A DNA stretch of 64,000 nt from Methanoregulaceae archaeon (lineage in GTDB: Bacteria; Armatimonadota; Fimbriimonadia; Fimbriimonadales; Fimbriimonadaceae), in NCBI GenBank assembly GCA_020850325.1, contig JADZEW010000026.1, positions 62,001 through 126,000 of the forward strand, given 5' to 3'. Made by a program: the position numbers and the translations under genes. The notes beneath the pieces were generated by a model. That model made no database searches and was not told the origin of the DNA. It saw only the letters and a list, made by a program, of their open reading frames with translations. Positions 1 through 64,000 of this stretch are shown here, piece after piece. Positions within the stretch are counted from its first letter, which is position 1; the number at the start of each line of letters is the position of its first letter.

Positions 1-573
1 CGGCCCTTCAACCGGCGTGGGGGCATGCGGCTCATCAATGCCGCCAAATTCCGCGCTTCACGCACGCTCGGCAATGGCCGCCCGCACCCGGACAGCCTCG
101 TTGGGTTCTCTTTCCTCCTCGACTACGTGCCCAACTGGCGCAACGCCTACCAGCCCGGCGGATTCATCCAGTACCAGTCGTTTGTTCCCAAAGAGCATGC
201 GCGACGCGTGTTCGCCGAGCAGTTCCGACTTGCCCAAGAAGTGAAGCAAGAGCCCTTCCTTGCCGTCATGAAGCGCCACCGCCCCGACCGTTTTTTGTTC
301 TCACACGCGGTCGACGGGTACTCGTTGGCCTTGGACTTCAAACATACGGCGAAGCGGCACGACGACCTTTGGCGGCTCTGCCACCGAATGAACGATCTCG
401 TCCTTGCAGCGGGCGGGCGGTTTTACTTTGCGAAGGACTCGACGCTACGCCCGTCTGACGTGACGCAGTATCTGGGTGAGGAGACGATTGCCCGGTTCCG
501 AGCGCGTAAGGCAGAGTGGGATCCAGAGGGCATGCTCACTTCTGGGCTCGCCCAGCGGGTCGGGCTGGTCTAG
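1..573 (+). CDS. FAD-linked oxidase, C-terminal part (DprE1/aldonolactone-oxidase-like)
   Basis: The frame is already open at base 1, so the gene begins outside the window; the ATG at 25 is internal. About 190 C-terminal residues are visible. They fit the substrate-side and C-terminal region of VAO-family FAD oxidases such as decaprenylphosphoryl-ribose oxidase or D-arabinono-lactone oxidase: a 'FSFLLDYVPNW' stretch, 'ALDFKHT', and near the end 'GGRFYFAKDSTL', which resembles the conserved C-terminal segment of that family. The FAD-binding N-terminal half is not visible, so the substrate cannot be named. The last 4 bases overlap the end of the convergent metX gene. Confidence 0.7.
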   Translation, partial: RPFNRRGGMRLINAAKFRASRTLGNGRPHPDSLVGFSFLLDYVPNWRNAYQPGGFIQYQSFVPKEHARRVFAEQFRLAQEVKQEPFLAVMKRHRPDRFLFSHAVDGYSLALDFKHTAKRHDDLWRLCHRMNDLVLAAGGRFYFAKDSTLRPSDVTQYLGEETIARFRARKAEWDPEGMLTSGLAQRVGLV

Positions 574-1658
574 GCGAACCAACGGCGCACGTGTGCGCCC
601 TGAAGCTCACCGTCGAGCAGAAACGCGTCGTGCCCGTACGGCAGGTCGATTTCGACCCATTCACTTCGGCACCCCGCCGCTTGCGCCATCGCGTGCAGTT
701 CCCGGCTCTGATGCGACGGGTAGAGCCAGTCGCTGGCGAAGCTCACAAACAGATACTGGGTCGAGCAGCCCGCCAATGAGTCGCACGCGTAGTCGTCGAT
801 CGCCCGCGACAAAACCACCAAGCTGTTGGCGTCAAACCGGTGCGTGAACTTGTCGCCTTGGTAGTTCAAGTAGCTCTCGACCTGAAAGCGCTCGGGGGGC
901 TCATACGCAGGCCGTTCGGTGTCCCGGGCCGGTTCGTCTTGGATCTCGCGGCCGAACTTGGCCTGGAACGCCGACTCGCTGAGATACGACAGGTGGCCGA
1001 TCATCCGCGCGACGGCCAGCCCATCCGCAGGAGGAGCGCCCTCGTAGTAGTCACCACCTCGCCAATTCGGGTCTCGCAGGACCGCCTGCCGAGCCGCCTC
1101 GTTGAAACCAATCTGCATGGCGCTGTGCGCCGCGGCACTAGCGGTGATGAACGCCCGGTCGACCGGGAACCGCCGGGTCCACTCGACCGCCATCATCCCG
1201 CCCATGCTGCCTCCCGCAACCCCCAGCAGCCGCTCGATGCCCAGATGCCCCATCAGCCGCATCTGCGCCTCGATCATGTCCCCAACGGTCACGCGAGGAA
1301 ACCGCGACCCCCATGGTCGTCCGTCGGGAGCCACCGACGCAGGGCCTGTCGAGCCCTGACACCCGCCAAGCGCGTTGGTACCAATGACAAAGAACCGATC
1401 GGTGTCGATCGGCCTCCCTGGCCCGACCAGGCGGTCCCACCATCCCGCCGCATGAGAATCGCCGGAGAGTGCGTGGCAGATCACGATCGCGTTGTCAGCC
1501 GCAGGAGAGAGTTCGCCCCAAGTCTCGTAGGCAACTGTGGCCTCGGGCAGTTCCCCGCCTTGCTCCAAAGCAAGCGGGCCCACCGACACGTACTGGCGGT
1601 CATCGGCCTTCGGGGCCGTGCGCTGGTTTTCCTGAAACAGGGCGGGATCGAGCGACAT
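570..1658 (-). CDS. metX: Homoserine O-acyltransferase (MetX type)
   Basis: This 362-residue alpha/beta-hydrolase-fold acyltransferase activates the hydroxyl of L-homoserine with an acyl-CoA, opening methionine synthesis in the cytoplasm. The nucleophile elbow is GGSMGG with Ser151; Asp310 (in 'ASDWLYP') and His343 (in 'YGHDAF') complete the triad. The family hallmark 'GGCQGSTGP' is at about residues 98-106. Length is normal for MetX. Acetyl versus succinyl specificity cannot be settled from motifs alone. The ATG start at 1658 is clear. The gene stands alone, converging with the FAD oxidase and following the protease terminator. No SAM riboswitch is seen in the short upstream gap. Confidence 0.9.
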   Translation of the reverse strand: MSLDPALFQENQRTAPKADDRQYVSVGPLALEQGGELPEATVAYETWGELSPAADNAIVICHALSGDSHAAGWWDRLVGPGRPIDTDRFFVIGTNALGGCQGSTGPASVAPDGRPWGSRFPRVTVGDMIEAQMRLMGHLGIERLLGVAGGSMGGMMAVEWTRRFPVDRAFITASAAAHSAMQIGFNEAARQAVLRDPNWRGGDYYEGAPPADGLAVARMIGHLSYLSESAFQAKFGREIQDEPARDTERPAYEPPERFQVESYLNYQGDKFTHRFDANSLVVLSRAIDDYACDSLAGCSTQYLFVSFASDWLYPSHQSRELHAMAQAAGCRSEWVEIDLPYGHDAFLLDGELQGAHVRRWFA

Positions 1659-1693
1659 GCGGAACCGAGATTCTACTCTCCAGAAACAGAAAA

Positions 1694-1717
1694 CCCTCCC
1701 CAGGTCACTGGGGAGGG
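1694..1717 (-). terminator. Rho-independent terminator after the S8 protease
   Basis: A perfect 10-bp GC-rich stem (1694-1703 with 1708-1717) closes a 4-nt loop. Read on the minus strand it is followed by TTTTCTGTTT. It sits 22 bases beyond the stop of the protease gene and so ends that transcript before metX. Confidence 0.9.
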
Positions 1718-1739
1718 CACTGTGCGCTCTCGGACGAGC

Positions 1740-4493
1740 CTAGCGATAGACCGTGATGGGTGCCACCTTCGTGACTCCACCGGCGGTCGCCCGTATCGTC
1801 CCTTCGATGATCGGGTTGGCTCCCGGCACGAAGGTTCGAATCGTGAACTCCGCCCAACGCATCCCTTGCGGAATGGTGACGGTAGCCGGAACCGTGCAGT
1901 AGCTGTTGGTCTTGTTCAGGGTGACCACCACGCCGCCGGCTGGCGCTGGCGAGTAGATTTCCACCCTTCCGATGGCATTGAAGCCACCGCGAACCACGGA
2001 CGGGGTGACCGTCAGCGACGTTGCCCACAGCGTCGGCGTCAAGGTCAAGTTTGTGGACTTGCCTTTGCCGAAGTAGGTCGCGTTAATGGTCGCGAAGGTC
2101 TGCGTTCCTACGGGTCCCGTGTAGACCAGGAAGGTCCCTTCGGTCGCTCCTGCGGGAATGTTGAGCGTTGGGAAGAACGACGTAGCCGTGTTGTTGTCGG
2201 CTAGGTTGATCGTCGCTCCGCCCGCCGGTGCGGGCTGAGTCAGTCGAACGGTTGCTTCAACTCGCTCGCCGCCCATGATGACGTTACGAGCCAGCGTGAG
2301 CGAGAGCACGTCGGTGAGCACGGCTCGCACTTGAAGGGTCCGCGAGAGCGAGAACCCGCGATACGTCGCGGTGACCGTAACGTTGCTGGTCGTGGCGGTG
2401 CGATTCGTCGTGATCGGGAAGTTGACCCGATCGGCCTGCGCCGGAATTGTCGCCGTGCCGACATCGTTTACCGCGGCACTGTTGTCGGTGACCGCGACGG
2501 TTGCTCCACTCGGGCCGGCTCGACCCGCCAGAATGACCGTACCCAGCAACGACTCACCGCCATACACGCTCGATCGGTTTAGGGTCAGCGCGTTCAGCGT
2601 CGCGGGAATCACGTTCACCGTGACTTCACGGCGAAGATTGATGAAGTCGACGTACACCTTGACCGGCGTCGCAGCATCGACGCCACGCGTGGTGAAGGTG
2701 CGCGCACCGGTGTCCTGATCTCGTGGGATCAAGATCGTGTGGTTGTTTGGGTTGTTCTCATCGATCGGGATGACGAAGTTGTTGCCCGAGCGGAGCTTGT
2801 ACAGCTGGTCGTTCGGCGCCGGTCCCAAAAGGTTCAGTCGGATGTTAACGTTTAGACCGCCCTTCACGGGGTTCGGAGTGGCGACAATCGAGTCCAAGAT
2901 TTCGGTCGAAACTGCGGCAAAGGCATCCACAAGACCCCAACCCCAGCGGTCATCCCAACCCACGCGGTCCGGGGTCACGCCGGGCGGCTCGACGAGGTCA
3001 AGCGCAGTCTGCTGGAGCGCGAGTTCAATCTGCGCAGGCAGCCAATCCGGGTGCTGCGTCTGCAGCAGCGCCGCGACGCCAGCCACGTAAGCCGAGGCGA
3101 AGGACGTTCCGTGGAACGTGCTCGGGAACAGAACGTAGTTGCCGTCTCCCGACAGAATCTCGCCGAAGGTGCCTTGGAAGCCAACTGGCAGGGTCAAGCG
3201 GTCCGTGCCGATGTTATAGTAGCCAGGAGCCGAGAAGTCGACGTCCTCGCCCGTGCTACCGCCGGCGTGCGCCCCACTCGGCAAGATGCCGGTAACCGCG
3301 TTGACCGTCTCCAGGTCACCGGGATACTCGACGCTTGTGGCGCCGCTATTGCCCGAAGCACAAAAGTGCGTCATTCCGCTGAGCTTGGTGAACAGGTACG
3401 CCTGCTCGATGACCGGACTCACGAACCCATAGCTGTTGCTATTGTTCGAAATGCGCGCCCCATTCGCATGACCCCACGTCAGCGCCTGCGAAATGGCGGT
3501 GTCTTGCGTCGTCAACCCTAGGCCGGCATCGCTCGCGTGAACGCGGGCGGAGAAGAGGCTCGCGCCTCCGGCTACACCGGCAATGCCTCTGCCGTTGTCA
3601 ATAGTCGCCCCGATAATGCCCGCGATCGGGGTTCCGTGGTTGTCGAACCGGGTCAAGGGTTCGCCCACGCCATAGGTGATCACGCCCATTTCATTGTGGG
3701 GCAGGAAGCCCTTGCCGTTCGCAATGGGCAGGTCCGGGTGCTCCAGTTCAATGCCGTCTTCCAGAATCAGGATCGCGACGGAGTTGGTGGCGGTGACGAC
3801 GTCCCATGCGCGAGCCACGCGCATGCTGAGGCGCGTTCCCCAACCGGTCGGATTCGGGACGGCGCTACTCAGAGCCCATTGGTGTTCGAAGTACGGATCG
3901 TTCGGCGTGAAGTTGCGCTTGCCTGAGAAGGTCGCCGGGGGAACCGCAAACTTGACGTAAGGGTTGTCGGCAAGCCGATTTGCGGCGTCGATCGCATCGT
4001 AGCCGTCGACCGCGGTGAGCGTGACCCGGTATTGGCCGGGGATGAACTCCTTCTTGAACTTTGCGCCCGGCATCGAAGCCAGAACTTGCTGGGCGATATC
4101 CTCGTTCACGCCATCATTGAACTGGACGACCACCGAGGGCTGGAACAGAAGGTGCTTGCCGTTGCCATCAAAGAAGACCGGAGTGACCGTGCCATCGGTT
4201 CGAGCGGCCAGCGCTCGGACTTGCGCGCGCGTGCCACCGCCGTCCATCTCAAGGAGCCACCAACCTGGTAGCGGTCCCGCGTGGAGCACCTTATCCTGAA
4301 GCATGGAGGCATCGAGATTAGGCTTGCCCTGCTCGGGAGCCTTGTAAATCGCGACGACGTTGCGGTTCAGGATCAGCGGCCGCTTTTCCTTGTAATACGA
4401 ATAAACGGGATCGGGAGCCTGCCCCGCATAGGAGAGCGCGCAGACGACGCTTCCCGCGAGCCCGATCATGGCCCGAAATGAAGGATGACGCAT
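1740..4493 (-). CDS. Secreted subtilisin-like (S8) serine protease with C-terminal Ig-like repeats
   Basis: A 917-residue exported protease. The signal peptide spans about 1-24 and a prodomain-like stretch runs to about 195. The S8 catalytic residues are Asp246 ('LEDGIE'), His286 ('NHGTPIAG'), oxyanion Asn382 ('ASGNSG') and Ser464 ('HGTSFAS'). After about residue 540 come tandem beta-sandwich repeats, each opening with a similar pattern ('LTLNRSSVYGGE', 'LTLARNVIMGGE', 'LTVTPSVVRGG') at roughly 100-residue spacing. These are probably Ig-like modules for surface attachment or substrate binding. The gene is monocistronic, divergent from the CAP protein, and ends in a strong terminator. Substrate is unknown; extracellular protein degradation is the likely role. 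Confidence 0.92.
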   Translation of the reverse strand: MRHPSFRAMIGLAGSVVCALSYAGQAPDPVYSYYKEKRPLILNRNVVAIYKAPEQGKPNLDASMLQDKVLHAGPLPGWWLLEMDGGGTRAQVRALAARTDGTVTPVFFDGNGKHLLFQPSVVVQFNDGVNEDIAQQVLASMPGAKFKKEFIPGQYRVTLTAVDGYDAIDAANRLADNPYVKFAVPPATFSGKRNFTPNDPYFEHQWALSSAVPNPTGWGTRLSMRVARAWDVVTATNSVAILILEDGIELEHPDLPIANGKGFLPHNEMGVITYGVGEPLTRFDNHGTPIAGIIGATIDNGRGIAGVAGGASLFSARVHASDAGLGLTTQDTAISQALTWGHANGARISNNSNSYGFVSPVIEQAYLFTKLSGMTHFCASGNSGATSVEYPGDLETVNAVTGILPSGAHAGGSTGEDVDFSAPGYYNIGTDRLTLPVGFQGTFGEILSGDGNYVLFPSTFHGTSFASAYVAGVAALLQTQHPDWLPAQIELALQQTALDLVEPPGVTPDRVGWDDRWGWGLVDAFAAVSTEILDSIVATPNPVKGGLNVNIRLNLLGPAPNDQLYKLRSGNNFVIPIDENNPNNHTILIPRDQDTGARTFTTRGVDAATPVKVYVDFINLRREVTVNVIPATLNALTLNRSSVYGGESLLGTVILAGRAGPSGATVAVTDNSAAVNDVGTATIPAQADRVNFPITTNRTATTSNVTVTATYRGFSLSRTLQVRAVLTDVLSLTLARNVIMGGERVEATVRLTQPAPAGGATINLADNNTATSFFPTLNIPAGATEGTFLVYTGPVGTQTFATINATYFGKGKSTNLTLTPTLWATSLTVTPSVVRGGFNAIGRVEIYSPAPAGGVVVTLNKTNSYCTVPATVTIPQGMRWAEFTIRTFVPGANPIIEGTIRATAGGVTKVAPITVYR

Positions 4494-4631
4494 ACCCGCA
4501 TTCTAACCGATGATTTGATAGATGTGAAGAGGTTCGACGAACTTTTTGCGAATCGCTTACCTGGAAAGAATGCCAGATTCAGGGCCATCCACCAAACTTA
4601 CCGGACGCATAGTGCGTCATCTTCCAAGTCC

Positions 4632-5099
4632 ATGCTCACTTCCGTTCTGATCGCCGTTGCTTTCACGCCAGATCTTGGGGAGAAAGCGATGGTGCGTCTC
4701 ATCAATGAGCAACGAGCCTCGCAGGGGTTGTCCCTGCTTCGGCGCGTCCAGGTGCTCGACGAGGCCGCAGACTGGTTTGCCGAGGATTTGGCGGCGCGTG
4801 ACGCTGACCTCGACCATGTCGATTCGCAGGGTCGCCGGGTGAACCACCGCATCTACGACTTCGGCTACCGTGCGATCAGGAAGGCTGCGGAGAATATCGC
4901 CTACGGCAGCGACGACGCAAAAGGTACGTTGGATCTCTGGTTGAAGAGCCCGGGGCACCGCCGCAATCTTCTCGACCCCGACCTTGAAGACATCGGTGTT
5001 GGGGCGCAAGTGTCACCCACTGGCCGCGTGTATTGGGTGACGGAGTTCGCCCGTCGGCACCCCGGAGCGCCGTCATTGCCGCTCTCCCCATCAAACTAA
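4632..5099 (+). CDS. CAP-domain (SCP/PR1, YkwD-like) protein
   Basis: About 155 residues form one CAP domain. Visible landmarks are 'LINEQRASQGLSLL', 'LDHVDSQG', 'AENIAYG', 'WLKSPGHRRNLLDPDLEDIGVG' split around the SPGHR core, and 'YWVTEFAR'. Bacterial CAP proteins of this type are usually secreted and of unknown activity. The frame is open upstream to 4485, but that start would overlap the divergent protease gene. The ATG at 4632 gives a short hydrophobic leader ('MLTSVLIAVAF') directly before the domain and is preferred. The protein converges on the PEP-CTERM gene, sharing a bidirectional hairpin. Confidence 0.85.
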   Translation: MLTSVLIAVAFTPDLGEKAMVRLINEQRASQGLSLLRRVQVLDEAADWFAEDLAARDADLDHVDSQGRRVNHRIYDFGYRAIRKAAENIAYGSDDAKGTLDLWLKSPGHRRNLLDPDLEDIGVGAQVSPTGRVYWVTEFARRHPGAPSLPLSPSN

Positions 5100-5104
5100 C
5101 AAAC

Positions 5105-5131
5105 GAGCCCCTCGTGAATCACGAAGGGCTC
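5105..5131 (-). terminator. Hairpin terminator between convergent genes
   Basis: A 12-bp stem with one mismatch (5105-5116 with 5120-5131) lies between the CAP gene and the PEP-CTERM gene. On the minus strand it is followed by a T-rich run (GTTTGTTAGTTTG), so it mainly serves the PEP-CTERM transcript; it may also act on the plus strand. Confidence 0.75.
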
Positions 5132-5151
5132 CGATTCTGATGAGACTGGTC

Positions 5152-5937
5152 CTACTTTCGGCGGCGTCGAGCCAGTGCCGCTACGCCGAGGCCAAGCACG
5201 GCCAGGGTTGCCGGCTCCGGAACCGGGTTCACGTAGGCAAGTCCGAGTAGGTTGCCCGTACCCATTGATCCAACGAGGTTGGCGGTGCCCGTGCCCAAGT
5301 TCATCGTGTACAGGCTGTCCGTCGAGTTGTCGATCAAATACAGGGTGTTGCCATCGTGATCGTAGGCCAGCCCGTTCGGGTTTGTCGGGCCATTGAGCGC
5401 GCCGATCAGCGTGGTGGCACCCGTCGCACGATTCATCGAATAGAAGCTGTCCGTACCGCTATTGGTTGCATACATGGTGTCGGTTAACGAGTTGTAGCCG
5501 AGGTTGGAGAACGAGGTTAGACCGGATGTGCCGATCAGGTTCGCCGCACCGGTGAACTTATCGATGGCATACAGGCCGTTGTTGTGCGACGAAACGCCGT
5601 ACAGCCGCCCCGTGCTCGAGTCGTACTCGAGGCCGTGCATGACGATCGCCGAATCTCCGTAGGCGCCGACGAGCGTGGCGATCCCGGTGGCGACGTCCAG
5701 CGTGTAGAGCGAGTCGTTGCCCGTCGAGGTCAGATACATCGTGTTCGCCACGCGATCGTAAGCCAGACCGGCGGTGGTGCTGGCGTTCGCGCTAACCGTA
5801 CCGATCAGGGTCTTGACCGCGGTGTTCTTGTCGATTTCATAGAGCGCACGGCTACTATCGACACCAATCAGCCGACCTTGAGCAAACACCGAGACGGCGA
5901 CAAGGGCCGCGGAAAGCGTGAACAGTGACTTCAACAT
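5152..5937 (-). CDS. PEP-CTERM exported protein with beta-propeller-like repeats
   Basis: 261 residues. It has an N-terminal signal peptide (about 1-19) and a C-terminal sorting tag: 'PVPEPATLAVLGLG', a short hydrophobic helix, then RRRRK. That is the PEP-CTERM signal, recognised by an exosortase and linked to envelope or exopolysaccharide export. The middle repeats a pattern of about 40 residues of the form 'LY.(I/L)D..TG.A.LIG', suggesting a small beta-propeller (DUF4394/NHL-like). A clear Shine-Dalgarno (CGGAGGT) lies 8 bases before the ATG. No exosortase gene is in the window. The ligand or cell-surface role is unknown. Confidence 0.88.
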   Translation of the reverse strand: MLKSLFTLSAALVAVSVFAQGRLIGVDSSRALYEIDKNTAVKTLIGTVSANASTTAGLAYDRVANTMYLTSTGNDSLYTLDVATGIATLVGAYGDSAIVMHGLEYDSSTGRLYGVSSHNNGLYAIDKFTGAANLIGTSGLTSFSNLGYNSLTDTMYATNSGTDSFYSMNRATGATTLIGALNGPTNPNGLAYDHDGNTLYLIDNSTDSLYTMNLGTGTANLVGSMGTGNLLGLAYVNPVPEPATLAVLGLGVAALARRRRK

Positions 5938-6037
5938 AAGAAAACCTCCGCCCCACCGTCCATGGGACTATCCCTACACTATAGCCCACAATTCCAATCA
6001 TGGGGCTAGCAATTGTGCCAGGATAGACCCGGAAGAG

Positions 6038-6781
6038 CTAGTGGAAATAGCTGGCTCCGTTCACGTCGATCGTGACTCCGCTCAAGTAGGCCGCGTCGTC
6101 CGAGAGCAGGAAAGCCGCGGCCGCCGCGCAGTCTTCAGGCTTGGCAACGCGCCCCAGCGGAATCCCACCAACGATCTCTTCCAAGCGCTCAGCCATTCCC
6201 TCACGCGCCATCGCCGTCTCGACCCACCCAGGGGCGATCGCGAAAACCTGAATGTTCTTGGGGGCCAGTTCAACGGCCAGTGAGCGGGTGAGATTGATCA
6301 AAGCAGCCTTTGATGCGGCGTAAAGCGCCGCCCCGCCTTCGCCCTTGAATCCAACGCGGCTGGCGACGTTGAGAATCCGCCCCCCACCCTGCACCGCGAA
6401 CTCCTTGACCGCCTCGCGGGTCAACATGAGCGGGGATTCGAAGTTCACGGCAAAGGTCCGGTGGAAGTTGGCCGAGAACGCCGCATCGCCTGAGGATGCG
6501 AAGTCGATGGGCATGTACACGCCGGCGTTGTTCACGACAGCGTGGACCGGGCCGTCGGCAAGGGCCTTTTTGAAGAGCTTGACAGCCTCACTGGGCTTGG
6601 TCAAATCAGCCTGGTACATACCGAGCGCACGATTCCCGAGCGCGCGCATCGTGTGCTGGGCTTCTTCCTCGTCCGCGGCGTAATGCAGCGCGATGTTCCA
6701 GCCTTTGCGAGCAAGCCGCAAAGCGATGGCGCGCCCAATGCCGCGCGATGAACCGGTGACCAATACTCTTCGATCCGCCAT
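6038..6781 (-). CDS. Short-chain dehydrogenase/reductase (FabG-like)
   Basis: 247 residues, classical SDR fold. The NAD(P)-binding motif TGSSRGIG is at 9-16, the NNAG motif at 84-87, and the catalytic Ser141, Tyr154 and Lys158 (YAASK) are present. Overall layout is that of 3-oxoacyl-ACP reductase, but many FabG-like paralogues reduce other carbonyls and no fatty-acid genes flank it. The PG motif 'AIAPGWVETAM' near 205 is intact. It is followed after 24 bases upstream on the same strand by the IsdG-like gene, so the two may form an operon. Confidence 0.85.
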   Translation of the reverse strand: MADRRVLVTGSSRGIGRAIALRLARKGWNIALHYAADEEEAQHTMRALGNRALGMYQADLTKPSEAVKLFKKALADGPVHAVVNNAGVYMPIDFASSGDAAFSANFHRTFAVNFESPLMLTREAVKEFAVQGGGRILNVASRVGFKGEGGAALYAASKAALINLTRSLAVELAPKNIQVFAIAPGWVETAMAREGMAERLEEIVGGIPLGRVAKPEDCAAAAAFLLSDDAAYLSGVTIDVNGASYFH

Positions 6782-6805
6782 GAGCCGGATTTTACATGAG
6801 CCTTG

Positions 6806-7138
6806 CTATCGAGCGAGCACGGAGTAGGTGCGCAACGTCGACGTCATCGGGGGTTCTTGCCCGGCATCCTTGGCGGCTTTCAGATCGGCGAACGCACGGG
6901 CATGCCCGGCATGAAAAGCCTCGGACCCGACCCACGCCTGGAATCGCTCTTCCGACTCCCAGTAAGACACGACCAGATACGGTTCGCCCTCCGATCCCGG
7001 CTTGAGCACGTGCATCGCCAGGAATCCCGGCATCTCGTCGATCGCCCGAACCCGACTGCAAAACAGGCACTCGAACCGCTCCTGATAGTGGGGTTGACAG
7101 TGAATTGTGTTAATCGCGACGAACCCCGTTTGTTCCAT
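6806..7138 (-). CDS. Antibiotic-biosynthesis-monooxygenase fold protein, probable IsdG/HmoB-like heme oxygenase
   Basis: About 110 residues from the ATG at 7138; the frame is open further upstream but that extension shows no family similarity. The ABM ferredoxin-like fold is evident. The heme-degrading triad of staphylococcal IsdG (Asn7, Trp67, His77) has counterparts at Asn10, Trp69 and His79, with spacings of 59 and 10 residues against 60 and 10. The local pattern 'YWESEERFQAW' followed by 'AFHAGH' also matches HmoB/IsdG. The likely job is oxidative heme degradation for iron release or heme detoxification. It is divergent from the pseudopilin operon, with a palindrome in the shared spacer. 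Activity is inferred, not shown. Confidence 0.75.
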   Translation of the reverse strand: MEQTGFVAINTIHCQPHYQERFECLFCSRVRAIDEMPGFLAMHVLKPGSEGEPYLVVSYWESEERFQAWVGSEAFHAGHARAFADLKAAKDAGQEPPMTSTLRTYSVLAR

Positions 7139-7202
7139 CTTAGGCAAGGGCGCCTGCGAGAGAGCTTCCAACTGGCATGGTGCATCCATGACTCCAATCA
7201 TA

Positions 7203-7220
7203 CTTGACTTTTTTGTCAAG
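7203..7220. promoter_or_regulatory. Palindromic operator candidate between divergent genes
   Basis: CTTGAC-N6-GTCAAG, a perfect inverted repeat with an all-T spacer. It lies in the 140-bp gap between the IsdG-like gene (minus) and the pseudopilin operon (plus), where it could control either. The arms also contain TTGAC, so overlap with a -35 element is possible. Confidence 0.5.
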
Positions 7221-7278
7221 ATGCCACCTCGTCTACTTCCTGGGATGCCCGTTGGGAATCCACGGAACACCACCAATA

Positions 7279-7767
7279 ATGAACGGTGTGCCCACTCCCC
7301 AATCCCGGCTCACTCGTCGACACCGCCGACTCGGCATCATCTCTATCGACGCGCTGACGGCGGTGTTCGTGACCGCTCTTGGAGCGGCCGCATTCTTCTC
7401 GCTAGTTCCTGTTGTCGATCGGTCGCAGAGGATCGGCCGCCAGGAGTCCATCGCAATTCAGCTCAGCAACCGAATGATCGAGCAGCTCCAGCTGCTCAAG
7501 CCAGGTGACGTTACGCCCGCGGTTCTGGGCCAGCTTAATCTGATCGACTCTGGCCAATCGTCACCGCCCTACACATTCACCAACATCCCCTTGGATGAGG
7601 CGTCTCGATATAGCCCAGCTCAAGCCCTACCTAATGGCACGGGATTGCTCAATGTCGTCCAGTTGCCCCACAATAGCGTCGAAGTCCGTGTCCAGATTTC
7701 GTGGCAGAGTTCCTCGGGTCGACAGCGGACCATCCAGACCGGGACGGTTTTGGGAGGATTCCGATGA
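7279..7767 (+). CDS. Pseudopilin-like protein (type II secretion/type IV pilus minor pilin)
   Basis: 162 residues from the ATG at 7279 (the frame extends upstream without recognisable sequence). A basic N-terminus (RLTRRHRRLG) precedes a hydrophobic helix 'IISIDALTAVFVTALGAAAF'. This is the layout of a class III prepilin leader cleaved after Gly. The usual Glu at mature position 5 is replaced by Asp. The remainder is a small globular domain. It is the first gene of a three-gene operon with 4-nt overlaps and resembles a minor pseudopilin such as GspI/PilV in position and size. Confidence 0.65.
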   Translation: MNGVPTPQSRLTRRHRRLGIISIDALTAVFVTALGAAAFFSLVPVVDRSQRIGRQESIAIQLSNRMIEQLQLLKPGDVTPAVLGQLNLIDSGQSSPPYTFTNIPLDEASRYSPAQALPNGTGLLNVVQLPHNSVEVRVQISWQSSSGRQRTIQTGTVLGGFR

Positions 7768-8330
7768 GCCGTCGACGAGGTGTAACCTTGATCGAGTTAA
7801 TGGCCACGCTCATCGCGGTCGTGATGGCGGTCGCGGGCGCATTCGCCGTCATGCTCGGAGGGCTCAAGTCGTTCCAGCGTACGCAAGCGGAGGTCGCAGT
7901 TGCCCAACCCAACTCGCAGGCAATCCGGCGCGTCGTCGATACGCTTCGAGGGGCAATGTCGGTGACCATCAGCAACAGCGGACGAACAATCTCGTACACG
8001 CTTCCGGCCCGCAGCGCAACCGTCGACCCCGTAACGGGCGAGCAGGAGTTGGTCTTTCCCCTGACCTCCGACGGAGTCACTCGATCGTTTACGGTCACGA
8101 ATGGACAGTTGGTTTCGCAGCCTGGAAACCGGGTCCTGCTCCGTGACGTCTCGGCCATCGATCCGCTGCCCGATTCCAGCCAGTTTAATCAGGCCTACGC
8201 GCCCTTTCAATCCACGACGATTGGTTCGAGGAGAGCCATCACCGTCACCTTTATCGCCGCGCAACCGGTTGCGGGAGAGACCAAGTTTGCGCGAATGAAG
8301 TCGACCGTTTTGATCCAGAACAGCCGATGA
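7764..8330 (+). CDS. Prepilin-type protein (GspJ/PilW-like minor pseudopilin)
   Basis: 188 residues. The N-terminus 'MSRRRG' followed by 'VTLIELMATLIAVVMAVAG' is a textbook prepilin cleavage site and N-methylation motif with Glu5. The ATG overlaps the stop of the previous gene (ATGA), indicating translational coupling. The C-terminal region is polar and beta-rich, as in minor pseudopilins that cap a type II secretion or type IV pilus fibre. A prepilin peptidase and assembly ATPase are not in the window, so this is a satellite minor-pilin operon. Confidence 0.8.
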   Translation: MSRRRGVTLIELMATLIAVVMAVAGAFAVMLGGLKSFQRTQAEVAVAQPNSQAIRRVVDTLRGAMSVTISNSGRTISYTLPARSATVDPVTGEQELVFPLTSDGVTRSFTVTNGQLVSQPGNRVLLRDVSAIDPLPDSSQFNQAYAPFQSTTIGSRRAITVTFIAAQPVAGETKFARMKSTVLIQNSR

Positions 8331-10003
8331 AACGACACCTCACCTCCGGTTCAATCGCCCTTGTCTCCCTCATCGCCATGGCCTTACTGCTGACCGTGGT
8401 GCTCGGCCTAAGCGGACTCACGATGCAGAATGTCCGCCGTAGCCAGCGAGACACGTCATCAAACTTAGCACTTCAAGCCGCGCAGGCTGGCTTGGAGTTG
8501 CAGGTTTCCCGGTGCTTCGGTTCACTCATGCAGCAGCAAGGGACGTTCGTCGAAGCCTCATCCAGCCTATCGACCGATCTCGCGAACTTGGCCCCTGGCG
8601 TTCAGGCGACGGCGTGGGTCAGCCCATTCGATACCGGTCGGCAAGCTTGGGTCACTTGCACCGCAACGATCCGCGGGTTCACTCGAAGCGTTCGAACGCG
8701 AGTGAGTTCGAAGAACGTGTCGATTTGGAACAATGCGGTGTTCGCCGGAACCGGAGCATCGGGACAGGCCATCAACGGAAATGTAGATATCCGTGGCTCA
8801 GTTCACTTGCTCGGCGAAGGCGAGCAGTACACGGATCTCAACAACAACGCCCAGTGGGATCCGGCCGAGTCCTTTACCGACCGTAACCGAAATGGCGTGT
8901 GGGACCCGGGTGAGGCGTTCATCGATACGAATGGCGACGGCGTGTGGAGCGCGGCCGAGCCGTTCAATGACGCCAACCGAAACGGCTCTTACGATGAGCC
9001 ACTCACCTCGGCCGACCTCAACTCTTCGTTCTCCGGCAACGCCTATGTTGGCAACAACTACTCGGGCATGCCATCGGACCTTGAGGCCCTGATTCCGGCC
9101 GTGGCCCAAGTAGGCGAGACCGAGAGCCTCGCTGCCGAGTTCCGGGTCAAACATGGTCGAACCGCACTCAGTGGCACCGCGACGGTCGGAACAACGAGCA
9201 TTATCGATGGTGGCAACAGCAAGAACACCCTTGATGGCGTGTACACCAATGATGGATTCGGAGGCAACCAAGGTGCCGCTAATGTCTTTAGCGACAACGG
9301 CACGAATCAATCGTACGATCTGGACGGATATGGGATTCAGTATCCCTACATCAGCGGGATCGGGGCGGTGCCTTACGCGGCTCCGGACGGGTCTAACTGG
9401 AGTACCTACGAGGAGTTCTATAACTCGCAGACCTTGACCGTGCCAGTGGCCACCATCACGAGTGGCACCGCGGCCTTCTCATACGGTCCGGACGCCAATG
9501 GCAATCGAATCTCGTTCACGCCAGAAAAGACGACGGGCGGGGTAACAACTCCGGCCACACTCCACGTCGAAGGGGTCATCAAGTTCGCGGGCGACTTGCA
9601 GATTGGCAGCAAGGACACCATTCGCTACACGGGCAACGGGACCATGTACTCCGCAGGAACGATTCGGGTGGATGGGAACTTCCTGCCGGCTCCGGGTCAG
9701 ACCTTCCCGACCACCGCGCGCGTGGGCCTCGTAGCACGCCAAGACCTCAAGCTAGCGACTGGCAATGGCTCATCGCAGCTAAAAATGGCGGGGGCCTTCT
9801 ACGCCATGGGGACCATCGTTAGCCGGAAACAGAACCAGATCGCTGGAACCTTTGTGGGCAGCTACTTCGACATGGGCACCAACGTGCCCAATATCTACCA
9901 AGTTCCTAGCTTGGTCTACAACATGCCCCCGGCGATGCCGGGCGATCAGAACATCTTCGCTTTGCGCACCCGCTCTTGGCGCGAGCGAGCTGTCACGAAC
10001 TAG
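8327..10003 (+). CDS. PilX-like exported protein with Ca-binding-type DxNxDG repeats
   Basis: 558 residues, third gene of the pseudopilin operon (ATGA overlap). The N-terminus 'GSIALVSLIAMALLLTVVL' and the following 'SNLALQAAQAGLE' resemble PilX/GspK-type membrane-anchored minor pilins. Residues about 165-228 hold tandem acidic repeats: 'DLNNNAQWDPAE', 'DRNRNGVWDPGE', 'DTNGDGVWSAAE', 'DANRNGSYDE'. These look like dockerin or EF-hand calcium loops in series. The rest is a long beta-rich region with 'VEGVIKFAGDLQIG'-type strands that may form a beta-helix. It probably displays a large adhesive or sensing domain at the fibre tip. It overlaps the convergent birA by 4 bases. Confidence 0.65.
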   Translation: MKRHLTSGSIALVSLIAMALLLTVVLGLSGLTMQNVRRSQRDTSSNLALQAAQAGLELQVSRCFGSLMQQQGTFVEASSSLSTDLANLAPGVQATAWVSPFDTGRQAWVTCTATIRGFTRSVRTRVSSKNVSIWNNAVFAGTGASGQAINGNVDIRGSVHLLGEGEQYTDLNNNAQWDPAESFTDRNRNGVWDPGEAFIDTNGDGVWSAAEPFNDANRNGSYDEPLTSADLNSSFSGNAYVGNNYSGMPSDLEALIPAVAQVGETESLAAEFRVKHGRTALSGTATVGTTSIIDGGNSKNTLDGVYTNDGFGGNQGAANVFSDNGTNQSYDLDGYGIQYPYISGIGAVPYAAPDGSNWSTYEEFYNSQTLTVPVATITSGTAAFSYGPDANGNRISFTPEKTTGGVTTPATLHVEGVIKFAGDLQIGSKDTIRYTGNGTMYSAGTIRVDGNFLPAPGQTFPTTARVGLVARQDLKLATGNGSSQLKMAGAFYAMGTIVSRKQNQIAGTFVGSYFDMGTNVPNIYQVPSLVYNMPPAMPGDQNIFALRTRSWRERAVTN

Positions 10004-10701
10004 GGCTTGCCGAAGATCGAGTCGGCGGCGAGAACCACTCTCGGCTCCCCCCGGAGTTCGCAGTGGAGTTCGCCGCCGGCTCCAACCCGGATCGCCGTCG
10101 CCACATCTCCATTCGGCAGCCGATAAGACTTCCCCGGCGTCAAATCACGCGGCATCCAGTGGGGTTCCAGGTCGGTCCACTGTTGCGGGTCAGGCATCGT
10201 GCGCAGATGTTCGATGAAGCTGGACGCCAACTGATCGATTGATGGCTCGGCGCGGCCTTCCTGCACAAGCGAGGTTGCCCGATCGGCGATCTCTACCGGG
10301 AACTCCGTTTGACCGACGTTGATCCCGATGCCAACGCAAGGCACCATGTGCCCATGATCGTCAGGAAAAAGGTCGGTCAGAATCCCTCCGAGTTTTCGCC
10401 CATTGAGTCCAAGATCGTTGGGCCATCGGATGTTGCAGTCCAAGAGCTCGGCGGCGGCGCAGGCGCACGCCATGCCCAGAAGCCATGGCCGCGGATGCCC
10501 GACGTACGAGCCGAAGGCAATCGAAAGGGTGAGCGACTCGCCACGTTGGCTCAGCCATGGACGGCCAAAGCGACCGCGCCCTCCATGCTGGTGTTTCGCC
10601 AACAGGATAAGTTCAGTCCTTCCCTGCTTCACAAGTCGACTCACCTCGGTCTGAGTCGACTCAACCTCGTCGAGCCTCACCCAATCGTCGGGGACGCGCA
10701 C
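10000..10701 (-). CDS. birA: Biotin--[acetyl-CoA-carboxylase] ligase
   Basis: 233 residues; joins biotin to carrier proteins such as the acetyl-CoA carboxylase BCCP subunit via biotinyl-AMP. The signature 'GGRGRFGRPW' (about 41-50) and 'RWPNDLGLNGRKLGGIL' (about 93-109) form the biotin/ATP site. There is no N-terminal helix-turn-helix, so it is a monofunctional group I ligase rather than a BirA repressor. The C-terminal SH3-like domain is present. The GTG start at 10701 overlaps the nadC stop by one base, so the two are co-translated. Confidence 0.88.
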   Translation of the reverse strand: MRVPDDWVRLDEVESTQTEVSRLVKQGRTELILLAKHQHGGRGRFGRPWLSQRGESLTLSIAFGSYVGHPRPWLLGMACACAAAELLDCNIRWPNDLGLNGRKLGGILTDLFPDDHGHMVPCVGIGINVGQTEFPVEIADRATSLVQEGRAEPSIDQLASSFIEHLRTMPDPQQWTDLEPHWMPRDLTPGKSYRLPNGDVATAIRVGAGGELHCELRGEPRVVLAADSIFGKP

Positions 10702-11555
10702 TACTCCAGCTCCAGATGAAAGGGCAGCGCGACGGCAGAGTGCGTCAGCGCACCGACAGAGATGTAGTCCACTCCGGTCTGGGCCACACCCCGGACGGTC
10801 TCGAGCGAGATGCCGCCGCTCGCTTCAAACACGGTGCGCCCGCCAAAGCGTTTGACCGCCTCGCGCATCATGAACGGATCCATGTTGTCCAGCAAGACCA
10901 CCTCAGCCCCCGCCTTGACCGCCTCCTCGACTTGATCCAGGTTCTCGCACTCGACTTCGATGCGAGAGAGATGCGACGCAATGTCCCTCATGCGGAGGAC
11001 CGCACCAGTAATGCTACCGGCGGCCCTGATGTGGTTGTCCTTGATCATCACGCCATCGTAGAGACCCATGCGGTGGTTGAACCCGCCCCCACAGCGCACG
11101 GCGTACTTCTGCAATGTCCGCAGACCCGGAATGGTCTTCCGGGTATCGACGAGTCGAGCCTTCGTCCCGTCGATCCGCTCGACGTACTGACGGGTTAGTG
11201 TGGATACTCCGCTGAGGAACATCAAGAAGTTGAGAGCGGTTCGTTCGCCGGTCAGAACTCGACGTGTAGACAACACACCCTGAACAATGCGGTCGCCCCG
11301 GCGGATCGTATCGCCGTCGTTCACCAAGGGCTCCGAAAACCACTCGGGGGGGTCCTCGGCAGAAGCACCAAGGATGGCGTGGGCAATGCCAACTCCGCAA
11401 ACCACGCCTTCCGCTTGCGCTTCGATGTAGAAAGACACCGACGCGAAGGGGTCAAAGAGGGACGACGTCACGTCGCCCGAGCCAACGTCTTCGAAGAGGG
11501 CATCCTCAACGACCGGCCACCAATCATGAGGCTCCGGCTGCAACCAAGGGTTCAC
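10701..11555 (-). CDS. nadC: Nicotinate-nucleotide pyrophosphorylase (quinolinate phosphoribosyltransferase)
   Basis: 284 residues; converts quinolinate and PRPP to nicotinate mononucleotide in de novo NAD synthesis. Family motifs are 'ERTALNFL', 'DTRKTIPGLR', 'CGGGFNHRMGLYD' and 'MIKDNHI' in the order expected for NadC, and 'EASGGISLETV' near the C-terminus. The start codon is GTG at 11555. It is coupled to birA downstream. nadA and nadB are not in the window. The pairing with birA is common in bacterial genomes. Confidence 0.93.
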   Translation of the reverse strand: MNPWLQPEPHDWWPVVEDALFEDVGSGDVTSSLFDPFASVSFYIEAQAEGVVCGVGIAHAILGASAEDPPEWFSEPLVNDGDTIRRGDRIVQGVLSTRRVLTGERTALNFLMFLSGVSTLTRQYVERIDGTKARLVDTRKTIPGLRTLQKYAVRCGGGFNHRMGLYDGVMIKDNHIRAAGSITGAVLRMRDIASHLSRIEVECENLDQVEEAVKAGAEVVLLDNMDPFMMREAVKRFGGRTVFEASGGISLETVRGVAQTGVDYISVGALTHSAVALPFHLELE

Positions 11556-11589
11556 GGGAGGGTTTTACCTTGGAATGGCCAACCCTCCC
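11556..11589 (-). terminator. Inverted repeat between the lipoprotein gene and nadC
   Basis: A 9-bp perfect inverted repeat, GGGAGGGTT (11556-11564) and AACCCTCCC (11581-11589), with a 16-nt loop. It directly follows the lipoprotein stop and abuts the nadC GTG. There is no T-run, so it may be an attenuating or RNA-processing hairpin rather than a full terminator. Confidence 0.45.
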
Positions 11590-11596
11590 CCTAGGA

Positions 11597-12448
11597 CTAG
11601 CGCTTCGGTATCCTCGTGCCGATCCCACTGAAGAACACGGTTAGCGTGCTCGTCGCGACTTCCGGGGCGTTTCCGCCCACGAGCGGAACGACGCGGAACT
11701 CCATGGGGAACGTTCCCGTGAGCGTCATGTTGCGTTGGCGCTGCAACGTACATTCTGCCGAGTCGGTCAGGTTATTAGGACCGATCGTGAACTCGAGGGT
11801 TCCGCCCGATTGCTCGGTTCCGTAATGCCAGACTCCGATGATGTCATCGGCGGTCGGCGAACCCTGTTCAGTGAACCGCCACTCAAGCCGCGCCTGACCT
11901 TGATAACCCTGAGGTGCAGTAACGCTCACACGGTAGTTTGCGGTTGGGTCGTCGGTCGGATAGCCCGGCTGGTTGGAAATCTGGTCGTCGAGGGCTTCAA
12001 CGGTAACCAGAAATCGCACAGCGGTCTCATTGACCACCATCGAGCAAGATACGGTTCGGGTGTTGACGCCGTCGGATCCTTGGACGGTGAACGGGTACGT
12101 GCCGGGCGCGATGGCGAGCGGTGTCGATACGCTCAGGATCGAACGCGAGGCGGGGCGCGTCGGCGTCACCGGATTTACGCTGAAGCTCGGAGTCGCATTC
12201 GCAGGCAGCCCAACCGCGGTCAATGTCACTGCCCGAGGCGTCAGCGGGCGCTCGTCCCCTCCCGGCTCATCGACGAAGATATCGAACGTTGCTGTCCCGC
12301 CCGGGCTGATCGTTGACGTACCACCTCCTCCAAGGCCAAAGCTACTCACGCCTCCACCGCCGTTCGGTACATAGGGCGCATTCGCCCCGCCGAAACAGCC
12401 CAGCATGGCGACGATGCTCAATCCCGCTAAAAGAATGCGCAGTCTCAT
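11597..12448 (-). CDS. Predicted lipoprotein of unknown function
   Basis: 283 residues. The leader 'LLAGLSIVAMLGC' ends in a lipobox Cys at about residue 18, followed by a glycine-rich linker. The mature part looks like beta-sandwich material ('ATFDIFVDEPGG', 'AIAPGTYPFTVQGSDG', a pattern seen in Ig-like modules). I do not recognise a family with an assigned function. It overlaps the upstream outer-membrane-protein gene by 4 bases (ATGA), so they are expressed together and may act together in the envelope. Confidence 0.6.
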   Translation of the reverse strand: MRLRILLAGLSIVAMLGCFGGANAPYVPNGGGGVSSFGLGGGGTSTISPGGTATFDIFVDEPGGDERPLTPRAVTLTAVGLPANATPSFSVNPVTPTRPASRSILSVSTPLAIAPGTYPFTVQGSDGVNTRTVSCSMVVNETAVRFLVTVEALDDQISNQPGYPTDDPTANYRVSVTAPQGYQGQARLEWRFTEQGSPTADDIIGVWHYGTEQSGGTLEFTIGPNNLTDSAECTLQRQRNMTLTGTFPMEFRVVPLVGGNAPEVATSTLTVFFSGIGTRIPKR

Positions 12449-13227
12449 GATTTCCCCCGTAGCACTACACCAAAGGTCAGGGCCGGCTGGTTACCCAGTG
12501 CAGATGAGAGGCTTGTGGCCGTCGTGAAGCCGAGCGCGTTGCTCAGACCGATGTACACGCTCCAGTCGAACTGCCCATCGGTGGGCAAGGTCGGTGAATA
12601 CCGGAGACCGAAACCGTACACCGTACGACGCAGCGTGTTGCCGGTACGGCTGTCACGAGTGTTGACTCCGCGGACGATCGCCGTAACGTCGCCCATGAAC
12701 TCGAGCCCCTGTCCGATCGGGGCAATCACTCCGCCCGAGATACCGGCCGCGGTGCTGCCCGACTTCATAATGCCGCGAGCGCCCACGATGACCTTGAACT
12801 GGGATTCCGGCATCGGCAGTCTGTAGGCGACTCCGGCGGTGATGAATGGGGTGTCCTGGGCAGGGGTGTTCGGGAAGGCAACGCCACCTTGAACCGTCAG
12901 ACCATCGATCTGCTGAAGTGCGTGACGGAAGAACAGTTCCATGTCCGTTCCGCCTGAACGCAGATTGGCGAATGTGTTGGCTCGTCCGACCGGGGCAACG
13001 GTCCCACGCATTCCCATCTCCCATCCCGACTCCAGGCCAAAGCGGCCGTCAAACGAGAAGTAGGTTCGGTCCTCGTGGGATCGGTGGAAAGTGGCCCCCA
13101 AGCCCAAGCGCCAAGAGCCGGCCGAGGCAACCCCCGGCCCTTCGACATTGATAAGGCGGTCGTTGGCGCCCGCTAGTGCAGACATTGCCAGACCTAAGGT
13201 GGTCAGTACAAGCAGCTTCCTTCGCAA
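12445..13227 (-). CDS. Predicted outer-membrane beta-barrel protein
   Basis: 260 residues with a signal peptide ('LLVLTTLGLAMSALAGA'). The remainder alternates polar and hydrophobic residues with many aromatic strand ends ('GSWRLGLGATFHRS', 'RTVYGFGLRYSP', 'FDWSVYIGLSNALGF'), as expected for a small beta-barrel. Function is unknown. The start is TTG at 13227, chosen because a strong Shine-Dalgarno (GGGAGGATT) precedes it at the right distance. It is the first gene of a pair with the downstream lipoprotein. Confidence 0.6.
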   Translation of the reverse strand: MRRKLLVLTTLGLAMSALAGANDRLINVEGPGVASAGSWRLGLGATFHRSHEDRTYFSFDGRFGLESGWEMGMRGTVAPVGRANTFANLRSGGTDMELFFRHALQQIDGLTVQGGVAFPNTPAQDTPFITAGVAYRLPMPESQFKVIVGARGIMKSGSTAAGISGGVIAPIGQGLEFMGDVTAIVRGVNTRDSRTGNTLRRTVYGFGLRYSPTLPTDGQFDWSVYIGLSNALGFTTATSLSSALGNQPALTFGVVLRGKS

Positions 13228-13269
13228 CTGGTAATCCTCCCGGGGTTACCCCCTAGTGGCCCATTATAG

Positions 13270-14604
13270 CTAAGAGATGCTGTCGGCAGAAAACTGGGGA
13301 GCGACATCAGGCCCGACGACGATCACGATGTCGTCGTTTCGGGTTCCAAGACGGGTTGTTTGCCGCTCGTCCTCGGTCTGCTTGTGAAGATCACCACCGC
13401 CAGCGAGCCCTGAGATGGCCCGAGCACGCTCCTCGATCGCCGCCTCTAAGTAGTAGATCGAGGTCGCATCCGTCGGCTCGGCATTGCCTACGCTACGGGC
13501 ATCAAATCCTTCGCCGCGCAAGCGCTCGGCGAGCCGTCGCGCCGCTCCGGGAATCCCGCTCGCGTTATAGACCGCAACCCGAACAAGGCGGTTTCGGGCC
13601 GACATGTCTCCCTTGACGAGCCAGTCAACAGTCGCCTTGGCTCTCTCCTCATCCAGGACGATGTAGAATGCCCCAGCTTGGTTGGTCTCTTCTCCCTCCA
13701 GGGTCTCGGCGACAATCGCCGAGTCGGAGGCTCCACGAAAGAGCGTCGCGAGAGCCATCATCTGGATGCGCTTGAAGTTCGTTTCGAGTTGGCGGAAGCC
13801 GGTGTCGATCACCGCGTCGGCTCGCCATAGGTTGCCCGGGCGATTCGCCTCCGCCACCATCGCCCGAATGAGCTGCTGCTGACGAGCCATGCGCCGATAG
13901 TCGCCCTCTTCGAGCGAAGACTTGACGTTGCGTAGAGGGATCATCCGCCCACGGTCGTCCATCCGGTATCGATTCACCTCTCGAAACCGCGTATAGCCTA
14001 CGGCCTGCTCGCCATCCACCCGGAACCGGCCCTTGGGCAGGTGGATGTGGAGGTTGCCCCAGTTGTCGTCGTAGTGCATCTCGTCGATAGACTCGACCTC
14101 GACCCCGCCAAGGGAGTCGACGATCTCCTTCACCGCGTCGGGCTTGATCACCACGTGATAGTCGATGTTCACGTCGAACATCTCCTCGATCGTTTCGCTG
14201 AGGAGTTCGATTCCGCCACGCGACATCGTGCCGTTGATCTTGCCCGTGCGTCCATCGGGAGCACGCACCTTGGTATCCCGAGGAATCGAAACCGCACCGA
14301 TGCGCTGATTCTCCAAATCGACCGACATCAGCATGATCGTGTCGGCCCGCGAGTTCTTCGTGTAGGCGATTCCCTTTCGGTCGCGGTTGTAATCTCGCCC
14401 AACGAGCAACACGGTGAACCGATCCTGACTGGGGAACTGGCTCTTCGGATCGCTGATGCCTTGAAAGACCTGCAGGATGCCGCCGCTTCCTTCTTCGGTC
14501 AGCGAACTCGTGACTTTGCCCACCCAAGTCGCCCCGACGGTAATGGCGCCGAGAAAGCCTACATAGAGTCCCGCCAGAAGGCGACGCTTGGTGCGCTTCG
14601 TCAT
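13270..14604 (-). CDS. LytR-CpsA-Psr (LCP) family protein with LytR_C domain
   Basis: 444 residues. One N-terminal membrane segment ('LLAGLYVGFLGAITVGATW') is followed by an LCP domain ('LLVGRD', 'RADTIMLMSVD', 'GAVSIPRDTKV', 'KINGTMSRGG', and 'GYTRFREVNRYRMDDRGRM' with the arginines that bind polyprenyl pyrophosphate). A C-terminal LytR_C domain starts near 335 ('VRVAVYNASGIPGAARRLAE'). LCP enzymes transfer lipid-linked glycopolymers onto peptidoglycan or proteins. The gene overlaps ltaE by 4 bases, placing it last in the dnaJ-hspR-ltaE chain, an unusual setting for an LCP protein. Confidence 0.9.
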   Translation of the reverse strand: MTKRTKRRLLAGLYVGFLGAITVGATWVGKVTSSLTEEGSGGILQVFQGISDPKSQFPSQDRFTVLLVGRDYNRDRKGIAYTKNSRADTIMLMSVDLENQRIGAVSIPRDTKVRAPDGRTGKINGTMSRGGIELLSETIEEMFDVNIDYHVVIKPDAVKEIVDSLGGVEVESIDEMHYDDNWGNLHIHLPKGRFRVDGEQAVGYTRFREVNRYRMDDRGRMIPLRNVKSSLEEGDYRRMARQQQLIRAMVAEANRPGNLWRADAVIDTGFRQLETNFKRIQMMALATLFRGASDSAIVAETLEGEETNQAGAFYIVLDEERAKATVDWLVKGDMSARNRLVRVAVYNASGIPGAARRLAERLRGEGFDARSVGNAEPTDATSIYYLEAAIEERARAISGLAGGGDLHKQTEDERQTTRLGTRNDDIVIVVGPDVAPQFSADSIS

Positions 14605-15668
14605 GCCACCCCCATCAACTGATCGGCTACCGCCTTGAAGGCACCGACCGCGCGATGAACGGCATCGTCGTCGATGTCCTTATGAAGCACCAATCGGATG
14701 CGATCAGGGGAGGGCGGGAGCGCCCACACCCCATGCTCGCGCAGCGCGTCCAGCCAAGGTGCGGATGGGCCCACCGTCTGGATGAGGACCATGTTTGTTT
14801 GTACGGTCTCGTGATCGACAGTCAATCCGGGCAACTGGTCTACCGCTTCGGCAATCTGTCGGGCGCGTCCATGGTCGTCGGCGAGGCGATCCACCATCTG
14901 GTTAAGACTGACGATTCCGCAGGCCGCAAGGATGCCCGCCTGGCGCATTCCCCCACCGAGGCGCTTGCGCCAAATCCGTGCGCGATCGATCAGCTCCGAC
15001 GAGCCTACAAGGACCGAACCGACGGGGCTGGCCAGCCCCTTTGAAAGGCAAAAACTGATGGAATCACATCCGCGAGTGACTTCAGAAACCGGTTTGCCTT
15101 GAGCCACGGCCGCATTGAACACCCGCGCCCCGTCGAGGTGAATCTTGAGTCCATGCCGATCAGCGATCTGCCGATAAGCCCCCAGGTAGTCCGGCGGCAT
15201 AATCGTGCCGCCTGCGCGATTGTGGGTGTTCTCGAGGCAGATGACCGCGGTTCCCGGTGTGTGCAGCGAACGCTTCATAACCGCGCGCTCAACCAGTTCG
15301 GGGTCCATGAATCCGGATTGAGAAGCGACCGTTCGGGTCATAACGCCGTTGAGGATCGCCGGCGCGCCAACCTCGTAATAGAGCACGTGGGCTTCTTCTT
15401 CGATGATGATCACGTCGCCCGGCCGGGTGTGGGCGGCGATGGCGATTTGGTTGCCCATCGTTCCGCTCGGTACGAACACCGCGGCATCCATTCCAAAACG
15501 TTCAGCGGAAAGTGCTTCGAGGGCAGCAACGGTTGGCTCATCGCCGAGGACATCGTCTCCCAGTGGAGCCTCGACCATTGCCCGGTACATCTCGGGCGTC
15601 GGGCGGGTCACGGTGTCGCTTCGCAAATCAATGATCGAGTCCGACATGCGTCTTATAGTTTGGCTCAT
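14601..15668 (-). CDS. ltaE: Low-specificity L-threonine aldolase
   Basis: 355 residues; PLP-dependent cleavage of L-threonine or L-allo-threonine to glycine and acetaldehyde. Motifs are '[11 protein letters not shown]' at 14-24, '[11 protein letters not shown]' at 37-47, '[10 protein letters not shown]' at 145-154 and the PLP lysine Lys210 in '[14 protein letters not shown]'. The ATG at 15668 overlaps the hspR stop (ATGA). A second ATG seven codons later would suit the family equally well, but the overlap favours the first. It lies within a heat-shock operon, perhaps by simple co-transcription. Confidence 0.9.
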
Positions 15669-16078
15669 TCGTCGAGGCTGACCGAGCGTCGAGGTACTCG
15701 AATCTGCGGAACGGGCAGCAAAGACTCGTCACGCCTAATGGGTACATTGCTGTGCGACATCAGGTCGAGAATCCGCCGCTCGGCTTCGTCCCGAAAGTCC
15801 AACATCTGCTGTTCGAATTCGGTCCGCATGATCTCCATGTCGTCGAGCAAGCGCAGGATGAGTTCTACGCCAGCCAGGTTCACGCCCATCTCCTGGGTTA
15901 ATCTCTGAATCCGCCGGACACGCAGGATGTCCGCCTCTGAGTAAAGCCGGTTCTTCGCGCCAACGCGCGACGGGATCACCAACCCAAGCCGCTCGTACTG
16001 GCGTAAGGTCTGCGGATGCACGCCGCACAGTTGCGCCGCCACGCCGATCATGAACACCGGTTGTCGCTCGGTTCTCAA
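15665..16078 (-). CDS. hspR: MerR-family heat-shock repressor HspR
   Basis: 137 residues. An N-terminal MerR-type winged helix-turn-helix ('[24 protein letters not shown]') is followed by a dimerising coiled coil (about 75-115). The '[13 protein letters not shown]' core is characteristic of HspR, which represses chaperone operons through HAIR inverted repeats, usually with DnaK as co-repressor. The TTG start at 16078 overlaps the dnaJ stop (TTGA). An ATG nine codons in would cut into the conserved N-terminus. A HAIR-like site lies in front of dnaJ, so the operon is probably autoregulated. Confidence 0.88.
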
Positions 16079-17136
16079 ACCGGTACCTCCGACTCGGCAA
16101 ACTCCCGCAGGAGTTGCCGCTGGCGTTCCGAGAGGGTTTTCGGGACGGCGATTTTGAGCCGGGCGACCAAGTCGCCTTTCGTGCCGTCGAGTTTGGGCAT
16201 CCCGTGGTTTGCGAGGCGGAACTTCTGCCCGCTTTGCGAGCCCGCGGGAATCGTCATTTTCAACGACGAGGTAAGCGTTGGGATCTTGACCTCACCCCCT
16301 AAGGCGGCCATCACGAACGGCACCTCGACTTCAACTTCGAGGTTATCGCCGTTGCGGACGAATCGCTCGTGAGGAATCGCCTTGACCGAGACATAGAGGT
16401 CCCCGGCGCGGCCACCCGTCCCCATGATCCCTCGACCGGGCACGCGAAGCTTCTTCCCTTCGGGAAATCCGGCGGGAATTTTGATCTCGACCTTCTTCGT
16501 GGTGGGTATCGTGCCCGAACCTTGACAGGTGGGGCAGGATTCCATCGTAGTGCGGCCCGTCCCGCTGCAAACGGGGCACGGTCCACCAAGACCAAACACA
16601 TTGCGAGTTCGGCCCGATCCTCCGCAGTTCAGGCATTCGCGATTGGCGCGGAGCTGCACCGTACCGGTTCCGTCGCACGACTTGCAGGCATCCATGGCCT
16701 GGTAGGTCAAAGTTCGCTTCGTGCCGGAGGCGATCTCGTCGAGGGTCAGCTCGATCGTCCGCTCGACATCTCGCGGAGCCACGGCCCGAGCCTCACCCAT
16801 GCCGCCCACACCGGAATCGCGGAAGAACGTCTCAAAGATCGTTTCGAAGCCGCCGCCACCGCCAAAGTTGACGTCAAAATCGCCTCCACCGGATGCCGCA
16901 CCCATGTGCTGGGCGGCTTCCCAGTTGGAGCCGTATTGATCGTACAACCTGCGCTTGTCGACGTCACCCAAGACCTCGTAGGCAGCACCAATCTCCTTGA
17001 ACTTAGTCTCCGCCGTGGGGTCGTTCGGATTGACATCCGGATGATACTTGCGCGCCAGCTTTCGATAGGCTGATTTGATTTCCTTCTCATCGGCGCCGCG
17101 CGAGACTCCCAACACTGCATAAAGGTCTTTAGCCAT
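16075..17136 (-). CDS. dnaJ: Chaperone DnaJ (Hsp40)
   Basis: 353 residues; co-chaperone that delivers substrates to DnaK and stimulates its ATPase. The J domain has HPD at 32-34. A short glycine-rich linker with an acidic part is followed by the cysteine-rich zinc domain with all four CxxCxGxG repeats ([32 protein letters not shown]). The C-terminal substrate-binding domains contain '[17 protein letters not shown]'. It heads an operon with hspR. dnaK and grpE are not adjacent, at least within the window. The ATG start at 17136 lies 13 bases downstream of a HAIR operator. Confidence 0.95.
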
Positions 17137-17149
17137 AGGACTTCAACGA

Positions 17150-17170
17150 CATGAGTATATAACGCTCAAG
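17150..17170 (-). promoter_or_regulatory. HAIR-type HspR operator
   Basis: The HspR consensus is CTTGAGT-N7-ACTCAAG. Here the plus strand reads CATGAGT-N7-GCTCAAG, 12 of 14 arm positions with the exact 7-nt spacer. It overlaps a minus-strand TATACT (17159-17154), a plausible -10 for the dnaJ operon, so HspR binding would block the promoter. Confidence 0.85.
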
Positions 17171-17193
17171 TCAAAAAAGAAGTTTCAGGGGGG

Positions 17194-17223
17194 TTGAAGG
17201 ATTGGGGGGCGCGCGCCGATAAT
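17194..17223 (+). promoter_or_regulatory. Candidate promoter for the HDOD gene
   Basis: TTGAAG (17194-17199), an 18-nt spacer and GATAAT (17218-17223). The -10 ends 7 bases before the GTG start, which would give a leaderless or nearly leaderless transcript. No Shine-Dalgarno is seen, consistent with that. Confidence 0.5.
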
Positions 17224-17230
17224 CTAACCC

Positions 17231-18091
17231 GTGGAGTTGGAGAGCCTATCTATCAAGATCGCCCGCAGCGAAAACCTGCCCGTCCTTCCTCAGGTTGCAA
17301 CGGCAGTCCTGAAGCTTGCGGATGATCCCAACGCGTCGGCGCGTAACCTCGAGAAGCTTATCGAGCGGGACCCGGCGTTGGCCGCCAAGACCCTTCGGGT
17401 TGCGAACTCATCGTACTACGGGCTCTCGAACGTCGCCACCATCGCCCGGGCGATCAGTATTCTTGGACTGAATACGATTCGGTCGCTCGTCATCAGCGTC
17501 TCCTACCAGCAGATGATCTCGGGTCGCATCTCGGCGAAGAACTTCGACAAGGTCGCATTCTGGAGCCACAGCCTCGCTGTCGCCACCGCGGCGCGAATTC
17601 TCGGCAAAATGCAGCGGCCGGAGAAGGCCGAGGAACTGTACATCGCGGGCATGATGCACGACGTCGGCTGGCTCGTACTCGACCGATTTTATCCGGGTGA
17701 CCTCGAAGAAGCCATCCGAATTGCCAAGGCCGAGACGGTCACCATGTGCACGGCCGAAGAGCGATTGCTCGGCTTCGACCACGGAGTCGTGGGCGGACTT
17801 CTCGCGGAGAAGTGGGGTCTGCCGGTGCCACTTCAAAATGCGATCAAGTTCCACCACAACGTGGATGGCGACAGCGAGTACTCCGAACTCACCTCGATCA
17901 TCTCGATGGCGGACTACCTTGCGCACTCGGCCGGACTCGGATCCTGCACCCCTTCGGAAGCGGTGGAACTGGACCGATCGGCCCAGCTCATGCTCGATCT
18001 GCCGGAGCAGCAGCTGAAGGTCGTCGGCGAAGTGATGTTGCAGGAAGTTCAGCGTGCCCAGGCCGCCTTCCAAGTGTCCCTCGCCGCATAG
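17231..18091 (+). CDS. HDOD-domain protein
   Basis: 286 residues, one HDOD domain (a HD-like output domain without catalytic metal ligands in most members). Typical motifs are 'LPVLPQVATAVLKLADDP', 'IERDPALAAKTLRVANSSYYG', 'ISILGLNTIRSLVIS', 'MMHDVGWLVLDRFYP' and 'AEKWGLP..L..AI..HH'. HDOD proteins act in signalling networks, often with cyclic-di-GMP, motility or stress responses, through protein-protein contacts. There is no attached receiver or GGDEF domain. The start is GTG at 17231. It is a single gene with a promoter in the dnaJ-HDOD divergent spacer. Confidence 0.88.
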   Translation: MELESLSIKIARSENLPVLPQVATAVLKLADDPNASARNLEKLIERDPALAAKTLRVANSSYYGLSNVATIARAISILGLNTIRSLVISVSYQQMISGRISAKNFDKVAFWSHSLAVATAARILGKMQRPEKAEELYIAGMMHDVGWLVLDRFYPGDLEEAIRIAKAETVTMCTAEERLLGFDHGVVGGLLAEKWGLPVPLQNAIKFHHNVDGDSEYSELTSIISMADYLAHSAGLGSCTPSEAVELDRSAQLMLDLPEQQLKVVGEVMLQEVQRAQAAFQVSLAA

Positions 18092-18262
18092 GGCCTAGGA
18101 GGTCCTTTCGCAAGGCGGTAAACTGGAGAGGTTGTGGCCGACGCGTCGGCCTACGCCTCTGCTTGGCCCAGGACACCCCTAGGCTTCGGGTGCAGATATC
18201 CACTTCCGTAATTGACTTGAGGTGGCTTCAGCCTGCCCACGCAGGGGGCAACGAACTGAAAC

Positions 18263-20080
18263 ATGCCTACCAAGAAAAACAACGGGGCCGTCCCGCCGAA
18301 GCGCAAGGGCCCTTCTCCATTCTCATCCGCCGCTCCCAAACCCAAGAAGCCTTTCAAGGGCAAGCCAAAGCCCGATCGACCGCCGTTCGAGGCTCCGAAG
18401 CGGCCCGAACCCACCGTCGTCGAAGACACGACGTTCGCCGAACTCGGCCTGCAAGAGAGCACCCTCAAGGCGCTGACCGATCTCGGATTTGAGATCCCGA
18501 CCCCCATCCAGGCGCTGGCCATTCCTGTGCTGATCACGGGCGGCGACCTTATTGGGATCGCCCAAACCGGCACCGGCAAGACCGCCGCGTTCGGCCTGCC
18601 GCTGATCGAGAAGATGGATTCCAGCAGCCCGACCACCCAGGCGTTGATCCTCGCGCCGACCCGCGAACTCGCAGTTCAGGTTGCCAAGGGTATCCACGAT
18701 TTCGCCAAGTACGCCGGACTGCGCGTGGTTCCGGTCTACGGCGGCCAGCCGATCGATCGCCAGTTCCGCGCGTTGAAGTCGGGAGCCCACATCGTCGTCG
18801 GCACACCCGGACGCGTCCTCGACCACCTTCGCCGCGGCTCGCTGAAGCTGGACGGCGTGAAGTTCTGTGTGCTCGACGAAGCCGATGAGATGATGGCCCT
18901 CGGCTTCACCGAGGATATGGAAGCGATCCTCGCCGAACTGCCTGAAGATCGCCAACTCGCCTTCTTCTCGGCGACGATGGCCCCGCGGGTTCTCGCGATC
19001 ACCAACAAGTTCCTCCGCAATCCGCAGCGGGTCGAGATCATCGCGAAACAGCGAACCCTCGAAACCACGAACCAGACCTACTATGAGGTTCCTCCGGGCA
19101 AGAAGCAAGAAGCGTTGGCGCGGGTGCTCGACATGGAAACCCCTGGCTCGACGATCGTCTTCTGCCGCACTCGGCTTGAGACCGCCGAGCTCAGCGAATC
19201 GCTGCAGCTTCAGGGTTACAACGCCGAGCCGATTCATGGCGACATGAACCAAGCCGAGCGTGAGCGCGTTCTGCGCCGATTCCGAGATGGCTTGGCCGAT
19301 CTGCTGGTCGCCACCGATGTTGCCGCCCGCGGCCTGGACATCGACAACGTTACTCACGTGATCAACTACGATGTGCCGTGGGACGTGGAGCAATACATCC
19401 ACCGCATCGGCCGCACCGGTCGCGCCGGGCGCAAGGGCGACGCGATCACGCTGGTCTATCATCGCGAGCGACGCCAGCTCGCGAACATCGAGCGGATGAT
19501 CGGATCGCGGATCGAGCCGGCGCGGATGCCCACCGTCGCCGACATTGCCTCTCGAAGGCGCGCCGCGTTCGTCGATTCCCTTCGGGAAGCGCTCGACGCC
19601 AAAGAGTTCGACGCGCTGCTGCCCTCCGTCGCCGAGCTTGCCGAGGAGTACGACGCGCTTGAAGTCGCGGCCGCCGCGATGCACCTCCTGTGGAAGGAGC
19701 GACATCAGGTCGAGCACGTCGAGACCGAGGAGGAGTCGTTCGCCGATTTCGGCCAGCCCGAGATGGGCATGATTCGCATCTACGTGGGCATGGGCCGGCA
19801 AGACGGTCTGCGTCCGGGCGATCTGGTCGGCTGCATCACCAATGAGGCGGGCCTCATCGGCAAGCAGATCGGCGTGATCGATATCCTCGATCGGGCCGCG
19901 TTTGTCGAGGTTCCCGCCACGGAAGGACAGCGCGTTGTCGATGCGCTAACCAATGCGAAGCTGCGGAATCGAAAGGTGAAGGTGCGGCTCGCTGAGCCCG
20001 CGTTCAGCGATCCGGGCTCGGCGGGTGCGCCGCGAAAGGGCGAGTTCAAGAAGCCGCGGAAGTACGACAAGAAGCGATAG
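18263..20080 (+). CDS. DEAD-box RNA helicase with DbpA-type RNA-binding C-terminus (CsdA/DeaD-like)
   Basis: 605 residues. A basic, proline/lysine-rich N-terminal tail (1-55) precedes the helicase core: Q motif near 'TPIQALAIPVL', motif I AQTGTGKT (about 100-107), PTRELA, DEAD (about 206-209), SAT, and 'HRIGRTGRAGRKG'. After about residue 500 comes a DbpA/CsdA-like RNA-recognition domain ('MIRIYVGMGRQDGLRPGDLVG', given here in outline) and a basic tail ending KKPRKYDKKR. The likely role is unwinding structured RNA in ribosome assembly, mRNA decay or cold adaptation. The 171-nt gap upstream has several short hairpins and may be a long leader, as in cold-shock helicases. Confidence 0.92.
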   Translation: MPTKKNNGAVPPKRKGPSPFSSAAPKPKKPFKGKPKPDRPPFEAPKRPEPTVVEDTTFAELGLQESTLKALTDLGFEIPTPIQALAIPVLITGGDLIGIAQTGTGKTAAFGLPLIEKMDSSSPTTQALILAPTRELAVQVAKGIHDFAKYAGLRVVPVYGGQPIDRQFRALKSGAHIVVGTPGRVLDHLRRGSLKLDGVKFCVLDEADEMMALGFTEDMEAILAELPEDRQLAFFSATMAPRVLAITNKFLRNPQRVEIIAKQRTLETTNQTYYEVPPGKKQEALARVLDMETPGSTIVFCRTRLETAELSESLQLQGYNAEPIHGDMNQAERERVLRRFRDGLADLLVATDVAARGLDIDNVTHVINYDVPWDVEQYIHRIGRTGRAGRKGDAITLVYHRERRQLANIERMIGSRIEPARMPTVADIASRRRAAFVDSLREALDAKEFDALLPSVAELAEEYDALEVAAAAMHLLWKERHQVEHVETEEESFADFGQPEMGMIRIYVGMGRQDGLRPGDLVGCITNEAGLIGKQIGVIDILDRAAFVEVPATEGQRVVDALTNAKLRNRKVKVRLAEPAFSDPGSAGAPRKGEFKKPRKYDKKR

Positions 20081-20087
20081 GTCGCGC

Positions 20088-20119
20088 CTCTGAGTCCGTT
20101 CTTGTTGACGGACTCAGAG
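20088..20119 (+). terminator. Hairpin between convergent helicase and cytochrome genes
   Basis: A perfect 12-bp stem (20088-20099 with 20108-20119) and 8-nt loop just after the helicase stop. There is no strong T-run on either strand, so it may be a weak or bidirectional terminator. Confidence 0.6.
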
Positions 20120-20133
20120 ACTTGGCCATCGCT

Positions 20134-20472
20134 CTACTTGGACTTTGGGTCGCCCGGCAGGGTGTCGGCGCGGATTTCGTCGAGGTTGCTTTTGAGATCC
20201 TTGTCGGAATCCAAGCCCTCAACCTTCTTGAGCACGCTTCCCGTTAAGACCTTGGTCTTTTCCTTCTTCATGGCTTCGCCGAGGTCCTTGCCATAAGGAT
20301 TCAGTTTGGCGGTTTGGCCAACGTGGCACACCGCGCACTTAGCCTTACCGATCACCGAGGTCTTCTTCGTGCCGTAAGTCGAAGCGAAGTCCGCGACGTA
20401 GGCGACTTTTGCCATCGCCACCGCGGCAAGTCCAGCGACCGCCATCGAGGTGAGTAGGGTCCAATGTTTCAT
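20134..20472 (-). CDS. Small exported monoheme cytochrome c-like protein
   Basis: 112 residues. A signal peptide ('LLTSMAVAGLAAVAMAKVA') is followed by a single heme c motif CAVCH in 'KCAVCHVGQTAKLNPYGKDL', then an acidic segment 'GLDSDKDLKSNLDEI' resembling a degenerate EF-hand/dockerin loop. The combination of CxxCH and a D.D.D..SN.DE segment is seen in small periplasmic proteins of Planctomycetes and Armatimonadota-like bacteria; the function is unknown but covalent heme attachment is likely. It is preceded by a good Shine-Dalgarno (GGAGG) 6 bases before the ATG. No electron-transport operon is adjacent. Confidence 0.72.
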   Translation of the reverse strand: MKHWTLLTSMAVAGLAAVAMAKVAYVADFASTYGTKKTSVIGKAKCAVCHVGQTAKLNPYGKDLGEAMKKEKTKVLTGSVLKKVEGLDSDKDLKSNLDEIRADTLPGDPKSK

Positions 20473-20577
20473 GATGCCTCCAGTGTCTTGCTCCCGACGC
20501 TAGTGTGGCCGGTTGCTGGCGCATTTGTCTGTCCCAATTTGATCTGACATTGGACAGTGAAATGTCCCTCGGATTGC

Positions 20578-22326
20578 CTAGGCTTCGCGACTTCGGATCC
20601 GTCGTCGATGGTCATCTCGAGCGACCGAGCGAACAGCGGCAATGGCGCGTCGAACGGTCTCCAGCACCTCGGCATCCGACTCGATCGGTCTGCTCTTCGC
20701 ATGACGGGATAGCAACTCCTCGTCCAAGGGTGTCGGCCGGTGTCCAAGGGACTTGAACACCCGAGCCCAGTCCCTGCCGACGGAGTCAGCACTTGGAGAA
20801 GCCATCGACTCAAGAGCACGTGCGGTTTCGGCCAACGACTTTGCGAGCATGCGGCGGGATCCCTCCCGGTACGCGACACGCAACCCTCGGATCAGCGCAT
20901 CGCACGCGGCCCTCGACTCCCCGACCGCGGCCAACGCCCGGCCAAGCAACGGGGCTGAAAGCGCCTCGACCGAAGCAAAGCCTCCATTGCGCGCCTGCGA
21001 GTCACCCGCCCTGAGCACCGAAAGCGCATCTTCGACTCGGCCATCAAGGAGGAGCGCTTGCCCGAGATTGGTCTGGATCATCGCGACGTCTTGCTCTCCG
21101 CCCGCAATGGGATGAGCGGCGAAGTAACTCAGTCCTTGATCTAAGATCTCGATCGCCGCTCGCGCCTCACCGAGCACCGCGCGGTACGCCGCAAGCTGGC
21201 ACCGACATTGCCAAGCATCGTAGGGCCACCCCGTGGAGTCGGCGATCTCTGCGGCCTCGTCCGCCGCAGTGAGCGCTCGATCCCAGTTGCCCAGCACGAA
21301 GTGCGAGAACGACACGTTGAGCAGCGCGATTCTTCGCCGCGATGCGGCTACGTCCGACGCCAAGAATCTCTCGCACACTGCCACCGCTTCGCCGTGCTCC
21401 TCCAGCGCGACCAGGGCACCAATGAGCCGCACGTGGCAACGCTCTCGTTCATGGGAAGCCTCCGGACACCTGGCCAGCACGTCGGCGAGCAGGCGCCTCG
21501 CCACAAGCGGGCGTCGAAAGACCTCGGGACGAAAACTCGAGCTAGCGAGGAGCGCCAGCGCCGTTTTCGGCTCCGATTCCATCGCGCGTGAGAAGAACCT
21601 TGACAGCAGGTCGGCCTCGGTTCTCCCGAGCGGATACCCGCCGTCAACCTTGGCCAATCCCGCCCTGACGTCCTCGGCGAACGCAATGAGATCCTGACTA
21701 AAGTCCGATCCCTCTTCCCGGAGATCGCGACGCGCTCTCGCGAAGCCGCGCAGGCCTTCATCTATGTAGCCAAGCTTCGAAAGCACGGTCAGCCGAAGTT
21801 CCCAACATTCCTCATCGTGGCCAAGGTGACCTAGAGCAGCAGCGGTGGCCGACTCGGCCAGATCGAGGTCGCCCAGTTCCACCGCAAGGCGGGCCATCCG
21901 GATGAGCGCGTTGCCGGCATCAAGGGCCCACTCGGCTTGCGCCATTCTCGCCCAAGGCTCGATTTCACCAACGAGGACTTGCTGGCCCAAGGCGCTGTGG
22001 ACTCCCGCGAGGATGCGCAGTTCGGATCCGGGATCGGGCTCATCTGCGGCTTGAGCCAAAGCGGCGCGAACTTCGCCCACATCGGTGGTCAATGACCCTG
22101 GATCGAGGCCCATGCGGTCGTCCCGCTCGACCACGGGAATCGACTTGCGGAGGCGACTGAGCGCCACCCGTAAGCGGTTAACGACCACAACCAGATCAAC
22201 ATTGGGCCACAGCGCGTCCGCCATCTCCAGTCTCGTTGCCGGAGCCGGAAATCGCCAGGCCAAATAGGTCGCCAACTGTGACGTCGTAGTTGGGCGGGCC
22301 GGACCGATCAGCCGCAGAGTCTCCAA
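20578..22326 (-). CDS. BTAD/TPR transcriptional regulator (SARP-like architecture)
   Basis: 582 residues. The first 80 or so resemble an OmpR-type winged helix ('LATYLAWRFPAPATRLEMADALWPN', outlined; 'VNRLRVALSRLRK'). Residues about 90-230 look like a bacterial transcriptional activator domain (BTAD, helical repeats). A long TPR-like helical array follows to the end ('ALFAVGESRAACDALIRGLR'-type helices). This is the AfsR/SARP/MalT-like plan without the central STAND ATPase. It lies 7 bases after the GH43 gene on the same strand and starts with TTG behind a GAGGT Shine-Dalgarno, suggesting control of carbohydrate use, an inference from context. Confidence 0.7.
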   Translation of the reverse strand: METLRLIGPARPTTTSQLATYLAWRFPAPATRLEMADALWPNVDLVVVVNRLRVALSRLRKSIPVVERDDRMGLDPGSLTTDVGEVRAALAQAADEPDPGSELRILAGVHSALGQQVLVGEIEPWARMAQAEWALDAGNALIRMARLAVELGDLDLAESATAAALGHLGHDEECWELRLTVLSKLGYIDEGLRGFARARRDLREEGSDFSQDLIAFAEDVRAGLAKVDGGYPLGRTEADLLSRFFSRAMESEPKTALALLASSSFRPEVFRRPLVARRLLADVLARCPEASHERERCHVRLIGALVALEEHGEAVAVCERFLASDVAASRRRIALLNVSFSHFVLGNWDRALTAADEAAEIADSTGWPYDAWQCRCQLAAYRAVLGEARAAIEILDQGLSYFAAHPIAGGEQDVAMIQTNLGQALLLDGRVEDALSVLRAGDSQARNGGFASVEALSAPLLGRALAAVGESRAACDALIRGLRVAYREGSRRMLAKSLAETARALESMASPSADSVGRDWARVFKSLGHRPTPLDEELLSRHAKSRPIESDAEVLETVRRAIAAVRSVARDDHRRRIRSREA

Positions 22327-22333
22327 TGTAACC

Positions 22334-23296
22334 TCAGTGCTTGCCCAGCGGATGCGCTTTCACGCCGGTAAAGGTTTGCTTCACGGGCAGGATGTTCCCG
22401 TCCTTGTCGAACTCCAGCTTGTCCAGACACACCACGCGGGCGTTGGCGTCGGTCTCCTCCAGCGGTCGCCGGTGGTAGCAAATCACGTACTCTTCCGTCC
22501 CCGGCAACTTCAAGACGGAGTGGTGACCCGAGCCCTTCCCGACACTCGGGTCGGTGCTCAGAATCTTGCCGATGCGCGTGAACGGTCCCGTCGGCGACTT
22601 CGAGCGTGCGTACGCGACGCCGTAGGTCGAGTTCGTCCAACCGCCCTCCGACCACATGAACACATATTCGCCGTTGCGCTTCAACATGAAGCTGCCCTCG
22701 ACGTACCCCTCCGGCGTGATCTCCTTGAACTCACCTTCGGTGCTCAGCATGTCCTTGGAGAGCTTCACTACGTTCGCGTGTTTCCAGCCGCCGTAGTAGA
22801 GATAGGCTTGTCCGTCGTCGTCGAGGAAGGCCATCGCGTCGATCGGCTGGGCACCATTGATGTAGTCCTTGATGAGCGGCTTTCCGAGGGCGTCCTTGAA
22901 GGGACCGCCGGGATGCTTACTGGTGGCGACGCCGATGCCCGCGCCGTCTCCCGCCGAGAAGTACATGAAGTAGGTGCCATCGCGCTCGATGACCGTGGGC
23001 GCCCACGCGGCGCGGTTCGTGCTCCAGGAGATGTCTTTGAAGTCGAGAATGCGCCCCTCGCGACGCCAGTGGACTAGGTCGGGCGAGCTGAATGCCTCAA
23101 AGAAGGTCTGCTTCTCATAGGGAGCCGAGTAGGTCGGATAGACGTAATAGCGCCCCTCGAATACGTGGATCTCCGGGTCGGCGTACCAGCCCGGGAAGAT
23201 CGGGTTGTTCGAGGTCTCGGGGTCTTGGATCGACATGGCGACAAATGCGATCAGCGCTGTGGTCACGTGCCTATTAAACCTTCCCCGCTTCGGCAT
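22334..23296 (-). CDS. Glycoside hydrolase family 43 (arabinofuranosidase/xylosidase-like)
   Basis: 320 residues, five-bladed propeller fold. The three GH43 acids are Asp40 in 'WYADPEIHVF' (base), Asp153 in 'PIDAMAF' (pKa modulator) and Glu200 in 'YVEGSF' (acid). 'RAAWAPTVIERDG' is also family typical. The N-terminus has a basic stretch and a hydrophobic segment (about 10-22), so export is likely. Substrate would be an arabinan or xylan-type plant polysaccharide side chain. It forms a likely operon with the BTAD regulator downstream. Confidence 0.88.
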   Translation of the reverse strand: MPKRGRFNRHVTTALIAFVAMSIQDPETSNNPIFPGWYADPEIHVFEGRYYVYPTYSAPYEKQTFFEAFSSPDLVHWRREGRILDFKDISWSTNRAAWAPTVIERDGTYFMYFSAGDGAGIGVATSKHPGGPFKDALGKPLIKDYINGAQPIDAMAFLDDDGQAYLYYGGWKHANVVKLSKDMLSTEGEFKEITPEGYVEGSFMLKRNGEYVFMWSEGGWTNSTYGVAYARSKSPTGPFTRIGKILSTDPSVGKGSGHHSVLKLPGTEEYVICYHRRPLEETDANARVVCLDKLEFDKDGNILPVKQTFTGVKAHPLGKH

Positions 23297-23430
23297 CCGC
23301 GGAACCTAACGTCTGTTCTCATCCGATACCATCTCGCGCTCATCCGGTCCGAATGTTGAAGCGCGCGTTGGCGCGCAGTTCCCTCCTTGGAGCAGGAATG
23401 GAAAGGGGCAAATCGGGTATCTTCTTCGAG

Positions 23431-23475
23431 CTTCGGGAGGTTGGGGCACCAAGCCGGTGCTCGTAGTTTCCGAAG
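23431..23475 (+). promoter_or_regulatory. Structured 5' leader of rpsJ
   Basis: CTTCGG (23431-23436) pairs with CCGAAG (23470-23475) and encloses GCACC (23446-23450) paired with GGTGC (23456-23460). The element ends 14 bases before the rpsJ ATG. It could be an autoregulatory ribosomal-protein leader, although it does not resemble the known S10 leaders, which bind L4. Confidence 0.4.
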
Positions 23476-23489
23476 ACAGGACAACTATC

Positions 23490-23801
23490 ATGGCAGACAT
23501 CAAAGTTCGCATTCGACTGCGCGCGTACGACCACCGGCTGATCGACCAATCGGCTGAGAAGATCGTAGAGAGCGCCAAGCGCACGGGAGCCCGCATCAGC
23601 GGTCCAGTGCCTCTTCCCACCAACCTTCGCCGCTTCTGCGTCATCCGCGGACCGCACATCGACAAGGAGTCGATGGAGCACTTCGAGATGCGCATCCACA
23701 ACCGGCTGATCGATATCCTCGATCCGACGAACAAGACGATCGATGCGCTCATGCGGCTTGATCTGCCCAGCGGCGTCGACATTGAAATCAAGCAGGCCTA
23801 A
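23490..23801 (+). CDS. rpsJ: 30S ribosomal protein S10
   Basis: 103 residues, the full length of S10. Conserved segments include '[20 protein letters not shown]', '[13 protein letters not shown]', '[12 protein letters not shown]' and '[15 protein letters not shown]'. S10 sits in the 30S head and also works with NusB in antitermination. The frame opens earlier but the ATG at 23490 matches the family start. It is alone, with its own leader and a strong terminator, rather than in the usual S10 or str operon. Confidence 0.96.
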
Positions 23802-23817
23802 GTACAACCTGCCCAGT

Positions 23818-23854
23818 TGCCGGTCGGACTTGTACCGACCGGCAAATTTTTTTG
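23818..23854 (+). terminator. Rho-independent terminator of rpsJ
   Basis: A perfect 11-bp stem (23818-23828 with 23836-23846) and 7-nt loop, followed by A and seven T residues (23848-23854). It ends the single-gene rpsJ transcript. Confidence 0.95.
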
Positions 23855-23906
23855 CCCAAAAGTCCCAGCGCGGAAACTGACCGGGCGGGCTCCTCGTAAA
23901 CCCCAC

Positions 23907-25844
23907 ATGCGTCGCCTAGCCCTTCTCACCCTCCTTGTGCCTGCTCTCTCAGCGGCCAGTTCCGGAATTGATGCCCAGAAGGCGGTGGAGCCGCCTAAGA
24001 TCGACGGCACGATCTCCGAGGCCGAGTGGGGCGCGGCGCACGGCGAGGGGTTCTTCGACACACGCAACGGCGCCGCCGCCGAACCGGGCAGGTTTTGGCT
24101 GACCTACGACGAGAAGTACATCTACTTCGCGGCTCAGCTCGACGGCGACCCCAAGTCGATCAAGGCGACGGAGTATCGCCAGAACGTACGCATTGCCTCC
24201 GACGACTCGGTGTTCCTCATCGTCGAGCCCTTCGGCAACGCGAATCAAGCGAACGTGTTTGGCGTTAACGCGCGGGGCGCGACCGATGTGCGAATCGCGG
24301 GCGGACGGGCGATCAAGCGGGAGTGGCTCGGTGAGTTCATGGCGTCCGGTCGGGTCACCGAGAAGGGCTTCGAGATTGAAGCGCGGATCCCATGGGGCAT
24401 CATGCGGCTACCCGCTCCTGGCAAGCGCGATGTACGGTTCAACGTGGTTCGCTATAACCCGACCTCGCAGCGCGAAATGGAGTGGCACTACACGAACAAC
24501 CAGTCGTCGAACTCACCGTTCTGGCGAGGGGTCGAGGTACCCGCTTCAGGCAACGAACGCACGCTGAAACTCTTGCCGTACGTTTACGGAGGCTGGTCGC
24601 GCAATGGCCACATCGCAAACGGCGGTCTCGATCTCAAGACCTCCCTGACCGACCAGATCGACCTCGTCGGAACCGTCAATCCCGACTTCCGCAATGTCGA
24701 GAACCAGGTGCTGTCGGTGGACTTCAGCTACTTCGAGCGACTTGCCGGTGAAGCCAGACCGTTCTTTCTGGAGGGCACCAACTTCTTCGGCACCTCGCAG
24801 GACGCGCCACTTTTTGCCTCGCAGCGGATCGGCAAGTTCGACGCAGGACTCAAGTCGTTCGGCCAAATCACGGATCGGACACGGTTCGCGATTCTGGATA
24901 CGATCGACTTGGGCGAGCAGAACGCGTTTGCGGGCAATGTCCGCCACCAGTTCAGCGACAACACCGGGGCGACGGTGGCCTTATCGAGCCTCGCGGATCG
25001 TCGAGGAGCCGACAATACCGCTATTCACCTCGGGTTCGACTCGACGTTCAAGAGCGGGCTGGGCGTCTTCGGCCAGCACCAGACGTCCCGCGATACCGTG
25101 TCGGGCTACGGCCATCGGATCAACACCGGCTTGTTCTACAACGCGAACGGGATCGACGCGTATGCGGAGTACCTCGAAGTCACGCGGGGCTACAATCCCC
25201 GTCTCGGATTCATACGCGAACGGGACGTGAAGGGGTTTGCCACGGGTGGCGAATACGTTAAGCCCGTCGAGCGGGGGCCCGTTATGGAGTACGGGTTTGG
25301 CGTGAACGCAAGCGACTTCCGACGGATGGACGGTCGGCCTCACCGGCGCGGACTCGAGTTCAACACCTCGCTGACCCTCCGAGATGGCACCGACATCGAC
25401 ACAGGCGCGTCGTTCGAACGATTCCGCGGCAACGATGACCGGCTATGGTTCGTCAGCCTTGAGCGTCCGCGGGGCGACGCTTACCGCCGGTGGCAAGTGG
25501 ATTACGTGAGCGGCGTCATCGCGGGACAGGCCTACGACTCCTTTGGATTGCAGACCAGCTACCGTCCGGTGTCACCGTTGCAGCTAAGTTTGCGAGCCCA
25601 AGAAGTGCGCCACTTCTCGCGATCGACTCAGCTCATTTTCGGCGCAAACTACGACCTGGGCAACGACATGTCGGTGAGCGGGCGGATGGTACGCAATGGT
25701 CGCGACACGAACGCCTATGTCGCCTTCCGCAAGAGTGGTAACCGAGGCGCAGAGTACTACGTGATTTTCGGCGATCCGAATGCGCGCAAGTTCGAGACGA
25801 GCATCGTGATCAAGGCCGTCTTCCCGTTCGAGCTGAAGCTATAA
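23907..25844 (+). CDS. DUF5916-type outer-membrane protein with CBM9-like N-terminus
   Basis: 645 residues from the ATG at 23907, which gives a clean signal peptide ('RRLALLTLLVPALSAASS'). Residues about 25-210 resemble a family 9 carbohydrate-binding fold ('PPKIDGTISEAEWGAA', 'RFWLTYDEKYIYFAAQ', 'DDSVFLIVEPFG', 'IEARIPWGIMRLP'). The rest has the alternating pattern of an outer-membrane beta-barrel and 'FFLEGTNFFGT', seen in DUF5916 proteins. These often accompany polysaccharide or peptide uptake loci, but function is not established. It is preceded by the rpsJ terminator and is monocistronic. Confidence 0.82.
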   Translation: MRRLALLTLLVPALSAASSGIDAQKAVEPPKIDGTISEAEWGAAHGEGFFDTRNGAAAEPGRFWLTYDEKYIYFAAQLDGDPKSIKATEYRQNVRIASDDSVFLIVEPFGNANQANVFGVNARGATDVRIAGGRAIKREWLGEFMASGRVTEKGFEIEARIPWGIMRLPAPGKRDVRFNVVRYNPTSQREMEWHYTNNQSSNSPFWRGVEVPASGNERTLKLLPYVYGGWSRNGHIANGGLDLKTSLTDQIDLVGTVNPDFRNVENQVLSVDFSYFERLAGEARPFFLEGTNFFGTSQDAPLFASQRIGKFDAGLKSFGQITDRTRFAILDTIDLGEQNAFAGNVRHQFSDNTGATVALSSLADRRGADNTAIHLGFDSTFKSGLGVFGQHQTSRDTVSGYGHRINTGLFYNANGIDAYAEYLEVTRGYNPRLGFIRERDVKGFATGGEYVKPVERGPVMEYGFGVNASDFRRMDGRPHRRGLEFNTSLTLRDGTDIDTGASFERFRGNDDRLWFVSLERPRGDAYRRWQVDYVSGVIAGQAYDSFGLQTSYRPVSPLQLSLRAQEVRHFSRSTQLIFGANYDLGNDMSVSGRMVRNGRDTNAYVAFRKSGNRGAEYYVIFGDPNARKFETSIVIKAVFPFELKL

Positions 25845-25928
25845 GCTATCCGAAGGGCGGTAGTAACCGCCGGAACCCGTGCGCCAACACCACGGGCAGG
25901 GCTAGCGCGTGGACTCGCTCGACGCGCG

Positions 25929-26435
25929 TCATCTCCCTAACAGCTGCCCGACGCGTTTCTGGTGATACTGCATGTGGTCGGCGAGAAACTCGAGCGACTC
26001 CCTTGCGTTCAGCGGGCCCGCCACGGGATGGGGGAACACGACCACATTGGGCGATGGTGCCTTCTCCAGCCGACCCTGGAACTTCACCCGCAGTTTGTCC
26101 CAATCCGCAAGCAAAGTCTGAACATCGGGCGTGCTGCTCGGCTCGGCCTCCTTCGTCGGCACCGGCACCTTGATTCCGCGACGCATGATCGACCTGACCA
26201 TCCTTCGCTTCAGTTGCTGCACGGGCGTCCGCTTCGGCATCGGATCCGACGCCCGAGTCCATTGCAGCAGCGTCGCCCGTTCAACGATCATCAAGTGCTC
26301 GATGTGTTGGGCCAACGACCATTCATCGCGCCCGAGGGGACGAATCGCCTCCTCAGGGGAACGGAACTCCAGCTGCGAAACAAACCATGACTTCCCTTCC
26401 TCGAGGCGCGCCATCAAGGGCTCAAAGTTCGACAT
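25929..26435 (-). CDS. DinB-fold protein (DinB_2)
   Basis: 168 residues, a four-helix bundle of the DinB/YfiT superfamily. The putative metal ligands are histidines in 'AQHIEHL' (near 42-46) and in 'DHMQYHQKRV' near the C-terminus. Members include thiol S-transferases (bacillithiol, mycothiol) and stress-induced proteins; substrate here is unknown. It is convergent with the DUF5916 gene. Three more DinB-like genes occur in the window (29046, 29544 and 52188). Confidence 0.8.
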   Translation of the reverse strand: MSNFEPLMARLEEGKSWFVSQLEFRSPEEAIRPLGRDEWSLAQHIEHLMIVERATLLQWTRASDPMPKRTPVQQLKRRMVRSIMRRGIKVPVPTKEAEPSSTPDVQTLLADWDKLRVKFQGRLEKAPSPNVVVFPHPVAGPLNARESLEFLADHMQYHQKRVGQLLGR

Positions 26436-26500
26436 TGCTCACTACGCTACCGCGAATCGCCAGAGCGTGTCCATAATCCCACCCTAAGAGGTGCCGAGCC

Positions 26501-26914
26501 ATGAAACGAACGGTTGAACTGCGGATTTGTCTTGATGAGCCGATTTCCGGCGTGACCTATGCGCTACAACGCGGCAGGGACGAACATGTCGCGCCGGTTA
26601 GCACGAGCGTGTTTGAGTTCGAAGTGCAACGTATGGACGATGGTCGCTGGGGCGGGCCGTTGGTGCACGGCCCCTCGGGCGGCAAGTTCGTCTACATCGG
26701 GTCTGGCACCCATGGCGGGGATCGGTCATCGAGCTGGACGCGTCGGGCCAAGATCCCATTAGTCGGGATATCGGAGGAGTTGATCCAGGCTCATCTTGCC
26801 GCACCGAATAGCCGAATCGAGTGCACCATCGCGGGTAGGGCGAAAGACGGCGGCCCGTGCTGTGCGACGGTGCCGCTGCTCCGGGGTTGGGAACTGGCGA
26901 AAGGCTCGGGTTAG
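26501..26914 (+). CDS. DUF5990-family protein
   Basis: 137 residues. The pattern 'LRICLDEPISGVTYALQRGRD', 'VFEFEVQ', 'GPLVHGPSGGKFVYIGSG' (outlined) and 'RAKIPLVGISEELI' matches the small DUF5990 family, whose function is not known. A Shine-Dalgarno (AAGAGGTG) lies just before the ATG at 26501. It is divergent from the DinB gene at 25929-26435. A palindromic repeat element begins 8 bases after its stop. Confidence 0.65.
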   Translation: MKRTVELRICLDEPISGVTYALQRGRDEHVAPVSTSVFEFEVQRMDDGRWGGPLVHGPSGGKFVYIGSGTHGGDRSSSWTRRAKIPLVGISEELIQAHLAAPNSRIECTIAGRAKDGGPCCATVPLLRGWELAKGSG

Positions 26915-26921
26915 CTCGGGA

Positions 26922-26968
26922 CTCCCCCTCTCCGCGAATGATTGTTTCGCGGGGAGGGGGGTGGGGAG
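26922..26968 (-). repeat. GC-rich palindromic repeat element, copy 1
   Basis: A hairpin of the form CTCCCCCTCTCCGCGA / TCGCGGGGAGGGGG around an AT-containing loop. It is homologous, in inverse orientation, to copies at 28965-29018 and 56494-56547. Similarity to copy 2 extends about 20 bases beyond the hairpin on one side. It lies between two genes and may also terminate transcripts. Confidence 0.85.
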
Positions 26969-27035
26969 CAACTTCTCCCACACCGCGCCAACAAAAGTAA
27001 CCGAAACACCCGTGCCGCTCCGCTATAATGCGCAA

Positions 27036-28937
27036 GTGAAACGCTGGTTGCTCCTCATTCCTCTTGCCCTCATGATCATCGCCTGTGGCGGTGGAGGAGG
27101 CGGCGGAATCGGGGGCGGCGGTAGCACCCTAACCATGGATCCCGCCGTGCGGGGAGCGGCGATCGCCAAGGTCGAGACGAAGCAGAGTCAGTTGCTGGCC
27201 ACACCGGGACTCTCGATGGCTGAGCGCTCGTCACAAATGGCGACCTACCTTCGCTCGTTGCCTGAGTTCAAAGCCGCCGGCTCGTCATCTGATCTTTGCG
27301 CATGGGGCCGCTTCACGGATGGCGGACACCTCGTGGTGAGCTTCAGCCGCATGCCCGACTGGTACGTTCCCGGGGCGCCCGCTCGAGATTTTGTGCCTTC
27401 GGCCGCGCCAAGCACGATCCCCAAGGGCATTGCCGGGCGTGTGCTCCACTCGTTTGGAAACGGCTTTACGGACGGCGATACGGCCACGACAACGATCAAG
27501 AGTCTTCTCGGTCGCTACGGGTACACCGTCCGACCCACCAACGATGGAGAGGCAAGCGTCCAGGCGCTTCGCGGCGTGAAGGGCGATTCCTACCTTTACT
27601 ACAACACCCATGGCGGCAGTTTCGAAGACACCTTTGTGACGAAGCGATTCTGCATGCAGTCGTCGACGGTCCGCACCCCGGCCCTCGATACTCAGTTCGA
27701 CATCGCCGTTGACTTGGCCGATAACACCCTGGTCTGGATGACCGCGCCGAACGGGCTCCCTGGTCCGAATGGCACGATCCTCTCCGACACGCGCTATGCG
27801 ATTACCGCCGCGTTCGTGACCAAGTATTGGTCGTTTGAACAGAATGCGGTTGCCTACTTCAACGTGTGCTACAGCGCGTACACGGCCGCCGCAAACGGTG
27901 CGCAAGACTTCATCGCCGCAGTGCTCGCTAAGGGCGCAGCGGTTCACATGGGCTGGGACGACTCGGTGAAGGTCAACGGCTCCATCTTTGCCGCCCAGTA
28001 TCTGGTCGACCGGCTGCTCGGCGCCAATGATGTGCGGGCGGAAACGCCCAAGCAGCGGCCGTTCATGGTCAAGGAAATCTTGGCCGACATGACGGCCAAG
28101 CGGCATATTCCTGTCGCCGGTGTGAACTTGGTGGCGACGTTTAAGGCGGGCGTTGCCAACGCGGGCCTACGGCCGACCATCCGAAACATGCAGTTCCTGG
28201 AGACGACCGGCGTCCTGGACATCTACGGCAAGTTCGGTACCGAAAAGGGCGAGGTGTTCGTCGAAGGCGTCCCCGCGCTGAACGTCCAATGGACTGAAGA
28301 CAAAGTGAGTTGCGAACTGCCCGACACCGGAGCCGGCTCTTTCGGCGATGTGTGGGTCAAGGTCAATGGCAAAGAGAGCAACAAGCGCCAGCTCACGATG
28401 TACACCGGGACGTTCTCGTATACCGAGACGGGTCAGGGTTCGCTCAAAGTCGTCGTCAGCGGCACGCTCAAAGTTCGCCAGGACTTCGCGCCTTATCGGG
28501 AGCAGCCCGCTGGTCCGCTGGTGAATCCGTTCCCTATTCCCTACTTCGCCGCTCCAGGATCGACGTGCTCGTTTACCGCAAGTGGCTTCTATCAGCCGGG
28601 CCAGACCGTGGTCGAGCGCTGGCAGGGTAGCGGAAACTTGACGCTCGAGAACACTCCGATTCAGAATCCGAGTCCGTTCTGGTCAGCGAATGGCGCCTAC
28701 AATCCGGCGACGGGTGAGTTCGTCACCTCACTGATCGCCGGCGGCCCCAAGCAGATCATCCGAGAGACGAGCCAGTTGTCCGTCATGGCGGGAGCTTTCG
28801 GGCGATTGTCATTGCTCGACACCGATGCATGGACGGTTCAGCCGTTCAGCGAGCCCGGCAATCCGAACTGGAACTTCTCCGCGATGACTCCGCAAGAGCC
28901 GCCGACAGATCAGACCGAGTATCGACCGGATCGATAG
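27036..28937 (+). CDS. Predicted lipoprotein with large exported domain, unknown function
   Basis: 633 residues from the GTG at 27036. That start gives a proper lipoprotein leader 'RWLLLIPLALMIIAC' with a lipobox Cys and a glycine-rich tether. The frame is open further upstream, but through the repeat element, so that part is not coding. Mid-protein text such as 'YLYYNTHGG', 'VAYFNVCYSAYTAA' and 'DFIAAVLAKGAAVHMGW' with a His and a Cys in short motifs recalls caspase-like or gingipain-like peptidase folds (His in NTHGG, Cys in NVCYS), but this is tentative. C-terminal parts look Ig/IPT-like. It is probably exposed on the cell surface. Confidence 0.55.
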   Translation: MKRWLLLIPLALMIIACGGGGGGGIGGGGSTLTMDPAVRGAAIAKVETKQSQLLATPGLSMAERSSQMATYLRSLPEFKAAGSSSDLCAWGRFTDGGHLVVSFSRMPDWYVPGAPARDFVPSAAPSTIPKGIAGRVLHSFGNGFTDGDTATTTIKSLLGRYGYTVRPTNDGEASVQALRGVKGDSYLYYNTHGGSFEDTFVTKRFCMQSSTVRTPALDTQFDIAVDLADNTLVWMTAPNGLPGPNGTILSDTRYAITAAFVTKYWSFEQNAVAYFNVCYSAYTAAANGAQDFIAAVLAKGAAVHMGWDDSVKVNGSIFAAQYLVDRLLGANDVRAETPKQRPFMVKEILADMTAKRHIPVAGVNLVATFKAGVANAGLRPTIRNMQFLETTGVLDIYGKFGTEKGEVFVEGVPALNVQWTEDKVSCELPDTGAGSFGDVWVKVNGKESNKRQLTMYTGTFSYTETGQGSLKVVVSGTLKVRQDFAPYREQPAGPLVNPFPIPYFAAPGSTCSFTASGFYQPGQTVVERWQGSGNLTLENTPIQNPSPFWSANGAYNPATGEFVTSLIAGGPKQIIRETSQLSVMAGAFGRLSLLDTDAWTVQPFSEPGNPNWNFSAMTPQEPPTDQTEYRPDR

Positions 28938-28964
28938 CTGTTCGGATTGGCTCGGAGTCGCGTT

Positions 28965-29018
28965 CACCCCAACCCCCAACCCCCTCCCCGCGAAACCATC
29001 ATTCGCGGAGAGGGGGAG
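28965..29018 (+). repeat. GC-rich palindromic repeat element, copy 2
   Basis: Same element as at 26922-26968 and 56494-56547: a C-rich lead-in (CACCCCAACCCCC), an arm CCCCTCCCCGCGA, a short loop, and TCGCGGAGAGGGGGAG. The sequence just upstream, 28941-28958, is identical over 18 bases to 63047-63064. Confidence 0.85.
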
Positions 29019-29045
29019 TTCCGGGCCAACCCGGGCCATCTGCCG

Positions 29046-29540
29046 CTACCGCCGCCCGACCCAGTCCGTGTCGATTCCCACCGCGAACAGCCGCTCCTGC
29101 AGCTGCCCCAAGTGAATCCCCAAGTGCCGTAGGTTCACCAACTGGTGGTCGAGCTTGGGGATCTTGTACCACGGGAAGCCGGACTGCTCGGATTCAAGGT
29201 CCAGCGCTGCCACCCAGTCGCCGATGTTCGCCGAGACGAAGTCCACGTACTCCAGCAGGTCGACCTGCGAGTAGGTGGTCTCCTCTGGCGGAACGCCGTC
29301 CTCGTCGTCGTCCCATAGAATCACCCCGTGGGGCACATGCTTGGGCCACGGCGTAAAGGTCTCGTGGTCGGGCATGCAATAGAAGTGGGTGTAGAACAGG
29401 ACGTGGTAGGCGATGCGCCAGAAGGTCCGCGGATGCTCGGTCGCCGCCGACCATACGTCGTCGGGGCACACTTCGATGCACTGCCGCACCATCGCCAGCC
29501 CGGCCCGATACTGTCCGATCAGTGCAGGTTTAATGTCCAT
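29046..29540 (-). CDS. DinB-fold protein
   Basis: 164 residues. Typical DinB helices are seen, with histidines in 'RIAYHVLFYTHFY' and 'RHLGIHLGQLQERL', positions at which a divalent metal is bound in the superfamily. Its stop codon is within 30 bases of repeat copy 2. It is separated by 3 bases from another DinB gene upstream on the same strand (29544-30005), so the two form an operon and probably arose by duplication. Function unknown beyond the fold. Confidence 0.78.
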   Translation of the reverse strand: MDIKPALIGQYRAGLAMVRQCIEVCPDDVWSAATEHPRTFWRIAYHVLFYTHFYCMPDHETFTPWPKHVPHGVILWDDDEDGVPPEETTYSQVDLLEYVDFVSANIGDWVAALDLESEQSGFPWYKIPKLDHQLVNLRHLGIHLGQLQERLFAVGIDTDWVGRR

Positions 29541-29543
29541 TTC

Positions 29544-30005
29544 TTAGCTCCAATGCCAGCCGTCGTCCCCGAGGAGCGTCTGGATGAAGTTCAGCTGCCC
29601 GCTGTGATACCAAATGTGCAGGGTCATGAACTGGCACCGCCGGAATCGGTTCGTCTCACCGTTTTGCGACGGCATGGGCTCGAGCATCTGCGCCTCGCTG
29701 AGGCTATCGACCGTGGCGAGGGCGCGATCGCGCCCGGCTCGGAATGCGGCCATCGAGGCCTCCTTGCCGCGGAGTTCGTCGGGCGCAACCACCCAAGACT
29801 CTGGCCAGGAATCGACCGTCTCGCCGCGCAGGAGCTGGCAGATCTTGTCGTTCACCAGCACAATCTCGTGGACGATGTCGCACACCGTGCGCGACTTGCC
29901 GCCGAAGGCGTGGTCGAAGGCTTCCTCGGGCAAGGCCTCGAGGTCCTGTTCGAATACGCCGAGGGCGTCGGCAAGCTCCTTTCGGGCGTGGGCTTTGAGT
30001 TCCAT
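29544..30005 (-). CDS. DinB-fold protein
   Basis: 153 residues, DinB superfamily helical bundle. Histidines occur in 'DIVHEIVLVNDKI' and in 'MTLHIWYHSGQLNFI', the C-terminal HxxxH pattern of the family. It is the first gene of a two-gene DinB operon. The upstream region contains two short palindromic repeats. Activity is unassigned. Confidence 0.8.
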   Translation of the reverse strand: MELKAHARKELADALGVFEQDLEALPEEAFDHAFGGKSRTVCDIVHEIVLVNDKICQLLRGETVDSWPESWVVAPDELRGKEASMAAFRAGRDRALATVDSLSEAQMLEPMPSQNGETNRFRRCQFMTLHIWYHSGQLNFIQTLLGDDGWHWS

Positions 30006-30043
30006 GCGGGGAACGTTACCCGCTGGCCCGCCTCTTGGTGGAC

Positions 30044-30068
30044 CCTCAAGACTGCGAGTCTTGAGGGA
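30044..30068. repeat. Short palindromic repeat, type A
   Basis: CCCTCAAGACT-GCG-AGTCTTGAGGG, a perfect palindromic hairpin with a 3-nt centre. Further copies are at 30131-30154 and 35474-35498, with degenerate ones at 30957-30983 and 34222-34247. All are intergenic. Confidence 0.85.
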
Positions 30069-30105
30069 AGCGGCTCATCCCTCCATCCGCACTGTTCTAT
30101 GCTTC

Positions 30106-30154
30106 CCTCGATACGCGTCGTATCGAGGGCCTCAAGACTGCGAGTCTTGAGGGA
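30106..30154. repeat. Tandem short palindromes, type B then type A
   Basis: Type B, CCCTCGATACG-CGT-CGTATCGAGGG (30106-30130), immediately followed by a type A copy (30131-30154). The B-A order recurs at 34198-34247. Confidence 0.85.
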
Positions 30155-30174
30155 AGACAGTAGAATCGGAACCC

Positions 30175-30621
30175 ATGCTTGCTGAGCCGCCCGAACTGGT
30201 CGAGTTTCTTGCGCCCTATCCGCCCGCCACGCAGGCGCTTCTCCGCGGGCTTCGCGCCCGGATGGTCGAGTTGCTTCCGCCGTGCATCGAGACGGTGTGG
30301 GATGCGACGAACGCGGTCGGCGTCGCCTATGGATTCACCGAGCGGAACGCCGACCACTTCATCCACCTGCCCGCCTACACGAAGTATGTGAACCTCGGGT
30401 TCTCGTTTGGCACCTCGCTCGACGACCCTGAGGGCCGATTGAAGGGTGCGGGAGCTCGGATCCGGCACCTTCGCATGAACGCGGTCGAAGATCTCGACGA
30501 CCCTTACGTGCTCGATCTCATTCGGCAGGCGGTACAGACCGCACCCCGCCCGAATGACGAGGTCGAACCCCGCACGATCATCCGCGTGATGGATGGCCCA
30601 AAGCGGCGACCGAGAGTCTGA
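30175..30621 (+). CDS. DUF1801-family protein
   Basis: 148 residues of the YdhG/DUF1801-like family: 'YPPATQALLRGLRARMVEL', 'WDATNAVGVAYGF', 'IHLPAYTKYVNLGFSFG' and 'LRMNAVEDLDDPYVLDLI'. These small proteins have an alpha/beta fold related to frataxin-like folds and no established reaction. The ATG is 21 bases after the palindromic repeat pair. It converges on the zinc-ribbon gene. Confidence 0.72.
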   Translation: MLAEPPELVEFLAPYPPATQALLRGLRARMVELLPPCIETVWDATNAVGVAYGFTERNADHFIHLPAYTKYVNLGFSFGTSLDDPEGRLKGAGARIRHLRMNAVEDLDDPYVLDLIRQAVQTAPRPNDEVEPRTIIRVMDGPKRRPRV

Positions 30622-30631
30622 TCCAGTTCAC

Positions 30632-30934
30632 CTACGATTCGTAGCGAGGCCGATGCTCCGCCCCAATGTTCTCGACGAACATCTCCACATGGCCGCAGTT
30701 CATGCATACGTAGACGTGGAAGGGCTCCTTGTTCACGAAGTGCTCAGCGAAGTCGCCGAAGACGCCTACTCTAGGGCCTTCGTGGAAGTCCTTCTTCCCC
30801 ATGAAGACGACGGCAAAGTCGCAGCGCAGGCACTTGAGGGGTGAGGGTTGGGGCAAATCGCGGGGAGCACCGCACTTCCAGCAGCTTGCGTACTGGTCTT
30901 CCACCTCTTCATCGCATCGGCGACACACCCACAT
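30632..30934 (-). CDS. Small zinc-ribbon protein
   Basis: 100 residues with four CxxC knuckles: CRRC, CWKC, CLRC and CMNC, paired as two zinc ribbons ('MWVCRRCDEEVEDQYASCW', then 'LKCLRCDFAV' and 'YVCMNCGHVEMFVE'). The last part resembles the PF09723/DUF-type 'nucleic-acid-binding zinc ribbon' proteins. Probably binds zinc and a nucleic acid or partner protein. It converges with the DUF1801 gene, with a 10-base gap. Confidence 0.75.
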   Translation of the reverse strand: MWVCRRCDEEVEDQYASCWKCGAPRDLPQPSPLKCLRCDFAVVFMGKKDFHEGPRVGVFGDFAEHFVNKEPFHVYVCMNCGHVEMFVENIGAEHRPRYES

Positions 30935-30956
30935 AGGGCCATTTTAACACGTTCGG

Positions 30957-30983
30957 GGCCCAAAGACTGCGAGTCTGGAGGGA
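30957..30983. repeat. Degenerate type A palindrome
   Basis: GGCCCAAAGACTGCGAGTC followed by TGGAGGGAAC: the core GACTGCGAGTC of the type A repeat with decayed outer arms. It lies between the zinc-ribbon gene and the transglutaminase-like gene. Confidence 0.6.
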
Positions 30984-31007
30984 ACATCCTCCGTCTCGCC
31001 GCGTGCT

Positions 31008-32087
31008 CTAGCGAGTGCCTCTCTGGGCGGCGGCCAGCTCGCGGCGGAGGGCGTCGAAATCGGTGATAGGGGTTTGGGTGAAGGCCGCCTTCTTGCCGCC
31101 GTTGTAGAAGAGCTTTTCTCCCGTTCCGGCAAAGGCCCACATCATGCCGCCAGGGTTAGGGGCGCGATTGTTCCTCTTCGCTTCCTGAACATGGAACACC
31201 ACCCCACCCTTCGGATCCACCGCTGGGTCGCCGATCCCTTCCTGGAACAGCAGCATCGCCCACCCCGGCGTATGCCCAGAAAGGTAGGTCGGGTCCGGAT
31301 TGTTGTTGTCGAACTTCACGGCGTCGGTCGGCACCAGATACCGCCATCCCTGCTTGCCCACCAGGCTCATCGCGTGGATGCCTGCACCCTCCATCACAAT
31401 ACCGTTCATGTCAACCCCCACATACCCTGGCGAAAGGTCGAACGCCGCCGACACGAACCGGTTCAATCCGTTGCAGTTGCCGAAACCCTTGGCAAGCAGT
31501 TCCTCAATGTTGGGGCCAGCCTCGCCATACCGGAACTTCCTCATCATGACCGCGTACACCTTCGAGAACGCGGGCACGAAGTCGTCACCCAAGTTCGCGA
31601 TCCCCTCGTTCTTTAGGAACTCGTTCAGCTGCGGCTGCACCCGCGACAGAAACGGACTGGGGTGCGCATACCACTTCATCTTCTCGTCCGAGATGGGGGG
31701 AGGGGCGATGTCCTCCGGCAGGGTCGACCGCTCGCGCGAGAGCTTGCCGTTCCAGTGCACGCCCCGCACGACCATGATCACCGAGAAGTTCCGGCTTGGT
31801 GGAACTTCCGCCCGCGCGACCTGCCAGCCCGGAGTCTCCGAGACCACCTTGTACTCCAGCGCCTTCCCCGCCACCGTGTACGAGAACGCCGTGATCGTGT
31901 GCTCCTGGCAGTTGCGAGGCAACAGGAAGTACACCGACTTCGCTTCTTCCTTCAAGTTCTCGAACTTGTACTCGTGACGGTAGGCGAAGCGCGAGGGGTT
32001 GAAGACGAGGTTCACGCCCTCGTCGCGCGGGTGGATGCGCTCCCCTCCGGCGAGGGCGAGGGTGAGCAGAAGGGTCGTCGCGATCAT
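31008..32087 (-). CDS. Secreted transglutaminase-like protein
   Basis: 359 residues. After a short signal peptide (about 1-14) comes a beta-sandwich N-terminal region, then a transglutaminase-like core with Cys205 in 'GFGNCNGLNRF', His238 in 'GAGIHAMSLV' and Asp255 in 'VPTDAVKF', the Cys-His-Asp triad of the family. Such bacterial enzymes are usually cysteine proteases or peptidoglycan/peptide-modifying rather than true transglutaminases. It overlaps the upstream hydrolase gene by 4 bases (ATGA), so the two are a translationally coupled secreted pair. Confidence 0.82.
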   Translation of the reverse strand: MIATTLLLTLALAGGERIHPRDEGVNLVFNPSRFAYRHEYKFENLKEEAKSVYFLLPRNCQEHTITAFSYTVAGKALEYKVVSETPGWQVARAEVPPSRNFSVIMVVRGVHWNGKLSRERSTLPEDIAPPPISDEKMKWYAHPSPFLSRVQPQLNEFLKNEGIANLGDDFVPAFSKVYAVMMRKFRYGEAGPNIEELLAKGFGNCNGLNRFVSAAFDLSPGYVGVDMNGIVMEGAGIHAMSLVGKQGWRYLVPTDAVKFDNNNPDPTYLSGHTPGWAMLLFQEGIGDPAVDPKGGVVFHVQEAKRNNRAPNPGGMMWAFAGTGEKLFYNGGKKAAFTQTPITDFDALRRELAAAQRGTR

Positions 32088-33382
32088 CGCTTGCCTCCGG
32101 CAATCACTTCCAGCGCTTCTTCATGCTCCTTTGTACTTCCCCATGAATGCCCTCCCTCAAATGTGACTACCTGAACGTTCCAACCATCCGAGTGGATGTT
32201 TCGCTGCACCTGTAATGCCTGCGATCGATTGAAGTCCTTGGAACCCAAGAGGAAGACTATTGGAAGACCCTTATCAGCAGGTAGGTATTGAGCCGCCGTG
32301 AAGGACCCAATGGTGATCAGGCCAACGCACCGATCTTCATACTGCTTTGCGAGAGCGGCGGCGGCGAAGCCACCAGCTGAGAATCCGCTGAAGATGAACT
32401 TCGCGTCAGTCTTCTCTCTCAGCTTGTCAATGGCCAGGAGAACACTCGCTGACCGATCCCGAAGCTTCATCGGATCGGACGTGTCGAGGCCCGTGAGCGC
32501 CACTGACCCCCAACCTCTTCGCGCACAATCTGAGGGCGCTAGGACTTTAGCGGAGCCAGACGGAGGGATATTGATCACGATCACAGGAACACTCTTGAGA
32601 GATCTGCCCTGAGGAACAGATACAAGACACTTCGTCCCGCCCAATGTCAGTGAAGTCGATGAAAATGGTGTAGGCTTCTTCCCTAGAGACGCACTGCCCC
32701 CTGAGCCTTTCCGCAACGTCGAGACAATCTTCTCAGCATAACGTCGATTCTCAGGTAGCAGTTGTCGAGCTTCCGTCAACGACAACATTCCGACCGTCTT
32801 GTAAACCCCCGCCTCCTCTTTGACCTGCTCGGCGAATGTATAATGGAAACGAAGCACGACATTTCTTCCGTTTGGCAAGGTCAGTGCGAACATCAGTATA
32901 TGATCATTGTAAGTCCCACCATCACTCGCTAGCGCCTGCGGAACGAAGACTTCGAAGACGACGACTTTGCCGAGCTTAGTTGTCAGCGGATATGTTGCGT
33001 ACTCCACCTTTGCCTCGGGAGTGAAGCGCCAACGCTTCTGTGCCTTCTCCAAAGTCGACTCGTAGATGTCTAACAATCGGAAGCCTCCAGAGGACACACT
33101 CAAATCTTTTGTTGCTGACGCTAGGTTTGGCCCTCCCCCCTTTTGAATCGACCAACCAGAAGGCAGATCGAGCTCGTACGAGTTGGATCCGGACTTGAAA
33201 GTCAACTTCGTTCCGTTGTCCGGTGCTTCCTCGGCTGGAATGGCGGAGTCTAAGACGGGAGCGGTGACGGGGGCGTCACGAAGGCGCCATGAGACCGCGT
33301 CTTGCAGTTTGTGACCGACGAAAGTCGTCTGCACTACTGGCCCAGGGCCAAACATGCAGACGAGGAGAAGAGTGGTGGTCAT
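32084..33382 (-). CDS. Secreted protein with C-terminal alpha/beta-hydrolase domain
   Basis: 432 residues from the ATG at 33382, which gives a signal-like start ('TTTLLLVCMFG'). The N-terminal 220 residues are of unknown fold. The C-terminal 200 form an alpha/beta hydrolase: nucleophile elbow 'GFSAGG', acid region in 'FLLGSKDFN', and His in 'GGHSWGS'. This resembles esterase/PHB-depolymerase-like hydrolases. It is coupled to the transglutaminase-like gene. A 20-bp perfect inverted repeat lies 40 bases upstream of its start. Confidence 0.75.
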   Translation of the reverse strand: MTTTLLLVCMFGPGPVVQTTFVGHKLQDAVSWRLRDAPVTAPVLDSAIPAEEAPDNGTKLTFKSGSNSYELDLPSGWSIQKGGGPNLASATKDLSVSSGGFRLLDIYESTLEKAQKRWRFTPEAKVEYATYPLTTKLGKVVVFEVFVPQALASDGGTYNDHILMFALTLPNGRNVVLRFHYTFAEQVKEEAGVYKTVGMLSLTEARQLLPENRRYAEKIVSTLRKGSGGSASLGKKPTPFSSTSLTLGGTKCLVSVPQGRSLKSVPVIVINIPPSGSAKVLAPSDCARRGWGSVALTGLDTSDPMKLRDRSASVLLAIDKLREKTDAKFIFSGFSAGGFAAAALAKQYEDRCVGLITIGSFTAAQYLPADKGLPIVFLLGSKDFNRSQALQVQRNIHSDGWNVQVVTFEGGHSWGSTKEHEEALEVIAGGKR

Positions 33383-33420
33383 GCTGCGTGATTCTAAGGC
33401 AAACCACCCCGTCCAGCCAA

Positions 33421-33470
33421 GGGAACTTTGGGGAAGATGCACCCGCAGACGCATCTTCCCCAAAGTTCCC
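33421..33470. repeat. 20-bp perfect inverted repeat in a divergent promoter region
   Basis: Bases 33421-33440 (starting GGGAACTTTGGGG) are the exact reverse complement of 33451-33470, with a 10-nt spacer. It lies between the divergent hydrolase (minus, start 33382) and exported-protein (plus, start 33570) genes. There is no T-tract, so it is not an ordinary terminator. Confidence 0.9.
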
Positions 33471-33569
33471 GACCGGCAAAGGGATCGTTAGAGCGTAAGA
33501 ACCGGTAAGTTCGCAAAGTTGCCTCAGCTTTCTCCCCTTTCGATCGGAAGACTGCTCACACTGCACAAC

Positions 33570-34139
33570 ATGATGATCACATCACTGATCGCGCTCGCTA
33601 CCATTGGATCGCCGGGGGTGCAAGTCCCACCTATGCCAGGAACTGCCTTCAAACCGGCAATCTCACTTCTGGGCAAATCCAAGTCGCAGTTTGATCGGGT
33701 CTTGGGCAAGCCCAAGAAGTCCACTGAGGCTCCACCCCCTGGGTTTGTGCGGTACACGTATAAGTTGAAAGGATTCTCGTCGGTCGATGTCCTCTATCGG
33801 AAGAACCTCGCGTCTTCGGTCTACGTCGGACTTGCCCTAGCAGATCCAGAACTGTATTGGAAGGAGGTCGTGCTTGGCCTTGGATTTAACGCGAAGCCCG
33901 ACACGATGTTAAAGATTACTTCGGCAACGAGCGGAAACCACCGCCGCTCCGTCGAAGGGATTGCAAACCTTCCGAAAAACTGGGGGCTCAGGGTAAACAC
34001 CGCAAACCTCGCCCGAGAAGCACACGAGGAGCTCACCGCGGAGTACGCACAGAAGTGGCCCAACATGCCAGCCCCGGCTCTTACGCTCCCGAAGAGCACC
34101 ACCGTGATCATTTACGATCGGACGGTCAATCTGCCGTAG
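33570..34139 (+). CDS. Exported protein of unknown function
   Basis: 189 residues from the ATG at 33570 (a second ATG follows immediately). The N-terminus 'MMITSLIALATIG' is a short, weak signal peptide. The mature part has a basic, aromatic-rich strand pattern ('FVRYTYKLKGFSSVDVLYRK', 'STTVIIYDRTVNL') with no family I can recognise. Context: divergent from the hydrolase/transglutaminase pair and followed by B-A palindromic repeats. Confidence 0.5.
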   Translation: MMITSLIALATIGSPGVQVPPMPGTAFKPAISLLGKSKSQFDRVLGKPKKSTEAPPPGFVRYTYKLKGFSSVDVLYRKNLASSVYVGLALADPELYWKEVVLGLGFNAKPDTMLKITSATSGNHRRSVEGIANLPKNWGLRVNTANLAREAHEELTAEYAQKWPNMPAPALTLPKSTTVIIYDRTVNLP

Positions 34140-34197
34140 AGGGTAGCCCTCTCCACGGCAGACTCGGCGCACCGGTGCATTGCCGCGTTGTTCCCTT

Positions 34198-34247
34198 CCC
34201 TTGATACGCGTCGTATCGAGGCCCTCAAGACGACGAGTCTTATGGGA
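34198..34247. repeat. Type B then type A palindromes, degenerate
   Basis: CCCTTGATACGCGTCGTATC plus GAGG (type B, 34198-34221), then a mutated type A copy with core AGACGACGAGTCT (34222-34247). The B-A arrangement copies that at 30106-30154. The pair lies in the convergent gap between the exported-protein and HTH-TPR genes. Confidence 0.75.
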
Positions 34248-34261
34248 GCAGAGGGACATCC

Positions 34262-35446
34262 CTAAGTTCCTGACTCGGAGAGGGCTTTCGCTTCGGCCAA
34301 ACCGGTCGGATCGCCCACCTTGCGGAACTCGGACGCGGCCTCCGACATGAGAGCTAAGGCCTCCGCTTGCAGTCCTTTGGCCTGCTTGACTTGGGACAGC
34401 TGCAGCTTCGTCCGGGCGATCCACCGCGCATAGCCCTCTCGCTCCCAGAACTCCAGGCAATCGGCCAGCATCTGATCCGCCTTCGCAATATCACCCAGGC
34501 GTAGATGGACGAGCGCCTCTTGCGCTCTGATATCCATGAGCAGGCCGGTGTTCGTCGCACGATCAAATCCCGACCGCGCCGACGCGAACCACGCCAAGGC
34601 ACCCTCGAAGTCACCCTGTGCCGCGGCGAGTACGCCAAGATCGCGCTGGACCATCGCGGTTCCACTCAGGTCGTTGACCCCGATGAACCCGTCGATCGAC
34701 TTCCGCATCCAAGCCTTCGCGGCGGAGTAGTTCTTCAGCTTGAGTTCGGCAACTCCGAGGGCCTGCTGGATGGGCGGATAGGTGCTGGTTTGCCCGGTCT
34801 TCTCCTTGGCCTCGAGCGCGGCGGCATACCCATCTCGAGCCGCATGGAAGCGTCCTTGCGCCAAGTCGATGTCGGCGAGCATCCGCAGTGCCTCGCCCTT
34901 GCCTGAGAGGTCGTCGTGGGTTTGAGCGAGTTGGAGCACCGCTTCGAACTCCGACTTCGCGCGCTGGAGGTCGCCCTTCTGGTACTGCTCGGTGCCTTTC
35001 GCGAGGCGATCGAAGAACTCGACCCGCCAGGTCGGCGTCGGTTGGACGTTCGGCGCGCTCAGCCGACTTCCACCCCAATAGGCTGCCGAGGCGATGGTGA
35101 TTACCACGGCGACCATTGGTACGAGCCGACTCTGCCTTGCCTCCCGGCCGGGCACGTGCTCGGTCTCGGCGGGCTCAACGGGTTCGACCTCAATGAACGC
35201 TTCGTCCCATACGATCTCCAGCCTCTGGAAGGCGACCTTGACCGTCGCCCGATCGACCCGGTCTCCTCGGAGCATGCGGCTAGCGGTCTTTTCGCTCAGG
35301 TGCAGAAGTTCGGCCATGCCGCGGCGGGTCAACTTGCCGTGGCGGTGCTGCTCGCGCCACTCTTGCTCCAGACGAGCCTCCACGATGAGGATCGCCTCGG
35401 GCGTAAGCTTGATACCACGATACTTTCCGTTGCCGGGGGTAGCCAT
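34262..35446 (-). CDS. Membrane-anchored helix-turn-helix protein with TPR repeats
   Basis: 394 residues. The N-terminal 75 residues include an HTH ('RRGMAELLHLSEKTASRMLRG', outlined, recalling lambda-repressor/Xre). A single membrane helix follows near 110-125 ('LVPMVAVVITIASAAYWGG'). The C-terminal 250 residues are tetratricopeptide-like repeats ('GEALRMLADIDLAQGRFHAA', 'AVAELKLKNYSAAKAWM'-type helices). This cytoplasmic HTH, one-pass membrane, extracytoplasmic TPR plan suggests a membrane-bound transcriptional sensor. Partners and targets are unknown. Confidence 0.7.
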   Translation of the reverse strand: MATPGNGKYRGIKLTPEAILIVEARLEQEWREQHRHGKLTRRGMAELLHLSEKTASRMLRGDRVDRATVKVAFQRLEIVWDEAFIEVEPVEPAETEHVPGREARQSRLVPMVAVVITIASAAYWGGSRLSAPNVQPTPTWRVEFFDRLAKGTEQYQKGDLQRAKSEFEAVLQLAQTHDDLSGKGEALRMLADIDLAQGRFHAARDGYAAALEAKEKTGQTSTYPPIQQALGVAELKLKNYSAAKAWMRKSIDGFIGVNDLSGTAMVQRDLGVLAAAQGDFEGALAWFASARSGFDRATNTGLLMDIRAQEALVHLRLGDIAKADQMLADCLEFWEREGYARWIARTKLQLSQVKQAKGLQAEALALMSEAASEFRKVGDPTGLAEAKALSESGT

Positions 35447-35473
35447 AAGAGATGTGCTTGAGCGTACCCTCAG

Positions 35474-35498
35474 CCCTCAAGACTGCGAGTCTTGAGGG
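35474..35498. repeat. Type A short palindrome
   Basis: Perfect type A copy, identical to 30044-30068, in the gap between the HTH-TPR gene and the next exported protein. Confidence 0.85.
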
Positions 35499-35575
35499 AA
35501 GACTTCGGTTCGACATCCCACATCCCACATCCCACAACGCCAACAAGCCAACACACCAACACGCCACAATCACCC

Positions 35576-36499
35576 ATGCTCGCGCTCCTGTTGATCGCCG
35601 CTCAGACGAAGCCGTTCGTCGCCAACGCCGAACTCGGTAAGCCGTACCGGGTCGGCGTCCAGGCGTACATCATCGGCACCAAGACAAAGGTCGACATGCC
35701 CTACTGGCGCACGATCACCGTCAAGTCATTCCGCACCGCGCAGGCGTTTGGCGGGCAGGGCGAGTCGATCATCGCCGAGGCCGGCCAGAAGCTGCTGCTC
35801 ATCGACGTCAACATCAAGAACCCCAACAACGATAAGGTTCAGGTGACCACCGCGGAGACTCTGCGGACGCTGATCTGGGAGGCCAATCTTGCCAAGTCCT
35901 TTCGCTACATCCGCGCCTTTCTGCCGGACGGAGGCACACTGAGGCACGACCTCAAGACGGGCCAAGCGGTGGACGTGACGATGGTGTTGAGTGCGCCCGA
36001 GCACACGCCGTTCGTCCACTTGGGGCTGAGCTACGAGCGCAACAGCAATCAAACCGCGCGCTGGTTCGACGTCATCCCGATCGCGCAGAAATCGAAGTCG
36101 GTGTTCAGCACCGACGGGTTCAACTTCGGACCTTCGGCGACGGTGGCGGCGGACGCTCCCTTCGAGCTCGACGCCTTCCGCTTCGCGATCAGCAAGCCGG
36201 TCAAAAAAGGCGACCACTACGCGGTGACCCTGATCGCGACGAACACGATGCGCATGCCGGCCTCGTGGGGGTGGCAATACTCGGTGACGGAGTTACAGTT
36301 TGCGGGCGGGGCGAAGGTGACCGCCTATCCCTCGACGTACGAACCGGGGACGGACACGATGTGGGGCGGGGAGCTTACGCCAGGCCAAACCAAGCGGCTC
36401 GAGTACCGCTTCTACAACGCGCCGGCCGCCGCGCCGACATCCTTCACCATGAAGCTCAACGCCACCCAGCGCCAGGTGACGGTGGACTTCAGTCGCTAG
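35576..36499 (+). CDS. Exported DUF4352-like protein of unknown function
   Basis: 307 residues from the ATG at 35576. The start 'MLALLLIAAQTKPFVANA' is a plausible short signal peptide. Two related beta domains appear, each with a pattern 'GQKLLLIDVNIKNPNND' / 'DHYAVTLIATNTMRMPAS' typical of DUF4352/Ig-like extracellular modules that describe 'ionic or lipid exposure' proteins of unknown function. The upstream leader holds a (CCCACAT)-type short tandem repeat at about 35515-35535. No clear operon partner. Confidence 0.55.
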   Translation: MLALLLIAAQTKPFVANAELGKPYRVGVQAYIIGTKTKVDMPYWRTITVKSFRTAQAFGGQGESIIAEAGQKLLLIDVNIKNPNNDKVQVTTAETLRTLIWEANLAKSFRYIRAFLPDGGTLRHDLKTGQAVDVTMVLSAPEHTPFVHLGLSYERNSNQTARWFDVIPIAQKSKSVFSTDGFNFGPSATVAADAPFELDAFRFAISKPVKKGDHYAVTLIATNTMRMPASWGWQYSVTELQFAGGAKVTAYPSTYEPGTDTMWGGELTPGQTKRLEYRFYNAPAAAPTSFTMKLNATQRQVTVDFSR

Positions 36500-36508
36500 C
36501 ACGGATCG

Positions 36509-37162
36509 TCACACTCGAATCGTGCCTAGCGGCAAAAGCGCCGTTTGTTCGCCGGTGCTCACGCGGACAAATCGGACTGCGCACGCGTAGCAGCCCGGAC
36601 GCGCGGCGATCTCCACCGATTGCCCTGCCGAGAACTCAACAAACGCCTTCGACCGATAGCGCGTGGCGAACGTCGCCGCAAACAAGTTGGGGAGCGGCTG
36701 GAGAAGCAACTCGGTCACGATCCCCTCGGCATTCGCCGAAGCCGCCGTGAACACAACACCCGACGCCGTCGCCGAGAGTGACACGTCCACCGAGTCGCCA
36801 CCAAAGACATTCTCGGGCGGCCACATCGAAATCAGTGGCTCCAAACCCAACGCGACTTGAGTCTGCCACGCCTTGGCCCCGAGGCGCATGAAGGTTTGCA
36901 CGACAGGAACGGCGCGTTGGCCGGGCTCGGCCTGCGCAAAGGCATACTCCTGCCAAGCCGCGTACTGAGCGCCGTCGAGCATCCGGAAGGCTTGGCCGGC
37001 GTGCCTCATGGCCGAGCGCCAAAGGTCCTGGGCGGGTGTGTTGGGATTGCGCGGGATCACCCGTGGACGCATGACCGTCGCCGACGGCTGCTCGACGAAT
37101 ACGACTCCCGCGAGCCGCCCGGAAAGCCCTCCCGTGAAGGGCATGGTCTTGACCTTGGCCAT
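36509..37162 (-). CDS. SGR/NPNT-motif protein, left paralogue flanking the defence island
   Basis: 217 residues. The N-terminus has 'PFTGGLSGRLAGVVF', then 'PRNPNTPAQDLWRS' and 'LDGAQYAAWQEYAFAQ'; the C-terminal part is beta-rich. The same layout (PF..SGR..GVV, NPNT.AQ, L..Q..AW..YA) is found in the gene at 47586-48299. It resembles DUF6266-like proteins ('SGKVG', 'NPRT.AQ'), which are small proteins of unknown role, perhaps virion or secretion-fibre related. It is on the opposite strand to its paralogue. The pair brackets the restriction island. Confidence 0.65.
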   Translation of the reverse strand: MAKVKTMPFTGGLSGRLAGVVFVEQPSATVMRPRVIPRNPNTPAQDLWRSAMRHAGQAFRMLDGAQYAAWQEYAFAQAEPGQRAVPVVQTFMRLGAKAWQTQVALGLEPLISMWPPENVFGGDSVDVSLSATASGVVFTAASANAEGIVTELLLQPLPNLFAATFATRYRSKAFVEFSAGQSVEIAARPGCYACAVRFVRVSTGEQTALLPLGTIRV

Positions 37163-37224
37163 AACGAAAAGGATCGGCAGCCGCGGCTCTGTTCTGCACC
37201 CCTTCCCGCTCCGTTCGGGTCGGA

Positions 37225-37268
37225 TTCGCTAGGAAACCCTAACGAAGCCCTAACGAAGGGATAGCGAA
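37225..37268. repeat. Palindrome with CCCTAA tandem motif at the left edge of the island
   Basis: TTCGCTA (37225-37231) and TAGCGAA (37262-37268) enclose CCCTAA at 37237 and again at 37248 (11-nt period). A similar CCCTAA-N5-CCCTAA occurs at the right edge at 47492-47508 in the same orientation. Confidence 0.55.
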
Positions 37269-37334
37269 CGCCTAGGGCATCGAAGAGCAAGGAATCGAGC
37301 CGTTGAACCTGGAGCCTGAGGTGGAAGAGCTCCA

Positions 37335-37502
37335 AAACGAAAAAAGTCCGCAAAATGCGGACACGCTATTGACTTCCCTTGTCAAACAACAGGTACTATT
37401 AAACGATTCGGGCCGAGCAGAGCTCAGCCCAAAATCACTTGTCATTGTTTCCGGCTGGAACCGGAGCAATCAACGAGAGGCCGAAGCCTCAACGCGTTTG
37501 CG
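37335..37502 (-). ncRNA. Predicted structured, terminated small RNA
   Basis: On the minus strand, transcription from about 37501 to the T-run at about 37335 would give a RNA of about 165 nt. Reading 5' to 3' it contains a GAGGC-TTCG-GCCTC hairpin, a TCCGG/CCGGA hairpin, a long arm (GATT, GGGC, GAGC paired with GCTC, GCCC, AATC), a TTGAC/GTCAA hairpin, and a terminator stem GTCCGC-ATTTT-GCGGAC (37361-37345) followed by TTTTTT. ACGCG near the 5' end can pair with CGTGT before the terminator, closing a multibranched fold. I recognise no known family. No open reading frame of note is in it. Confidence 0.65.
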
Positions 37503-37585
37503 CAATTAGTATAGGTCAGCGATGCAAGAAATGTCAACATTTTTTGCAAAAATGTCAAGAAATGACATGAGTTGATCTTGCGCAA
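37498..37585. promoter_or_regulatory. Paired TTGCGCAA operators
   Basis: Two perfect 8-bp palindromes TTGCGCAA, at 37498-37505 and 37578-37585, 80 bp apart. The first covers the predicted start of the small RNA and the second lies beyond its -35. Between them is ATGTCA-N5-TGACAT (37552-37568). The arrangement suggests a looping repressor controlling the sRNA and/or the DUF2130 gene. Confidence 0.5.
37508..37537 (-). promoter_or_regulatory. Strong minus-strand promoter of the small RNA
   Basis: On the minus strand: TTGACA (37537-37532), an 18-nt spacer, then TATACT (37513-37508). A second TTGACA lies about 21 bases further upstream (37557-37552). The -35 is perfect and the -10 matches 5 of 6. 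Start expected near 37501. Confidence 0.75.
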
Positions 37586-37635
37586 ATGCAGAGATTCGGT
37601 TTTTCGTCGGCAAGTTCGCAACGAGGAACACGGAT

Positions 37636-38889
37636 ATGCATAACGCAAACAGCATCAACATTACTTGCCCATCGTGCGAGCACACGTTCGCCCTGACCGA
37701 AACGCTGGTTAGCCAGCTCGAAGCGGAAGTCTCCGCGAAATTCCAAGCCGAGCGCAAGCGCGCGGAAGCCGAGATCGCAAAGCGCGAGGCAGACCTCACG
37801 CGACGCGAAGCTGAACGCGATCAAGCCATCGCGACTGCCGTCGCCGCCGCTCGCGTAACCATCGAGGCGGAAGCCAAGACTAAGGCCGGCGAAGCCACGC
37901 GTAAGGACCTGGCCGACCTCCAAGCCCAGCTGAGCGAGGCTAAGGTGAAGCAGAAGCAAGCCGAAGATGCTGAACTCGCCCTCCGCAAGGAGAAGCGCGA
38001 ACTCGAAGCGGCTCGCGAGAGTTGGGAGCTTGAGAAGGCTCGCCAACTCGAAGAGGAGCGGAAGTCGATCCGTGAGCACGAAGCCCAAGTTGCGGGCGAA
38101 GCGGCTCGCCAGCAGATCGCCGAGCGCGATCTCAAAATCAAGCAGCTCTCCGAGCAAGCCGACCTCCTGAAGCGAAAGGCGGAACAGGGCTCCGTCCAGC
38201 TCCAGGGCGAGACGCTCGAGCTCGAACTCCAGTCGGCACTCACCAGCTACTTCAAGACGGACGACATCGAGGAAGTCAAGAAGGGTTGCCGAGGAGGCGA
38301 CTGGCTGCAGCACGTCCGCCCGATGGGAGGATCGTGTGCGGGCACCATTCTGTGGGAGGCCAAGCGAGCCCTGAATTGGAGCAACGACTGGCCCGCGAAG
38401 TCGAAGCAGGACGCGTTCGAACAGGATGCGGCCATCGCGGTCATTGTTTCCGAGGTGTTACCGAAGGGCGTCCAGCATTTCGGGATGGTCGAGGGCGGAG
38501 TTTGGGTGACGAAGCCCGAGCATGCGGTGGCGCTGGCGACGGCACTTCGTTGCACGCTCATCGAGACCGCGCGGGTGCAAGCCGCCGTCGAGGGTCGCTC
38601 GACCAAGGCGGAAGCGCTGTGGGACTACGTCACCGGGCGAGAGTTTAAGACTCGCGTGGAGAACGCGATGGAAGCGTATCGCGACCTGGTGGATGACCAC
38701 CAGAAGGAAAAGACGGCCACGCTGCGCCGCTGGGCGAAGCGAGAGAAGGCGCACGAGCGTCTCGTCGCCAGCCTGTCGGGGATCCACGGCGACATCCAGG
38801 GCCTCGGCGGCGCGGACGTACCCGAGATGGACGAGGGCGAAATCTTAAGTCTGCCGTATACGCACGAGACTCCAAAAAATGCGCAGTGA
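37636..38889 (+). CDS. DUF2130 protein: zinc knuckle, long coiled coil, PD-(D/E)XK-like domain
   Basis: 417 residues. A CPSC knuckle at 11-14, a long charged coiled coil at about 25-190, then the DUF2130 core. In the core, Asp222 ('GGDWLQHV'), Glu241 and Lys243 ('ILWEAKRALNW') have the spacing and strand setting of a PD-(D/E)XK nuclease site. 'AIAVIVSEVLP' follows as the next core strand. DUF2130 proteins are of unknown function; the nuclease reading is an inference. It is the first plus-strand gene of the island and is transcribed away from the predicted small RNA. Confidence 0.8.
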   Translation: MHNANSINITCPSCEHTFALTETLVSQLEAEVSAKFQAERKRAEAEIAKREADLTRREAERDQAIATAVAAARVTIEAEAKTKAGEATRKDLADLQAQLSEAKVKQKQAEDAELALRKEKRELEAARESWELEKARQLEEERKSIREHEAQVAGEAARQQIAERDLKIKQLSEQADLLKRKAEQGSVQLQGETLELELQSALTSYFKTDDIEEVKKGCRGGDWLQHVRPMGGSCAGTILWEAKRALNWSNDWPAKSKQDAFEQDAAIAVIVSEVLPKGVQHFGMVEGGVWVTKPEHAVALATALRCTLIETARVQAAVEGRSTKAEALWDYVTGREFKTRVENAMEAYRDLVDDHQKEKTATLRRWAKREKAHERLVASLSGIHGDIQGLGGADVPEMDEGEILSLPYTHETPKNAQ

Positions 38890-38917
38890 AAAAAGTTATA
38901 GGCGTTGTGCGAACGTC

Positions 38918-38923
38918 TATAAT
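38918..38923 (+). promoter_or_regulatory. -10 element of the leader RNA
   Basis: Perfect TATAAT, 29 bases after the DUF2130 stop. The -35 is weak (GTTATA at 17-nt spacing). The expected start, about 38930, coincides with the first hairpin of the leader RNA. Confidence 0.65.
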
Positions 38924-38929
38924 AGCAGT

Positions 38930-39015
38930 AGGGAGCTACGAGTGCTAACACCCGAGCTCCCGTTGGTTATCGTAATCGCTTCGGCACCAACCGAAGCACC
39001 GACCCGGGAACCGGG
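38930..39015 (+). ncRNA. Structured leader RNA with predicted pseudoknot
   Basis: From about 38930 the transcript folds as: stem GGGAGCT/AGCTCCC (38931-38937 with 38955-38961) with inner GTG-CTAA-CAC; stem GCTTCGG/CCGAAGC (38978-38984 with 38991-38997); and CCCGG-GAA-CCGGG (39003-39015). The loop ACCAA (38986-38990) of the middle hairpin is complementary to TTGGT at 38963-38967, giving an H-type pseudoknot. It precedes the zinc-finger/winged-helix/NYN gene set by about 75 bases and is either a riboswitch-like leader or an independent RNA. I recognise no described family. Confidence 0.6.
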
Positions 39016-39088
39016 CGGACAGCCCATTATGGCGCGGAACTCGATTCCTTGTCAATGGTCAGCCGCTCGGTTCTTAAACATTCAAGAA

Positions 39089-39397
39089 ATGAATGACGTT
39101 GAACAAAGCCGGCTGACCGCGCAAGCGGAGGTCGCAATCGAGAATGTGTTGCGCTCGTATTTCGAGGCGCACCCCGACCAATGGGCGGAACTGCTCCGTG
39201 ATGAAGACTTCGTGCAGACGATGTACTTCACGAGCGGGGTCAAGTTGGATGTCCAGCACCAGCAGATCCATGCACCGGGACCCACCGCTCGCAAGTCAAC
39301 GGGCCATGGCAAGACCCTCTGCAACAATCGCGGTGTGCGAGGTGAGAACGTCACCTGCAAGCACTGTCTGCGCATCTTGGCGCGGAGGGCGGCATGA
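39089..39397 (+). CDS. Small zinc-finger protein
   Basis: 102 residues from the ATG at 39089; upstream in-frame starts run back through the structured leader and lack similarity, so they are rejected. The N-terminal half is acidic and helical. The C-terminal half has a zinc-binding pattern 'GKTLCNN' ... 'NVTCKHCLRIL', Cys and CxxC with a nearby His, typical of small treble-clef-like proteins in phages and mobile regions. It overlaps the next gene by 4 bases. Confidence 0.55.
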   Translation: MNDVEQSRLTAQAEVAIENVLRSYFEAHPDQWAELLRDEDFVQTMYFTSGVKLDVQHQQIHAPGPTARKSTGHGKTLCNNRGVRGENVTCKHCLRILARRAA

Positions 39398-40053
39398 TGG
39401 CACCTCTCATCGCCGAAGGCCGTGATGACTTGGTCCGGAGCGCGATCTTGCGTCACCTCTACAACTCGCGGAAGCGGCGTACCAAGGGATTCAAAACGAC
39501 TGAAATCGAGAAGGAACTTAAGCGCAGCGGAATCAGAGCGGGCGAGGTGAGGTCAAACTTGCCCTATCTGCTGGACAACGAATGGGTTGTGAGAGAGGAG
39601 TCTGAGCGACAGTTCCGCGCGAAGGGCGGAACAATGCAATCGGCGACTGCAACTCGCTACCGCATCTCGGCCAAGGGCGTCGACCTGGTCAACGGACAGG
39701 GTTCACCCTACACTCAGAACCAAGGCAAGTATGCGGGTATCCACATTGAGAACGTGCAAGGCACGGTCATCCTGGGTGACAACAACACCGTCAGCGAGCG
39801 GGCGGTCGAAGTCATCCGACCGCTTGATGCGCTGGCACAGGCTTTGGAAGCAAGCGTCGAGGTTGAAAACCAAGTCAAGTACGACATGCTGGCTGAACTT
39901 GGCACTCTGCGGGCAGCGCTGACCAAGCCAGAGCCGAATCGAACGGTTGTGAGAGCAACCGTCGACGCCCTGGCTCCGCTCGCGAATGTCGCAACGATCG
40001 CCGCATTCTTGCACCAACTGCAAACTGCGCTGAACGGAGGCGGGCTCCTCTAG
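39394..40053 (+). CDS. Winged-helix protein with a short glycine/asparagine beta motif
   Basis: 219 residues. The N-terminal 105 residues read as a winged helix-turn-helix ('VRSAILRHLYN', 'FKTTEIEKELKRSGI', 'NLPYLLDNEWVVREE'). A short motif 'IENVQGTVILGDNNTV' (about 118-133) follows. Its VQGTVILG core and GDNN turn resemble amyloid-like signalling motifs (RHIM-like, or the GDNN-rich tags of bacterial conflict proteins). The C-terminal 85 residues are helical. Start overlaps the previous stop (ATGA). Possibly a tethered effector or adaptor; function is unassigned. Confidence 0.55.
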   Translation: MMAPLIAEGRDDLVRSAILRHLYNSRKRRTKGFKTTEIEKELKRSGIRAGEVRSNLPYLLDNEWVVREESERQFRAKGGTMQSATATRYRISAKGVDLVNGQGSPYTQNQGKYAGIHIENVQGTVILGDNNTVSERAVEVIRPLDALAQALEASVEVENQVKYDMLAELGTLRAALTKPEPNRTVVRATVDALAPLANVATIAAFLHQLQTALNGGGLL

Positions 40054-40060
40054 TCAACTC

Positions 40061-40087
40061 GGCCCGCGTCTTCATTCGGCGCGGGCC
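40061..40087 (+). terminator. Hairpin between winged-helix and NYN genes
   Basis: An 8-bp GC stem (GGCCCGCG with CGCGGGCC). No T-run follows, so it may attenuate or protect mRNA rather than terminate it. Confidence 0.45.
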
Positions 40088-40120
40088 CCGTCTCAATCAA
40101 AACACAGGAAGAAGAAAATA

Positions 40121-40660
40121 ATGGCAATGCATATCTACATCGACAACTCAAATATCTGGATCGAGGGCCAGCGGGTCGCCGCTGTGTTCAACGGGCAAGA
40201 GAAGAACATCAAGGACGCTATCCGAAACAAGACGATGGACAAGTCCTTTCGGATCAACCTTGGCAAACTCAAGTATTTTGCGGGCGGTGATGACGTGAAG
40301 TCAGTGGTGATCTTTGGAAGCCGACCACCTGCATCGGACGCGCTGTGGGACGTGATGCGGCGTCTGGGAATGGAACCGATCATCGTAGACCGCAATCCGT
40401 ATACGAACCAGGAGAAGAAGGTCGACACTGGGCTTGTGACTCGCATGGTGAAGGATGCATACACGAAGTTGGACAAGACTGCAGACCGAATCGTCTTGGT
40501 CGCCGGTGATGCAGACTTCGTTCCGACTGTCCAAGAACTACGCCAGGACGGCTTCGAAGTCGACGTTTGCTTCTGGGCTCACGCTTCACGTGAACTGGCG
40601 GCTGTGGCTTCGGAGTTCTTTGATATGACTCCGCACGTCGAGCACTTGAGGCTGCGGTAG
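40121..40660 (+). CDS. NYN-domain (LabA/DUF88-like) RNase
   Basis: 179 residues, PIN-like NYN fold. Acidic metal-binding residues are Asp8 ('YIDNSN'), Asp102 ('KKVDTGL'), Asp130 and Asp132 ('AGDADFVP'). Such proteins are metal-dependent ribonucleases or RNA-binding regulators, several from toxin or defence loci. It has an AGGAAG Shine-Dalgarno. It stands between two RNA hairpins in the middle of the island, downstream of the winged-helix gene. The target RNA is unknown; the structured RNAs of the island are candidates. Confidence 0.85.
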   Translation: MAMHIYIDNSNIWIEGQRVAAVFNGQEKNIKDAIRNKTMDKSFRINLGKLKYFAGGDDVKSVVIFGSRPPASDALWDVMRRLGMEPIIVDRNPYTNQEKKVDTGLVTRMVKDAYTKLDKTADRIVLVAGDADFVPTVQELRQDGFEVDVCFWAHASRELAAVASEFFDMTPHVEHLRLR

Positions 40661-40679
40661 CTAGCGGGTAGCACCGACG

Positions 40680-40705
40680 CGTGGGGCAACATAGGTTGCC
40701 CCACG
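40680..40705 (+). terminator. Perfect hairpin after the NYN gene
   Basis: An 11-bp perfect stem closing loop ATAG (CGTGGGGCAAC with GTTGCCCCACG). It separates the NYN transcript from the PIN/R-M operon. No T-run. Confidence 0.5.
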
Positions 40706-40744
40706 TACCAAATCACCCTCGCGCATAACGTGCTATAAACACAC

Positions 40745-41704
40745 GTGAGAGGTGACGGAGCCATCGACTACGTTCAAACATCCATCTTGGTGTCGGGGGA
40801 GGGATTTCACGGGCGGTCCGTCCAGCCGGAGGCTCAGGCCGTGTTCGTGCGCCAGACCCTCCAGGCGGTGCGGGATGCGGCGCGGCTGAAGACGCTTCAT
40901 GGCTCACGCATCAAGGGGCGGCCAATCAAGCCGCTGGAGAGCGCCTGGGACCTCCTGATGGAGCCGTGGGAGGCGAGCGGCGAGGAAACCCGGTTCCTCT
41001 TTCGGGCGCCGACGCTCGGCTCGGCGGCACCTGCCCTCTTCGAGCAGCAGGGCTTGTTCGAAGAAGATCGCCTACAGCCGGAATGGACCGTCTTTGACCT
41101 GCTGGGCCAAGTCATTCACGATGTGGACCGTGCGCAAAGGGAGACGACGAATCTCGACTTCGGAATGCTGGACTCGCTCAAGGGATACCGGTCAAGCGTT
41201 CGGGGCGGCAAGGCTCACGCGACCTTTGAGTTCAGTAACCACGCCGCCGCGACCGCGCTGATCGACGAAGATCTCGTGCGAAAGGCGACCGACGCGCTGG
41301 CTACGACGCCGGAGTCACGCCTGGTTCGAGTCGCGGGAAAACTGGACATGCTGAGGCTAAGCAATCGCCTCTTCCAACTGAAGCTCCTCGACGGCAAGGC
41401 TTTACGGGGCGTGTGGCAAGGGGACGAAGCCGAACTGATCGACGCCATGAAACTGCCGGCTGTGGTCATGGAGGGCCTCGCCAACTACCGCGCGAATGGG
41501 GACGTACTGGCGATCGTGGGTAACTCCGTGCGACCGGCGGGTGAAGCGGATCAGGCCTATGGGAAACGTCCGGACCGAAGGAGCGCAAGTCTTCGCATGA
41601 TGATCGGCAAGCCGCAACCGGGGGTTCTGGCCAGCATCATTGGGAAGTGGCCGGGCGACGAAAGCGAGGAAGAGATTGACGACTTCCTGAGGGCGATCGG
41701 ATAG
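40745..41704 (+). CDS. PIN-partner protein, probable large antitoxin
   Basis: 319 residues from the GTG at 40745. It is separated by 3 bases from the PIN gene. There is no recognised family. A late region 'LVRVAGKLDMLRLSNRLFQLKLLDGKA', given in outline, has the alternating strands of an OB-like or beta-barrel antitoxin domain. Typical VapB-like antitoxins are far shorter, so this may be a combined antitoxin and regulator. Function is inferred only from the tight pairing with the PIN toxin. Confidence 0.5.
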   Translation: MRGDGAIDYVQTSILVSGEGFHGRSVQPEAQAVFVRQTLQAVRDAARLKTLHGSRIKGRPIKPLESAWDLLMEPWEASGEETRFLFRAPTLGSAAPALFEQQGLFEEDRLQPEWTVFDLLGQVIHDVDRAQRETTNLDFGMLDSLKGYRSSVRGGKAHATFEFSNHAAATALIDEDLVRKATDALATTPESRLVRVAGKLDMLRLSNRLFQLKLLDGKALRGVWQGDEAELIDAMKLPAVVMEGLANYRANGDVLAIVGNSVRPAGEADQAYGKRPDRRSASLRMMIGKPQPGVLASIIGKWPGDESEEEIDDFLRAIG

Positions 41705-41707
41705 GCC

Positions 41708-42142
41708 ATGGCGTATCTTTGGGATACGAGCCTCCTGGTCCACGCCGTCAGGGGCTCGGTGACGTTCAACAAGATTGATGCGTCACTGGGGCTGGTGGAG
41801 GCGAAGGTCGCTCCCACAATCTCGATTGTCTCGCGCGGGGAGATCATGGCCTTTGCCGCTCATAAGCACTGGGGGGCGGCCAAACTCAAAGTGCTGGAGA
41901 CCCTCCTGGACAGGTGCGTCGTCATCCCCATCGACGATGATGATCTTGTCGAAATCTACGCGGAGTTGGCGGAGCACAGTATCCGGAACGGTCGCAACGT
42001 CGGGCAGAATGATCTGTGGATTGCCGCGACGGCGGTTCACTTCGGCCTGACCGTCCTTACGCTTGACGGTGACTTCGCTCGGTGCAAACGAGTTAGCTAC
42101 ATTCAGTTCGATTCTGCGGGAGTCGAAATCGGAAGGAGATAG
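41708..42142 (+). CDS. PIN-domain toxin (VapC-like ribonuclease)
   Basis: 144 residues with the four PIN acids: Asp6 ('YLWDTSLLV'), Glu45 ('SRGEIMA'), Asp102 ('GQNDLWIAA') and Asp120 with Asp122 ('TLDGDF'). VapC-type PINs cleave tRNA or rRNA and are normally held inactive by an antitoxin. Here the partner upstream is a 319-residue protein. The stop is 3 bases before the start of the DNA methyltransferase, so the toxin is in one operon with the restriction system. Confidence 0.88.
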   Translation: MAYLWDTSLLVHAVRGSVTFNKIDASLGLVEAKVAPTISIVSRGEIMAFAAHKHWGAAKLKVLETLLDRCVVIPIDDDDLVEIYAELAEHSIRNGRNVGQNDLWIAATAVHFGLTVLTLDGDFARCKRVSYIQFDSAGVEIGRR

Positions 42143-42145
42143 AGG

Positions 42146-44065
42146 TTGGAAGAAGCAAACTGGGGACCCGAGAATCCGCATCCGCTGAGTCGGATGAAGA
42201 CGGAGTTGGTGTGGGAGGGGAAATACGACGAGTTCGGGAATCGGCGGCCCGTGCGGTTGCCCGACTATCCTCTCCCGCTTCAACGCGTTGAGCGGATCGA
42301 CGCGCCGAGCGACGCCGCCAAGGCTACAGCCGCCCGGCAGGGCGACCTGTTCGATCAAGAGTTATTCGAAAGGGGTTCACACCGCGACGACTTCCGGAAC
42401 ATGCTCATCTGGGGCGACAATAAACTCGCCCTCGCGGCCCTGCTCGAACAGTTCCGGGGCAAGGTGGACCTGATCTACATCGACCCGCCGTTTGATGTGG
42501 GGGCGGACTTCACGATGGAGGTTCCCCTTGGGGAGCGCGGGGGCGAGATCGAGAAAGAGCAATCAGTCTTGGAAGCGGTGGCCTATCGCGACACGTGGGG
42601 GAAAGGAACGGATTCTTATGTTCAGTTTCTAAGCGAGAGATTGTTTGTCGCTCGTGAACTCATGAGCAGCAGAGGCTCGATCTTTGTCCATTGCGACTAC
42701 CGGGTCTCACATCTGCTTCGAGCGATCTTAGAGGACCTGTTTGAGGGGTGTTTCTTGAATGAGGTTATATGGTCATACGGGGCGGGAGGAAACCCGCAGG
42801 AGTTCTTTCCTCGCAAGCACGACTCGATCTTCTGGTTCTCCCGAGCAGGGGTTTCGCAGATAAATCAAGACCTTGCCATAATGCGAGTTCCATACGATGA
42901 ATCGACGCTCTCAACGCACTACAAGAACGTTGATTCCCAAGGTCGGCGCTATCGAGTGCAGGTGAAGAACGGTCGTGAGTACGTGACGTACGCCGATGTC
43001 GGAAAACTGGTCACGGACGTGTGGACAGATATCGGGGCGCAGAATGCAACTTCGCCCATTTCGCCTGAGTCCACGGGGTACCGGACGCAGAAGCCAGAGA
43101 AGCTTCTTGAGCGAATCATCTCTGGAACGTCTGATGCGGACTTTCTGGTCCTCGACTTCTTCTGCGGCTCTGGGACGACATGCGCCGTCGCCGAAAAGCT
43201 CGGACGACGCTGGATCGGGGTCGACCTTGGGCGCTACGCCATCCACACCACCCGCAAGCGGCTGATCGGCGTGCAGCGCGAGCTTCACGCCAAGAACGAG
43301 CCGTACCGCTCGTTCGACGTGTACAACCTGGGCCGGTACGAGCGGCAATGGTGGCAGCTCGACCGGCTGCACGGAGCCGACACTGAGCACCGGCGTATCG
43401 TGCTCAAGTTCTACAAGGCCGCTCCGCTGGACAACTCGCCCAACCCGCTCCTGCATGGCATGAAGAACGGGGCGTATGTGCACGTCGACAAGATCGACTC
43501 CATCTTCGTATATGACGAGGCGCGCATGATTGCCCAGGCCGCCCAAGCGGTCGGGGCTCGAGAGCTGCATATCCTCGCCTGGGAGTTCGAGATGGAACTC
43601 AAGCGGAAGCTGGAGGCGCTCGCCGCCGAGACGGGGGTTAAGTTGCGCACGTTTCAGATTCCGCGCGAGATCATGGAGCCAAACCGCAACGAAGTGCAGT
43701 TCTTCGAGGCGGGGGCTTTGGAGGCCGCGATTGTTCGACATGAAGACGGTTCGCTCGATGTCAAGTTGGGGCACTTCAGCCCCGCACTGGCCGAAGCCCC
43801 GGAAGCGGAACTCGCGATGCTTCGGGAGCGGGCGATCAAGTCGCCGTTCGACTTCATTGACTTCTGGGCGATCGACTTCGACTGGGACGGCATCGAGCCC
43901 TTCGAGCACCACTGGCAGGACTACCGCACCCGCAAGGACCGCTCGCTGAAGACGACCTCGGACGCGAAATGGAGCTACGAGACGCCGGGCAAGCACCAGA
44001 TCTGCGTCAAAGTGATTGATGTGTTCGGGGTGGATACGACAACGGTGTTGGAGGTGGACGTCTAG
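42146..44065 (+). CDS. mod: Type III restriction-modification DNA methyltransferase (Mod), beta class
   Basis: 639 residues. Motif IV 'YIDPPFD' (DPPF at 113-116) precedes the AdoMet-binding motif I 'FFCGSGTT' (339-345), the beta order of type III Mod enzymes (N6-adenine). The target-recognition region lies between them. The TTG start at 42146 follows a GGAAGGAGAT Shine-Dalgarno. A C-terminal part of about 200 residues beyond the usual core is present. Its end overlaps the res start by one base. It would both protect host DNA and guide the Res subunit. Confidence 0.92.
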   Translation: MEEANWGPENPHPLSRMKTELVWEGKYDEFGNRRPVRLPDYPLPLQRVERIDAPSDAAKATAARQGDLFDQELFERGSHRDDFRNMLIWGDNKLALAALLEQFRGKVDLIYIDPPFDVGADFTMEVPLGERGGEIEKEQSVLEAVAYRDTWGKGTDSYVQFLSERLFVARELMSSRGSIFVHCDYRVSHLLRAILEDLFEGCFLNEVIWSYGAGGNPQEFFPRKHDSIFWFSRAGVSQINQDLAIMRVPYDESTLSTHYKNVDSQGRRYRVQVKNGREYVTYADVGKLVTDVWTDIGAQNATSPISPESTGYRTQKPEKLLERIISGTSDADFLVLDFFCGSGTTCAVAEKLGRRWIGVDLGRYAIHTTRKRLIGVQRELHAKNEPYRSFDVYNLGRYERQWWQLDRLHGADTEHRRIVLKFYKAAPLDNSPNPLLHGMKNGAYVHVDKIDSIFVYDEARMIAQAAQAVGARELHILAWEFEMELKRKLEALAAETGVKLRTFQIPREIMEPNRNEVQFFEAGALEAAIVRHEDGSLDVKLGHFSPALAEAPEAELAMLRERAIKSPFDFIDFWAIDFDWDGIEPFEHHWQDYRTRKDRSLKTTSDAKWSYETPGKHQICVKVIDVFGVDTTTVLEVDV

Positions 44066-47000
44066 TGGCCACCGAGATCACCTTCGAGAACAGAGATGCC
44101 CTGCGACCGCTGTTCAAGCCGCACGAAGAACCGATTCTTCATCGCACCAAGAATCCTACAGCTGGGGGGCCGGCCTTGGTGGTGCCCGGACGCCGACCCA
44201 GCAGTTGTCCCTTGGTGCGCCCCATCCGCGCGGAGGTCAAGGCGTTTCGAGAGTCGGGCTACGCGGGAGTCTCCGAGACGAGCCGCCGATTGCTGAGACA
44301 TTGGTTTGAGGCGGAGCACTTGGTTCAGGGCGAAGACGACTTACCCGTCCCCTTCGCGTATCACTTTGCCCAACGCGAGGCGATCGAGACGATCATCTAC
44401 TTGTACGAGTCGCGAGGGATATCGAGCGTGGCCTCGTTGCTGACCGAGTTCGGCGGGGGCAAGCTCGACGACTTGGCGGCGGGGATTCCGCCGATGGACG
44501 ATCGGTGGGCGAAGTATTGCACCAAGGTGGCCACGGGGGGCGGAAAGACCAAGATCATGAGCCTGCTCATGACGTGGAGCTACTTCCACCGGCTGTACGA
44601 GGAAGGGTCCGAGTTGCCGCAACACTTTGTGTTGATCGCGCCTAACATCACGGTTTATGAGCGGTTGCGCGACGACTTCGAGGGCGCGGCCATCTTTCAC
44701 CGCGACCCCTTGGTGCCCCTCGACTGGAAGGACGACTTCCAACTTGAGGTTGTGCTTCAGGAAGAAGCGGGCGGAACCGCATCGCGGGGCGCGGTTTACC
44801 TAACGAATATCCACCGCCTTTACGAGAGCCGCGACAAGGAGGACGATGACGAGGGGCCGGTGAGCATTTTTGGCCCGGTGGTCAAGAAGGCCAAGGCGCT
44901 GGATACGGGTGAGTCGTTACGGAAGCGGATTGCGTCGCACCCCAACATTCTGGTGATGAACGATGAGGCCCATCACCTTCACGATCCAGGATTGGCCTGG
45001 AACATCGCGATTGACACCCTGGATCAGCTTTCAAACGAACTTGGAAATGGGGGCGTGATGCTGCAGGTCGACTTCTCGGCCACGCCACGCCATAACAATG
45101 GCGATCTGTTTCGTCACATCGTGAGCGACTTCCCTCTCGGCGAGGCGGTCGATGCGGGGATTGTCAAGGTGCCGGTGCTCGGGGAGTCGGATGATCTGCC
45201 GGCGGTGCCCGACCCCAACATGTCGTTTGTGGATCGGTATCACCAGCACCTTCAGCTTGGATATCAACTCTACAAGCGCAGCTTGGATGAGGTGGGGGCT
45301 GTGCGCAAGCCCATCTTGTTCGTGATGACCGAGGATACGGACTCGGCGAAAGAGGTGGCTCGATACCTGAGCGATGAGAGCAAGTTTCCGGCACTGGGCG
45401 GCAAGGTACTCGACGTTCATACGAAGGTTAAGGGCAAGCTCAAGAAGGTGACCCGAAACGGCAAGGAGACCAAGGAGTTTGTCGAAGGCGAGTCGAACCT
45501 AAAGCCCGATGAACTTAGGTTTCTGCGGCAACTGTCGCGGGACTTGGATGCGAAGGACAGCCCCTACCGGTGCGTGGTCTCCGTGCTCATGCTTCGCGAA
45601 GGTTGGGACGTCAAGAACGTGACGACGATTGTGCCTTTGCGCGCCTACTCAGCGAAATCGGGCATCCTGCCCGAGCAGACTCTCGGGCGAGGCCTTCGGC
45701 GGATGTTTCCGGGGACGGAGATTCCAGAAAAGGTCGTCGTCGTGCACCATCCCGCATTCCGCAACCTCTACGAGCATGAGTTGGAGCAAGAAGGTCTCGA
45801 CATCGCGGTCATGCCGATTCGAGAGGACTTCAAAGAGACGGTTACGATCTTTGTGGACCATGACAACAAGTCGGTCGAGGACTTGGAGATCGAGATCCCG
45901 TTGATCTCAGACGCGGTTGAGACGAGTGCCGAGATGTCGCTCAGCTATGAGGAAGTGGTCGCCAAGTTCACGAGTTCTGGCTGGCCCAAGCTACCGGTCA
46001 AGTCGAAGGGGAGCGACCAGATCACGTATCACGAGCGGCACCTTTTCACGGACGAGACAATTGCGGCTCTCAAGCTCGATGCAGGCTTGCTTGCGACGGC
46101 GGCAACAGCGGTGAGCTACTTCGTGCAGATGATTGGGCGCCAGTGCAAGGTACCGAATGTCCATGCGACGCTGGCCCCGTTGGTTGAGAACTTCATTGCC
46201 GAGCACCTCTTTGAACGCAAGGTTGACCTTTACGGAGGCGAGATTGACCACCGCATGCGAGACGCGGATGTCAAACAGTACATCCTAGGTGTGTTCGCTG
46301 GGCTTGTCTTGGGCAAGGTGATCCATAAGCGTGATCGGCGGCAACTCTCCCAGGGCACCCGCCTCTCGACATGGAAGGCATTTCAGGCGACGAGCACCGA
46401 AGCGCGGCCAGCGGTCCCGGGAAGCAAAACGATGTTCAATCTGGTGCCCTGCGCTAACGACTTCGAGCAAGCCTTTGCTGACTTTCTTGAGCATGCGCCA
46501 GATGTCGTGGCTTACGCCAAAAATGCGGGTCCGCAGAAGTTGATGATTGACTACCTGAAGCCGGACAAAAACAAGGGATTCTACGTTCCCGACTTCTTCG
46601 CGCGAACGGCCTCGGGCCTGAACTACGTGATTGAACTCAAAGGTAAGACTGATGAGCTTGTCCCGCTAAAAGCAGCGGCTACTATGGAATGGTGCGCAAG
46701 TTCAACTGGGGATGAGGAGTGGCGATACCTGTACGTGCCCTACTACCTGTTCCAGACGTCTCCGGCGGCCGACATCGATGAACTTGACCGGGCATGCCTG
46801 CCGGTGCTCAGCGAGCTCGTGAACATGGCGATCCAACCTGCGCTGATGACCAAGTTCGATGACTCCAGTGCGAGCGTCACTAGGGATCGGGTTTTGGAGT
46901 TCCTTCGAGAGGCGGGTTATGCGACGTGCCCCAAGCCGTACGAGCCGCTGGTCAGGCAGTCGGTGGAGTTGTATCACTGGGTTTTGGAGTCAAGACACCA

Positions 47001-47472
47001 GTCTTTCAAGCCTGCGTTTACGTGCCTCCTGAAGCCGTTTGATGACTTGAGCATGTCGCTTCTCGTAGCTCGACTGGCTCCTCGACTGCCGCAATCAAAG
47101 TCTGATCGGGATATCTACTTCGATCCGAATCTAAACCACCTGAGCCATGGGCAAGCAAACACACTCGCCAAGCATCAGAGATGGATCCAGGATAATCTTG
47201 ATCGGAACAAGAGCATGCAGCGGCTTGGGACATTCCTGTTCTGCTTGAACTACGCTCAAACTTGGATGATCGATGCAGGAGGCGTGTGGGAAGACGTCCG
47301 GGACGAGTTCGCTTCAGCCGAGTTCCTTGAAGTGTTTGAGTGCCTTGACCAAGTCAACAAGTTCCGCAATAGCAGAGTTGCCCACGAGGGCGATGTGACT
47401 GACCCCGAGATTGCGCGTAAGGAGTTGGTTCACTGGCTGCGCACGATGTGTATGATGTTTGAACTAGTTTGA
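44065..47472 (+). CDS. res: Type III restriction Res subunit with C-terminal HEPN-like domain
   Basis: 1135 residues from a GTG overlapping the mod stop. The SF2 helicase has Walker A 'ATGGGKT' (about 154-160), DEAH 'NDEAHH' (about 297-302), and a 'LGRGLRRMFPG' motif VI region. The nuclease site PD-(D/E)XK is Pro842-Asp843 with Glu857-x-Lys859 ('VPDFFA', 'ELKGK'). The last 170 residues are extra for a type III Res: all-helical and ending in 'FRNSRVAHEGD', where Arg1101 and His1107 form the RX4-6H motif of HEPN ribonucleases (Asn right after Arg is also typical). So DNA cleavage and RNA cleavage may be joined in one chain. Confidence 0.9.
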   Translation: MATEITFENRDALRPLFKPHEEPILHRTKNPTAGGPALVVPGRRPSSCPLVRPIRAEVKAFRESGYAGVSETSRRLLRHWFEAEHLVQGEDDLPVPFAYHFAQREAIETIIYLYESRGISSVASLLTEFGGGKLDDLAAGIPPMDDRWAKYCTKVATGGGKTKIMSLLMTWSYFHRLYEEGSELPQHFVLIAPNITVYERLRDDFEGAAIFHRDPLVPLDWKDDFQLEVVLQEEAGGTASRGAVYLTNIHRLYESRDKEDDDEGPVSIFGPVVKKAKALDTGESLRKRIASHPNILVMNDEAHHLHDPGLAWNIAIDTLDQLSNELGNGGVMLQVDFSATPRHNNGDLFRHIVSDFPLGEAVDAGIVKVPVLGESDDLPAVPDPNMSFVDRYHQHLQLGYQLYKRSLDEVGAVRKPILFVMTEDTDSAKEVARYLSDESKFPALGGKVLDVHTKVKGKLKKVTRNGKETKEFVEGESNLKPDELRFLRQLSRDLDAKDSPYRCVVSVLMLREGWDVKNVTTIVPLRAYSAKSGILPEQTLGRGLRRMFPGTEIPEKVVVVHHPAFRNLYEHELEQEGLDIAVMPIREDFKETVTIFVDHDNKSVEDLEIEIPLISDAVETSAEMSLSYEEVVAKFTSSGWPKLPVKSKGSDQITYHERHLFTDETIAALKLDAGLLATAATAVSYFVQMIGRQCKVPNVHATLAPLVENFIAEHLFERKVDLYGGEIDHRMRDADVKQYILGVFAGLVLGKVIHKRDRRQLSQGTRLSTWKAFQATSTEARPAVPGSKTMFNLVPCANDFEQAFADFLEHAPDVVAYAKNAGPQKLMIDYLKPDKNKGFYVPDFFARTASGLNYVIELKGKTDELVPLKAAATMEWCASSTGDEEWRYLYVPYYLFQTSPAADIDELDRACLPVLSELVNMAIQPALMTKFDDSSASVTRDRVLEFLREAGYATCPKPYEPLVRQSVELYHWVLESRHQSFKPAFTCLLKPFDDLSMSLLVARLAPRLPQSKSDRDIYFDPNLNHLSHGQANTLAKHQRWIQDNLDRNKSMQRLGTFLFCLNYAQTWMIDAGGVWEDVRDEFASAEFLEVFECLDQVNKFRNSRVAHEGDVTDPEIARKELVHWLRTMCMMFELV

Positions 47473-47491
47473 GTTGACGGCGATTAACGGA

Positions 47492-47508
47492 CCCTAAAGT
47501 TTCCCTAA
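47492..47508 (+). repeat. CCCTAA-N5-CCCTAA at the right edge of the island
   Basis: CCCTAA at 47492-47497 and 47503-47508, the same 11-nt period and orientation as at 37237 and 37248. They lie 78-94 bases before the start of the right paralogue. Confidence 0.5.
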
Positions 47509-47585
47509 ATCAGCGCCGACACCTAGAAATAGGCGGCTGGGTGCAGACATGCACGAATCCACGGCTGGTCTAAGGACATCTACGT

Positions 47586-48299
47586 TTGGCAAAACTACGG
47601 TTAGCGCCTTTCCTTGAAGCGGTCTCCGGCCGCATGGGGGGTGTTGTTTATAAGTCGACTCGATTCGGCACGGAAATGGCTGAGTTTGGAGCCCCGACAA
47701 ATCCGAACACTTCTGCCCAACAAGCTGCCCGCAGCAGCTTTAAGAAGGCTACACAACAGTGGCGGACTCTGAATCTGACGCAGGCGACCGCATGGCGAAA
47801 CTATGCGGCCCAACTGTACACCGACGGGTACATTACCCTGAAGCGTTACAAGCCGAACGGTTTCAACGCCTTCGTGAAGCTCGCGGCAAAATGGTACGCC
47901 GTTAACGCGAGTGGCACGGCTCCAACTACACCTCCCGCTACGGCGTTTAGCGGGGATTCGATCACCGTTACCGTCGACTTCGAGAACCCGGGTGTTATCG
48001 ACTTCACGGCGTCGGCACCGAACGCGGCCAATGTGACCACCGCACTGTTGATTCAGAAGGTGTCGAGCGGTATCGCCGATCCAGTGGAAGGTGCCTACAA
48101 GATCGGAAAGTATTTCCGATTTATCATCGGCACACTGAGCACAACGGTAAGCGTTGCGCCTGGCTACTATGCGGTTGGGTATCAGTTCGTCAACACGGCA
48201 ACGGGCCAAACGAGTGCACCGATCTTCCTCGGTGTGATCGGCCCGGTTTCCTTCCAGATGGTCCAGGGCGGACAGGACAGGAAGAGAAAGGCGGCCTGA
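47586..48299 (+). CDS. SGR/NPNT-motif protein, right paralogue flanking the defence island
   Basis: 237 residues from a TTG start. It shares with the left paralogue (36509-37162): 'SGRMGGVVY', 'PTNPNTSAQ', 'LNLTQATAWRNYAAQ', then a beta-rich C-terminal half ending in a basic tail. Length and motif order match, but side-by-side identity is low. Probably the same uncharacterised (DUF6266-like) family. Strong terminator follows. The duplicated flanking position suggests that the genes mark insertion hot spots for cargo, or that the island arrived with one of them. Confidence 0.65.
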   Translation: MAKLRLAPFLEAVSGRMGGVVYKSTRFGTEMAEFGAPTNPNTSAQQAARSSFKKATQQWRTLNLTQATAWRNYAAQLYTDGYITLKRYKPNGFNAFVKLAAKWYAVNASGTAPTTPPATAFSGDSITVTVDFENPGVIDFTASAPNAANVTTALLIQKVSSGIADPVEGAYKIGKYFRFIIGTLSTTVSVAPGYYAVGYQFVNTATGQTSAPIFLGVIGPVSFQMVQGGQDRKRKAA

Positions 48300-48317
48300 T
48301 CCACGTTCCCTCTCGAC

Positions 48318-48360
48318 GAAGGGTGTGCGTGAAGTTCACACACACCCTTCTTACTTTTGT
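48318..48360 (+). terminator. Strong Rho-independent terminator
   Basis: A 10-bp stem GAAGGGTGTG (48318-48327) with CACACCCTTC (48341-48350), extended by an inner GTGA/TCAC, followed by TTACTTTTGTT. It ends the right paralogue transcript and the island. Confidence 0.9.
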
Positions 48361-48584
48361 TGGTGGGCTTCAGTCATCGGGCCTGCGCTAAGCCTCGTGA
48401 AACTTCCAGATCACGCCAGCACAATGGCATCCGGCGGCTACAAGAGATAGGGTGTTCGGGTCGTAGCCGCGGGATGATACGTGCCCGCGAAGAACCTGCA
48501 CTCGAGCCGCATAGACGCCGGCACCATGGCATCCGACGGCTCTGCGAGGGCACGACGCATCCCTCGCCTACAAGGAGACGACGC
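48361..48584. other. Intergenic region with degenerate 29-bp direct repeats
   Basis: No gene. Contains a near-repeat of about 29 bases centred near 48412-48440 and 48509-48537, each with the core ATGGCATCCG flanked by CGGCT. This is the spacer between convergent genes (47586-48299 plus, 48585-49595 minus). Confidence 0.45.
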
Positions 48585-49595
48585 TCACCGCGCCTTCTTC
48601 GGCACGTGACCGAAGGGCCAGCCGTGCTCCTTCCGCGCCGCGGCTTCTTGATCTTGAGCCGGATGTTCGAGCTCGAACCCATGCTCCACCCACGCGGGCG
48701 GAGGCAACTTCAGCCGCTCGTGCAGCGCGTAGAAGAAGGCCACCGAGTCCTCGATCCACCCGAAATGCCCGCACCGCCCGAGAAGCTGCACGTGCGCCTG
48801 AGGGAGGTACTTCTCCTTCAGCCGGTACGGCATCGCCGACCCGCACGGGTCTTGGTGTCCCTGGATCATCGTGACCGGGAACTTCGTCTCGCGCAGTTTG
48901 GGCAGCGACGGGCCGTACGCCGCGGGATTCAGGATGTGCCGGCGCAGCGCCATGAACACCGGCGCGGAGAACAGGTTCGGAGGCATGTCCTTCATCAAGC
49001 TCTCCGCATACCCTGGCTCGCGAAAGTAGTAGGGCATCACCGACATCACTTGCGACTCGATCTTCTGCTCTTCGGTCAGGTCCTGGCGCGCACTCTCCTC
49101 CACCAGCTTGTCGAACACCGACTGCGGAATGACCCGGTTGAGGTTCTGGCTAAGGACGTCGCCGTCCATACCGATCCCGGGAATGCTCGTGAGCACGAGG
49201 TGTTCGATCGCACTCGCGTGCTTGGCCGCGTAGGTTAGGGCGACGATCACCCCCCAACTCTGTCCCACGACCGTCCACTTCGTGTGCCCGGCGCGCTTGC
49301 GGAGGGCCTCGAGGTCTTCGATGGTCTTATCGAGGCTGATGGTGTCCGCGAGCGACCCCTTCCCCACCTTCATTCGACTCTTGCCGGTACCGAGTTGGTC
49401 GAAGAGGTAGGTGCGGCAGCGATCGCGCAAGCCGAAGCCGATCGCCCACACCGAGCGTCCGCTGAAGCCCGGTCCGCCGGGGATGGCCACCACCGGCCGC
49501 CCGACTCCGACGAGATCCGCGTTGATCACGTAATCACCCCGGTCGACGACCATCGACGACTGAAACACAAATGCGGCGATCACGGCGGCAATCAT
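48585..49595 (-). CDS. Proline-iminopeptidase-like alpha/beta hydrolase
   Basis: 336 residues. A signal peptide-like start ('IAAVIAAFVFQSS') precedes an alpha/beta hydrolase: oxyanion region 'AIPGGPGFSG' (the HGGPG motif altered to PGGPG), nucleophile Ser113 in 'VVGQSWGVIVAL', later Asp in 'GHQDPCGS' and His in 'GRCGHFGW'. GQSWG and the cap region suit prolyl aminopeptidases that remove N-terminal proline from peptides. Export suggests an extracytoplasmic peptide-degrading role. It is monocistronic. The divergent c-di-AMP riboswitch lies on the opposite strand upstream. Confidence 0.82.
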   Translation of the reverse strand: MIAAVIAAFVFQSSMVVDRGDYVINADLVGVGRPVVAIPGGPGFSGRSVWAIGFGLRDRCRTYLFDQLGTGKSRMKVGKGSLADTISLDKTIEDLEALRKRAGHTKWTVVGQSWGVIVALTYAAKHASAIEHLVLTSIPGIGMDGDVLSQNLNRVIPQSVFDKLVEESARQDLTEEQKIESQVMSVMPYYFREPGYAESLMKDMPPNLFSAPVFMALRRHILNPAAYGPSLPKLRETKFPVTMIQGHQDPCGSAMPYRLKEKYLPQAHVQLLGRCGHFGWIEDSVAFFYALHERLKLPPPAWVEHGFELEHPAQDQEAAARKEHGWPFGHVPKKAR

Positions 49596-49682
49596 GGGCC
49601 CTACTATGGCTGAAACCTGGTCCGTTCTGCGCTTCAGCCGATCCGCTGGAGCACCCTACGTGCACCATCAGGTATAATGGCT

Positions 49683-49800
49683 TCTGTCTAGTCTGGCAAG
49701 CATTGTCAGAACGGGGGAACCACATCTGTGGGGTGAATCCATTCCGGAAGAGTTGCACCGAACTCTAACCCGTCAGCTAACCTCGGAGACTGAGCCATCA
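49683..49800 (+). promoter_or_regulatory. Cyclic di-AMP (ydaO/yuaA) riboswitch 1
   Basis: The conserved blocks of the ydaO aptamer are present in order: 'AACGGGGGAACC', 'GGGGTGAATCC', 'CCGAACTC', 'CCGTCAGCTAACCTCG' with the closing AGTCT/AGACT pair. A perfect TATAAT at 49673-49678 lies just upstream. After the aptamer a hairpin (GAGC, TGCCG with CGGCA, GCTC, at 49802-49825) may form the expression platform. It controls the 117-residue gene at 49854, whose Shine-Dalgarno GGAGGTGAT is unusually strong. Confidence 0.9.
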
Positions 49801-49853
49801 TGAGCGTGCCGCCTTCGGCAAGCTCCATGACCGTAACGCATGGAGGTGATTGT

Positions 49854-50207
49854 ATGCGTTTACATAATACGGCTGAGGAGACGTTTGTCACTACTCTCGT
49901 TGAGGGTACCAAGCTTCTTGTCGCCAATTCTAAGTTTACGACTCCCGAAAAGATCGCAGCCTTGAAGAAAGCGATCGCGGGACATGCCCAACAAGCGGTG
50001 TTGCTTCGCGCGCAACGGAATGCGGTAGGCGACACCGAGATGATGAAGAAGATCGAGCGATTGATCAAGCTTCGCGAGGAAGCGGCGGCCTACTTGAGCG
50101 CGACCGCGAAGTGGCTGACCAACCGGGATCGGAGCCTCCAGACGCTCGATGATCTGCCGCGGATGTTTGCCGTCCCCAAGTGGCAAAACGACCAACTCTG
50201 GGCTTAG
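49854..50207 (+). CDS. c-di-AMP-riboswitch-controlled small helical protein (paralogue 1)
   Basis: 117 residues from the ATG at 49854, 4 bases after GGAGGTGAT. The protein is nearly all helical with a conserved C-terminal tail 'PRMFAVPKWQ'. It is homologous to 53345-53704: both have TE..FV..LV.GT near the start, 'KIERL.(K/R)LREEAA.YL....WL', and 'L...PRMF..P.W'. No signal peptide, no known domain. Control by c-di-AMP, which governs potassium balance and cell-wall turgor in other bacteria, is the main functional clue. Confidence 0.75.
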   Translation: MRLHNTAEETFVTTLVEGTKLLVANSKFTTPEKIAALKKAIAGHAQQAVLLRAQRNAVGDTEMMKKIERLIKLREEAAAYLSATAKWLTNRDRSLQTLDDLPRMFAVPKWQNDQLWA

Positions 50208-50219
50208 CCCAACGCCTCG

Positions 50220-50247
50220 GGCCCGCAACGACGCGGGCCTTCCTTTT
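50220..50247 (+). terminator. Rho-independent terminator after paralogue 1
   Basis: GGCCCGC (50220-50226) pairs with GCGGGCC (50233-50239), followed by TTCCTTTT. Confidence 0.9.
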
Positions 50248-50288
50248 GCATGCAGACGGGCGACCGCATGGACTAAGCTCCCAGCACC

Positions 50289-51620
50289 ATGCCGACCCGA
50301 CGCGATGTGATCAAGCTAGGCGCGAGCAGCCTGCTCGCGGGCTCGATCAGGCGTTGGATTCCGAGTGCCGCCATGCAAGACGCCAACCCAACCCCCGCTC
50401 CCCACGTCGCCGCCTTCGAGAACCTCGCCTTCGGCATGTTCGTCCACTGGGGGCTGTACTCTCAGATCGGTAAGGGCGAGTGGGCGATGAACATGCACGG
50501 CATCCCGCGGGATGAGTACATGAAGCTCATGCAGACCTACACCGCGGCGGATTTCGACGCGAAGAAGCTCGCCCAGACCGCCAAGCGCGCGGGCATGAAG
50601 TACATCACTCACACCACCCGCCACCACGACGGGTTCAGCCTGTACGACACGCGGGGTCTGTCGAAGCTCGACGTGACCCACACCCCCGCCAAGCGGGATC
50701 TCATTCGGGAGTTGGTGGACGCTTGCCGCGCGGAGGGCATCGTGCCCATGCTGTATTGCACCACCCTCGACTGGAGCGACGATCGATTCGAGAACGACTG
50801 GGAGGGTTATCACAAGTATCTGCAGGCGAGCGTGGAACTGCTCTGCACGCGCTACGGCAAGATCGGCGGCTTCTGGTTCGATGGCAACTGGAGCAAGAAG
50901 GACGCGAACTGGCACGAGACCGAGCTGTACGCGGTCATCCGCAAGCACCAGCCCGACGCGATCATCATCAACAACTCGGGGATCGACGCCATGGGCCGGG
51001 GTGGGCACCCCGAGGTGGACAGCGTGACCTTCGAGCGCGGCCGGCCGACTCCGCTCGATCGCAAGGGTGCCAAGAAGTATGTCGCCGCCGAGATGTGCCA
51101 CACGATGAACTTCCACTGGGGCGTGGCGACTCGGGACTTCAACTACTTGTCTCCTGCCCACGTGATCGAAGAGCTGTGTTTCGCGCGCCGAGCTGGCGCG
51201 AACCTGCTGATGAACATCGGTCCTGAGGCTCAAGGCGCGGTTCCTGCCTACGAGGCGGCGGCCCTGGCACGCGTCGGCGATTGGATCGCCATGCACGGTG
51301 GGTCGGATGGAGTGCTGTATCGAGGACGCCCGGTGGGCATCTCCGGCGAGGAAGATGACTTCGCGCTGGCGCTGGGTGATGAGCTTTATCTGTTCGTGAC
51401 CGATCTGACCGCCACCAGCAACACGCAGGTCCACGGCCCGAAGCACCGCGGCGCGGGTCCGCGTGTGTTCAAGGGCGTGGTTCGCGAGTTCAAGGAAGCC
51501 GTGTGGATGGACAACGGCGAGGCTCTGAAGTTCAATCAGGACGCGGGGGCGTTAACGTTGCAGGCGACGGGCTATCCGTACGGGACGAACACGGTGGTGC
51601 GAGTCGCGCGGTTGCGGTAG
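50289..51620 (+). CDS. GH29 alpha-L-fucosidase
   Basis: 443 residues. The N-terminus 'PTRRDVIKLGASSLLAG' is a twin-arginine signal, so the enzyme is exported folded. The catalytic domain has 'FGMFVHWGLYSQ', 'KYITHTTRHHDGFSLYD', and the nucleophile Asp198 in 'GGFWFDGNWS', all GH29 landmarks. It hydrolyses alpha-fucose from glycans. The C-terminal 100 residues form a small beta domain. Monocistronic, after the paralogue 1 terminator. It adds to the glycan-degrading set (GH43, GH116). Confidence 0.93.
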   Translation: MPTRRDVIKLGASSLLAGSIRRWIPSAAMQDANPTPAPHVAAFENLAFGMFVHWGLYSQIGKGEWAMNMHGIPRDEYMKLMQTYTAADFDAKKLAQTAKRAGMKYITHTTRHHDGFSLYDTRGLSKLDVTHTPAKRDLIRELVDACRAEGIVPMLYCTTLDWSDDRFENDWEGYHKYLQASVELLCTRYGKIGGFWFDGNWSKKDANWHETELYAVIRKHQPDAIIINNSGIDAMGRGGHPEVDSVTFERGRPTPLDRKGAKKYVAAEMCHTMNFHWGVATRDFNYLSPAHVIEELCFARRAGANLLMNIGPEAQGAVPAYEAAALARVGDWIAMHGGSDGVLYRGRPVGISGEEDDFALALGDELYLFVTDLTATSNTQVHGPKHRGAGPRVFKGVVREFKEAVWMDNGEALKFNQDAGALTLQATGYPYGTNTVVRVARLR

Positions 51621-52187
51621 CCGGTTCGTCGCGCAGGGCCTCGTCACTTCGTGACTCGAAACCTGCGCCTACACGAGGCAAGCATGTCGTCGGGACGAAC
51701 CCACCGACGACCTCCGGGGTTCACCAGACCGAGCGTAAGCCGCAAGTTTCGAGTCCGAGCAAAGCGAAGGACGAGGCCCTGCGGTCTCGAACCCTTGTCG
51801 ATGCAGGGCACGAGACATTCCTGATCCACGTTGCGTCGTGCCATTTCGCGCCGGGGAAAACCACCCGGCGACCTCGTGAGCTATCAGCGCAAGTCTAACC
51901 ACGAGGACGCTGGCTGGCTTTTGCCAGCGTTAAAGGGCGTTCGCACTCATCCCCTAACACAATGCAACAGCCTCGAGCCCACCGACGACCTCAGGGGTTC
52001 ACCAGCCCCGAGCGTGTGCTGAGAGCCATCTGAAGGAGCAGCCGCGGGTCTCGAGCCCTGCGGTCTCGAACCCTCGTCGATGCAGGGCACGAGACATCCC
52101 TGCCCCACGAGAGAGTCGGATAGCATGTCTACCCCCAAAGCCCTCGGTGGCCGTGCCCTTCCGTTCAGCGGGATCGTCTCATTTGCG
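51621..52187 (+). repeat. Non-coding region with a ~124-bp direct repeat pair
   Basis: This 567-bp stretch has no convincing gene. It holds two diverged copies of a block of about 124 bp: copy 1 at 51700-51823 and copy 2 at 51978-52102, both starting CCCACCGACGACCTC and ending near GCAGGGCACGAGACAT. Each copy can fold a GCCCTGC/GCAGGGC stem nested with GTCTCG/CGAGAC. A separate hairpin (CGCTGGC/GCCAGCG) lies near 51909-51930. Confidence 0.7.
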
Positions 52188-52661
52188 ATGAGCCAGACAG
52201 ACTACATCCGCGCGGAACTTGACTCGGTGCGCACCGACCTCACCGAGACGTTTCCCCACCTTAGCGACGACCTACTCAACTGGGCACCTGCGGCGGGCAT
52301 GAGGACCGTCCACGGGCAGTTCGTCGAGATCATCTCGACCGAGCGTACGATTGTGAATCGGATTACCGGAGCCCCACGCCGGGATCCGGACGAGGAGGAC
52401 GCGCCGCTCTGGGCCGCCAAGTCGGTCTCCGGGCTGATCAGTTTGCTCGACGAAACGCGGGCAGCGACGCTTGCGGCGCTGGGATCGACCGACTTGGACT
52501 CCATCGTCGAAGTTAATCCTGCGTTTGCGGAGTATCTCGGACTGCGCACCGTGACTGCGGGAGAGCTCTTCCGATTCATCGCGCGGCACGAGTCGTATCA
52601 CGCGGGGCAGCTGGTGTCGTATCTTTGGTCGCGCGGAATCGATCCCTATTCGTGGGACTGA
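52188..52661 (+). CDS. DinB-fold protein
   Basis: 157 residues from the ATG at 52188; an earlier in-frame ATG would include repeat-derived sequence and lacks similarity. The helical DinB fold is indicated by 'LDSVRTDLTETFPHLSDDLLNW', given in outline, and 'RFIARHESYHAGQLVSYLW', where the HExxxH-type histidines would bind metal. Function unknown. It is the fourth DinB-type gene in the window. Confidence 0.8.
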   Translation: MSQTDYIRAELDSVRTDLTETFPHLSDDLLNWAPAAGMRTVHGQFVEIISTERTIVNRITGAPRRDPDEEDAPLWAAKSVSGLISLLDETRAATLAALGSTDLDSIVEVNPAFAEYLGLRTVTAGELFRFIARHESYHAGQLVSYLWSRGIDPYSWD

Positions 52662-52704
52662 CCCGAGCGATTCGAGGGCGCTCAATCTTGGCGTAGGAAA
52701 AGGC

Positions 52705-53130
52705 GTGACTCCACTGAAACTCGGACACGTGCATCTCAAAGTCAGCGAGCTTGACCGATCCGCAAAGTTCTATGCTTCCGTCTTCGGACTCCACGTTGAA
52801 GAACGGCTTGAAGGATTCGCCTTCTTGAGCGATGGTCACGTGCACCACTCCATCGCGCTCCAGGAGTTGGGTCCTTTCCCTGTGCGGCCCCAACCCCACG
52901 CCATCGGGCTCTATCATGTCGCCTTCGAGGTCGAATCGGACGACGCCTTTCGCGAGTTCGAAGACCACCTGACCGGAATGGGTATCCGTTTTCAGTCGGT
53001 CGATCACGGGATCTCGTGGGCTGCCTACTTCTCCGATCCCGACGGCAATGGACTCGAAGTTTATGTGGATCGAAGACACGCCGCAGACGGTGCTGGTGCG
53101 TGGACAGGCACGAGTCGACGACTGGCCTAG
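52705..53130 (+). CDS. VOC-family (glyoxalase/dioxygenase fold) protein
   Basis: 141 residues from a GTG. A VOC fold with 'LGHVHLKVSELDRSAKFYAS' at the start, 'GLYHVAFEVESDDAF', and 'YFSDPDGNGLEVYVD' near the end, the classical two-repeat layout with a metal-binding His and Glu. The reaction is not determinable; relatives include extradiol dioxygenases and resistance proteins. It starts 44 bases after the DinB gene and may be co-transcribed with it. Confidence 0.82.
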   Translation: MTPLKLGHVHLKVSELDRSAKFYASVFGLHVEERLEGFAFLSDGHVHHSIALQELGPFPVRPQPHAIGLYHVAFEVESDDAFREFEDHLTGMGIRFQSVDHGISWAAYFSDPDGNGLEVYVDRRHAADGAGAWTGTSRRLA

Positions 53131-53171
53131 ATGACGACTCCTGCACATTGTTCATCTATTTCGGGTATAAT

Positions 53172-53297
53172 CTTTGCAACGTTGAATCCGGCTATGCCGG
53201 AACGGGGGAACCAAACCTTAGGGGTAAATCCAGCTTAACGCTGGACGGGCATCTTTCGGCCCGAACCCGGCAGCTAACCTCGTAGACTCGTCGAAGG
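53172..53297 (+). promoter_or_regulatory. Cyclic di-AMP (ydaO/yuaA) riboswitch 2
   Basis: Conserved aptamer blocks 'AACGGGGGAACC', 'GGGGTAAATCC', 'CCCGAACCCGG' and 'CAGCTAACCTCGTAGAC' are in order. A perfect TATAAT (53166-53171) precedes. A GAGGGCG/CGTCCTC hairpin follows near 53299-53317 and may be the switching platform before the GGGAGGTGG Shine-Dalgarno. Downstream is the paralogous small protein at 53345. Confidence 0.9.
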
Positions 53298-53344
53298 AGA
53301 GGGCGTTTGTCGTCCTCATGAACTCTAGCAACCGGGAGGTGGCT

Positions 53345-53704
53345 ATGAATCTGATCAATGAGACGGAGCGCAACTTCGTGAATGCGCTTGTTGATGGTAC
53401 GCAAAATGTCTTAGTGACCTCACGTCTATCCAAGAGCGAGAAGCTGGACACCCTACAGCGATCAATCCGCGTCCACGCCCACTATGCGAAGCGGTTGAGG
53501 CTCGCGCTGGCAAGGAGTGATGCGTCTGTGGAGCGAAGCAAGATCGAAAGACTCTTGCGACTTCGAGAAGCAGCCGTGAACTACCTTGTCTCGATGGCGA
53601 GGTGGCTGGTCTCACAGGAGCAGCACGAAGGCAGCCTTAGGCAGCGGCCGAGAATGTTTTCGGAGCCTCGCTGGTCTTTACCCAGCGAGCCTAAGACTCA
53701 GTAG
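53345..53704 (+). CDS. c-di-AMP-riboswitch-controlled small helical protein (paralogue 2)
   Basis: 119 residues from the ATG at 53345, after a strong GGGAGGTGG Shine-Dalgarno. It is clearly homologous to 49854-50207 (TE..FVNALVDGT; IERLLRLREAAVNYLV; PRMFSEPRW) but diverged. The same riboswitch plus gene arrangement occurs twice, so it is a real regulatory module. The downstream neighbour on the opposite strand is a cation/proton antiporter, which fits osmotic signalling but is only context. Confidence 0.75.
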   Translation: MNLINETERNFVNALVDGTQNVLVTSRLSKSEKLDTLQRSIRVHAHYAKRLRLALARSDASVERSKIERLLRLREAAVNYLVSMARWLVSQEQHEGSLRQRPRMFSEPRWSLPSEPKTQ

Positions 53705-53727
53705 ACTTCCGAGCGACGTTCGGATCG

Positions 53728-53751
53728 GGCCCCGCCAGGGGTGCCGGGGCC
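53728..53751 (+). terminator. Hairpin between convergent genes
   Basis: GGCCCCG (53728-53734) pairs with CGGGGCC (53745-53751), loop 10 nt. No T-run. It separates paralogue 2 from the convergent antiporter gene. Confidence 0.6.
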
Positions 53752-53773
53752 ATCTCATTACCTAGCTCGCGTG

Positions 53774-54979
53774 CTAAGCATCACTCGGAGCAGGCCTTCC
53801 GATCAATCCGAGACGCCTCATCAAGGGTGAGATCGTCATCCCTTGCACGATAACGCTAAAGGCCACCACTCCGAAAGCTGCTGCCGTCAACTCGCTCAGA
53901 TAAGGGAAGTCTTTTCTCAGACCGAGTACGAGGGCCAGCGAAAGAGCCCCTTTCAGGCCACCCCACACCATTACGTGCTGATGCCGCATCTCAACGCGAT
54001 ATCGGCTGCCCCTGAAGAGCGCCAGAAGCCCGTAGACGCCGATCGCGCGAGAGAGCAAAGCCACCAAGATTGCGGCCACGACCACGACGACCTCTCTGGG
54101 GATGGACTGACCCAGAGCAACCTCGCGGACGCCGATGAGGATGAAGATGATGGAGTTCGAAACGAACGCCACAAACTCCCAAAACGCGTGGACCGCCACC
54201 CGCCCAGCCTCTGTAATGGCGCCAAAGTGCCCCAAGTTGCCGATCATCAGACCTGCGACCACCACCGCGAGAACGCCTGAACAATGGAGCATGTCCGCGA
54301 GGAGGAAAGCGCCAAAGGCCGTCACCGTCGTCAGGAGGAGTTCGACCAGATGCTCGGTAGTCCTTCCTGCGAGATAGAGTGCTGTACCCGCAACCGCAGC
54401 ACCGCAGACTATGCCTCCACCGACCTCGCGAACCAGCGTTAGAGCCACTTGGCCGACACTGAGCTGGGTCCCTGATGCGAAGAGCACGGCGATCCCAAAC
54501 ATGACGGCAGCGGCACCATCGTTCAGTAGGCTTTCCGATTCTACAAAGAGCTTCAACTTGCCGCCGACTCCCGTCTCCTTAAACAGGGCCAGGACGGAGA
54601 CCGGATCGGTTGCCGCGATCAGACTTCCAAACACAAGAGCCACCGGAAACGGCCATCCCACCAACCAACTGAGCGCAGCCGCAGTCAGGAATCCCGCGGC
54701 GATTACGCCCCCTGACGCGAGCACAACCACCGGCACCAGCGTTACCTTCAGCTCTCGCCAACGGAGGCTGAACGCCGCTTCGAACACGAGCGGCGGGAGG
54801 AGTGCCTTAAAGATCAGATCCTTGGTGAGCTCGAATCCGTCGAGAACGCCAAAGATGGCGAGCGCGGCGCCGGCGACAACGAGGCCAACCGTATAGGGAA
54901 GCCTTACGCGACGAGCAAGCAGCGCAACGACGGCCGCCACACAAAGAAGAAGTTCGAAACCCTCGATAGAAAACGACAC
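53774..54979 (-). CDS. CPA1-family cation/proton antiporter
   Basis: 401 residues, about twelve membrane helices. The CPA1 signature 'AATDPVSVLALFKETG' (Asp-Pro) and the essential acidic residues in 'ESESLLNDGAAAVMFG' are present. Exchanges Na+ or K+ for H+ at the cytoplasmic membrane. No C-terminal regulatory domain is attached. The start is GTG at 54979, overlapping the stop of the DUF389 gene by one base, so they are translated together. Confidence 0.9.
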   Translation of the reverse strand: MSFSIEGFELLLCVAAVVALLARRVRLPYTVGLVVAGAALAIFGVLDGFELTKDLIFKALLPPLVFEAAFSLRWRELKVTLVPVVVLASGGVIAAGFLTAAALSWLVGWPFPVALVFGSLIAATDPVSVLALFKETGVGGKLKLFVESESLLNDGAAAVMFGIAVLFASGTQLSVGQVALTLVREVGGGIVCGAAVAGTALYLAGRTTEHLVELLLTTVTAFGAFLLADMLHCSGVLAVVVAGLMIGNLGHFGAITEAGRVAVHAFWEFVAFVSNSIIFILIGVREVALGQSIPREVVVVVAAILVALLSRAIGVYGLLALFRGSRYRVEMRHQHVMVWGGLKGALSLALVLGLRKDFPYLSELTAAAFGVVAFSVIVQGMTISPLMRRLGLIGRPAPSDA

Positions 54980-56157
54980 TACGGAGTGCCTCCAGTACGG
55001 GTCGCCGGCTCAGTGCTCTCGCCATTTGAACGATGGTCCGTAGATTCAGGCGACGTCAAGTCGATGCTTGGGGTCACGATTTCGGGATCAACCTGCGGGA
55101 CATTAGGGGTGGACTTCACGTCGTCGACGGGCAGAGCATCGGGCTCAATAACATGAAGATAACCCTCTGCGGTGGCTTCTTTGGTGAGGAGCGATCGAAC
55201 GTGTAACTCGATCTTCTTTCCGCGGCGTGGTTCAAGTCGGGCTTGAAGCTGACTCACCTGCTCAGGCGTGATCGAGTTCGGAACGCGCACGACCGCAATG
55301 ACAATGTCCGCGTCATAGGACTTCACGAAACGCGATTCGGCAAGAAACGCACCTGGGATCCGCTCGAGTCCCATCCGTAACCGTTGACTGACTGAGCTTT
55401 CGAACTGCTGCTGCTCGAGCGTGGATGAAAGTTGGAAGTAGAGGAAGATCGTCAATCCAAGCAGGATTCCGCCGTCGATGGCCAGCGTCCTCAGATACAC
55501 CCGATCGTCCTTCTGACGCCGCGTTATGTTATGAAATCCGAAGGCGTAAAGGACGGCTGACGAAGCACACTGGATGGCGACCAGATTCGTGAAGAAGAGG
55601 AGAAACGCGCCACCTGCCTGTGGTAACAAGCCCCGCGATAGACAGATTCCGGAGCTTGCAAGCGGGGGCACCAGGGCCGTCGAGATGGCCACGCCGACAA
55701 GACCGACGCTCACGCGAGGGGAAACGGTCGCATAGGCTCCGGCGGCTCCTCCTGCAAGTGCAATCACAAGGTCCAGAAGGTTCGGCTTCGTGCGTGACAG
55801 GATCTCCGAGGCAATCGCAATATCTGGGTGAATCCTGCCCACGACCAACCCGATGCCAACGACCATCGCGGCTCCGACGATTTCTGCCTCGATCGCCCTC
55901 CGCAGGAGCCGAGTATTCCCGTCGACGATCGCCAATGCAAGGCCCATGATGGGCCCCAGGAGCATGGCGATGATCATCGCTCCAATCACCACCGCGGTAC
56001 TGTTGGCGAGCAGGCCATAGGCTGCCACGATCGTCGCCAGGGCATTCATGACCAAGAAGTGCCCACTCAACCAAGCGTTCGAAGCAATCGACTTGCGAAC
56101 TTTAGCTTGATGTTCGCTACGCTCCTCCGCGACAGACAGAGACGACTCATTCACCAT
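54979..56157 (-). CDS. DUF389 (TIGR00341-type) membrane protein
   Basis: 392 residues from the ATG at 56157. Several membrane helices with the DUF389 signature 'NSTAVVIGAMIIAMLLGPIMG', plus cytoplasmic 'ILSRTKPNLLDLVIALAGGAAGAY' region and a C-terminal soluble tail of about 150 residues. DUF389 proteins are of unknown function and occur near ion transporters. Here the gene is coupled to the CPA1 antiporter, which supports a joint ion-homeostasis role. Confidence 0.85.
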   Translation of the reverse strand: MVNESSLSVAEERSEHQAKVRKSIASNAWLSGHFLVMNALATIVAAYGLLANSTAVVIGAMIIAMLLGPIMGLALAIVDGNTRLLRRAIEAEIVGAAMVVGIGLVVGRIHPDIAIASEILSRTKPNLLDLVIALAGGAAGAYATVSPRVSVGLVGVAISTALVPPLASSGICLSRGLLPQAGGAFLLFFTNLVAIQCASSAVLYAFGFHNITRRQKDDRVYLRTLAIDGGILLGLTIFLYFQLSSTLEQQQFESSVSQRLRMGLERIPGAFLAESRFVKSYDADIVIAVVRVPNSITPEQVSQLQARLEPRRGKKIELHVRSLLTKEATAEGYLHVIEPDALPVDDVKSTPNVPQVDPEIVTPSIDLTSPESTDHRSNGESTEPATRTGGTP

Positions 56158-56223
56158 CAACTCACCACTATAGCTAACCCGAGCCGCCAGGCGAAACGAG
56201 CGCGTCACAACTAGACGAGAGCT

Positions 56224-56411
56224 TGACCACAAGACTGACGCCATGGGTCAATGGTTTTAGGGCGAGCAGCGCCATGAAAGGTCGGTGATCGGAGGCCATG
56301 GGTTCGATGATAACCGTCACACTGGGATGGGACCCAACCGTGTCTCGGGGAGACAAAGATGAAATCGATCTCCTTAACCGGCTCATCCGAGCTGAAGCTA
56401 AAAGGTCGTGT
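56224..56411 (-). pseudogene. Remnant of an EEP-family (endonuclease/exonuclease/phosphatase) gene
   Basis: On the minus strand, one frame gives 'FSFSSDEPVKEIDFIFVSP', then a second frame gives 'VTVIIEPMASDHRPFMALL'. Together they match the C-terminus of the intact gene at 58930-60540 ('FTYSAAQPEKEIDFVFFWP' and 'TRVVDEKLASDHRPVFTEL'). A frameshift lies between the two parts and the N-terminal domain is missing. So this is a decayed copy about 2.5 kb from the functional gene. Confidence 0.75.
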
Positions 56412-56493
56412 CCTGCAGAAGTAACCCCATGAAGGGCGGGGATGGCTCGTGCCTCGCAGTTGATGCGCAGGGCATCCTGGCCTCATTTCGGAT

Positions 56494-56547
56494 CACCCCA
56501 CCCCCAACCCCCTCCCCGCGAGACGATCCACTCGCGGAGAGGGGGAG
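56494..56547 (+). repeat. GC-rich palindromic repeat element, copy 3
   Basis: Same element as at 28965-29018 in the same orientation, with arms CCCCTCCCCGCGA and TCGCGGAGAGGGGGAG. It lies 24 bases before the DUF2339 gene start, so it may influence its expression. Confidence 0.85.
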
Positions 56548-56570
56548 TAATATGCGCGTGAGGACCGACG

Positions 56571-58961
56571 ATGGATCCCGAAGCTCTTCGGAGCATTCTT
56601 GAGCGCTTGGACCAAATCGAGCAGCGGCTTAACCGACTCGAGGGGCGAACTGCGATTCCCCGTCCCGCAACGCCTCCCCCTCCACCTCCCCCAACAACCC
56701 CCGTCGCCCCTCCGGTACAAGTCGAGTTCGACCTTGGCCCGGTGACTCAACAACCGGTGAAGCCCACCAAGCCGAGCGGGCTCGACGAGCTACAGCTTGG
56801 CGGGCGAGTTCTGCCGATCGTCGGCGGCGCCGTGTTCCTCCTCAGCATCGTCTTCCTTATCGCCCTCGGCATTTCGCGCGGGATGCTCACGCCCCAGGTC
56901 CAGTTCTTCGGCGCGCTCGGGTTGTCGACGACCTTCGTTATCCTGGGCGCGCTCAAGCGAGACGAACGCGAGGGATTTGGCCAGGTGCTCTCCGCGGTCG
57001 GCTCAGGCGGTCTGTACCTGACCGCCGCGGGTGGCCACGTCTACCACGGCCTCTATGAGTCCAGCGTGGTCGTCATCGCGTTCGTGATGCTCGGGCTCGC
57101 GAATCTCGCATACAGCCTGGGGCGCGGATCGCTTCCCTTCTACGGGCTGGGCGTCGCGGGCGGCCTCGTCGGCGCGGTGCTGCCGATGTCCGAGAAGCAC
57201 ACCGAACTCCACGCCGGGTTGCACTTGTTGATCCTGTTGACCGCAGGAGCGATCGCGGTCCGAAGGCAGTGGTTCGTGCCGTACGCTGCGACGTGGATGA
57301 TCGGCGGGATGATCGTCCTGCCTTGGCTCGGCCAGGATCCCATGGCTCCAAACGTGCGACTCGCGTTGGTCGGGGCTCACGCGCTCATTTCGTCGGTGGT
57401 GCTGGCGTGGTCGACTCGGTTCGAGCGGCACTCGGGGGAGCCCCCCTTCTCGATCGCGGCGCTGGCGCTCGCGGCGGGTGGTCTGGCGATGATGCTGGTG
57501 CCCGCAGAAGCGAACCTCCACTTGGGGCCGCTTGTGCTCGCTCTTGCGGCGGGCGCGGCGGCCTTCCTGATGCCGAAGTCACTCGCCCGCGAGCGCTTGG
57601 CCGCGGCGGCAGTAACGACAGGTTCGATGCTCGCGCCGTGGGGCGACCACCAGCCGACAACCACGTTCATCTTCGCCGGACTTGCGGCGGTGTACGCCGC
57701 GATCGCCTATCGACGGGAGATCGGGACGCTGAGCCTGCTGTCCGCGGTGCTGATCATCGAAGGCGTGTTCGCGATGCAGGTGGCGCTGCACGGCTGGCGA
57801 GACGACTTCTTCGTTCGGGCGATCGGCGAGACTGGCCGGCCGCTGGCGATGCAGCTCAGCGGGAGTCTCGCAGTTGCGGCGTTCCTCGCGTGTGCGGCGT
57901 TTGTGCGCACCCAAGGTAAGACCGCAGGCAGCCTCACCCTCGCCCTGACCACTCCGCTGATCGGCTACCTCGCCTACGTCACGTTCTTCCCCTGGGATAC
58001 CAGCGGCGCGTTCGGCATTCCGATCGGAATCGGCGTCATGGTTGCCGTCTTCGCCGCGTACCTGAGCCAAACCCGCGAGCCCACCGCGGTCCTCCTCGGC
58101 TGGATCGGAACTGCGGTTGCCGTCGGGTTGTTCTGGTACGGCGTGCTACAGGTCGGAGAGCCGGTGCTACTCGTGCCCGCGCTCCTGGTCTCGCTGGCGA
58201 CCATGGGAGCCATGACTCTCGCGACCATCCAACGCGGTACGGGCGAAGCCCCCGACATCGCGCGCTTCCTATTCGGCTTGCTCGGCGGCAGCTTGATCGC
58301 GCGGTTCTTGTACGAAGGCATCCTTTGGCAGTTCGTCGTCGCCCGCGCTCCCGCCGGGACGGTGGCCCTCACGTTGTGGCTGGCCGGACTCATGATTTGG
58401 GCAGGGGCGCGCCCCTCGTGGGCGATGGTGCCGCTGGTGTCGATTTACGCGTTCGTCGTTGGACTGGCCCACGTCGGTGCGTTTGCCTTCGGAACCACCC
58501 CGCTCGAGATCAGCCTTTTGGTTGCCTATCTTCCGCTGATCGCCGCCTTCGGGTCGGTGATGGTGAAGAACGGGATCGAGCGCACCACGGCCTACACCAT
58601 CGCCAGTGCGATCGGCTGGATTCCCTTCTCGACGCTTGGCGTGCGATTGCTCGCCGACCAGAGCGGGATGATGTCGCAGAACGGGGCGACCACCGTCTCT
58701 TGGACGGTGTACGGGGCGCTGATCCTCGCGATCGGGTTCGCGCTGAAGTCTTCTGGGCCGCGGCTCTTCGCCCTGGGGTTGTTCGGCCTGACCGTTGCCA
58801 AGGTGCTCATTGTCGATCTTGCCGCGCTTGATCCGGTGATCCGCATCGCCGCCCTGATGCTCCTCGGGGCCGTGATGATCGGTGCCGGTTACGCCTATGT
58901 TCGACTGCTCCGGAGGCCGGAAGAGAAACTCATCGATCCGGACGAAGCGTCAACTCCGTAA
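56571..58961 (+). CDS. DUF2339-family polytopic membrane protein
   Basis: 796 residues. A short coiled-coil N-terminus ('ILERLDQIEQRLNRLEGR') and a proline-rich linker precede more than 20 predicted membrane helices. Conserved motifs such as 'VLPIVGGAVFLLSIVFLIALG' and 'GFGQVLSAVGSGGLYLTAAG' fit DUF2339. These large membrane proteins are thought to act in envelope or glycan-related processes, but function is unproved. It overlaps the convergent EEP gene by 32 bases. Confidence 0.85.
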   Translation: MDPEALRSILERLDQIEQRLNRLEGRTAIPRPATPPPPPPPTTPVAPPVQVEFDLGPVTQQPVKPTKPSGLDELQLGGRVLPIVGGAVFLLSIVFLIALGISRGMLTPQVQFFGALGLSTTFVILGALKRDEREGFGQVLSAVGSGGLYLTAAGGHVYHGLYESSVVVIAFVMLGLANLAYSLGRGSLPFYGLGVAGGLVGAVLPMSEKHTELHAGLHLLILLTAGAIAVRRQWFVPYAATWMIGGMIVLPWLGQDPMAPNVRLALVGAHALISSVVLAWSTRFERHSGEPPFSIAALALAAGGLAMMLVPAEANLHLGPLVLALAAGAAAFLMPKSLARERLAAAAVTTGSMLAPWGDHQPTTTFIFAGLAAVYAAIAYRREIGTLSLLSAVLIIEGVFAMQVALHGWRDDFFVRAIGETGRPLAMQLSGSLAVAAFLACAAFVRTQGKTAGSLTLALTTPLIGYLAYVTFFPWDTSGAFGIPIGIGVMVAVFAAYLSQTREPTAVLLGWIGTAVAVGLFWYGVLQVGEPVLLVPALLVSLATMGAMTLATIQRGTGEAPDIARFLFGLLGGSLIARFLYEGILWQFVVARAPAGTVALTLWLAGLMIWAGARPSWAMVPLVSIYAFVVGLAHVGAFAFGTTPLEISLLVAYLPLIAAFGSVMVKNGIERTTAYTIASAIGWIPFSTLGVRLLADQSGMMSQNGATTVSWTVYGALILAIGFALKSSGPRLFALGLFGLTVAKVLIVDLAALDPVIRIAALMLLGAVMIGAGYAYVRLLRRPEEKLIDPDEASTP

Positions 58962-60540
58962 ACACCGGGCGGTGGTCCGAGGCCAACTTCTCGTCCACGA
59001 CGCGGGTCCGTCGGGCCATCCATCGGGTCGGCGGCCAAAAGAAAACGAAGTCGATCTCCTTCTCTGGCTGCGCGGCGGAGTAGGTGAAGTGATCCGAAGC
59101 TGGTTTCTTGGCCTCACCGGCGAGACTGCGGAAGAGCGAGATCGTACGCGAGCCGGGCTCATCGTTGAAGTCGCCGAGCAGCACGTACGGGATCTTCAGC
59201 CCGTGCAGGTATTCGGCAAGCGCGGACGCCTGGGCGAAGCGAAAACCGTCGTCCTCGACCCAATCGAAGTGGACATTGACGACCATCAGCAACTCGTCGC
59301 TGGGAAGACGCACCTCCGCCGCGAGAGCAACGCGAGGTTCATTGCCGACCGGCAACACCACCGACTGGACGTTTCGCAGCGGGTAGCGAGAGAGGATCCC
59401 CATGCCGTACTGCCCGCCATCGTGGTCCATGAAAGCGCCAAAGGCAGCGTGCATGTTCAGCCGCTTGCCCAGCTCGGCGGCTTGGTTGACGCTACCACTG
59501 CGCCGAACCCGCAGATCGACTTCCTGCAGACCCACGATGTCCGGATTGAGTCGGCGGAGCGTCGCGGCGGTGCGGGCAAGGTCGAGCTTGTCGTCCATGC
59601 CGCGCCCATGGCGGATGTTGTAGCTCACGACGCGACTCTTCACCTCGGTGACGGGTTTCGCCTGCGGGTCAAAGCGGAACTTGGCGACGACGGCAGCGTG
59701 GTCGCTCGGGAAGAGCGTCGGGTGGTGGTCGATCATCGATGACTCGGTAGCTTCCAGACCCCATCCGCGATAGTAGATAAAGTCAATCCGATCTTGCTCC
59801 TGCTTCGGGAAGCGCGGCGTCCAGGTCCGATCTCGCAAGCGATCGATCACCGGATTCAGTTCGCGGTAGGCGTCTCGATAGCCCGCATCCATCAGCACGT
59901 GACTGGTCGGCCAATCGACGACGGCCTGGTACTGGTCGCGTGCGACGGCGGCATAGTCGAGGTGGGACATCGAGTTGTAGTCGCCCGCGATGATGACCGG
60001 AACGTCTTTATACTTTGGGTCCCTCAGACGCTCGGCGATCCCGTCCCGGATCATCTCCAGATCGGGTTTGGAAGCCGCGCAGGCAGCAAGCATGCTCGCA
60101 AGGTCGCTGACGTTACGCGTGCCCGCCTCCCAGATCTCGCCGCTGTAGGGCAGCCAGATCGAATAGAACGCGACCCGCGACTTGTTCGGGAGCTCAACAA
60201 GCGCACCCACACACTTAAATGGTTCGTGTACCGAAATATCTTCGACAATTGGAAAGCGGCTGTGAATGGAGAGATTCGTGCCGCGTGGAAGAAAGTGGAA
60301 ACCGAGCTCCTTGGCGATCAACTCCCCCGAACCGTAGGTCTCCTGCATGGCGACGATGTCGACCCCGCTACGCTGGATCACCTCGACGACCCGCCGCGGT
60401 CCCGCCATCATCCCGTCTTCGCGGCCTCCGCGCCAGATGTTCCAGGTCATCGCCTTGAACTCACCCGAGCGCGGGCGCGCCTGGGCCGCCACACAAGTGG
60501 TCAGCACGGCAACCAGCAACCCCATCAGCAAGAAGCGCAA
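58930..60540 (-). CDS. Secreted protein with two tandem EEP (endonuclease/exonuclease/phosphatase) domains
   Basis: 536 residues. A signal peptide (about 1-20) is followed by two complete EEP domains: residues about 28-292 ('MTWNIWRGG', 'MQETYG', 'IAGDYNS', 'FPSDHAAV') and about 303-536 ('VSYNIRHGRG', 'LQEVDL', 'LLGDFND', 'LASDHRPV'). Each has the Asn, Glu, Asp-x-Asn and Asp-His residues needed for metal-dependent phosphoester hydrolysis. Such exported proteins act on nucleic acids, inositol phosphates or sphingomyelin. The start is TTG at 60540 or ATG at 60525. An eroded copy lies at 56224-56411. Confidence 0.85.
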   Translation of the reverse strand: MRFLLMGLLVAVLTTCVAAQARPRSGEFKAMTWNIWRGGREDGMMAGPRRVVEVIQRSGVDIVAMQETYGSGELIAKELGFHFLPRGTNLSIHSRFPIVEDISVHEPFKCVGALVELPNKSRVAFYSIWLPYSGEIWEAGTRNVSDLASMLAACAASKPDLEMIRDGIAERLRDPKYKDVPVIIAGDYNSMSHLDYAAVARDQYQAVVDWPTSHVLMDAGYRDAYRELNPVIDRLRDRTWTPRFPKQEQDRIDFIYYRGWGLEATESSMIDHHPTLFPSDHAAVVAKFRFDPQAKPVTEVKSRVVSYNIRHGRGMDDKLDLARTAATLRRLNPDIVGLQEVDLRVRRSGSVNQAAELGKRLNMHAAFGAFMDHDGGQYGMGILSRYPLRNVQSVVLPVGNEPRVALAAEVRLPSDELLMVVNVHFDWVEDDGFRFAQASALAEYLHGLKIPYVLLGDFNDEPGSRTISLFRSLAGEAKKPASDHFTYSAAQPEKEIDFVFFWPPTRWMARRTRVVDEKLASDHRPVFTELTLRPDR

Positions 60541-60597
60541 TCCGTCTATAACGCGCCGATTCTACCAATCGGGTCTAAACGGTAAGGTTAACGCGTT

Positions 60598-61665
60598 ATG
60601 CGTCGAACAGCGACTCTGCTCTTGCTCCTTACTGGCCCGTCCCTGCAGGCAGATGCGATTGACGATTGGATCAAGGCGGCAATGGAGAAGGACCATGTTC
60701 CGGGCGTGGGGGTCGCGATTGTCCGCCCCGATGGCAGCGCCGACATTCGCGGATACGGCGTGGCCAACCTGGAATACGACGTTCCCTTCAGCGTAAAGAC
60801 GGTCCACCGCATCGCCTCGATCAGCAAGCAGTTCTGCGCCTACGCGATTCTCAAACTCGCCAAAGAAGGCAAGCTCAGCCTCGATGACCCGCTCCGCAAG
60901 TTCTTCCCCAAGGGACCCGAGGCTTGGAGCAAGATCACGCTCACCCATGCGCTGGCCCACCGATCCGGGATCGCCGAGCCGGGAACCGCGTTCGATTATC
61001 GCCGCGAGTACACGACCGACGAGTACGTCGAGATTCTCGCAAAGAAGCCTCTGTCCGAGGAGCCAGGAAAGACCTACCGCTATAACAACTTCGCCTACGG
61101 GCTGCTCGGCATGGTCGTCGGAATCACATCAGGTGAGCCGATTGAGCAGTACGTGAGGAAACACGTGTTCGACCCGCTCGGCATGGCGGCCACCCACTAC
61201 TGGGACGCGGAGGCAGTCGTTCCTCATCGGTCCGCTGGCTACCGCTGGCGCGATGGCAAACACGTGATCCCGCTGATGATCCGCCCGCGGGTGTTCCACG
61301 GATCCGGCGGCATCCTCTCGAGCCTCGAGGACATGGTCAGGTACGAGTTGGAGCTTCGAAAGCCTAAGGTGCTTGACTCGACCCTGCTGGACCAGCAGTG
61401 GAAGGTCTATGGCGGCGGCGAACGCGGCTACGGATTTGGTTGGCAGGTCGACCGCCGTGATGGCAAGCTCGTGCTGACCCACACGGGGGGCACGTTTGGC
61501 TACACGTCGGTCATCCATCGGGATGTGACTGACGGATGGACGATCATTCTCTTCCGGAACGCGCAAACGACCGAAGTCGCGGCGTGGGGAGCCGACGTCT
61601 TGAAGCTCGCAAAAGAAACGAAGGGCTTCCCGAGTCGGGAAGCCCTTCCTGTGCTGAGTCCTTAG
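60598..61665 (+). CDS. Serine beta-lactamase-fold hydrolase (class C-like/esterase)
   Basis: 355 residues with a signal peptide (about 1-18). Active-site motifs are Ser74-x-x-Lys77 ('IASISKQF'), Tyr162-x-Asn164 ('RYNNF'), and His295-Thr-Gly-Gly ('LTHTGGTFG'). These are the class C/D-peptidase-like motifs of the beta-lactamase superfamily; HTGG in place of KTGG is common in the esterase/peptidase branch. Its terminator hairpin falls inside the last codons. It is a secreted D-peptidase or esterase rather than an antibiotic-resistance enzyme on present evidence. Confidence 0.85.
   Translation: MRRTATLLLLLTGPSLQADAIDDWIKAAMEKDHVPGVGVAIVRPDGSADIRGYGVANLEYDVPFSVKTVHRIASISKQFCAYAILKLAKEGKLSLDDPLRKFFPKGPEAWSKITLTHALAHRSGIAEPGTAFDYRREYTTDEYVEILAKKPLSEEPGKTYRYNNFAYGLLGMVVGITSGEPIEQYVRKHVFDPLGMAATHYWDAEAVVPHRSAGYRWRDGKHVIPLMIRPRVFHGSGGILSSLEDMVRYELELRKPKVLDSTLLDQQWKVYGGGERGYGFGWQVDRRDGKLVLTHTGGTFGYTSVIHRDVTDGWTIILFRNAQTTEVAAWGADVLKLAKETKGFPSREALPVLSP
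61621..61647. terminator. Bidirectional hairpin terminator inside gene end
   Basis: AAGGGCTTCCCGA and TCGGGAAGCCCTT are exact complements (61621-61633 with 61635-61647). The stem lies within the last codons of the beta-lactamase-fold gene, close to the convergent helicase stop at 61662. Confidence 0.85.
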
Positions 61666-62846
61666 CGTCGCCCGCCGCCGCGGCGGCGCGGAACGGCAGC
61701 GAGCATGGCCATCTTCGAGGGCCGGGTGATGATCGGCGCGGGATCGCCCATCGGCGAAACCGGAATCGGTCGATCCATGAGCCGCTCGATGGCGCACATG
61801 TCCTTCACCTGGTCGGCGAGCGCGAGCGTAACCGCTCGACCCTCGGCACCAGCCCGGCCGGTGCGTCCGATGCGGTGCACGTAGTCCTCGGCCGTCTGGG
61901 GAACATCGTAGTTGATAACGAGTTCGATGTCCTTTACGTCGATGCCACGAGCGGCGATGTCGGTCGCGACAAGAACCTGGTAGTGACCCGACTTGAAGCC
62001 TTCGAGCGCCTCACGGCGCTGAGCGAGGGTTCGATCGGCGTGGATTTCGGCTGCGCGATGACCGTCTTGGTGCAGCATGCGGGCGAGCTTGCGCGCGCCA
62101 TGCCGGGTTCGAGCGAACACCAGCGTGCTGCCTCGGGTCTTGCCGATGAGCGAGCGGAGCATATCCTGCTTGCGATCTTGGGCCAGGTAGACCACCTCTT
62201 GGGTGACCAAGTGCGAGGCCGTTCCCTGAGGAGCGACTTCGACCCGCTGCGGATCGATCAGATAGTGCGCGGCAAGTTGGGCGATGCCCTGCGGCATCGT
62301 GGCGCTGAACAGCATCGTCTGTCGCTGCTCGGGCAACTGGTTGAAGATGGTGCGGATTGCCGGGGCGAAGCCCATGTCGAGCATTCGGTCGGCTTCGTCG
62401 AGCACCGCGATCGAGACGTTTCGCAGTGAAACGGTCCGTTGCTGAAGGTGGTCGATGAGGCGGCCGGGGGTCGCGACGATCACCTTGGGGCGTGCCCGCA
62501 GGTCGCGGATCTGGCGTCCCATGGAGTCGCCGCCGATGATCAGCACCGACGATAGTCCGATCATGCTGAGCGAGGCTTGAATCTGCTGGGCGAGCTCGCG
62601 GGTCGGGGCGAGAATCAGTGCAGTTTGGCCGTCGCGAAGCCGATGGGCGATCGGTAGGCCGAACGCGAAGGTCTTGCCGGTGCCGGTCTGGGCGAGGCCG
62701 ATGACATCGAGCCCGCGGAGTCCGAGCGGGATGGCCGCCTCTTGGATCGGGGTCGGGGTGTCGATGTTGTGATGAAGGAGGCGGGCGCAATAGTCAGGCG
62801 CAACACCGAGTGCGGCAAAAGCCGATTGGGTTTTGGTATGGGACAT
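61662..62846 (-). CDS. DEAD-box RNA helicase (RhlE-like)
   Basis: 394 residues. Helicase core with Q motif ('TPTPIQEAAIP'), AQTGTGKT, PTRELA, DEAD, SAT, and 'HRIGRTGRAG'. A short basic tail (RRRGGGRR) replaces any C-terminal RNA-binding domain, as in RhlE. Start ATG at 62846 chosen over an earlier ATG nine codons upstream, since the family starts with the Q-motif segment just after. It complements the CsdA-type helicase at 18263. The C-terminal extension ends near the bidirectional terminator. Confidence 0.9.
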   Translation of the reverse strand: MSHTKTQSAFAALGVAPDYCARLLHHNIDTPTPIQEAAIPLGLRGLDVIGLAQTGTGKTFAFGLPIAHRLRDGQTALILAPTRELAQQIQASLSMIGLSSVLIIGGDSMGRQIRDLRARPKVIVATPGRLIDHLQQRTVSLRNVSIAVLDEADRMLDMGFAPAIRTIFNQLPEQRQTMLFSATMPQGIAQLAAHYLIDPQRVEVAPQGTASHLVTQEVVYLAQDRKQDMLRSLIGKTRGSTLVFARTRHGARKLARMLHQDGHRAAEIHADRTLAQRREALEGFKSGHYQVLVATDIAARGIDVKDIELVINYDVPQTAEDYVHRIGRTGRAGAEGRAVTLALADQVKDMCAIERLMDRPIPVSPMGDPAPIITRPSKMAMLAAVPRRRGGGRR

Positions 62847-63095
62847 AGGTTGTGATGGCGCACGTAAACTCACGCGCCGGGTGAGGCTTGCCGCTAAACG
62901 AGATCAGGCTCAACCGGGGCAAATCGTGCGGGAACCTGTGCGCAGCAAAACCTAAAGGTAAGGAGCGATGCGCTCGGCCCATGAGTGGACCTGACGAAGA
63001 CTATACCCGAGTTTGGCTCGGATTGATTCGGGTTAGTTCGGATTGGTTCGGATTGGCTCGGAGTGCGCAGGTTGGTTCGTACCCGCGCCCAGACC
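62847..63095. repeat. Intergenic region with 10-bp tandem repeats
   Basis: Between the helicase start and the GH116-like stop. Bases 63014-63063 hold five copies of a 10-bp unit near GGTTCGGATT. The 18 bases 63047-63064 also occur upstream of the palindromic element at 28941-28958. No gene is visible. Confidence 0.6.
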
Positions 63096-64000
63096 CTACT
63101 TCAACTTGCCATCTTCAAACCGATAGTCGAAGGGATGTGCACGATTACTTCCCGTGACGGTGCCCCAACCCCGTTCATTGATGAAGGCAAATCGAACCCG
63201 CCCCTCTACCTGGGGCGTAAACGCCATCGTTTTCTTAGGGCCGTGGCACTGGAATCCAGTGATCGCCAGGAATGCTCCGTAGGTCGCCATCGCCCGGCCA
63301 TAGTGGTCGCTGCACTCGATCTCGTTGTACGGATTCCGCTTCGACGGATGATAGCGTTCGTGGATCGCGCGGATCACCGTAAGGCCTTCGGTCACCATGC
63401 CTTCCGCGATCATGTGCGCCGCAACTTGGCCCTCGTAGCCCGTCCAACATTCGTTGAAGTACACGACCGCCCAAGCGTCTCCGCTCTTCCCTACCGCCTC
63501 CTGGAGTCCGCCTTTCGGGAAGCTGCACATGATCAGGCCCGGTTCCTTCGGCGTCGCGTACCACCGCCCGCCGGGAATCACCTTGTTGTGTCGCCGGTAC
63601 TCCCAGATATCCTCGTAGAAGCTGTACTTGAAGATCGACGAAAGGGCTTTCTTCGCTTGTTCAGCGGGGACGACTCTCGGCAGGTTAAGTTGCAGCGCCC
63701 ACGACTGCCCAAAGAGCTGATCGGTATGGCAGCCGATGTTCGTGTTGTTTGCTTCCGGTCGCTTGGGGTCGACCCGGTTCACGAAGTATTCGCCGTCAAA
63801 CAAGTCGGCGGCCATTCTCTCGCTGCCGCTCGCGGCGAGTCTGCCGCATTCAGCCTCGAACTCGCTGTCCCCCATTTCGGCCGCCATCGCCTGGGACGCC
63901 CGCAGCGCCGCGATGTAGAGCGACGAGATCCACGCGATCTTCCCGTACCAAGCGGTGTCGAGCGTGTTGTATTGCGCGCCGTCCAGGATGCCATCTCGAT
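63096..64000 (-). CDS. GH116-like glycoside hydrolase (non-lysosomal glucosylceramidase family), C-terminal part
   Basis: About 300 residues of the C-terminal catalytic domain are visible; the frame is open to base 64000, so the 5' part lies outside. Landmarks 'LDGAQYNTLDTAWYGKIAW', 'LYIAALRASQAMA', 'NEIECSDHYGRAMATYGAFLA' and 'GFQCHGPKKTMAFTP' match GH116 (DUF608-associated) enzymes, glucosidases or xylosidases of beta-linked substrates. 'VNRVDPKRPEANNTNIGCHTDQLFGQSW', in outline, contains the catalytic-domain 'C-TDQ-GQ' region. The gene is exported or cytoplasmic; the signal peptide is not in view. Confidence 0.8.
   Translation of the reverse strand, partial: RDGILDGAQYNTLDTAWYGKIAWISSLYIAALRASQAMAAEMGDSEFEAECGRLAASGSERMAADLFDGEYFVNRVDPKRPEANNTNIGCHTDQLFGQSWALQLNLPRVVPAEQAKKALSSIFKYSFYEDIWEYRRHNKVIPGGRWYATPKEPGLIMCSFPKGGLQEAVGKSGDAWAVVYFNECWTGYEGQVAAHMIAEGMVTEGLTVIRAIHERYHPSKRNPYNEIECSDHYGRAMATYGAFLAITGFQCHGPKKTMAFTPQVEGRVRFAFINERGWGTVTGSNRAHPFDYRFEDGKLK

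Follow-up and report, generated by a model that had tools for sequence, protein, structure and literature searches.

The 64,000-nucleotide stretch analysed here (the window; positions 62,001 to 126,000 of contig JADZEW010000026.1) carries a candidate small RNA at the edge of a restriction island, which raises the question of whether this is a genuine RNA gene and, if so, what it would act upon. The original prediction had proposed a promoter-driven, multi-hairpin small RNA outside the known families, which might serve the island RNases as a partner or act as an RNA antitoxin. The first part of this proposal is supported by the analysis below, and the RNA gene on the minus strand can be laid out as follows.

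37508..37537, minus strand: RNA promoter TTGACA-N18-TATACT, matching the consensus at 11 of 12 positions (–35 box at 37537-37532, –10 box at 37513-37508)
37340..37501, minus strand: small RNA of ~160 nt, with a predicted start at ~37501 and both ends placed from the promoter and terminator
37471..37495, minus strand: hairpin A, core GAGGC-UUCG-GCCUC, compensatory change in 10 of 13 pairs
37450..37466, minus strand: hairpin B, 5-bp stem and 6-nt loop in most loci, compensatory change in 4 of 7 pairs
37436..37449, minus strand: A-rich linker (AACAAUGA...), conserved across loci
37405..37436, minus strand: hairpin C, base GAUUU...AAAUC, highest conservation, compensatory change in 6 of 16 pairs
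37369..37404, minus strand: single-stranded stretch and hairpin D (UUGAC/GUCAA), conserved across loci
37340..37362, minus strand: intrinsic terminator, 7-pair stem (37362-37346) followed by TTTTTT

The promoter was borne out as originally described: it scored above all 300 shuffles and was the only promoter-like site in the 36500-38500 region, where shuffles expect 0.2. At the matching position, a promoter-like site (9-11 of 12) was found in all six loci at which the RNA is recognised (see below); all of these are predicted promoters, in a phylum whose promoters have seen little experimental study. The 170 nt downstream of the promoter fold at –64.2 kcal/mol (z –3.3), with none of 200 shuffles as stable, and the four hairpins (A-D) of the transcript, originally put at ~165 nt, are conserved in relatives. 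The closing stem that had also been proposed is present in the window's own minimum-energy fold, but was not conserved in the relatives in which it was looked for. The terminator with its six T is likewise as predicted; when sought at the corresponding place in the five other loci none was found, so that a clear 3′ end is seen only in the window copy. A search of Rfam 15 with the RNA yielded no family at its gathering threshold, in line with the earlier failure to place it, and the best sub-threshold matches were SorY (15 bits, needing 111) and RefA5 (16.1 bits, needing 91).

A plain nucleotide search of 61 genomes revealed nothing convincing outside the window's own genome. Relatives of the adjacent DUF2130 gene are carried by 14 of 85 genomes of the family, and reading upstream of these genes revealed a divergent promoter followed by window-like hairpins in five other Fimbriimonadaceae (Armatimonadota) genomes (G074, G006, G105, G094 and G063). 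The RNA is therefore divergent from DUF2130 in 6/6 loci, and a recognisable RNA is missing at 8 of the 14 family DUF2130 genes. A leave-out covariance model (R2), built from G074, G105 and G006 only and excluding the window, returned 37369-37503 (minus strand) as its top match in the window (32.9 bits, E 9e-7 in 85 kb; next-best match 10.3 bits), and also detected the copies in G094 (8e-18) and G063 (1.6e-5). In an alignment of the six loci, three of which are close relatives, fitted to the structure, 92.5% of cells pair and both-side changes occur in 21 of 40 pairs, a number reached by none of 500 shuffles, while slid structures yield 2-5. When five loci were aligned by MAFFT without fitting to the structure, hairpin C by itself showed compensation in 6 of 16 pairs, with every cell paired. 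Compensatory changes, on whose presence the original prediction had staked the RNA, were thus found, and together with the leave-out detection they make a conserved structured RNA gene of a new family a well-supported interpretation of these sequences.

Across 113 genomes of the order, a further model (R1) found at least five copies, and across 291 genomes of the phylum another (R3) found at least six true copies, one per genome, plus two chance matches; these counts are lower bounds because the first search pass was lossy and R2 missed the known window locus there. R3 matches in G129 and G104 were rejected, one lying within a coding region and the other at a gene end. A 42-nt hairpin-like match in G007, located between convergent genes, is probably a terminator. 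Sequences resembling hairpin C (GATTC-GGGC...GCCC-GAATCGTT) occur at or between gene ends at L005 1501-1546 (G007) and L072 1560-1610 (G104) and are probably terminators of the lineage. A would-be seventh member in G011 (L010 2831-2954), which had reached an R3 E of 0.026 and a long-hairpin z of –4.1, was also rejected, since it is crossed by an open frame resembling the C-terminal part of a real protein. By eye, this coding stretch (L010 2488-3054), directly upstream of DUF2130 and lacking an evident start, resembles the C-terminal part of a restriction-type nuclease (..RLWDQEDLVRNLL..EIPLKRIWTL), and it mimics the RNA hairpins.

Two other identities for the element were discarded. A MITE-like repeat does not agree with its single copy in the genome, and a leader or riboswitch of the next minus-strand gene (36509-37162) is contradicted by the intervening terminator and by the other loci, which are without such a gene. 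A pattern scan of viral contigs gave no match. The 36509-37162 gene itself encodes 217 aa without a Pfam match, and relatives occurring twice in the G021 stretch (L066) make it look like a multicopy family of these genomes.

On the other side of the RNA gene, DUF2130 is the first in a plus-strand run of genes with Mod and Res at its end; most neighbours in the run overlap or are separated by a few bases.

37636..38889, plus strand: DUF2130 (PF09903), 417 aa, with an N-terminal cysteine pair, a coiled coil and a restriction-nuclease-like domain
38879..42142, plus strand: variable middle genes (172 aa, 219 aa, NYN, 319 aa, PIN), absent from the other RNA-bearing islands
42146..44065, plus strand: Mod, type III-like methyltransferase by domain match
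44065..47472, plus strand: Res, type III-like restriction subunit by domain match

Mod, with its N4/N6 methylase domain, stands beside Res, with its ResIII helicase domain, which is the composition of a type III restriction-modification system. A type III-like Mod-Res pair is found in the operon in five of the six genomes: relatives lie downstream of DUF2130 in G074, G094 and G105, and the DUF2130 contig of G006 ends while another starts mid-mod with res behind it, which we read as a single island split by a contig break. The G063 locus retains the RNA, DUF2130 and a 5′-nucleotidase gene and has no such Mod. In the window, NYN and PIN occupy the interval from DUF2130 to Mod; in G074, G006, G105 and G063 the 5′-nucleotidase is found there, and in G094 other genes. 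Because these genes vary from island to island, the RNA tracks DUF2130 rather than the NYN, PIN and HEPN RNases to which it had originally been tied, and these RNases, absent from the other RNA-bearing islands, are not its conserved partners. This DUF2130-Mod slot (L046 8549-9448, L026 5273-6232) resembles a cargo slot, its contents including a 5′-nucleotidase, a metallo-beta-lactamase-like protein (by eye) or NYN and PIN. Integrase-like or replication genes occur in two islands; in one (L027, Fimbriimonadaceae ACE_ARM8), integrase, Rep_trans-like and HTH genes at 24-2864 lie directly upstream of the RNA-DUF2130 locus, which suggests a mobile element. The window's own genome has a second Mod-Res pair on contig C3 of G000 (L064, 2443-4305), in which a stop codon breaks the mod frame.

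The DUF2130 protein matches PF09903 at 165.5 bits (gathering score 26.7), and the residues conserved across the family include the N-terminal cysteines C11 and C14 and an invariant D222, E241 and K243, which may correspond to the D...ExK motif of a PD-(D/E)XK nuclease fold. Its AlphaFold model (mean pLDDT 81) consists of a small domain at the N terminus, a long helix and an alpha-beta domain. The best Foldseek matches were restriction-nuclease-like domains of DdmD, MspJI, Bax1 and SPARDA, at an E of only ~0.01. We read DUF2130 as a probable nuclease. Type I toxins are small, usually hydrophobic peptides, SymE being a non-hydrophobic exception; the gene next to the RNA does not resemble them, as it encodes a 417-aa protein with a restriction-nuclease-like domain instead of a small hydrophobic peptide. 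Among the 5.39 million open papers searched, three mention DUF2130, none of them concerning RNA or defence to judge by title and abstract, and no paper there was found to combine Armatimonadetes with noncoding RNA motifs or Fimbriimonas with small RNA.

Between the RNA and DUF2130, three further plus-strand elements could be delineated.

37369..37399, plus strand: promoter-like site TTGACT-N19-TACTAT inside the RNA gene, the region's best plus-strand site, weak (P 0.19)
37466..37503, plus strand: left arm of a long imperfect inverted repeat, complementary to the first ~40 nt of the RNA
37578..37611, plus strand: right arm of this repeat, immediately ahead of the DUF2130 ribosome-binding site and holding the second TTGCGCAA

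The palindromes originally noticed at the start site and 80 bp upstream were confirmed, TTGCGCAA being present exactly twice in the window (37498 and 37578), and these copies form the innermost part of a far longer imperfect inverted repeat that extends from the RNA 5′ end to the DUF2130 start codon. In five loci, a long leader hairpin of 23-33 pairs is predicted, in which the complement of RNA nt 1-25/45 pairs with leader sequence that stops 3-18 nt short of the ATG. The corresponding 147 nt of the window fold at –62.5 kcal/mol (z –7.0) on the plus strand and at –43.8 kcal/mol (z –4.1) on the minus strand. Over the 150 plus-strand nucleotides upstream of DUF2130, the six RNA loci gave z values of –7.0, –4.9, –3.3, –3.0, –5.2 and –2.2, and the same region of 22 DUF2130 loci without the RNA gave a mean z of 0.05. 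Underlying the hairpin is a repeated element common to the RNA 5′ end and the leader; in five loci its offset is constant at 64-75 nt (combined P 3e-6). Its sequence varies by locus (TTGCGCAAA in the window, TCAAATTGGTTC in G074, CAAATTGGTTCT in G006, GTTTGCCTTG in G094 and TGCCAGCTT in G105), and in G063 it is found only with a gap.

In four of the six loci, the best predicted promoter toward DUF2130 occupies the equivalent position within the RNA gene. It is strong and significant in G094 (TTGACC-N18-TATAAT) and G006, individually non-significant in the window and G074, second best and weak in G105, and absent in G063. Because of the long inverted repeat and the frequent location of this promoter inside the RNA gene, we favour, with a probability of about 0.5, the reading that the RNA is a structured cis-antisense regulator acting on the 5′ leader of the defence operon that runs from DUF2130 to Mod-Res. 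According to this reading, the strong promoter would yield the structured ~160-nt RNA, and the operon mRNA would start on the opposite strand inside the RNA gene or beyond it, so that ~100 nt of the operon leader would be complementary to the RNA. In sequence, the left arm of the leader hairpin is complementary to the first ~40 nt of the RNA, and the right arm copies the RNA 5′ end and reaches the DUF2130 ribosome-binding site. The RNA and the right arm would compete for pairing with the left arm, and the leader might consequently be re-folded, blocked or destabilised, while the two facing promoters may interfere mutually. In this way the dosage or timing of a dangerous restriction operon would be controlled, most likely through repression, with expression lowered or delayed. 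When the antisense region was forced unpaired in folding tests, the mean unpaired probability of the window's ribosome-binding site dropped from 0.63 to 0.24, but little changed in most other loci, so that repression is a tentative direction of control. In plasmid rep leaders (pIP501 RNAIII, CopA/CopT), antisense RNA competes with an intramolecular leader stem. The competition proposed here is of the same kind, although the leader order, the element sizes and the controlled gene differ, and the DUF2130 leaders showed no conserved attenuator terminator.

The main rival, which we consider unlikely, is a protein-binding role, in which DUF2130 or Mod-Res would be bound by the RNA and the RNA would act as a partner, an inhibitor or a guide. 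Its place beside DUF2130 in six of six loci, with Mod downstream in five, and the conservation of the A-rich linker and hairpin C would suit such a role, for which AbiF/RCd22 offers a precedent in which a neighbouring RNA binds and neutralises its protein (PMC12373285). AbiF/RCd22 and the type III antitoxin RNAs indeed resemble the present case in placing a conserved structured RNA beside a defence gene, and those RNAs bind the toxin protein (PMC12373285). Here, however, the RNA is divergent, tandem repeats sought within it were absent, and the loci share no HEPN or ToxN partner gene, which sets the locus apart from type III toxin-antitoxin systems, where a tandem-repeat RNA lies upstream of, and in the same direction as, a gene of the ToxN/AbiQ/CptN type. 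Protein binding is further contradicted by the 8 of 14 family DUF2130 genes without a recognisable RNA, and by close Mod-Res relatives in other families (G041 and G038) that have neither DUF2130 nor the RNA nearby. Moreover, RNA and DUF2130 similarities are discordant: the G094 RNA is 65% identical to those of G074 and G006 while its DUF2130 is 32-33% identical, and in G063 the values are 59-62% for the RNA and 63-67% for DUF2130 (59% and 63% versus G074 specifically). In the protein tree, which also labels the later-rejected G011 as RNA-bearing, the RNA-bearing DUF2130s are scattered rather than forming one clade. This discordance is better explained by a cis-regulatory cassette than by a co-evolving RNA-protein pair. 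Of the antitoxin role considered at the outset, what is left is an antisense RNA against the DUF2130 operon leader, as its anatomy fits binding of a toxin protein less.

The inverted repeat and palindromes might instead be DNA operators for a regulator of the divergent promoters, the RNA then being trans-acting or a minor product. Points in favour are that the window has TTGCGCAA both at +1 and 80 bp further upstream, that GTTTAC...GTAAAC repeats occur at the –35 box of G074, G006 and G063, and that HTH genes adjoin two RNA-bearing loci; because a strand-neutral count of G.U versus A.C in the repeat (12 versus 6) favours sense RNA only weakly, operators retain some credit. Nevertheless, the repeated element is non-palindromic in G094 and G105, and the hairpins of the RNA body carry compensatory changes, so that we regard operators as improbable. 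A regulatory RNA that acts in trans and has no connection with the adjacent gene, or a lineage-specific version of 6S or another housekeeping RNA, would account for the strong promoter and terminator, and no 6S above threshold was found in the window's genome. Such a role is very improbable given that the RNA occurs in only 6 of 291 genomes, in single copy and always at DUF2130, that it is not matched by the 6S covariance model (RF00013), and that it lacks a 6S-like single long hairpin. Most strongly disfavoured is a region encoding a short peptide instead of a non-coding RNA. ATGAAA..GATTTCGG.. does start a short frame (~18 codons in G105) in G074, G006 and G105, diverged in the window, but G094 is without a canonical start, G063 has it in a different frame, and the window and G074 are without a matching stop. 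In addition, changes in hairpin C preserve pairs and not amino acids, and hairpins A and B fall outside the frame.

The favoured antisense reading has its closest parallels in two systems linked to restriction-modification. EcoRI Rna0 is an 88-nt antisense RNA transcribed from the reverse promoter PREV0, part of a promoter convergence loop; it determines how strong restriction is and, acting in trans, alleviates post-segregational killing (PMC3874152). As in that case, a small RNA with a strong promoter faces a restriction-modification promoter, with predicted mRNA overlap and predicted control of restriction dosage. Rna0, however, arises inside the endonuclease gene and acts on a type II modification transcript, whereas here ~160 nt of covarying hairpins lie upstream of DUF2130, which heads a type III-like operon, and the RNA 5′ end is repeated in a long leader hairpin. 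SymR is antisense to the leader of a toxin, SymE, whose relatives are located in restriction islands (PMC1891008). The two cases share a divergent, overlapping antisense RNA against a 5′ leader (an overlap that is predicted here) and a link with restriction-modification islands (PMC1891008, PMC3874152). They differ in that SymR is transcribed from a promoter inside the symE reading frame and covers the symE ribosome-binding site, while the present RNA starts ~135 bp upstream of DUF2130 and would overlap the leader only; DUF2130 also belongs to a restriction-nuclease-like family unrelated to SymE.

More tentatively, and with less confidence than in antisense control at these loci, we consider it possible that the antisense RNA, facing promoters and leader hairpin copying the RNA 5′ end form a portable Armatimonadota cassette that reassorts among DUF2130 lineages and times their islands. 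Restriction islands need restraint while entering a new host. A 2013 review documented antisense control of restriction for two type II systems only, EcoRI and Eco29kI (PMC3874152). An antisense cassette heading DUF2130/type III-like islands would, if true, be the same solution in a little-studied phylum, representing a new RNA family and, as far as we found, the first case of a type III-like restriction operon under antisense control. DUF2130 would also gain its first regulatory and functional context, and the RNA in itself is a concrete new-family candidate with compensatory-change support. Further along the window, two c-di-AMP (ydaO) riboswitches, both above the Rfam gathering score, were found 3.4 kb apart on the plus strand (49675-49806 and 53170-53303).

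Follow-up and report, generated by a model that had tools for sequence, protein, structure and literature searches.

The 64,000-nt window analysed here, part of contig JADZEW010000026.1 of a Fimbriimonadaceae genome (G000), contains a full-length c-di-AMP riboswitch aptamer followed on the same strand by a gene for an undescribed 117-residue protein, and this association is conserved in related genomes. In our preferred reading, to which we assign a probability of about 0.7 as a whole, the locus (copy 1) is a single-gene transcription unit with its own putative promoter and terminator, its riboswitch would act on translation, and its protein would serve ion homeostasis. The features of copy 1, and those of a second aptamer-gene pair in the window (copy 2) and its neighbours, are listed in Table 1.

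Table 1. Features of the two riboswitch-gene loci in the window (positions counted from the first nucleotide of the window).
Feature	Position	Strand	Basis
Probable promoter −10 element TATAAT, overlapping the 5' edge of the copy 1 aptamer	49673..49678	+	Sequence
c-di-AMP riboswitch aptamer (RF00379), full length, copy 1	49675..49806	+	cmscan, 63.7 bits
UAACCUC aptamer strand, partial complement of the Shine-Dalgarno; candidate switching strand	49778..49784	+	Sequence; wider riboswitch set
Leader hairpin, copy 1	49798..49830	+	Folding and sister-genome comparison
Shine-Dalgarno GGAGGT, strong	49842..49847	+	Sequence
Gene for 117-aa three-helix protein (family A, copy 1)	49854..50207	+	ORF, homologues, dN/dS, AlphaFold
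Terminator-like hairpin followed by TCCTTTT	50219..50240	+	Sequence scan
Probable −10 element TATAAT, copy 2	53166..53171	+	Promoter scan match
c-di-AMP riboswitch aptamer, copy 2	53170..53303	+	cmscan, 86.8 bits
Gene for 119-aa paralogue (family A, copy 2)	53345..53704	+	35% identity to copy 1 protein
CPA1-type Na+/H+ exchanger gene, convergent with copy 2	53774..54979	−	Pfam PF00999, E 5.6e-61
DUF389 membrane protein gene, same strand as the exchanger gene and abutting it	54979..56244	−	Pfam PF04087, E 1.8e-34

The copy 1 aptamer was matched by Rfam cmscan over the complete RF00379 model (positions 1–134 of 134; E 2e-12), above the gathering score of 38 bits, and its conserved blocks CGGGGGAACC, GGGGUGAAUCC, and AACCCGUCAGCUAACCUCG were all intact, in agreement with the ydaO class assigned to it by the first-pass annotation. 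By covariance model it is a genuine RF00379 c-di-AMP riboswitch, for which ligand binding is predicted. As judged by gene presence, a c-di-AMP synthase domain (DAC, PF02457) is encoded in 83 of the 85 Fimbriimonadaceae genomes, including G000 (C13:20077-20430, E 5e-39). A promoter scan of copy 1 found no good −35 element. The aptamer end is separated from the ORF start by a leader of 47 nt, and no terminator was found between aptamer and start codon. The inner stem of the leader hairpin is formed by UGCCG and CGGCA (49807-49811 and 49816-49820), and its outer stem contains the anti-Shine-Dalgarno sequence CUCCAUG (49823-49829). The Shine-Dalgarno, which had been described as near-perfect, lies 6 nt upstream of the ORF start. 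An alternative in-frame ATG at 49800, which would give 135 aa, was discarded since it falls inside the 3' flank of the aptamer and relatives give no support for it. The likely transcript agrees with the first-pass coordinates, 49683-50207, and the unit is flanked by genes for an alpha/beta hydrolase and an alpha-L-fucosidase.

The copy 1 aptamer-gene unit was also found in a sister genome (G057, a Fimbriimonadaceae MAG; JANJUB010000113.1), where the encoded protein is 92% identical. Between the two genomes, the aptamer, the leader and the ORF were kept while the DNA 5' of the promoter had diverged, and comparison of the ORFs gave a dN of 0.040 and a dS of 0.234 (dN/dS 0.17). In the leader, the stem UGCCG/CGGCA is changed to UGCCC/GGGCA in G057, a double change that keeps the pairing. 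Since conservation of the unit ends beyond the promoter and dN is low relative to dS, copy 1 is not a chance arrangement; on this comparative evidence its ORF is a real gene under purifying selection.

The first-pass annotation had suggested looking for homologues of the protein and for their linkage to ydaO riboswitches. A search of 291 Armatimonadota genomes recovered 13 members of this protein family (family A) in 10 genomes, all of them Fimbriimonadaceae, and a search with a family A sub-alignment returned two loci. Ten of the 13 members lie directly 3' of a full aptamer scoring above the gathering threshold, with 35–47 nt between aptamer and start. The remaining three comprise a member in G017 with a decayed aptamer (35 bits) and a broken frame, one in G005 (C76) in which a truncated aptamer is fused to a truncated gene through a deletion or an assembly fault, and a second copy in G010 that has no aptamer. 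Aptamer and gene thus form a conserved pair, both members of which are degraded in G017. An annotation artefact lacking conservation, one of two outcomes that had been named as fatal to the earlier proposal, was ruled out by the 13 members and by the dN/dS ratio.

AlphaFold models of copies 1 and 2 (pLDDT 84 and 82, respectively) agreed with each other and consisted of three helices (residues 6–24, 30–57, and 61 onwards) and a low-confidence tail. No transmembrane stretch was found, and the family A protein is predicted to be soluble and three-helical. Comparison of copies 1 and 2 with Pfam, NCBIfam, PHROGs, and PADLOC gave no credible assignment; a FixL match to the window copies (E 0.00085) was dismissed, as its score of 18 bits lay far below the cut-off, which is 850. 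A search of PDB sequences with the family A profile gave no match, and the fold search of the PDB with the family A models retrieved only generic helical bundles, none of them significant; a UvsY match with a Z of 9.1 fell inside the noise level given for models of this helical kind, and the matches listed included neither Acb2 nor Tad1. As first described, then, the gene encodes a helical protein with no known domain, and by sequence conservation family A is an undescribed protein family, present in several species and with no database assignment. A C-terminal PFME[YF]SS motif is conserved in many family A relatives (for example at L183, L185, and L186), with a similar one in cluster 12, and is absent from both window copies.

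A wider survey yielded 118 RF00379 aptamer matches, one of them below the gathering score, in 74 of the 85 Fimbriimonadaceae genomes; five are in the 3.5-Mb genome G000, and two of these are in the window. Fifty of the 118 riboswitches precede at least one of four groups of small proteins (A, B, D, and E), where riboswitches of this class usually serve transporters. Group A comprises the window copies and their distant kin (hhalign E 1e-10 to cluster 12 and 2e-6 to the G049 member). Group B proteins have about 85–117 aa and group D proteins about 90 aa, while group E, the Tad1 homologue, was found in 63 of the 85 genomes and lies behind 16 riboswitches. In a neighbouring family of the same order, the group B profile matched at 7 of the 14 loci read, and elsewhere in the phylum, reading of the sequences showed genes of other kinds behind the aptamers (opine-dehydrogenase-like, STAS, DapB-like, and MscS-like). 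As far as sampled, group A would be specific to the Fimbriimonadaceae, and group B would be specific to their order. Profile comparison gave no more than a hint of shared ancestry between families A and B (E 0.012 and probability 3.6 in hhalign), which we do not claim. Within G000, the group B representative (L001; C35:79636-79772) encodes a small helical protein of 97 aa behind a c-di-AMP riboswitch, and its short leader hairpin varies across species with the pairing kept. At L003 (C8:183070-183198, minus strand), the aptamer directly precedes a chromosomal Tad1-like gene (113 aa; 182704-183021 and on), whose homology to Tad1 was established by matches to 8kbb (E 9.5e-10 over profile positions 21–95) and phrog_2428 (E 3.2e-18). 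With the two peptide patterns used, no member of this family was found in viral contigs. At L003 a cyclic dinucleotide would control a resident gene related to a phage nucleotide sponge.

Two copies had originally been taken to define a module. The second pair of aptamer and paralogue does exist; copy 2 is missing from G057, as is the DUF389 gene seen near it, and what these loci actually form is a regulon that spans the Fimbriimonadaceae and takes in several families of small proteins. The first-pass annotation was right on the riboswitch and on the undescribed gene, and too narrow on the module.

Most of the other 68 riboswitches precede no gene and are followed instead by a leader in which a conserved CACCUCC(U), identical to the 16S anti-Shine-Dalgarno core, lies just 5' of a terminator. 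ACCUCC was present within 330 nt at 50 of the 68 non-coding loci, with 6 expected, and at two of the 50 gene-linked loci. No consistent cis partner of CACCUCC was found, and at the eight non-coding loci tried no Rfam family matched this RNA. The RNA of this class may be either a riboswitch-controlled small RNA or an unusual attenuator. There is about one member per genome, that of G000 being L004 (C26:7450-7589, minus strand), outside the window. The hisB gene lies 3' of the riboswitch at 25 loci (L010, for example), some 240–380 nt away where this was read, which may reflect synteny or control; it was discarded as the controlled gene because it is downstream at just 25 of the 68 loci.

Since the leader of copy 1 has no terminator and the aptamer-to-start spacing in family A is short, the simplest interpretation is that control acts on translation: c-di-AMP binding would alter the accessibility of the ribosome-binding site, and the messenger would thereby set the rate of translation. 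As to direction, a point that the first-pass annotation did not address, in the wider regulon the UAACCUC strand of the ligand-free aptamer would pair with GAGGU(U) of the ribosome-binding site, and ligand binding would lock this strand within the aptamer and leave the Shine-Dalgarno free, making c-di-AMP an ON signal. Such pairing appeared in unconstrained folding of several group B and related leaders, with a pairing index of 1.19 for the group B gene of G000. The opposite arrangement, an OFF switch in which c-di-AMP binding hides the ribosome-binding site and the protein is made at low c-di-AMP and thus at low K+ or turgor, is a serious contender, at somewhat less than even odds. The characterised precedents considered here repress: the kdp riboswitch of Bacillus thuringiensis does so through termination (PMC6488665), and the nlpC riboswitch of Corynebacterium glutamicum, the one case among them reported as probably translational, does so at translation (PMC9960051). 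CUCCAUG in the copy 1 leader is also complementary to the Shine-Dalgarno, but in all folds computed it sits in the covarying hairpin, and across the wider class of gene-linked riboswitches the Shine-Dalgarno is free when ligand is bound. The U that allows the aptamer to pair with the Shine-Dalgarno was, moreover, favoured in gene-linked over non-coding aptamers of the same genome in 18 genomes against 3 (p 0.0015, a value that ignores descent; each kind of aptamer may simply be an old lineage of its own). Thermodynamic folding of the two window copies gave a probability of 0.00 for pairing between aptamer and Shine-Dalgarno; forcing the aptamer fold left the accessibility of the copy 1 Shine-Dalgarno unchanged, and no switch was seen in silico. 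The anatomy of the regulon leans to ON and published precedent to OFF, and for copy 1 we slightly favour ON.

A possible partner of family A was indicated by its gene neighbours, which are also what points to ion transport and so bears on the salt and turgor tolerance raised in the first-pass annotation. An operon of exchanger and DUF389 genes adjoins copy 2 in G000 (53774-56244), and DUF389 also adjoins the group A genes of G005 (C76), G011, and G017 and the distant member in G049; where the sequence past DUF389 was read, it held the exchanger. Among the 118 listed riboswitch loci alone, such a neighbour was found at 4 of the 14 of group A and at none of the other 104 (p ~1.3e-4), and the close DUF389 type occurs in 5 of the 10 genomes that have family A and in 3 of the 75 that lack it (p 3.7e-4); both p values ignore phylogenetic relatedness. 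The exchanger neighbour is absent at copy 1 and at about half of the family A members. The Na+/H+ exchanger-DUF389 membrane system is the best candidate for a partner, a tentative assignment, and from this linkage we propose that the family A protein would be a small protein of the cytosol with a regulatory or accessory part in ion and osmotic homeostasis. A target in the cell envelope, or another one unrelated to ion transport, seems unlikely: c-di-AMP riboswitches control cell-wall hydrolases elsewhere (PMC9960051) and the family A member of G065 adjoins cell-wall synthesis genes (read from sequence), but no envelope neighbour recurs family-wide. Less probable still would be a sponge function, with small helical proteins binding or buffering c-di-AMP and a rise in c-di-AMP raising the sponge. 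The Tad1 homologue directly behind the C8:183070-183198 riboswitch of the same genome, and the 16 riboswitches with Tad1-like genes, fit this idea, as does the Acb2 protomer, likewise built from three antiparallel helices, two long and one short (PMC12043709). Such an outline, a helical hairpin with a short helix added, is very common among proteins, however, and family A has no convincing fold match and matches the Tad1-like family neither in sequence nor by profile (profile comparison E 0.45).

A regulatory role in ion homeostasis remains our proposal for family A. More speculatively, and at long odds, the Fimbriimonadales might possess a c-di-AMP regulon of small proteins rather than transporters, in which ON-type translational riboswitches would drive helical regulators (A, B, and D) and a Tad1-like sponge giving direct feedback on c-di-AMP, together with a one-per-genome riboswitch-linked RNA bearing an anti-Shine-Dalgarno motif. 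These loci point to an unrecognised branch of the c-di-AMP regulon, in which a familiar messenger and its sensor are coupled to protein families not described before, across a whole bacterial order, and the function of proteins such as those of family A becomes testable because the riboswitch names the signal. If the switches were ON-type, or if the Tad1-like partner buffered c-di-AMP, the regulon would follow a logic new to second-messenger control.

Copy 1 resembles known c-di-AMP riboswitches of the ydaO/yuaA leader class (RF00379) in its full-length aptamer, conserved blocks, same-strand gene 3' of it, and a host with a c-di-AMP synthase domain; it differs from the usual ones in preceding a gene for an undescribed small helical protein, in its short leader without a terminator, and possibly in its ON logic. 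With the nlpC riboswitch of C. glutamicum (PMC9960051) it shares presumed translational control by c-di-AMP, although there a cell-wall peptidase is repressed and here the presumed target is a small protein. To the Tad1 and Acb2 sponges it is connected by the Tad1 homologue that another G000 riboswitch of this class precedes and by the outline of short helix and helical hairpin that family A has in common with Acb2, whereas family A itself has no detectable sequence relation or specific fold relation to either sponge.
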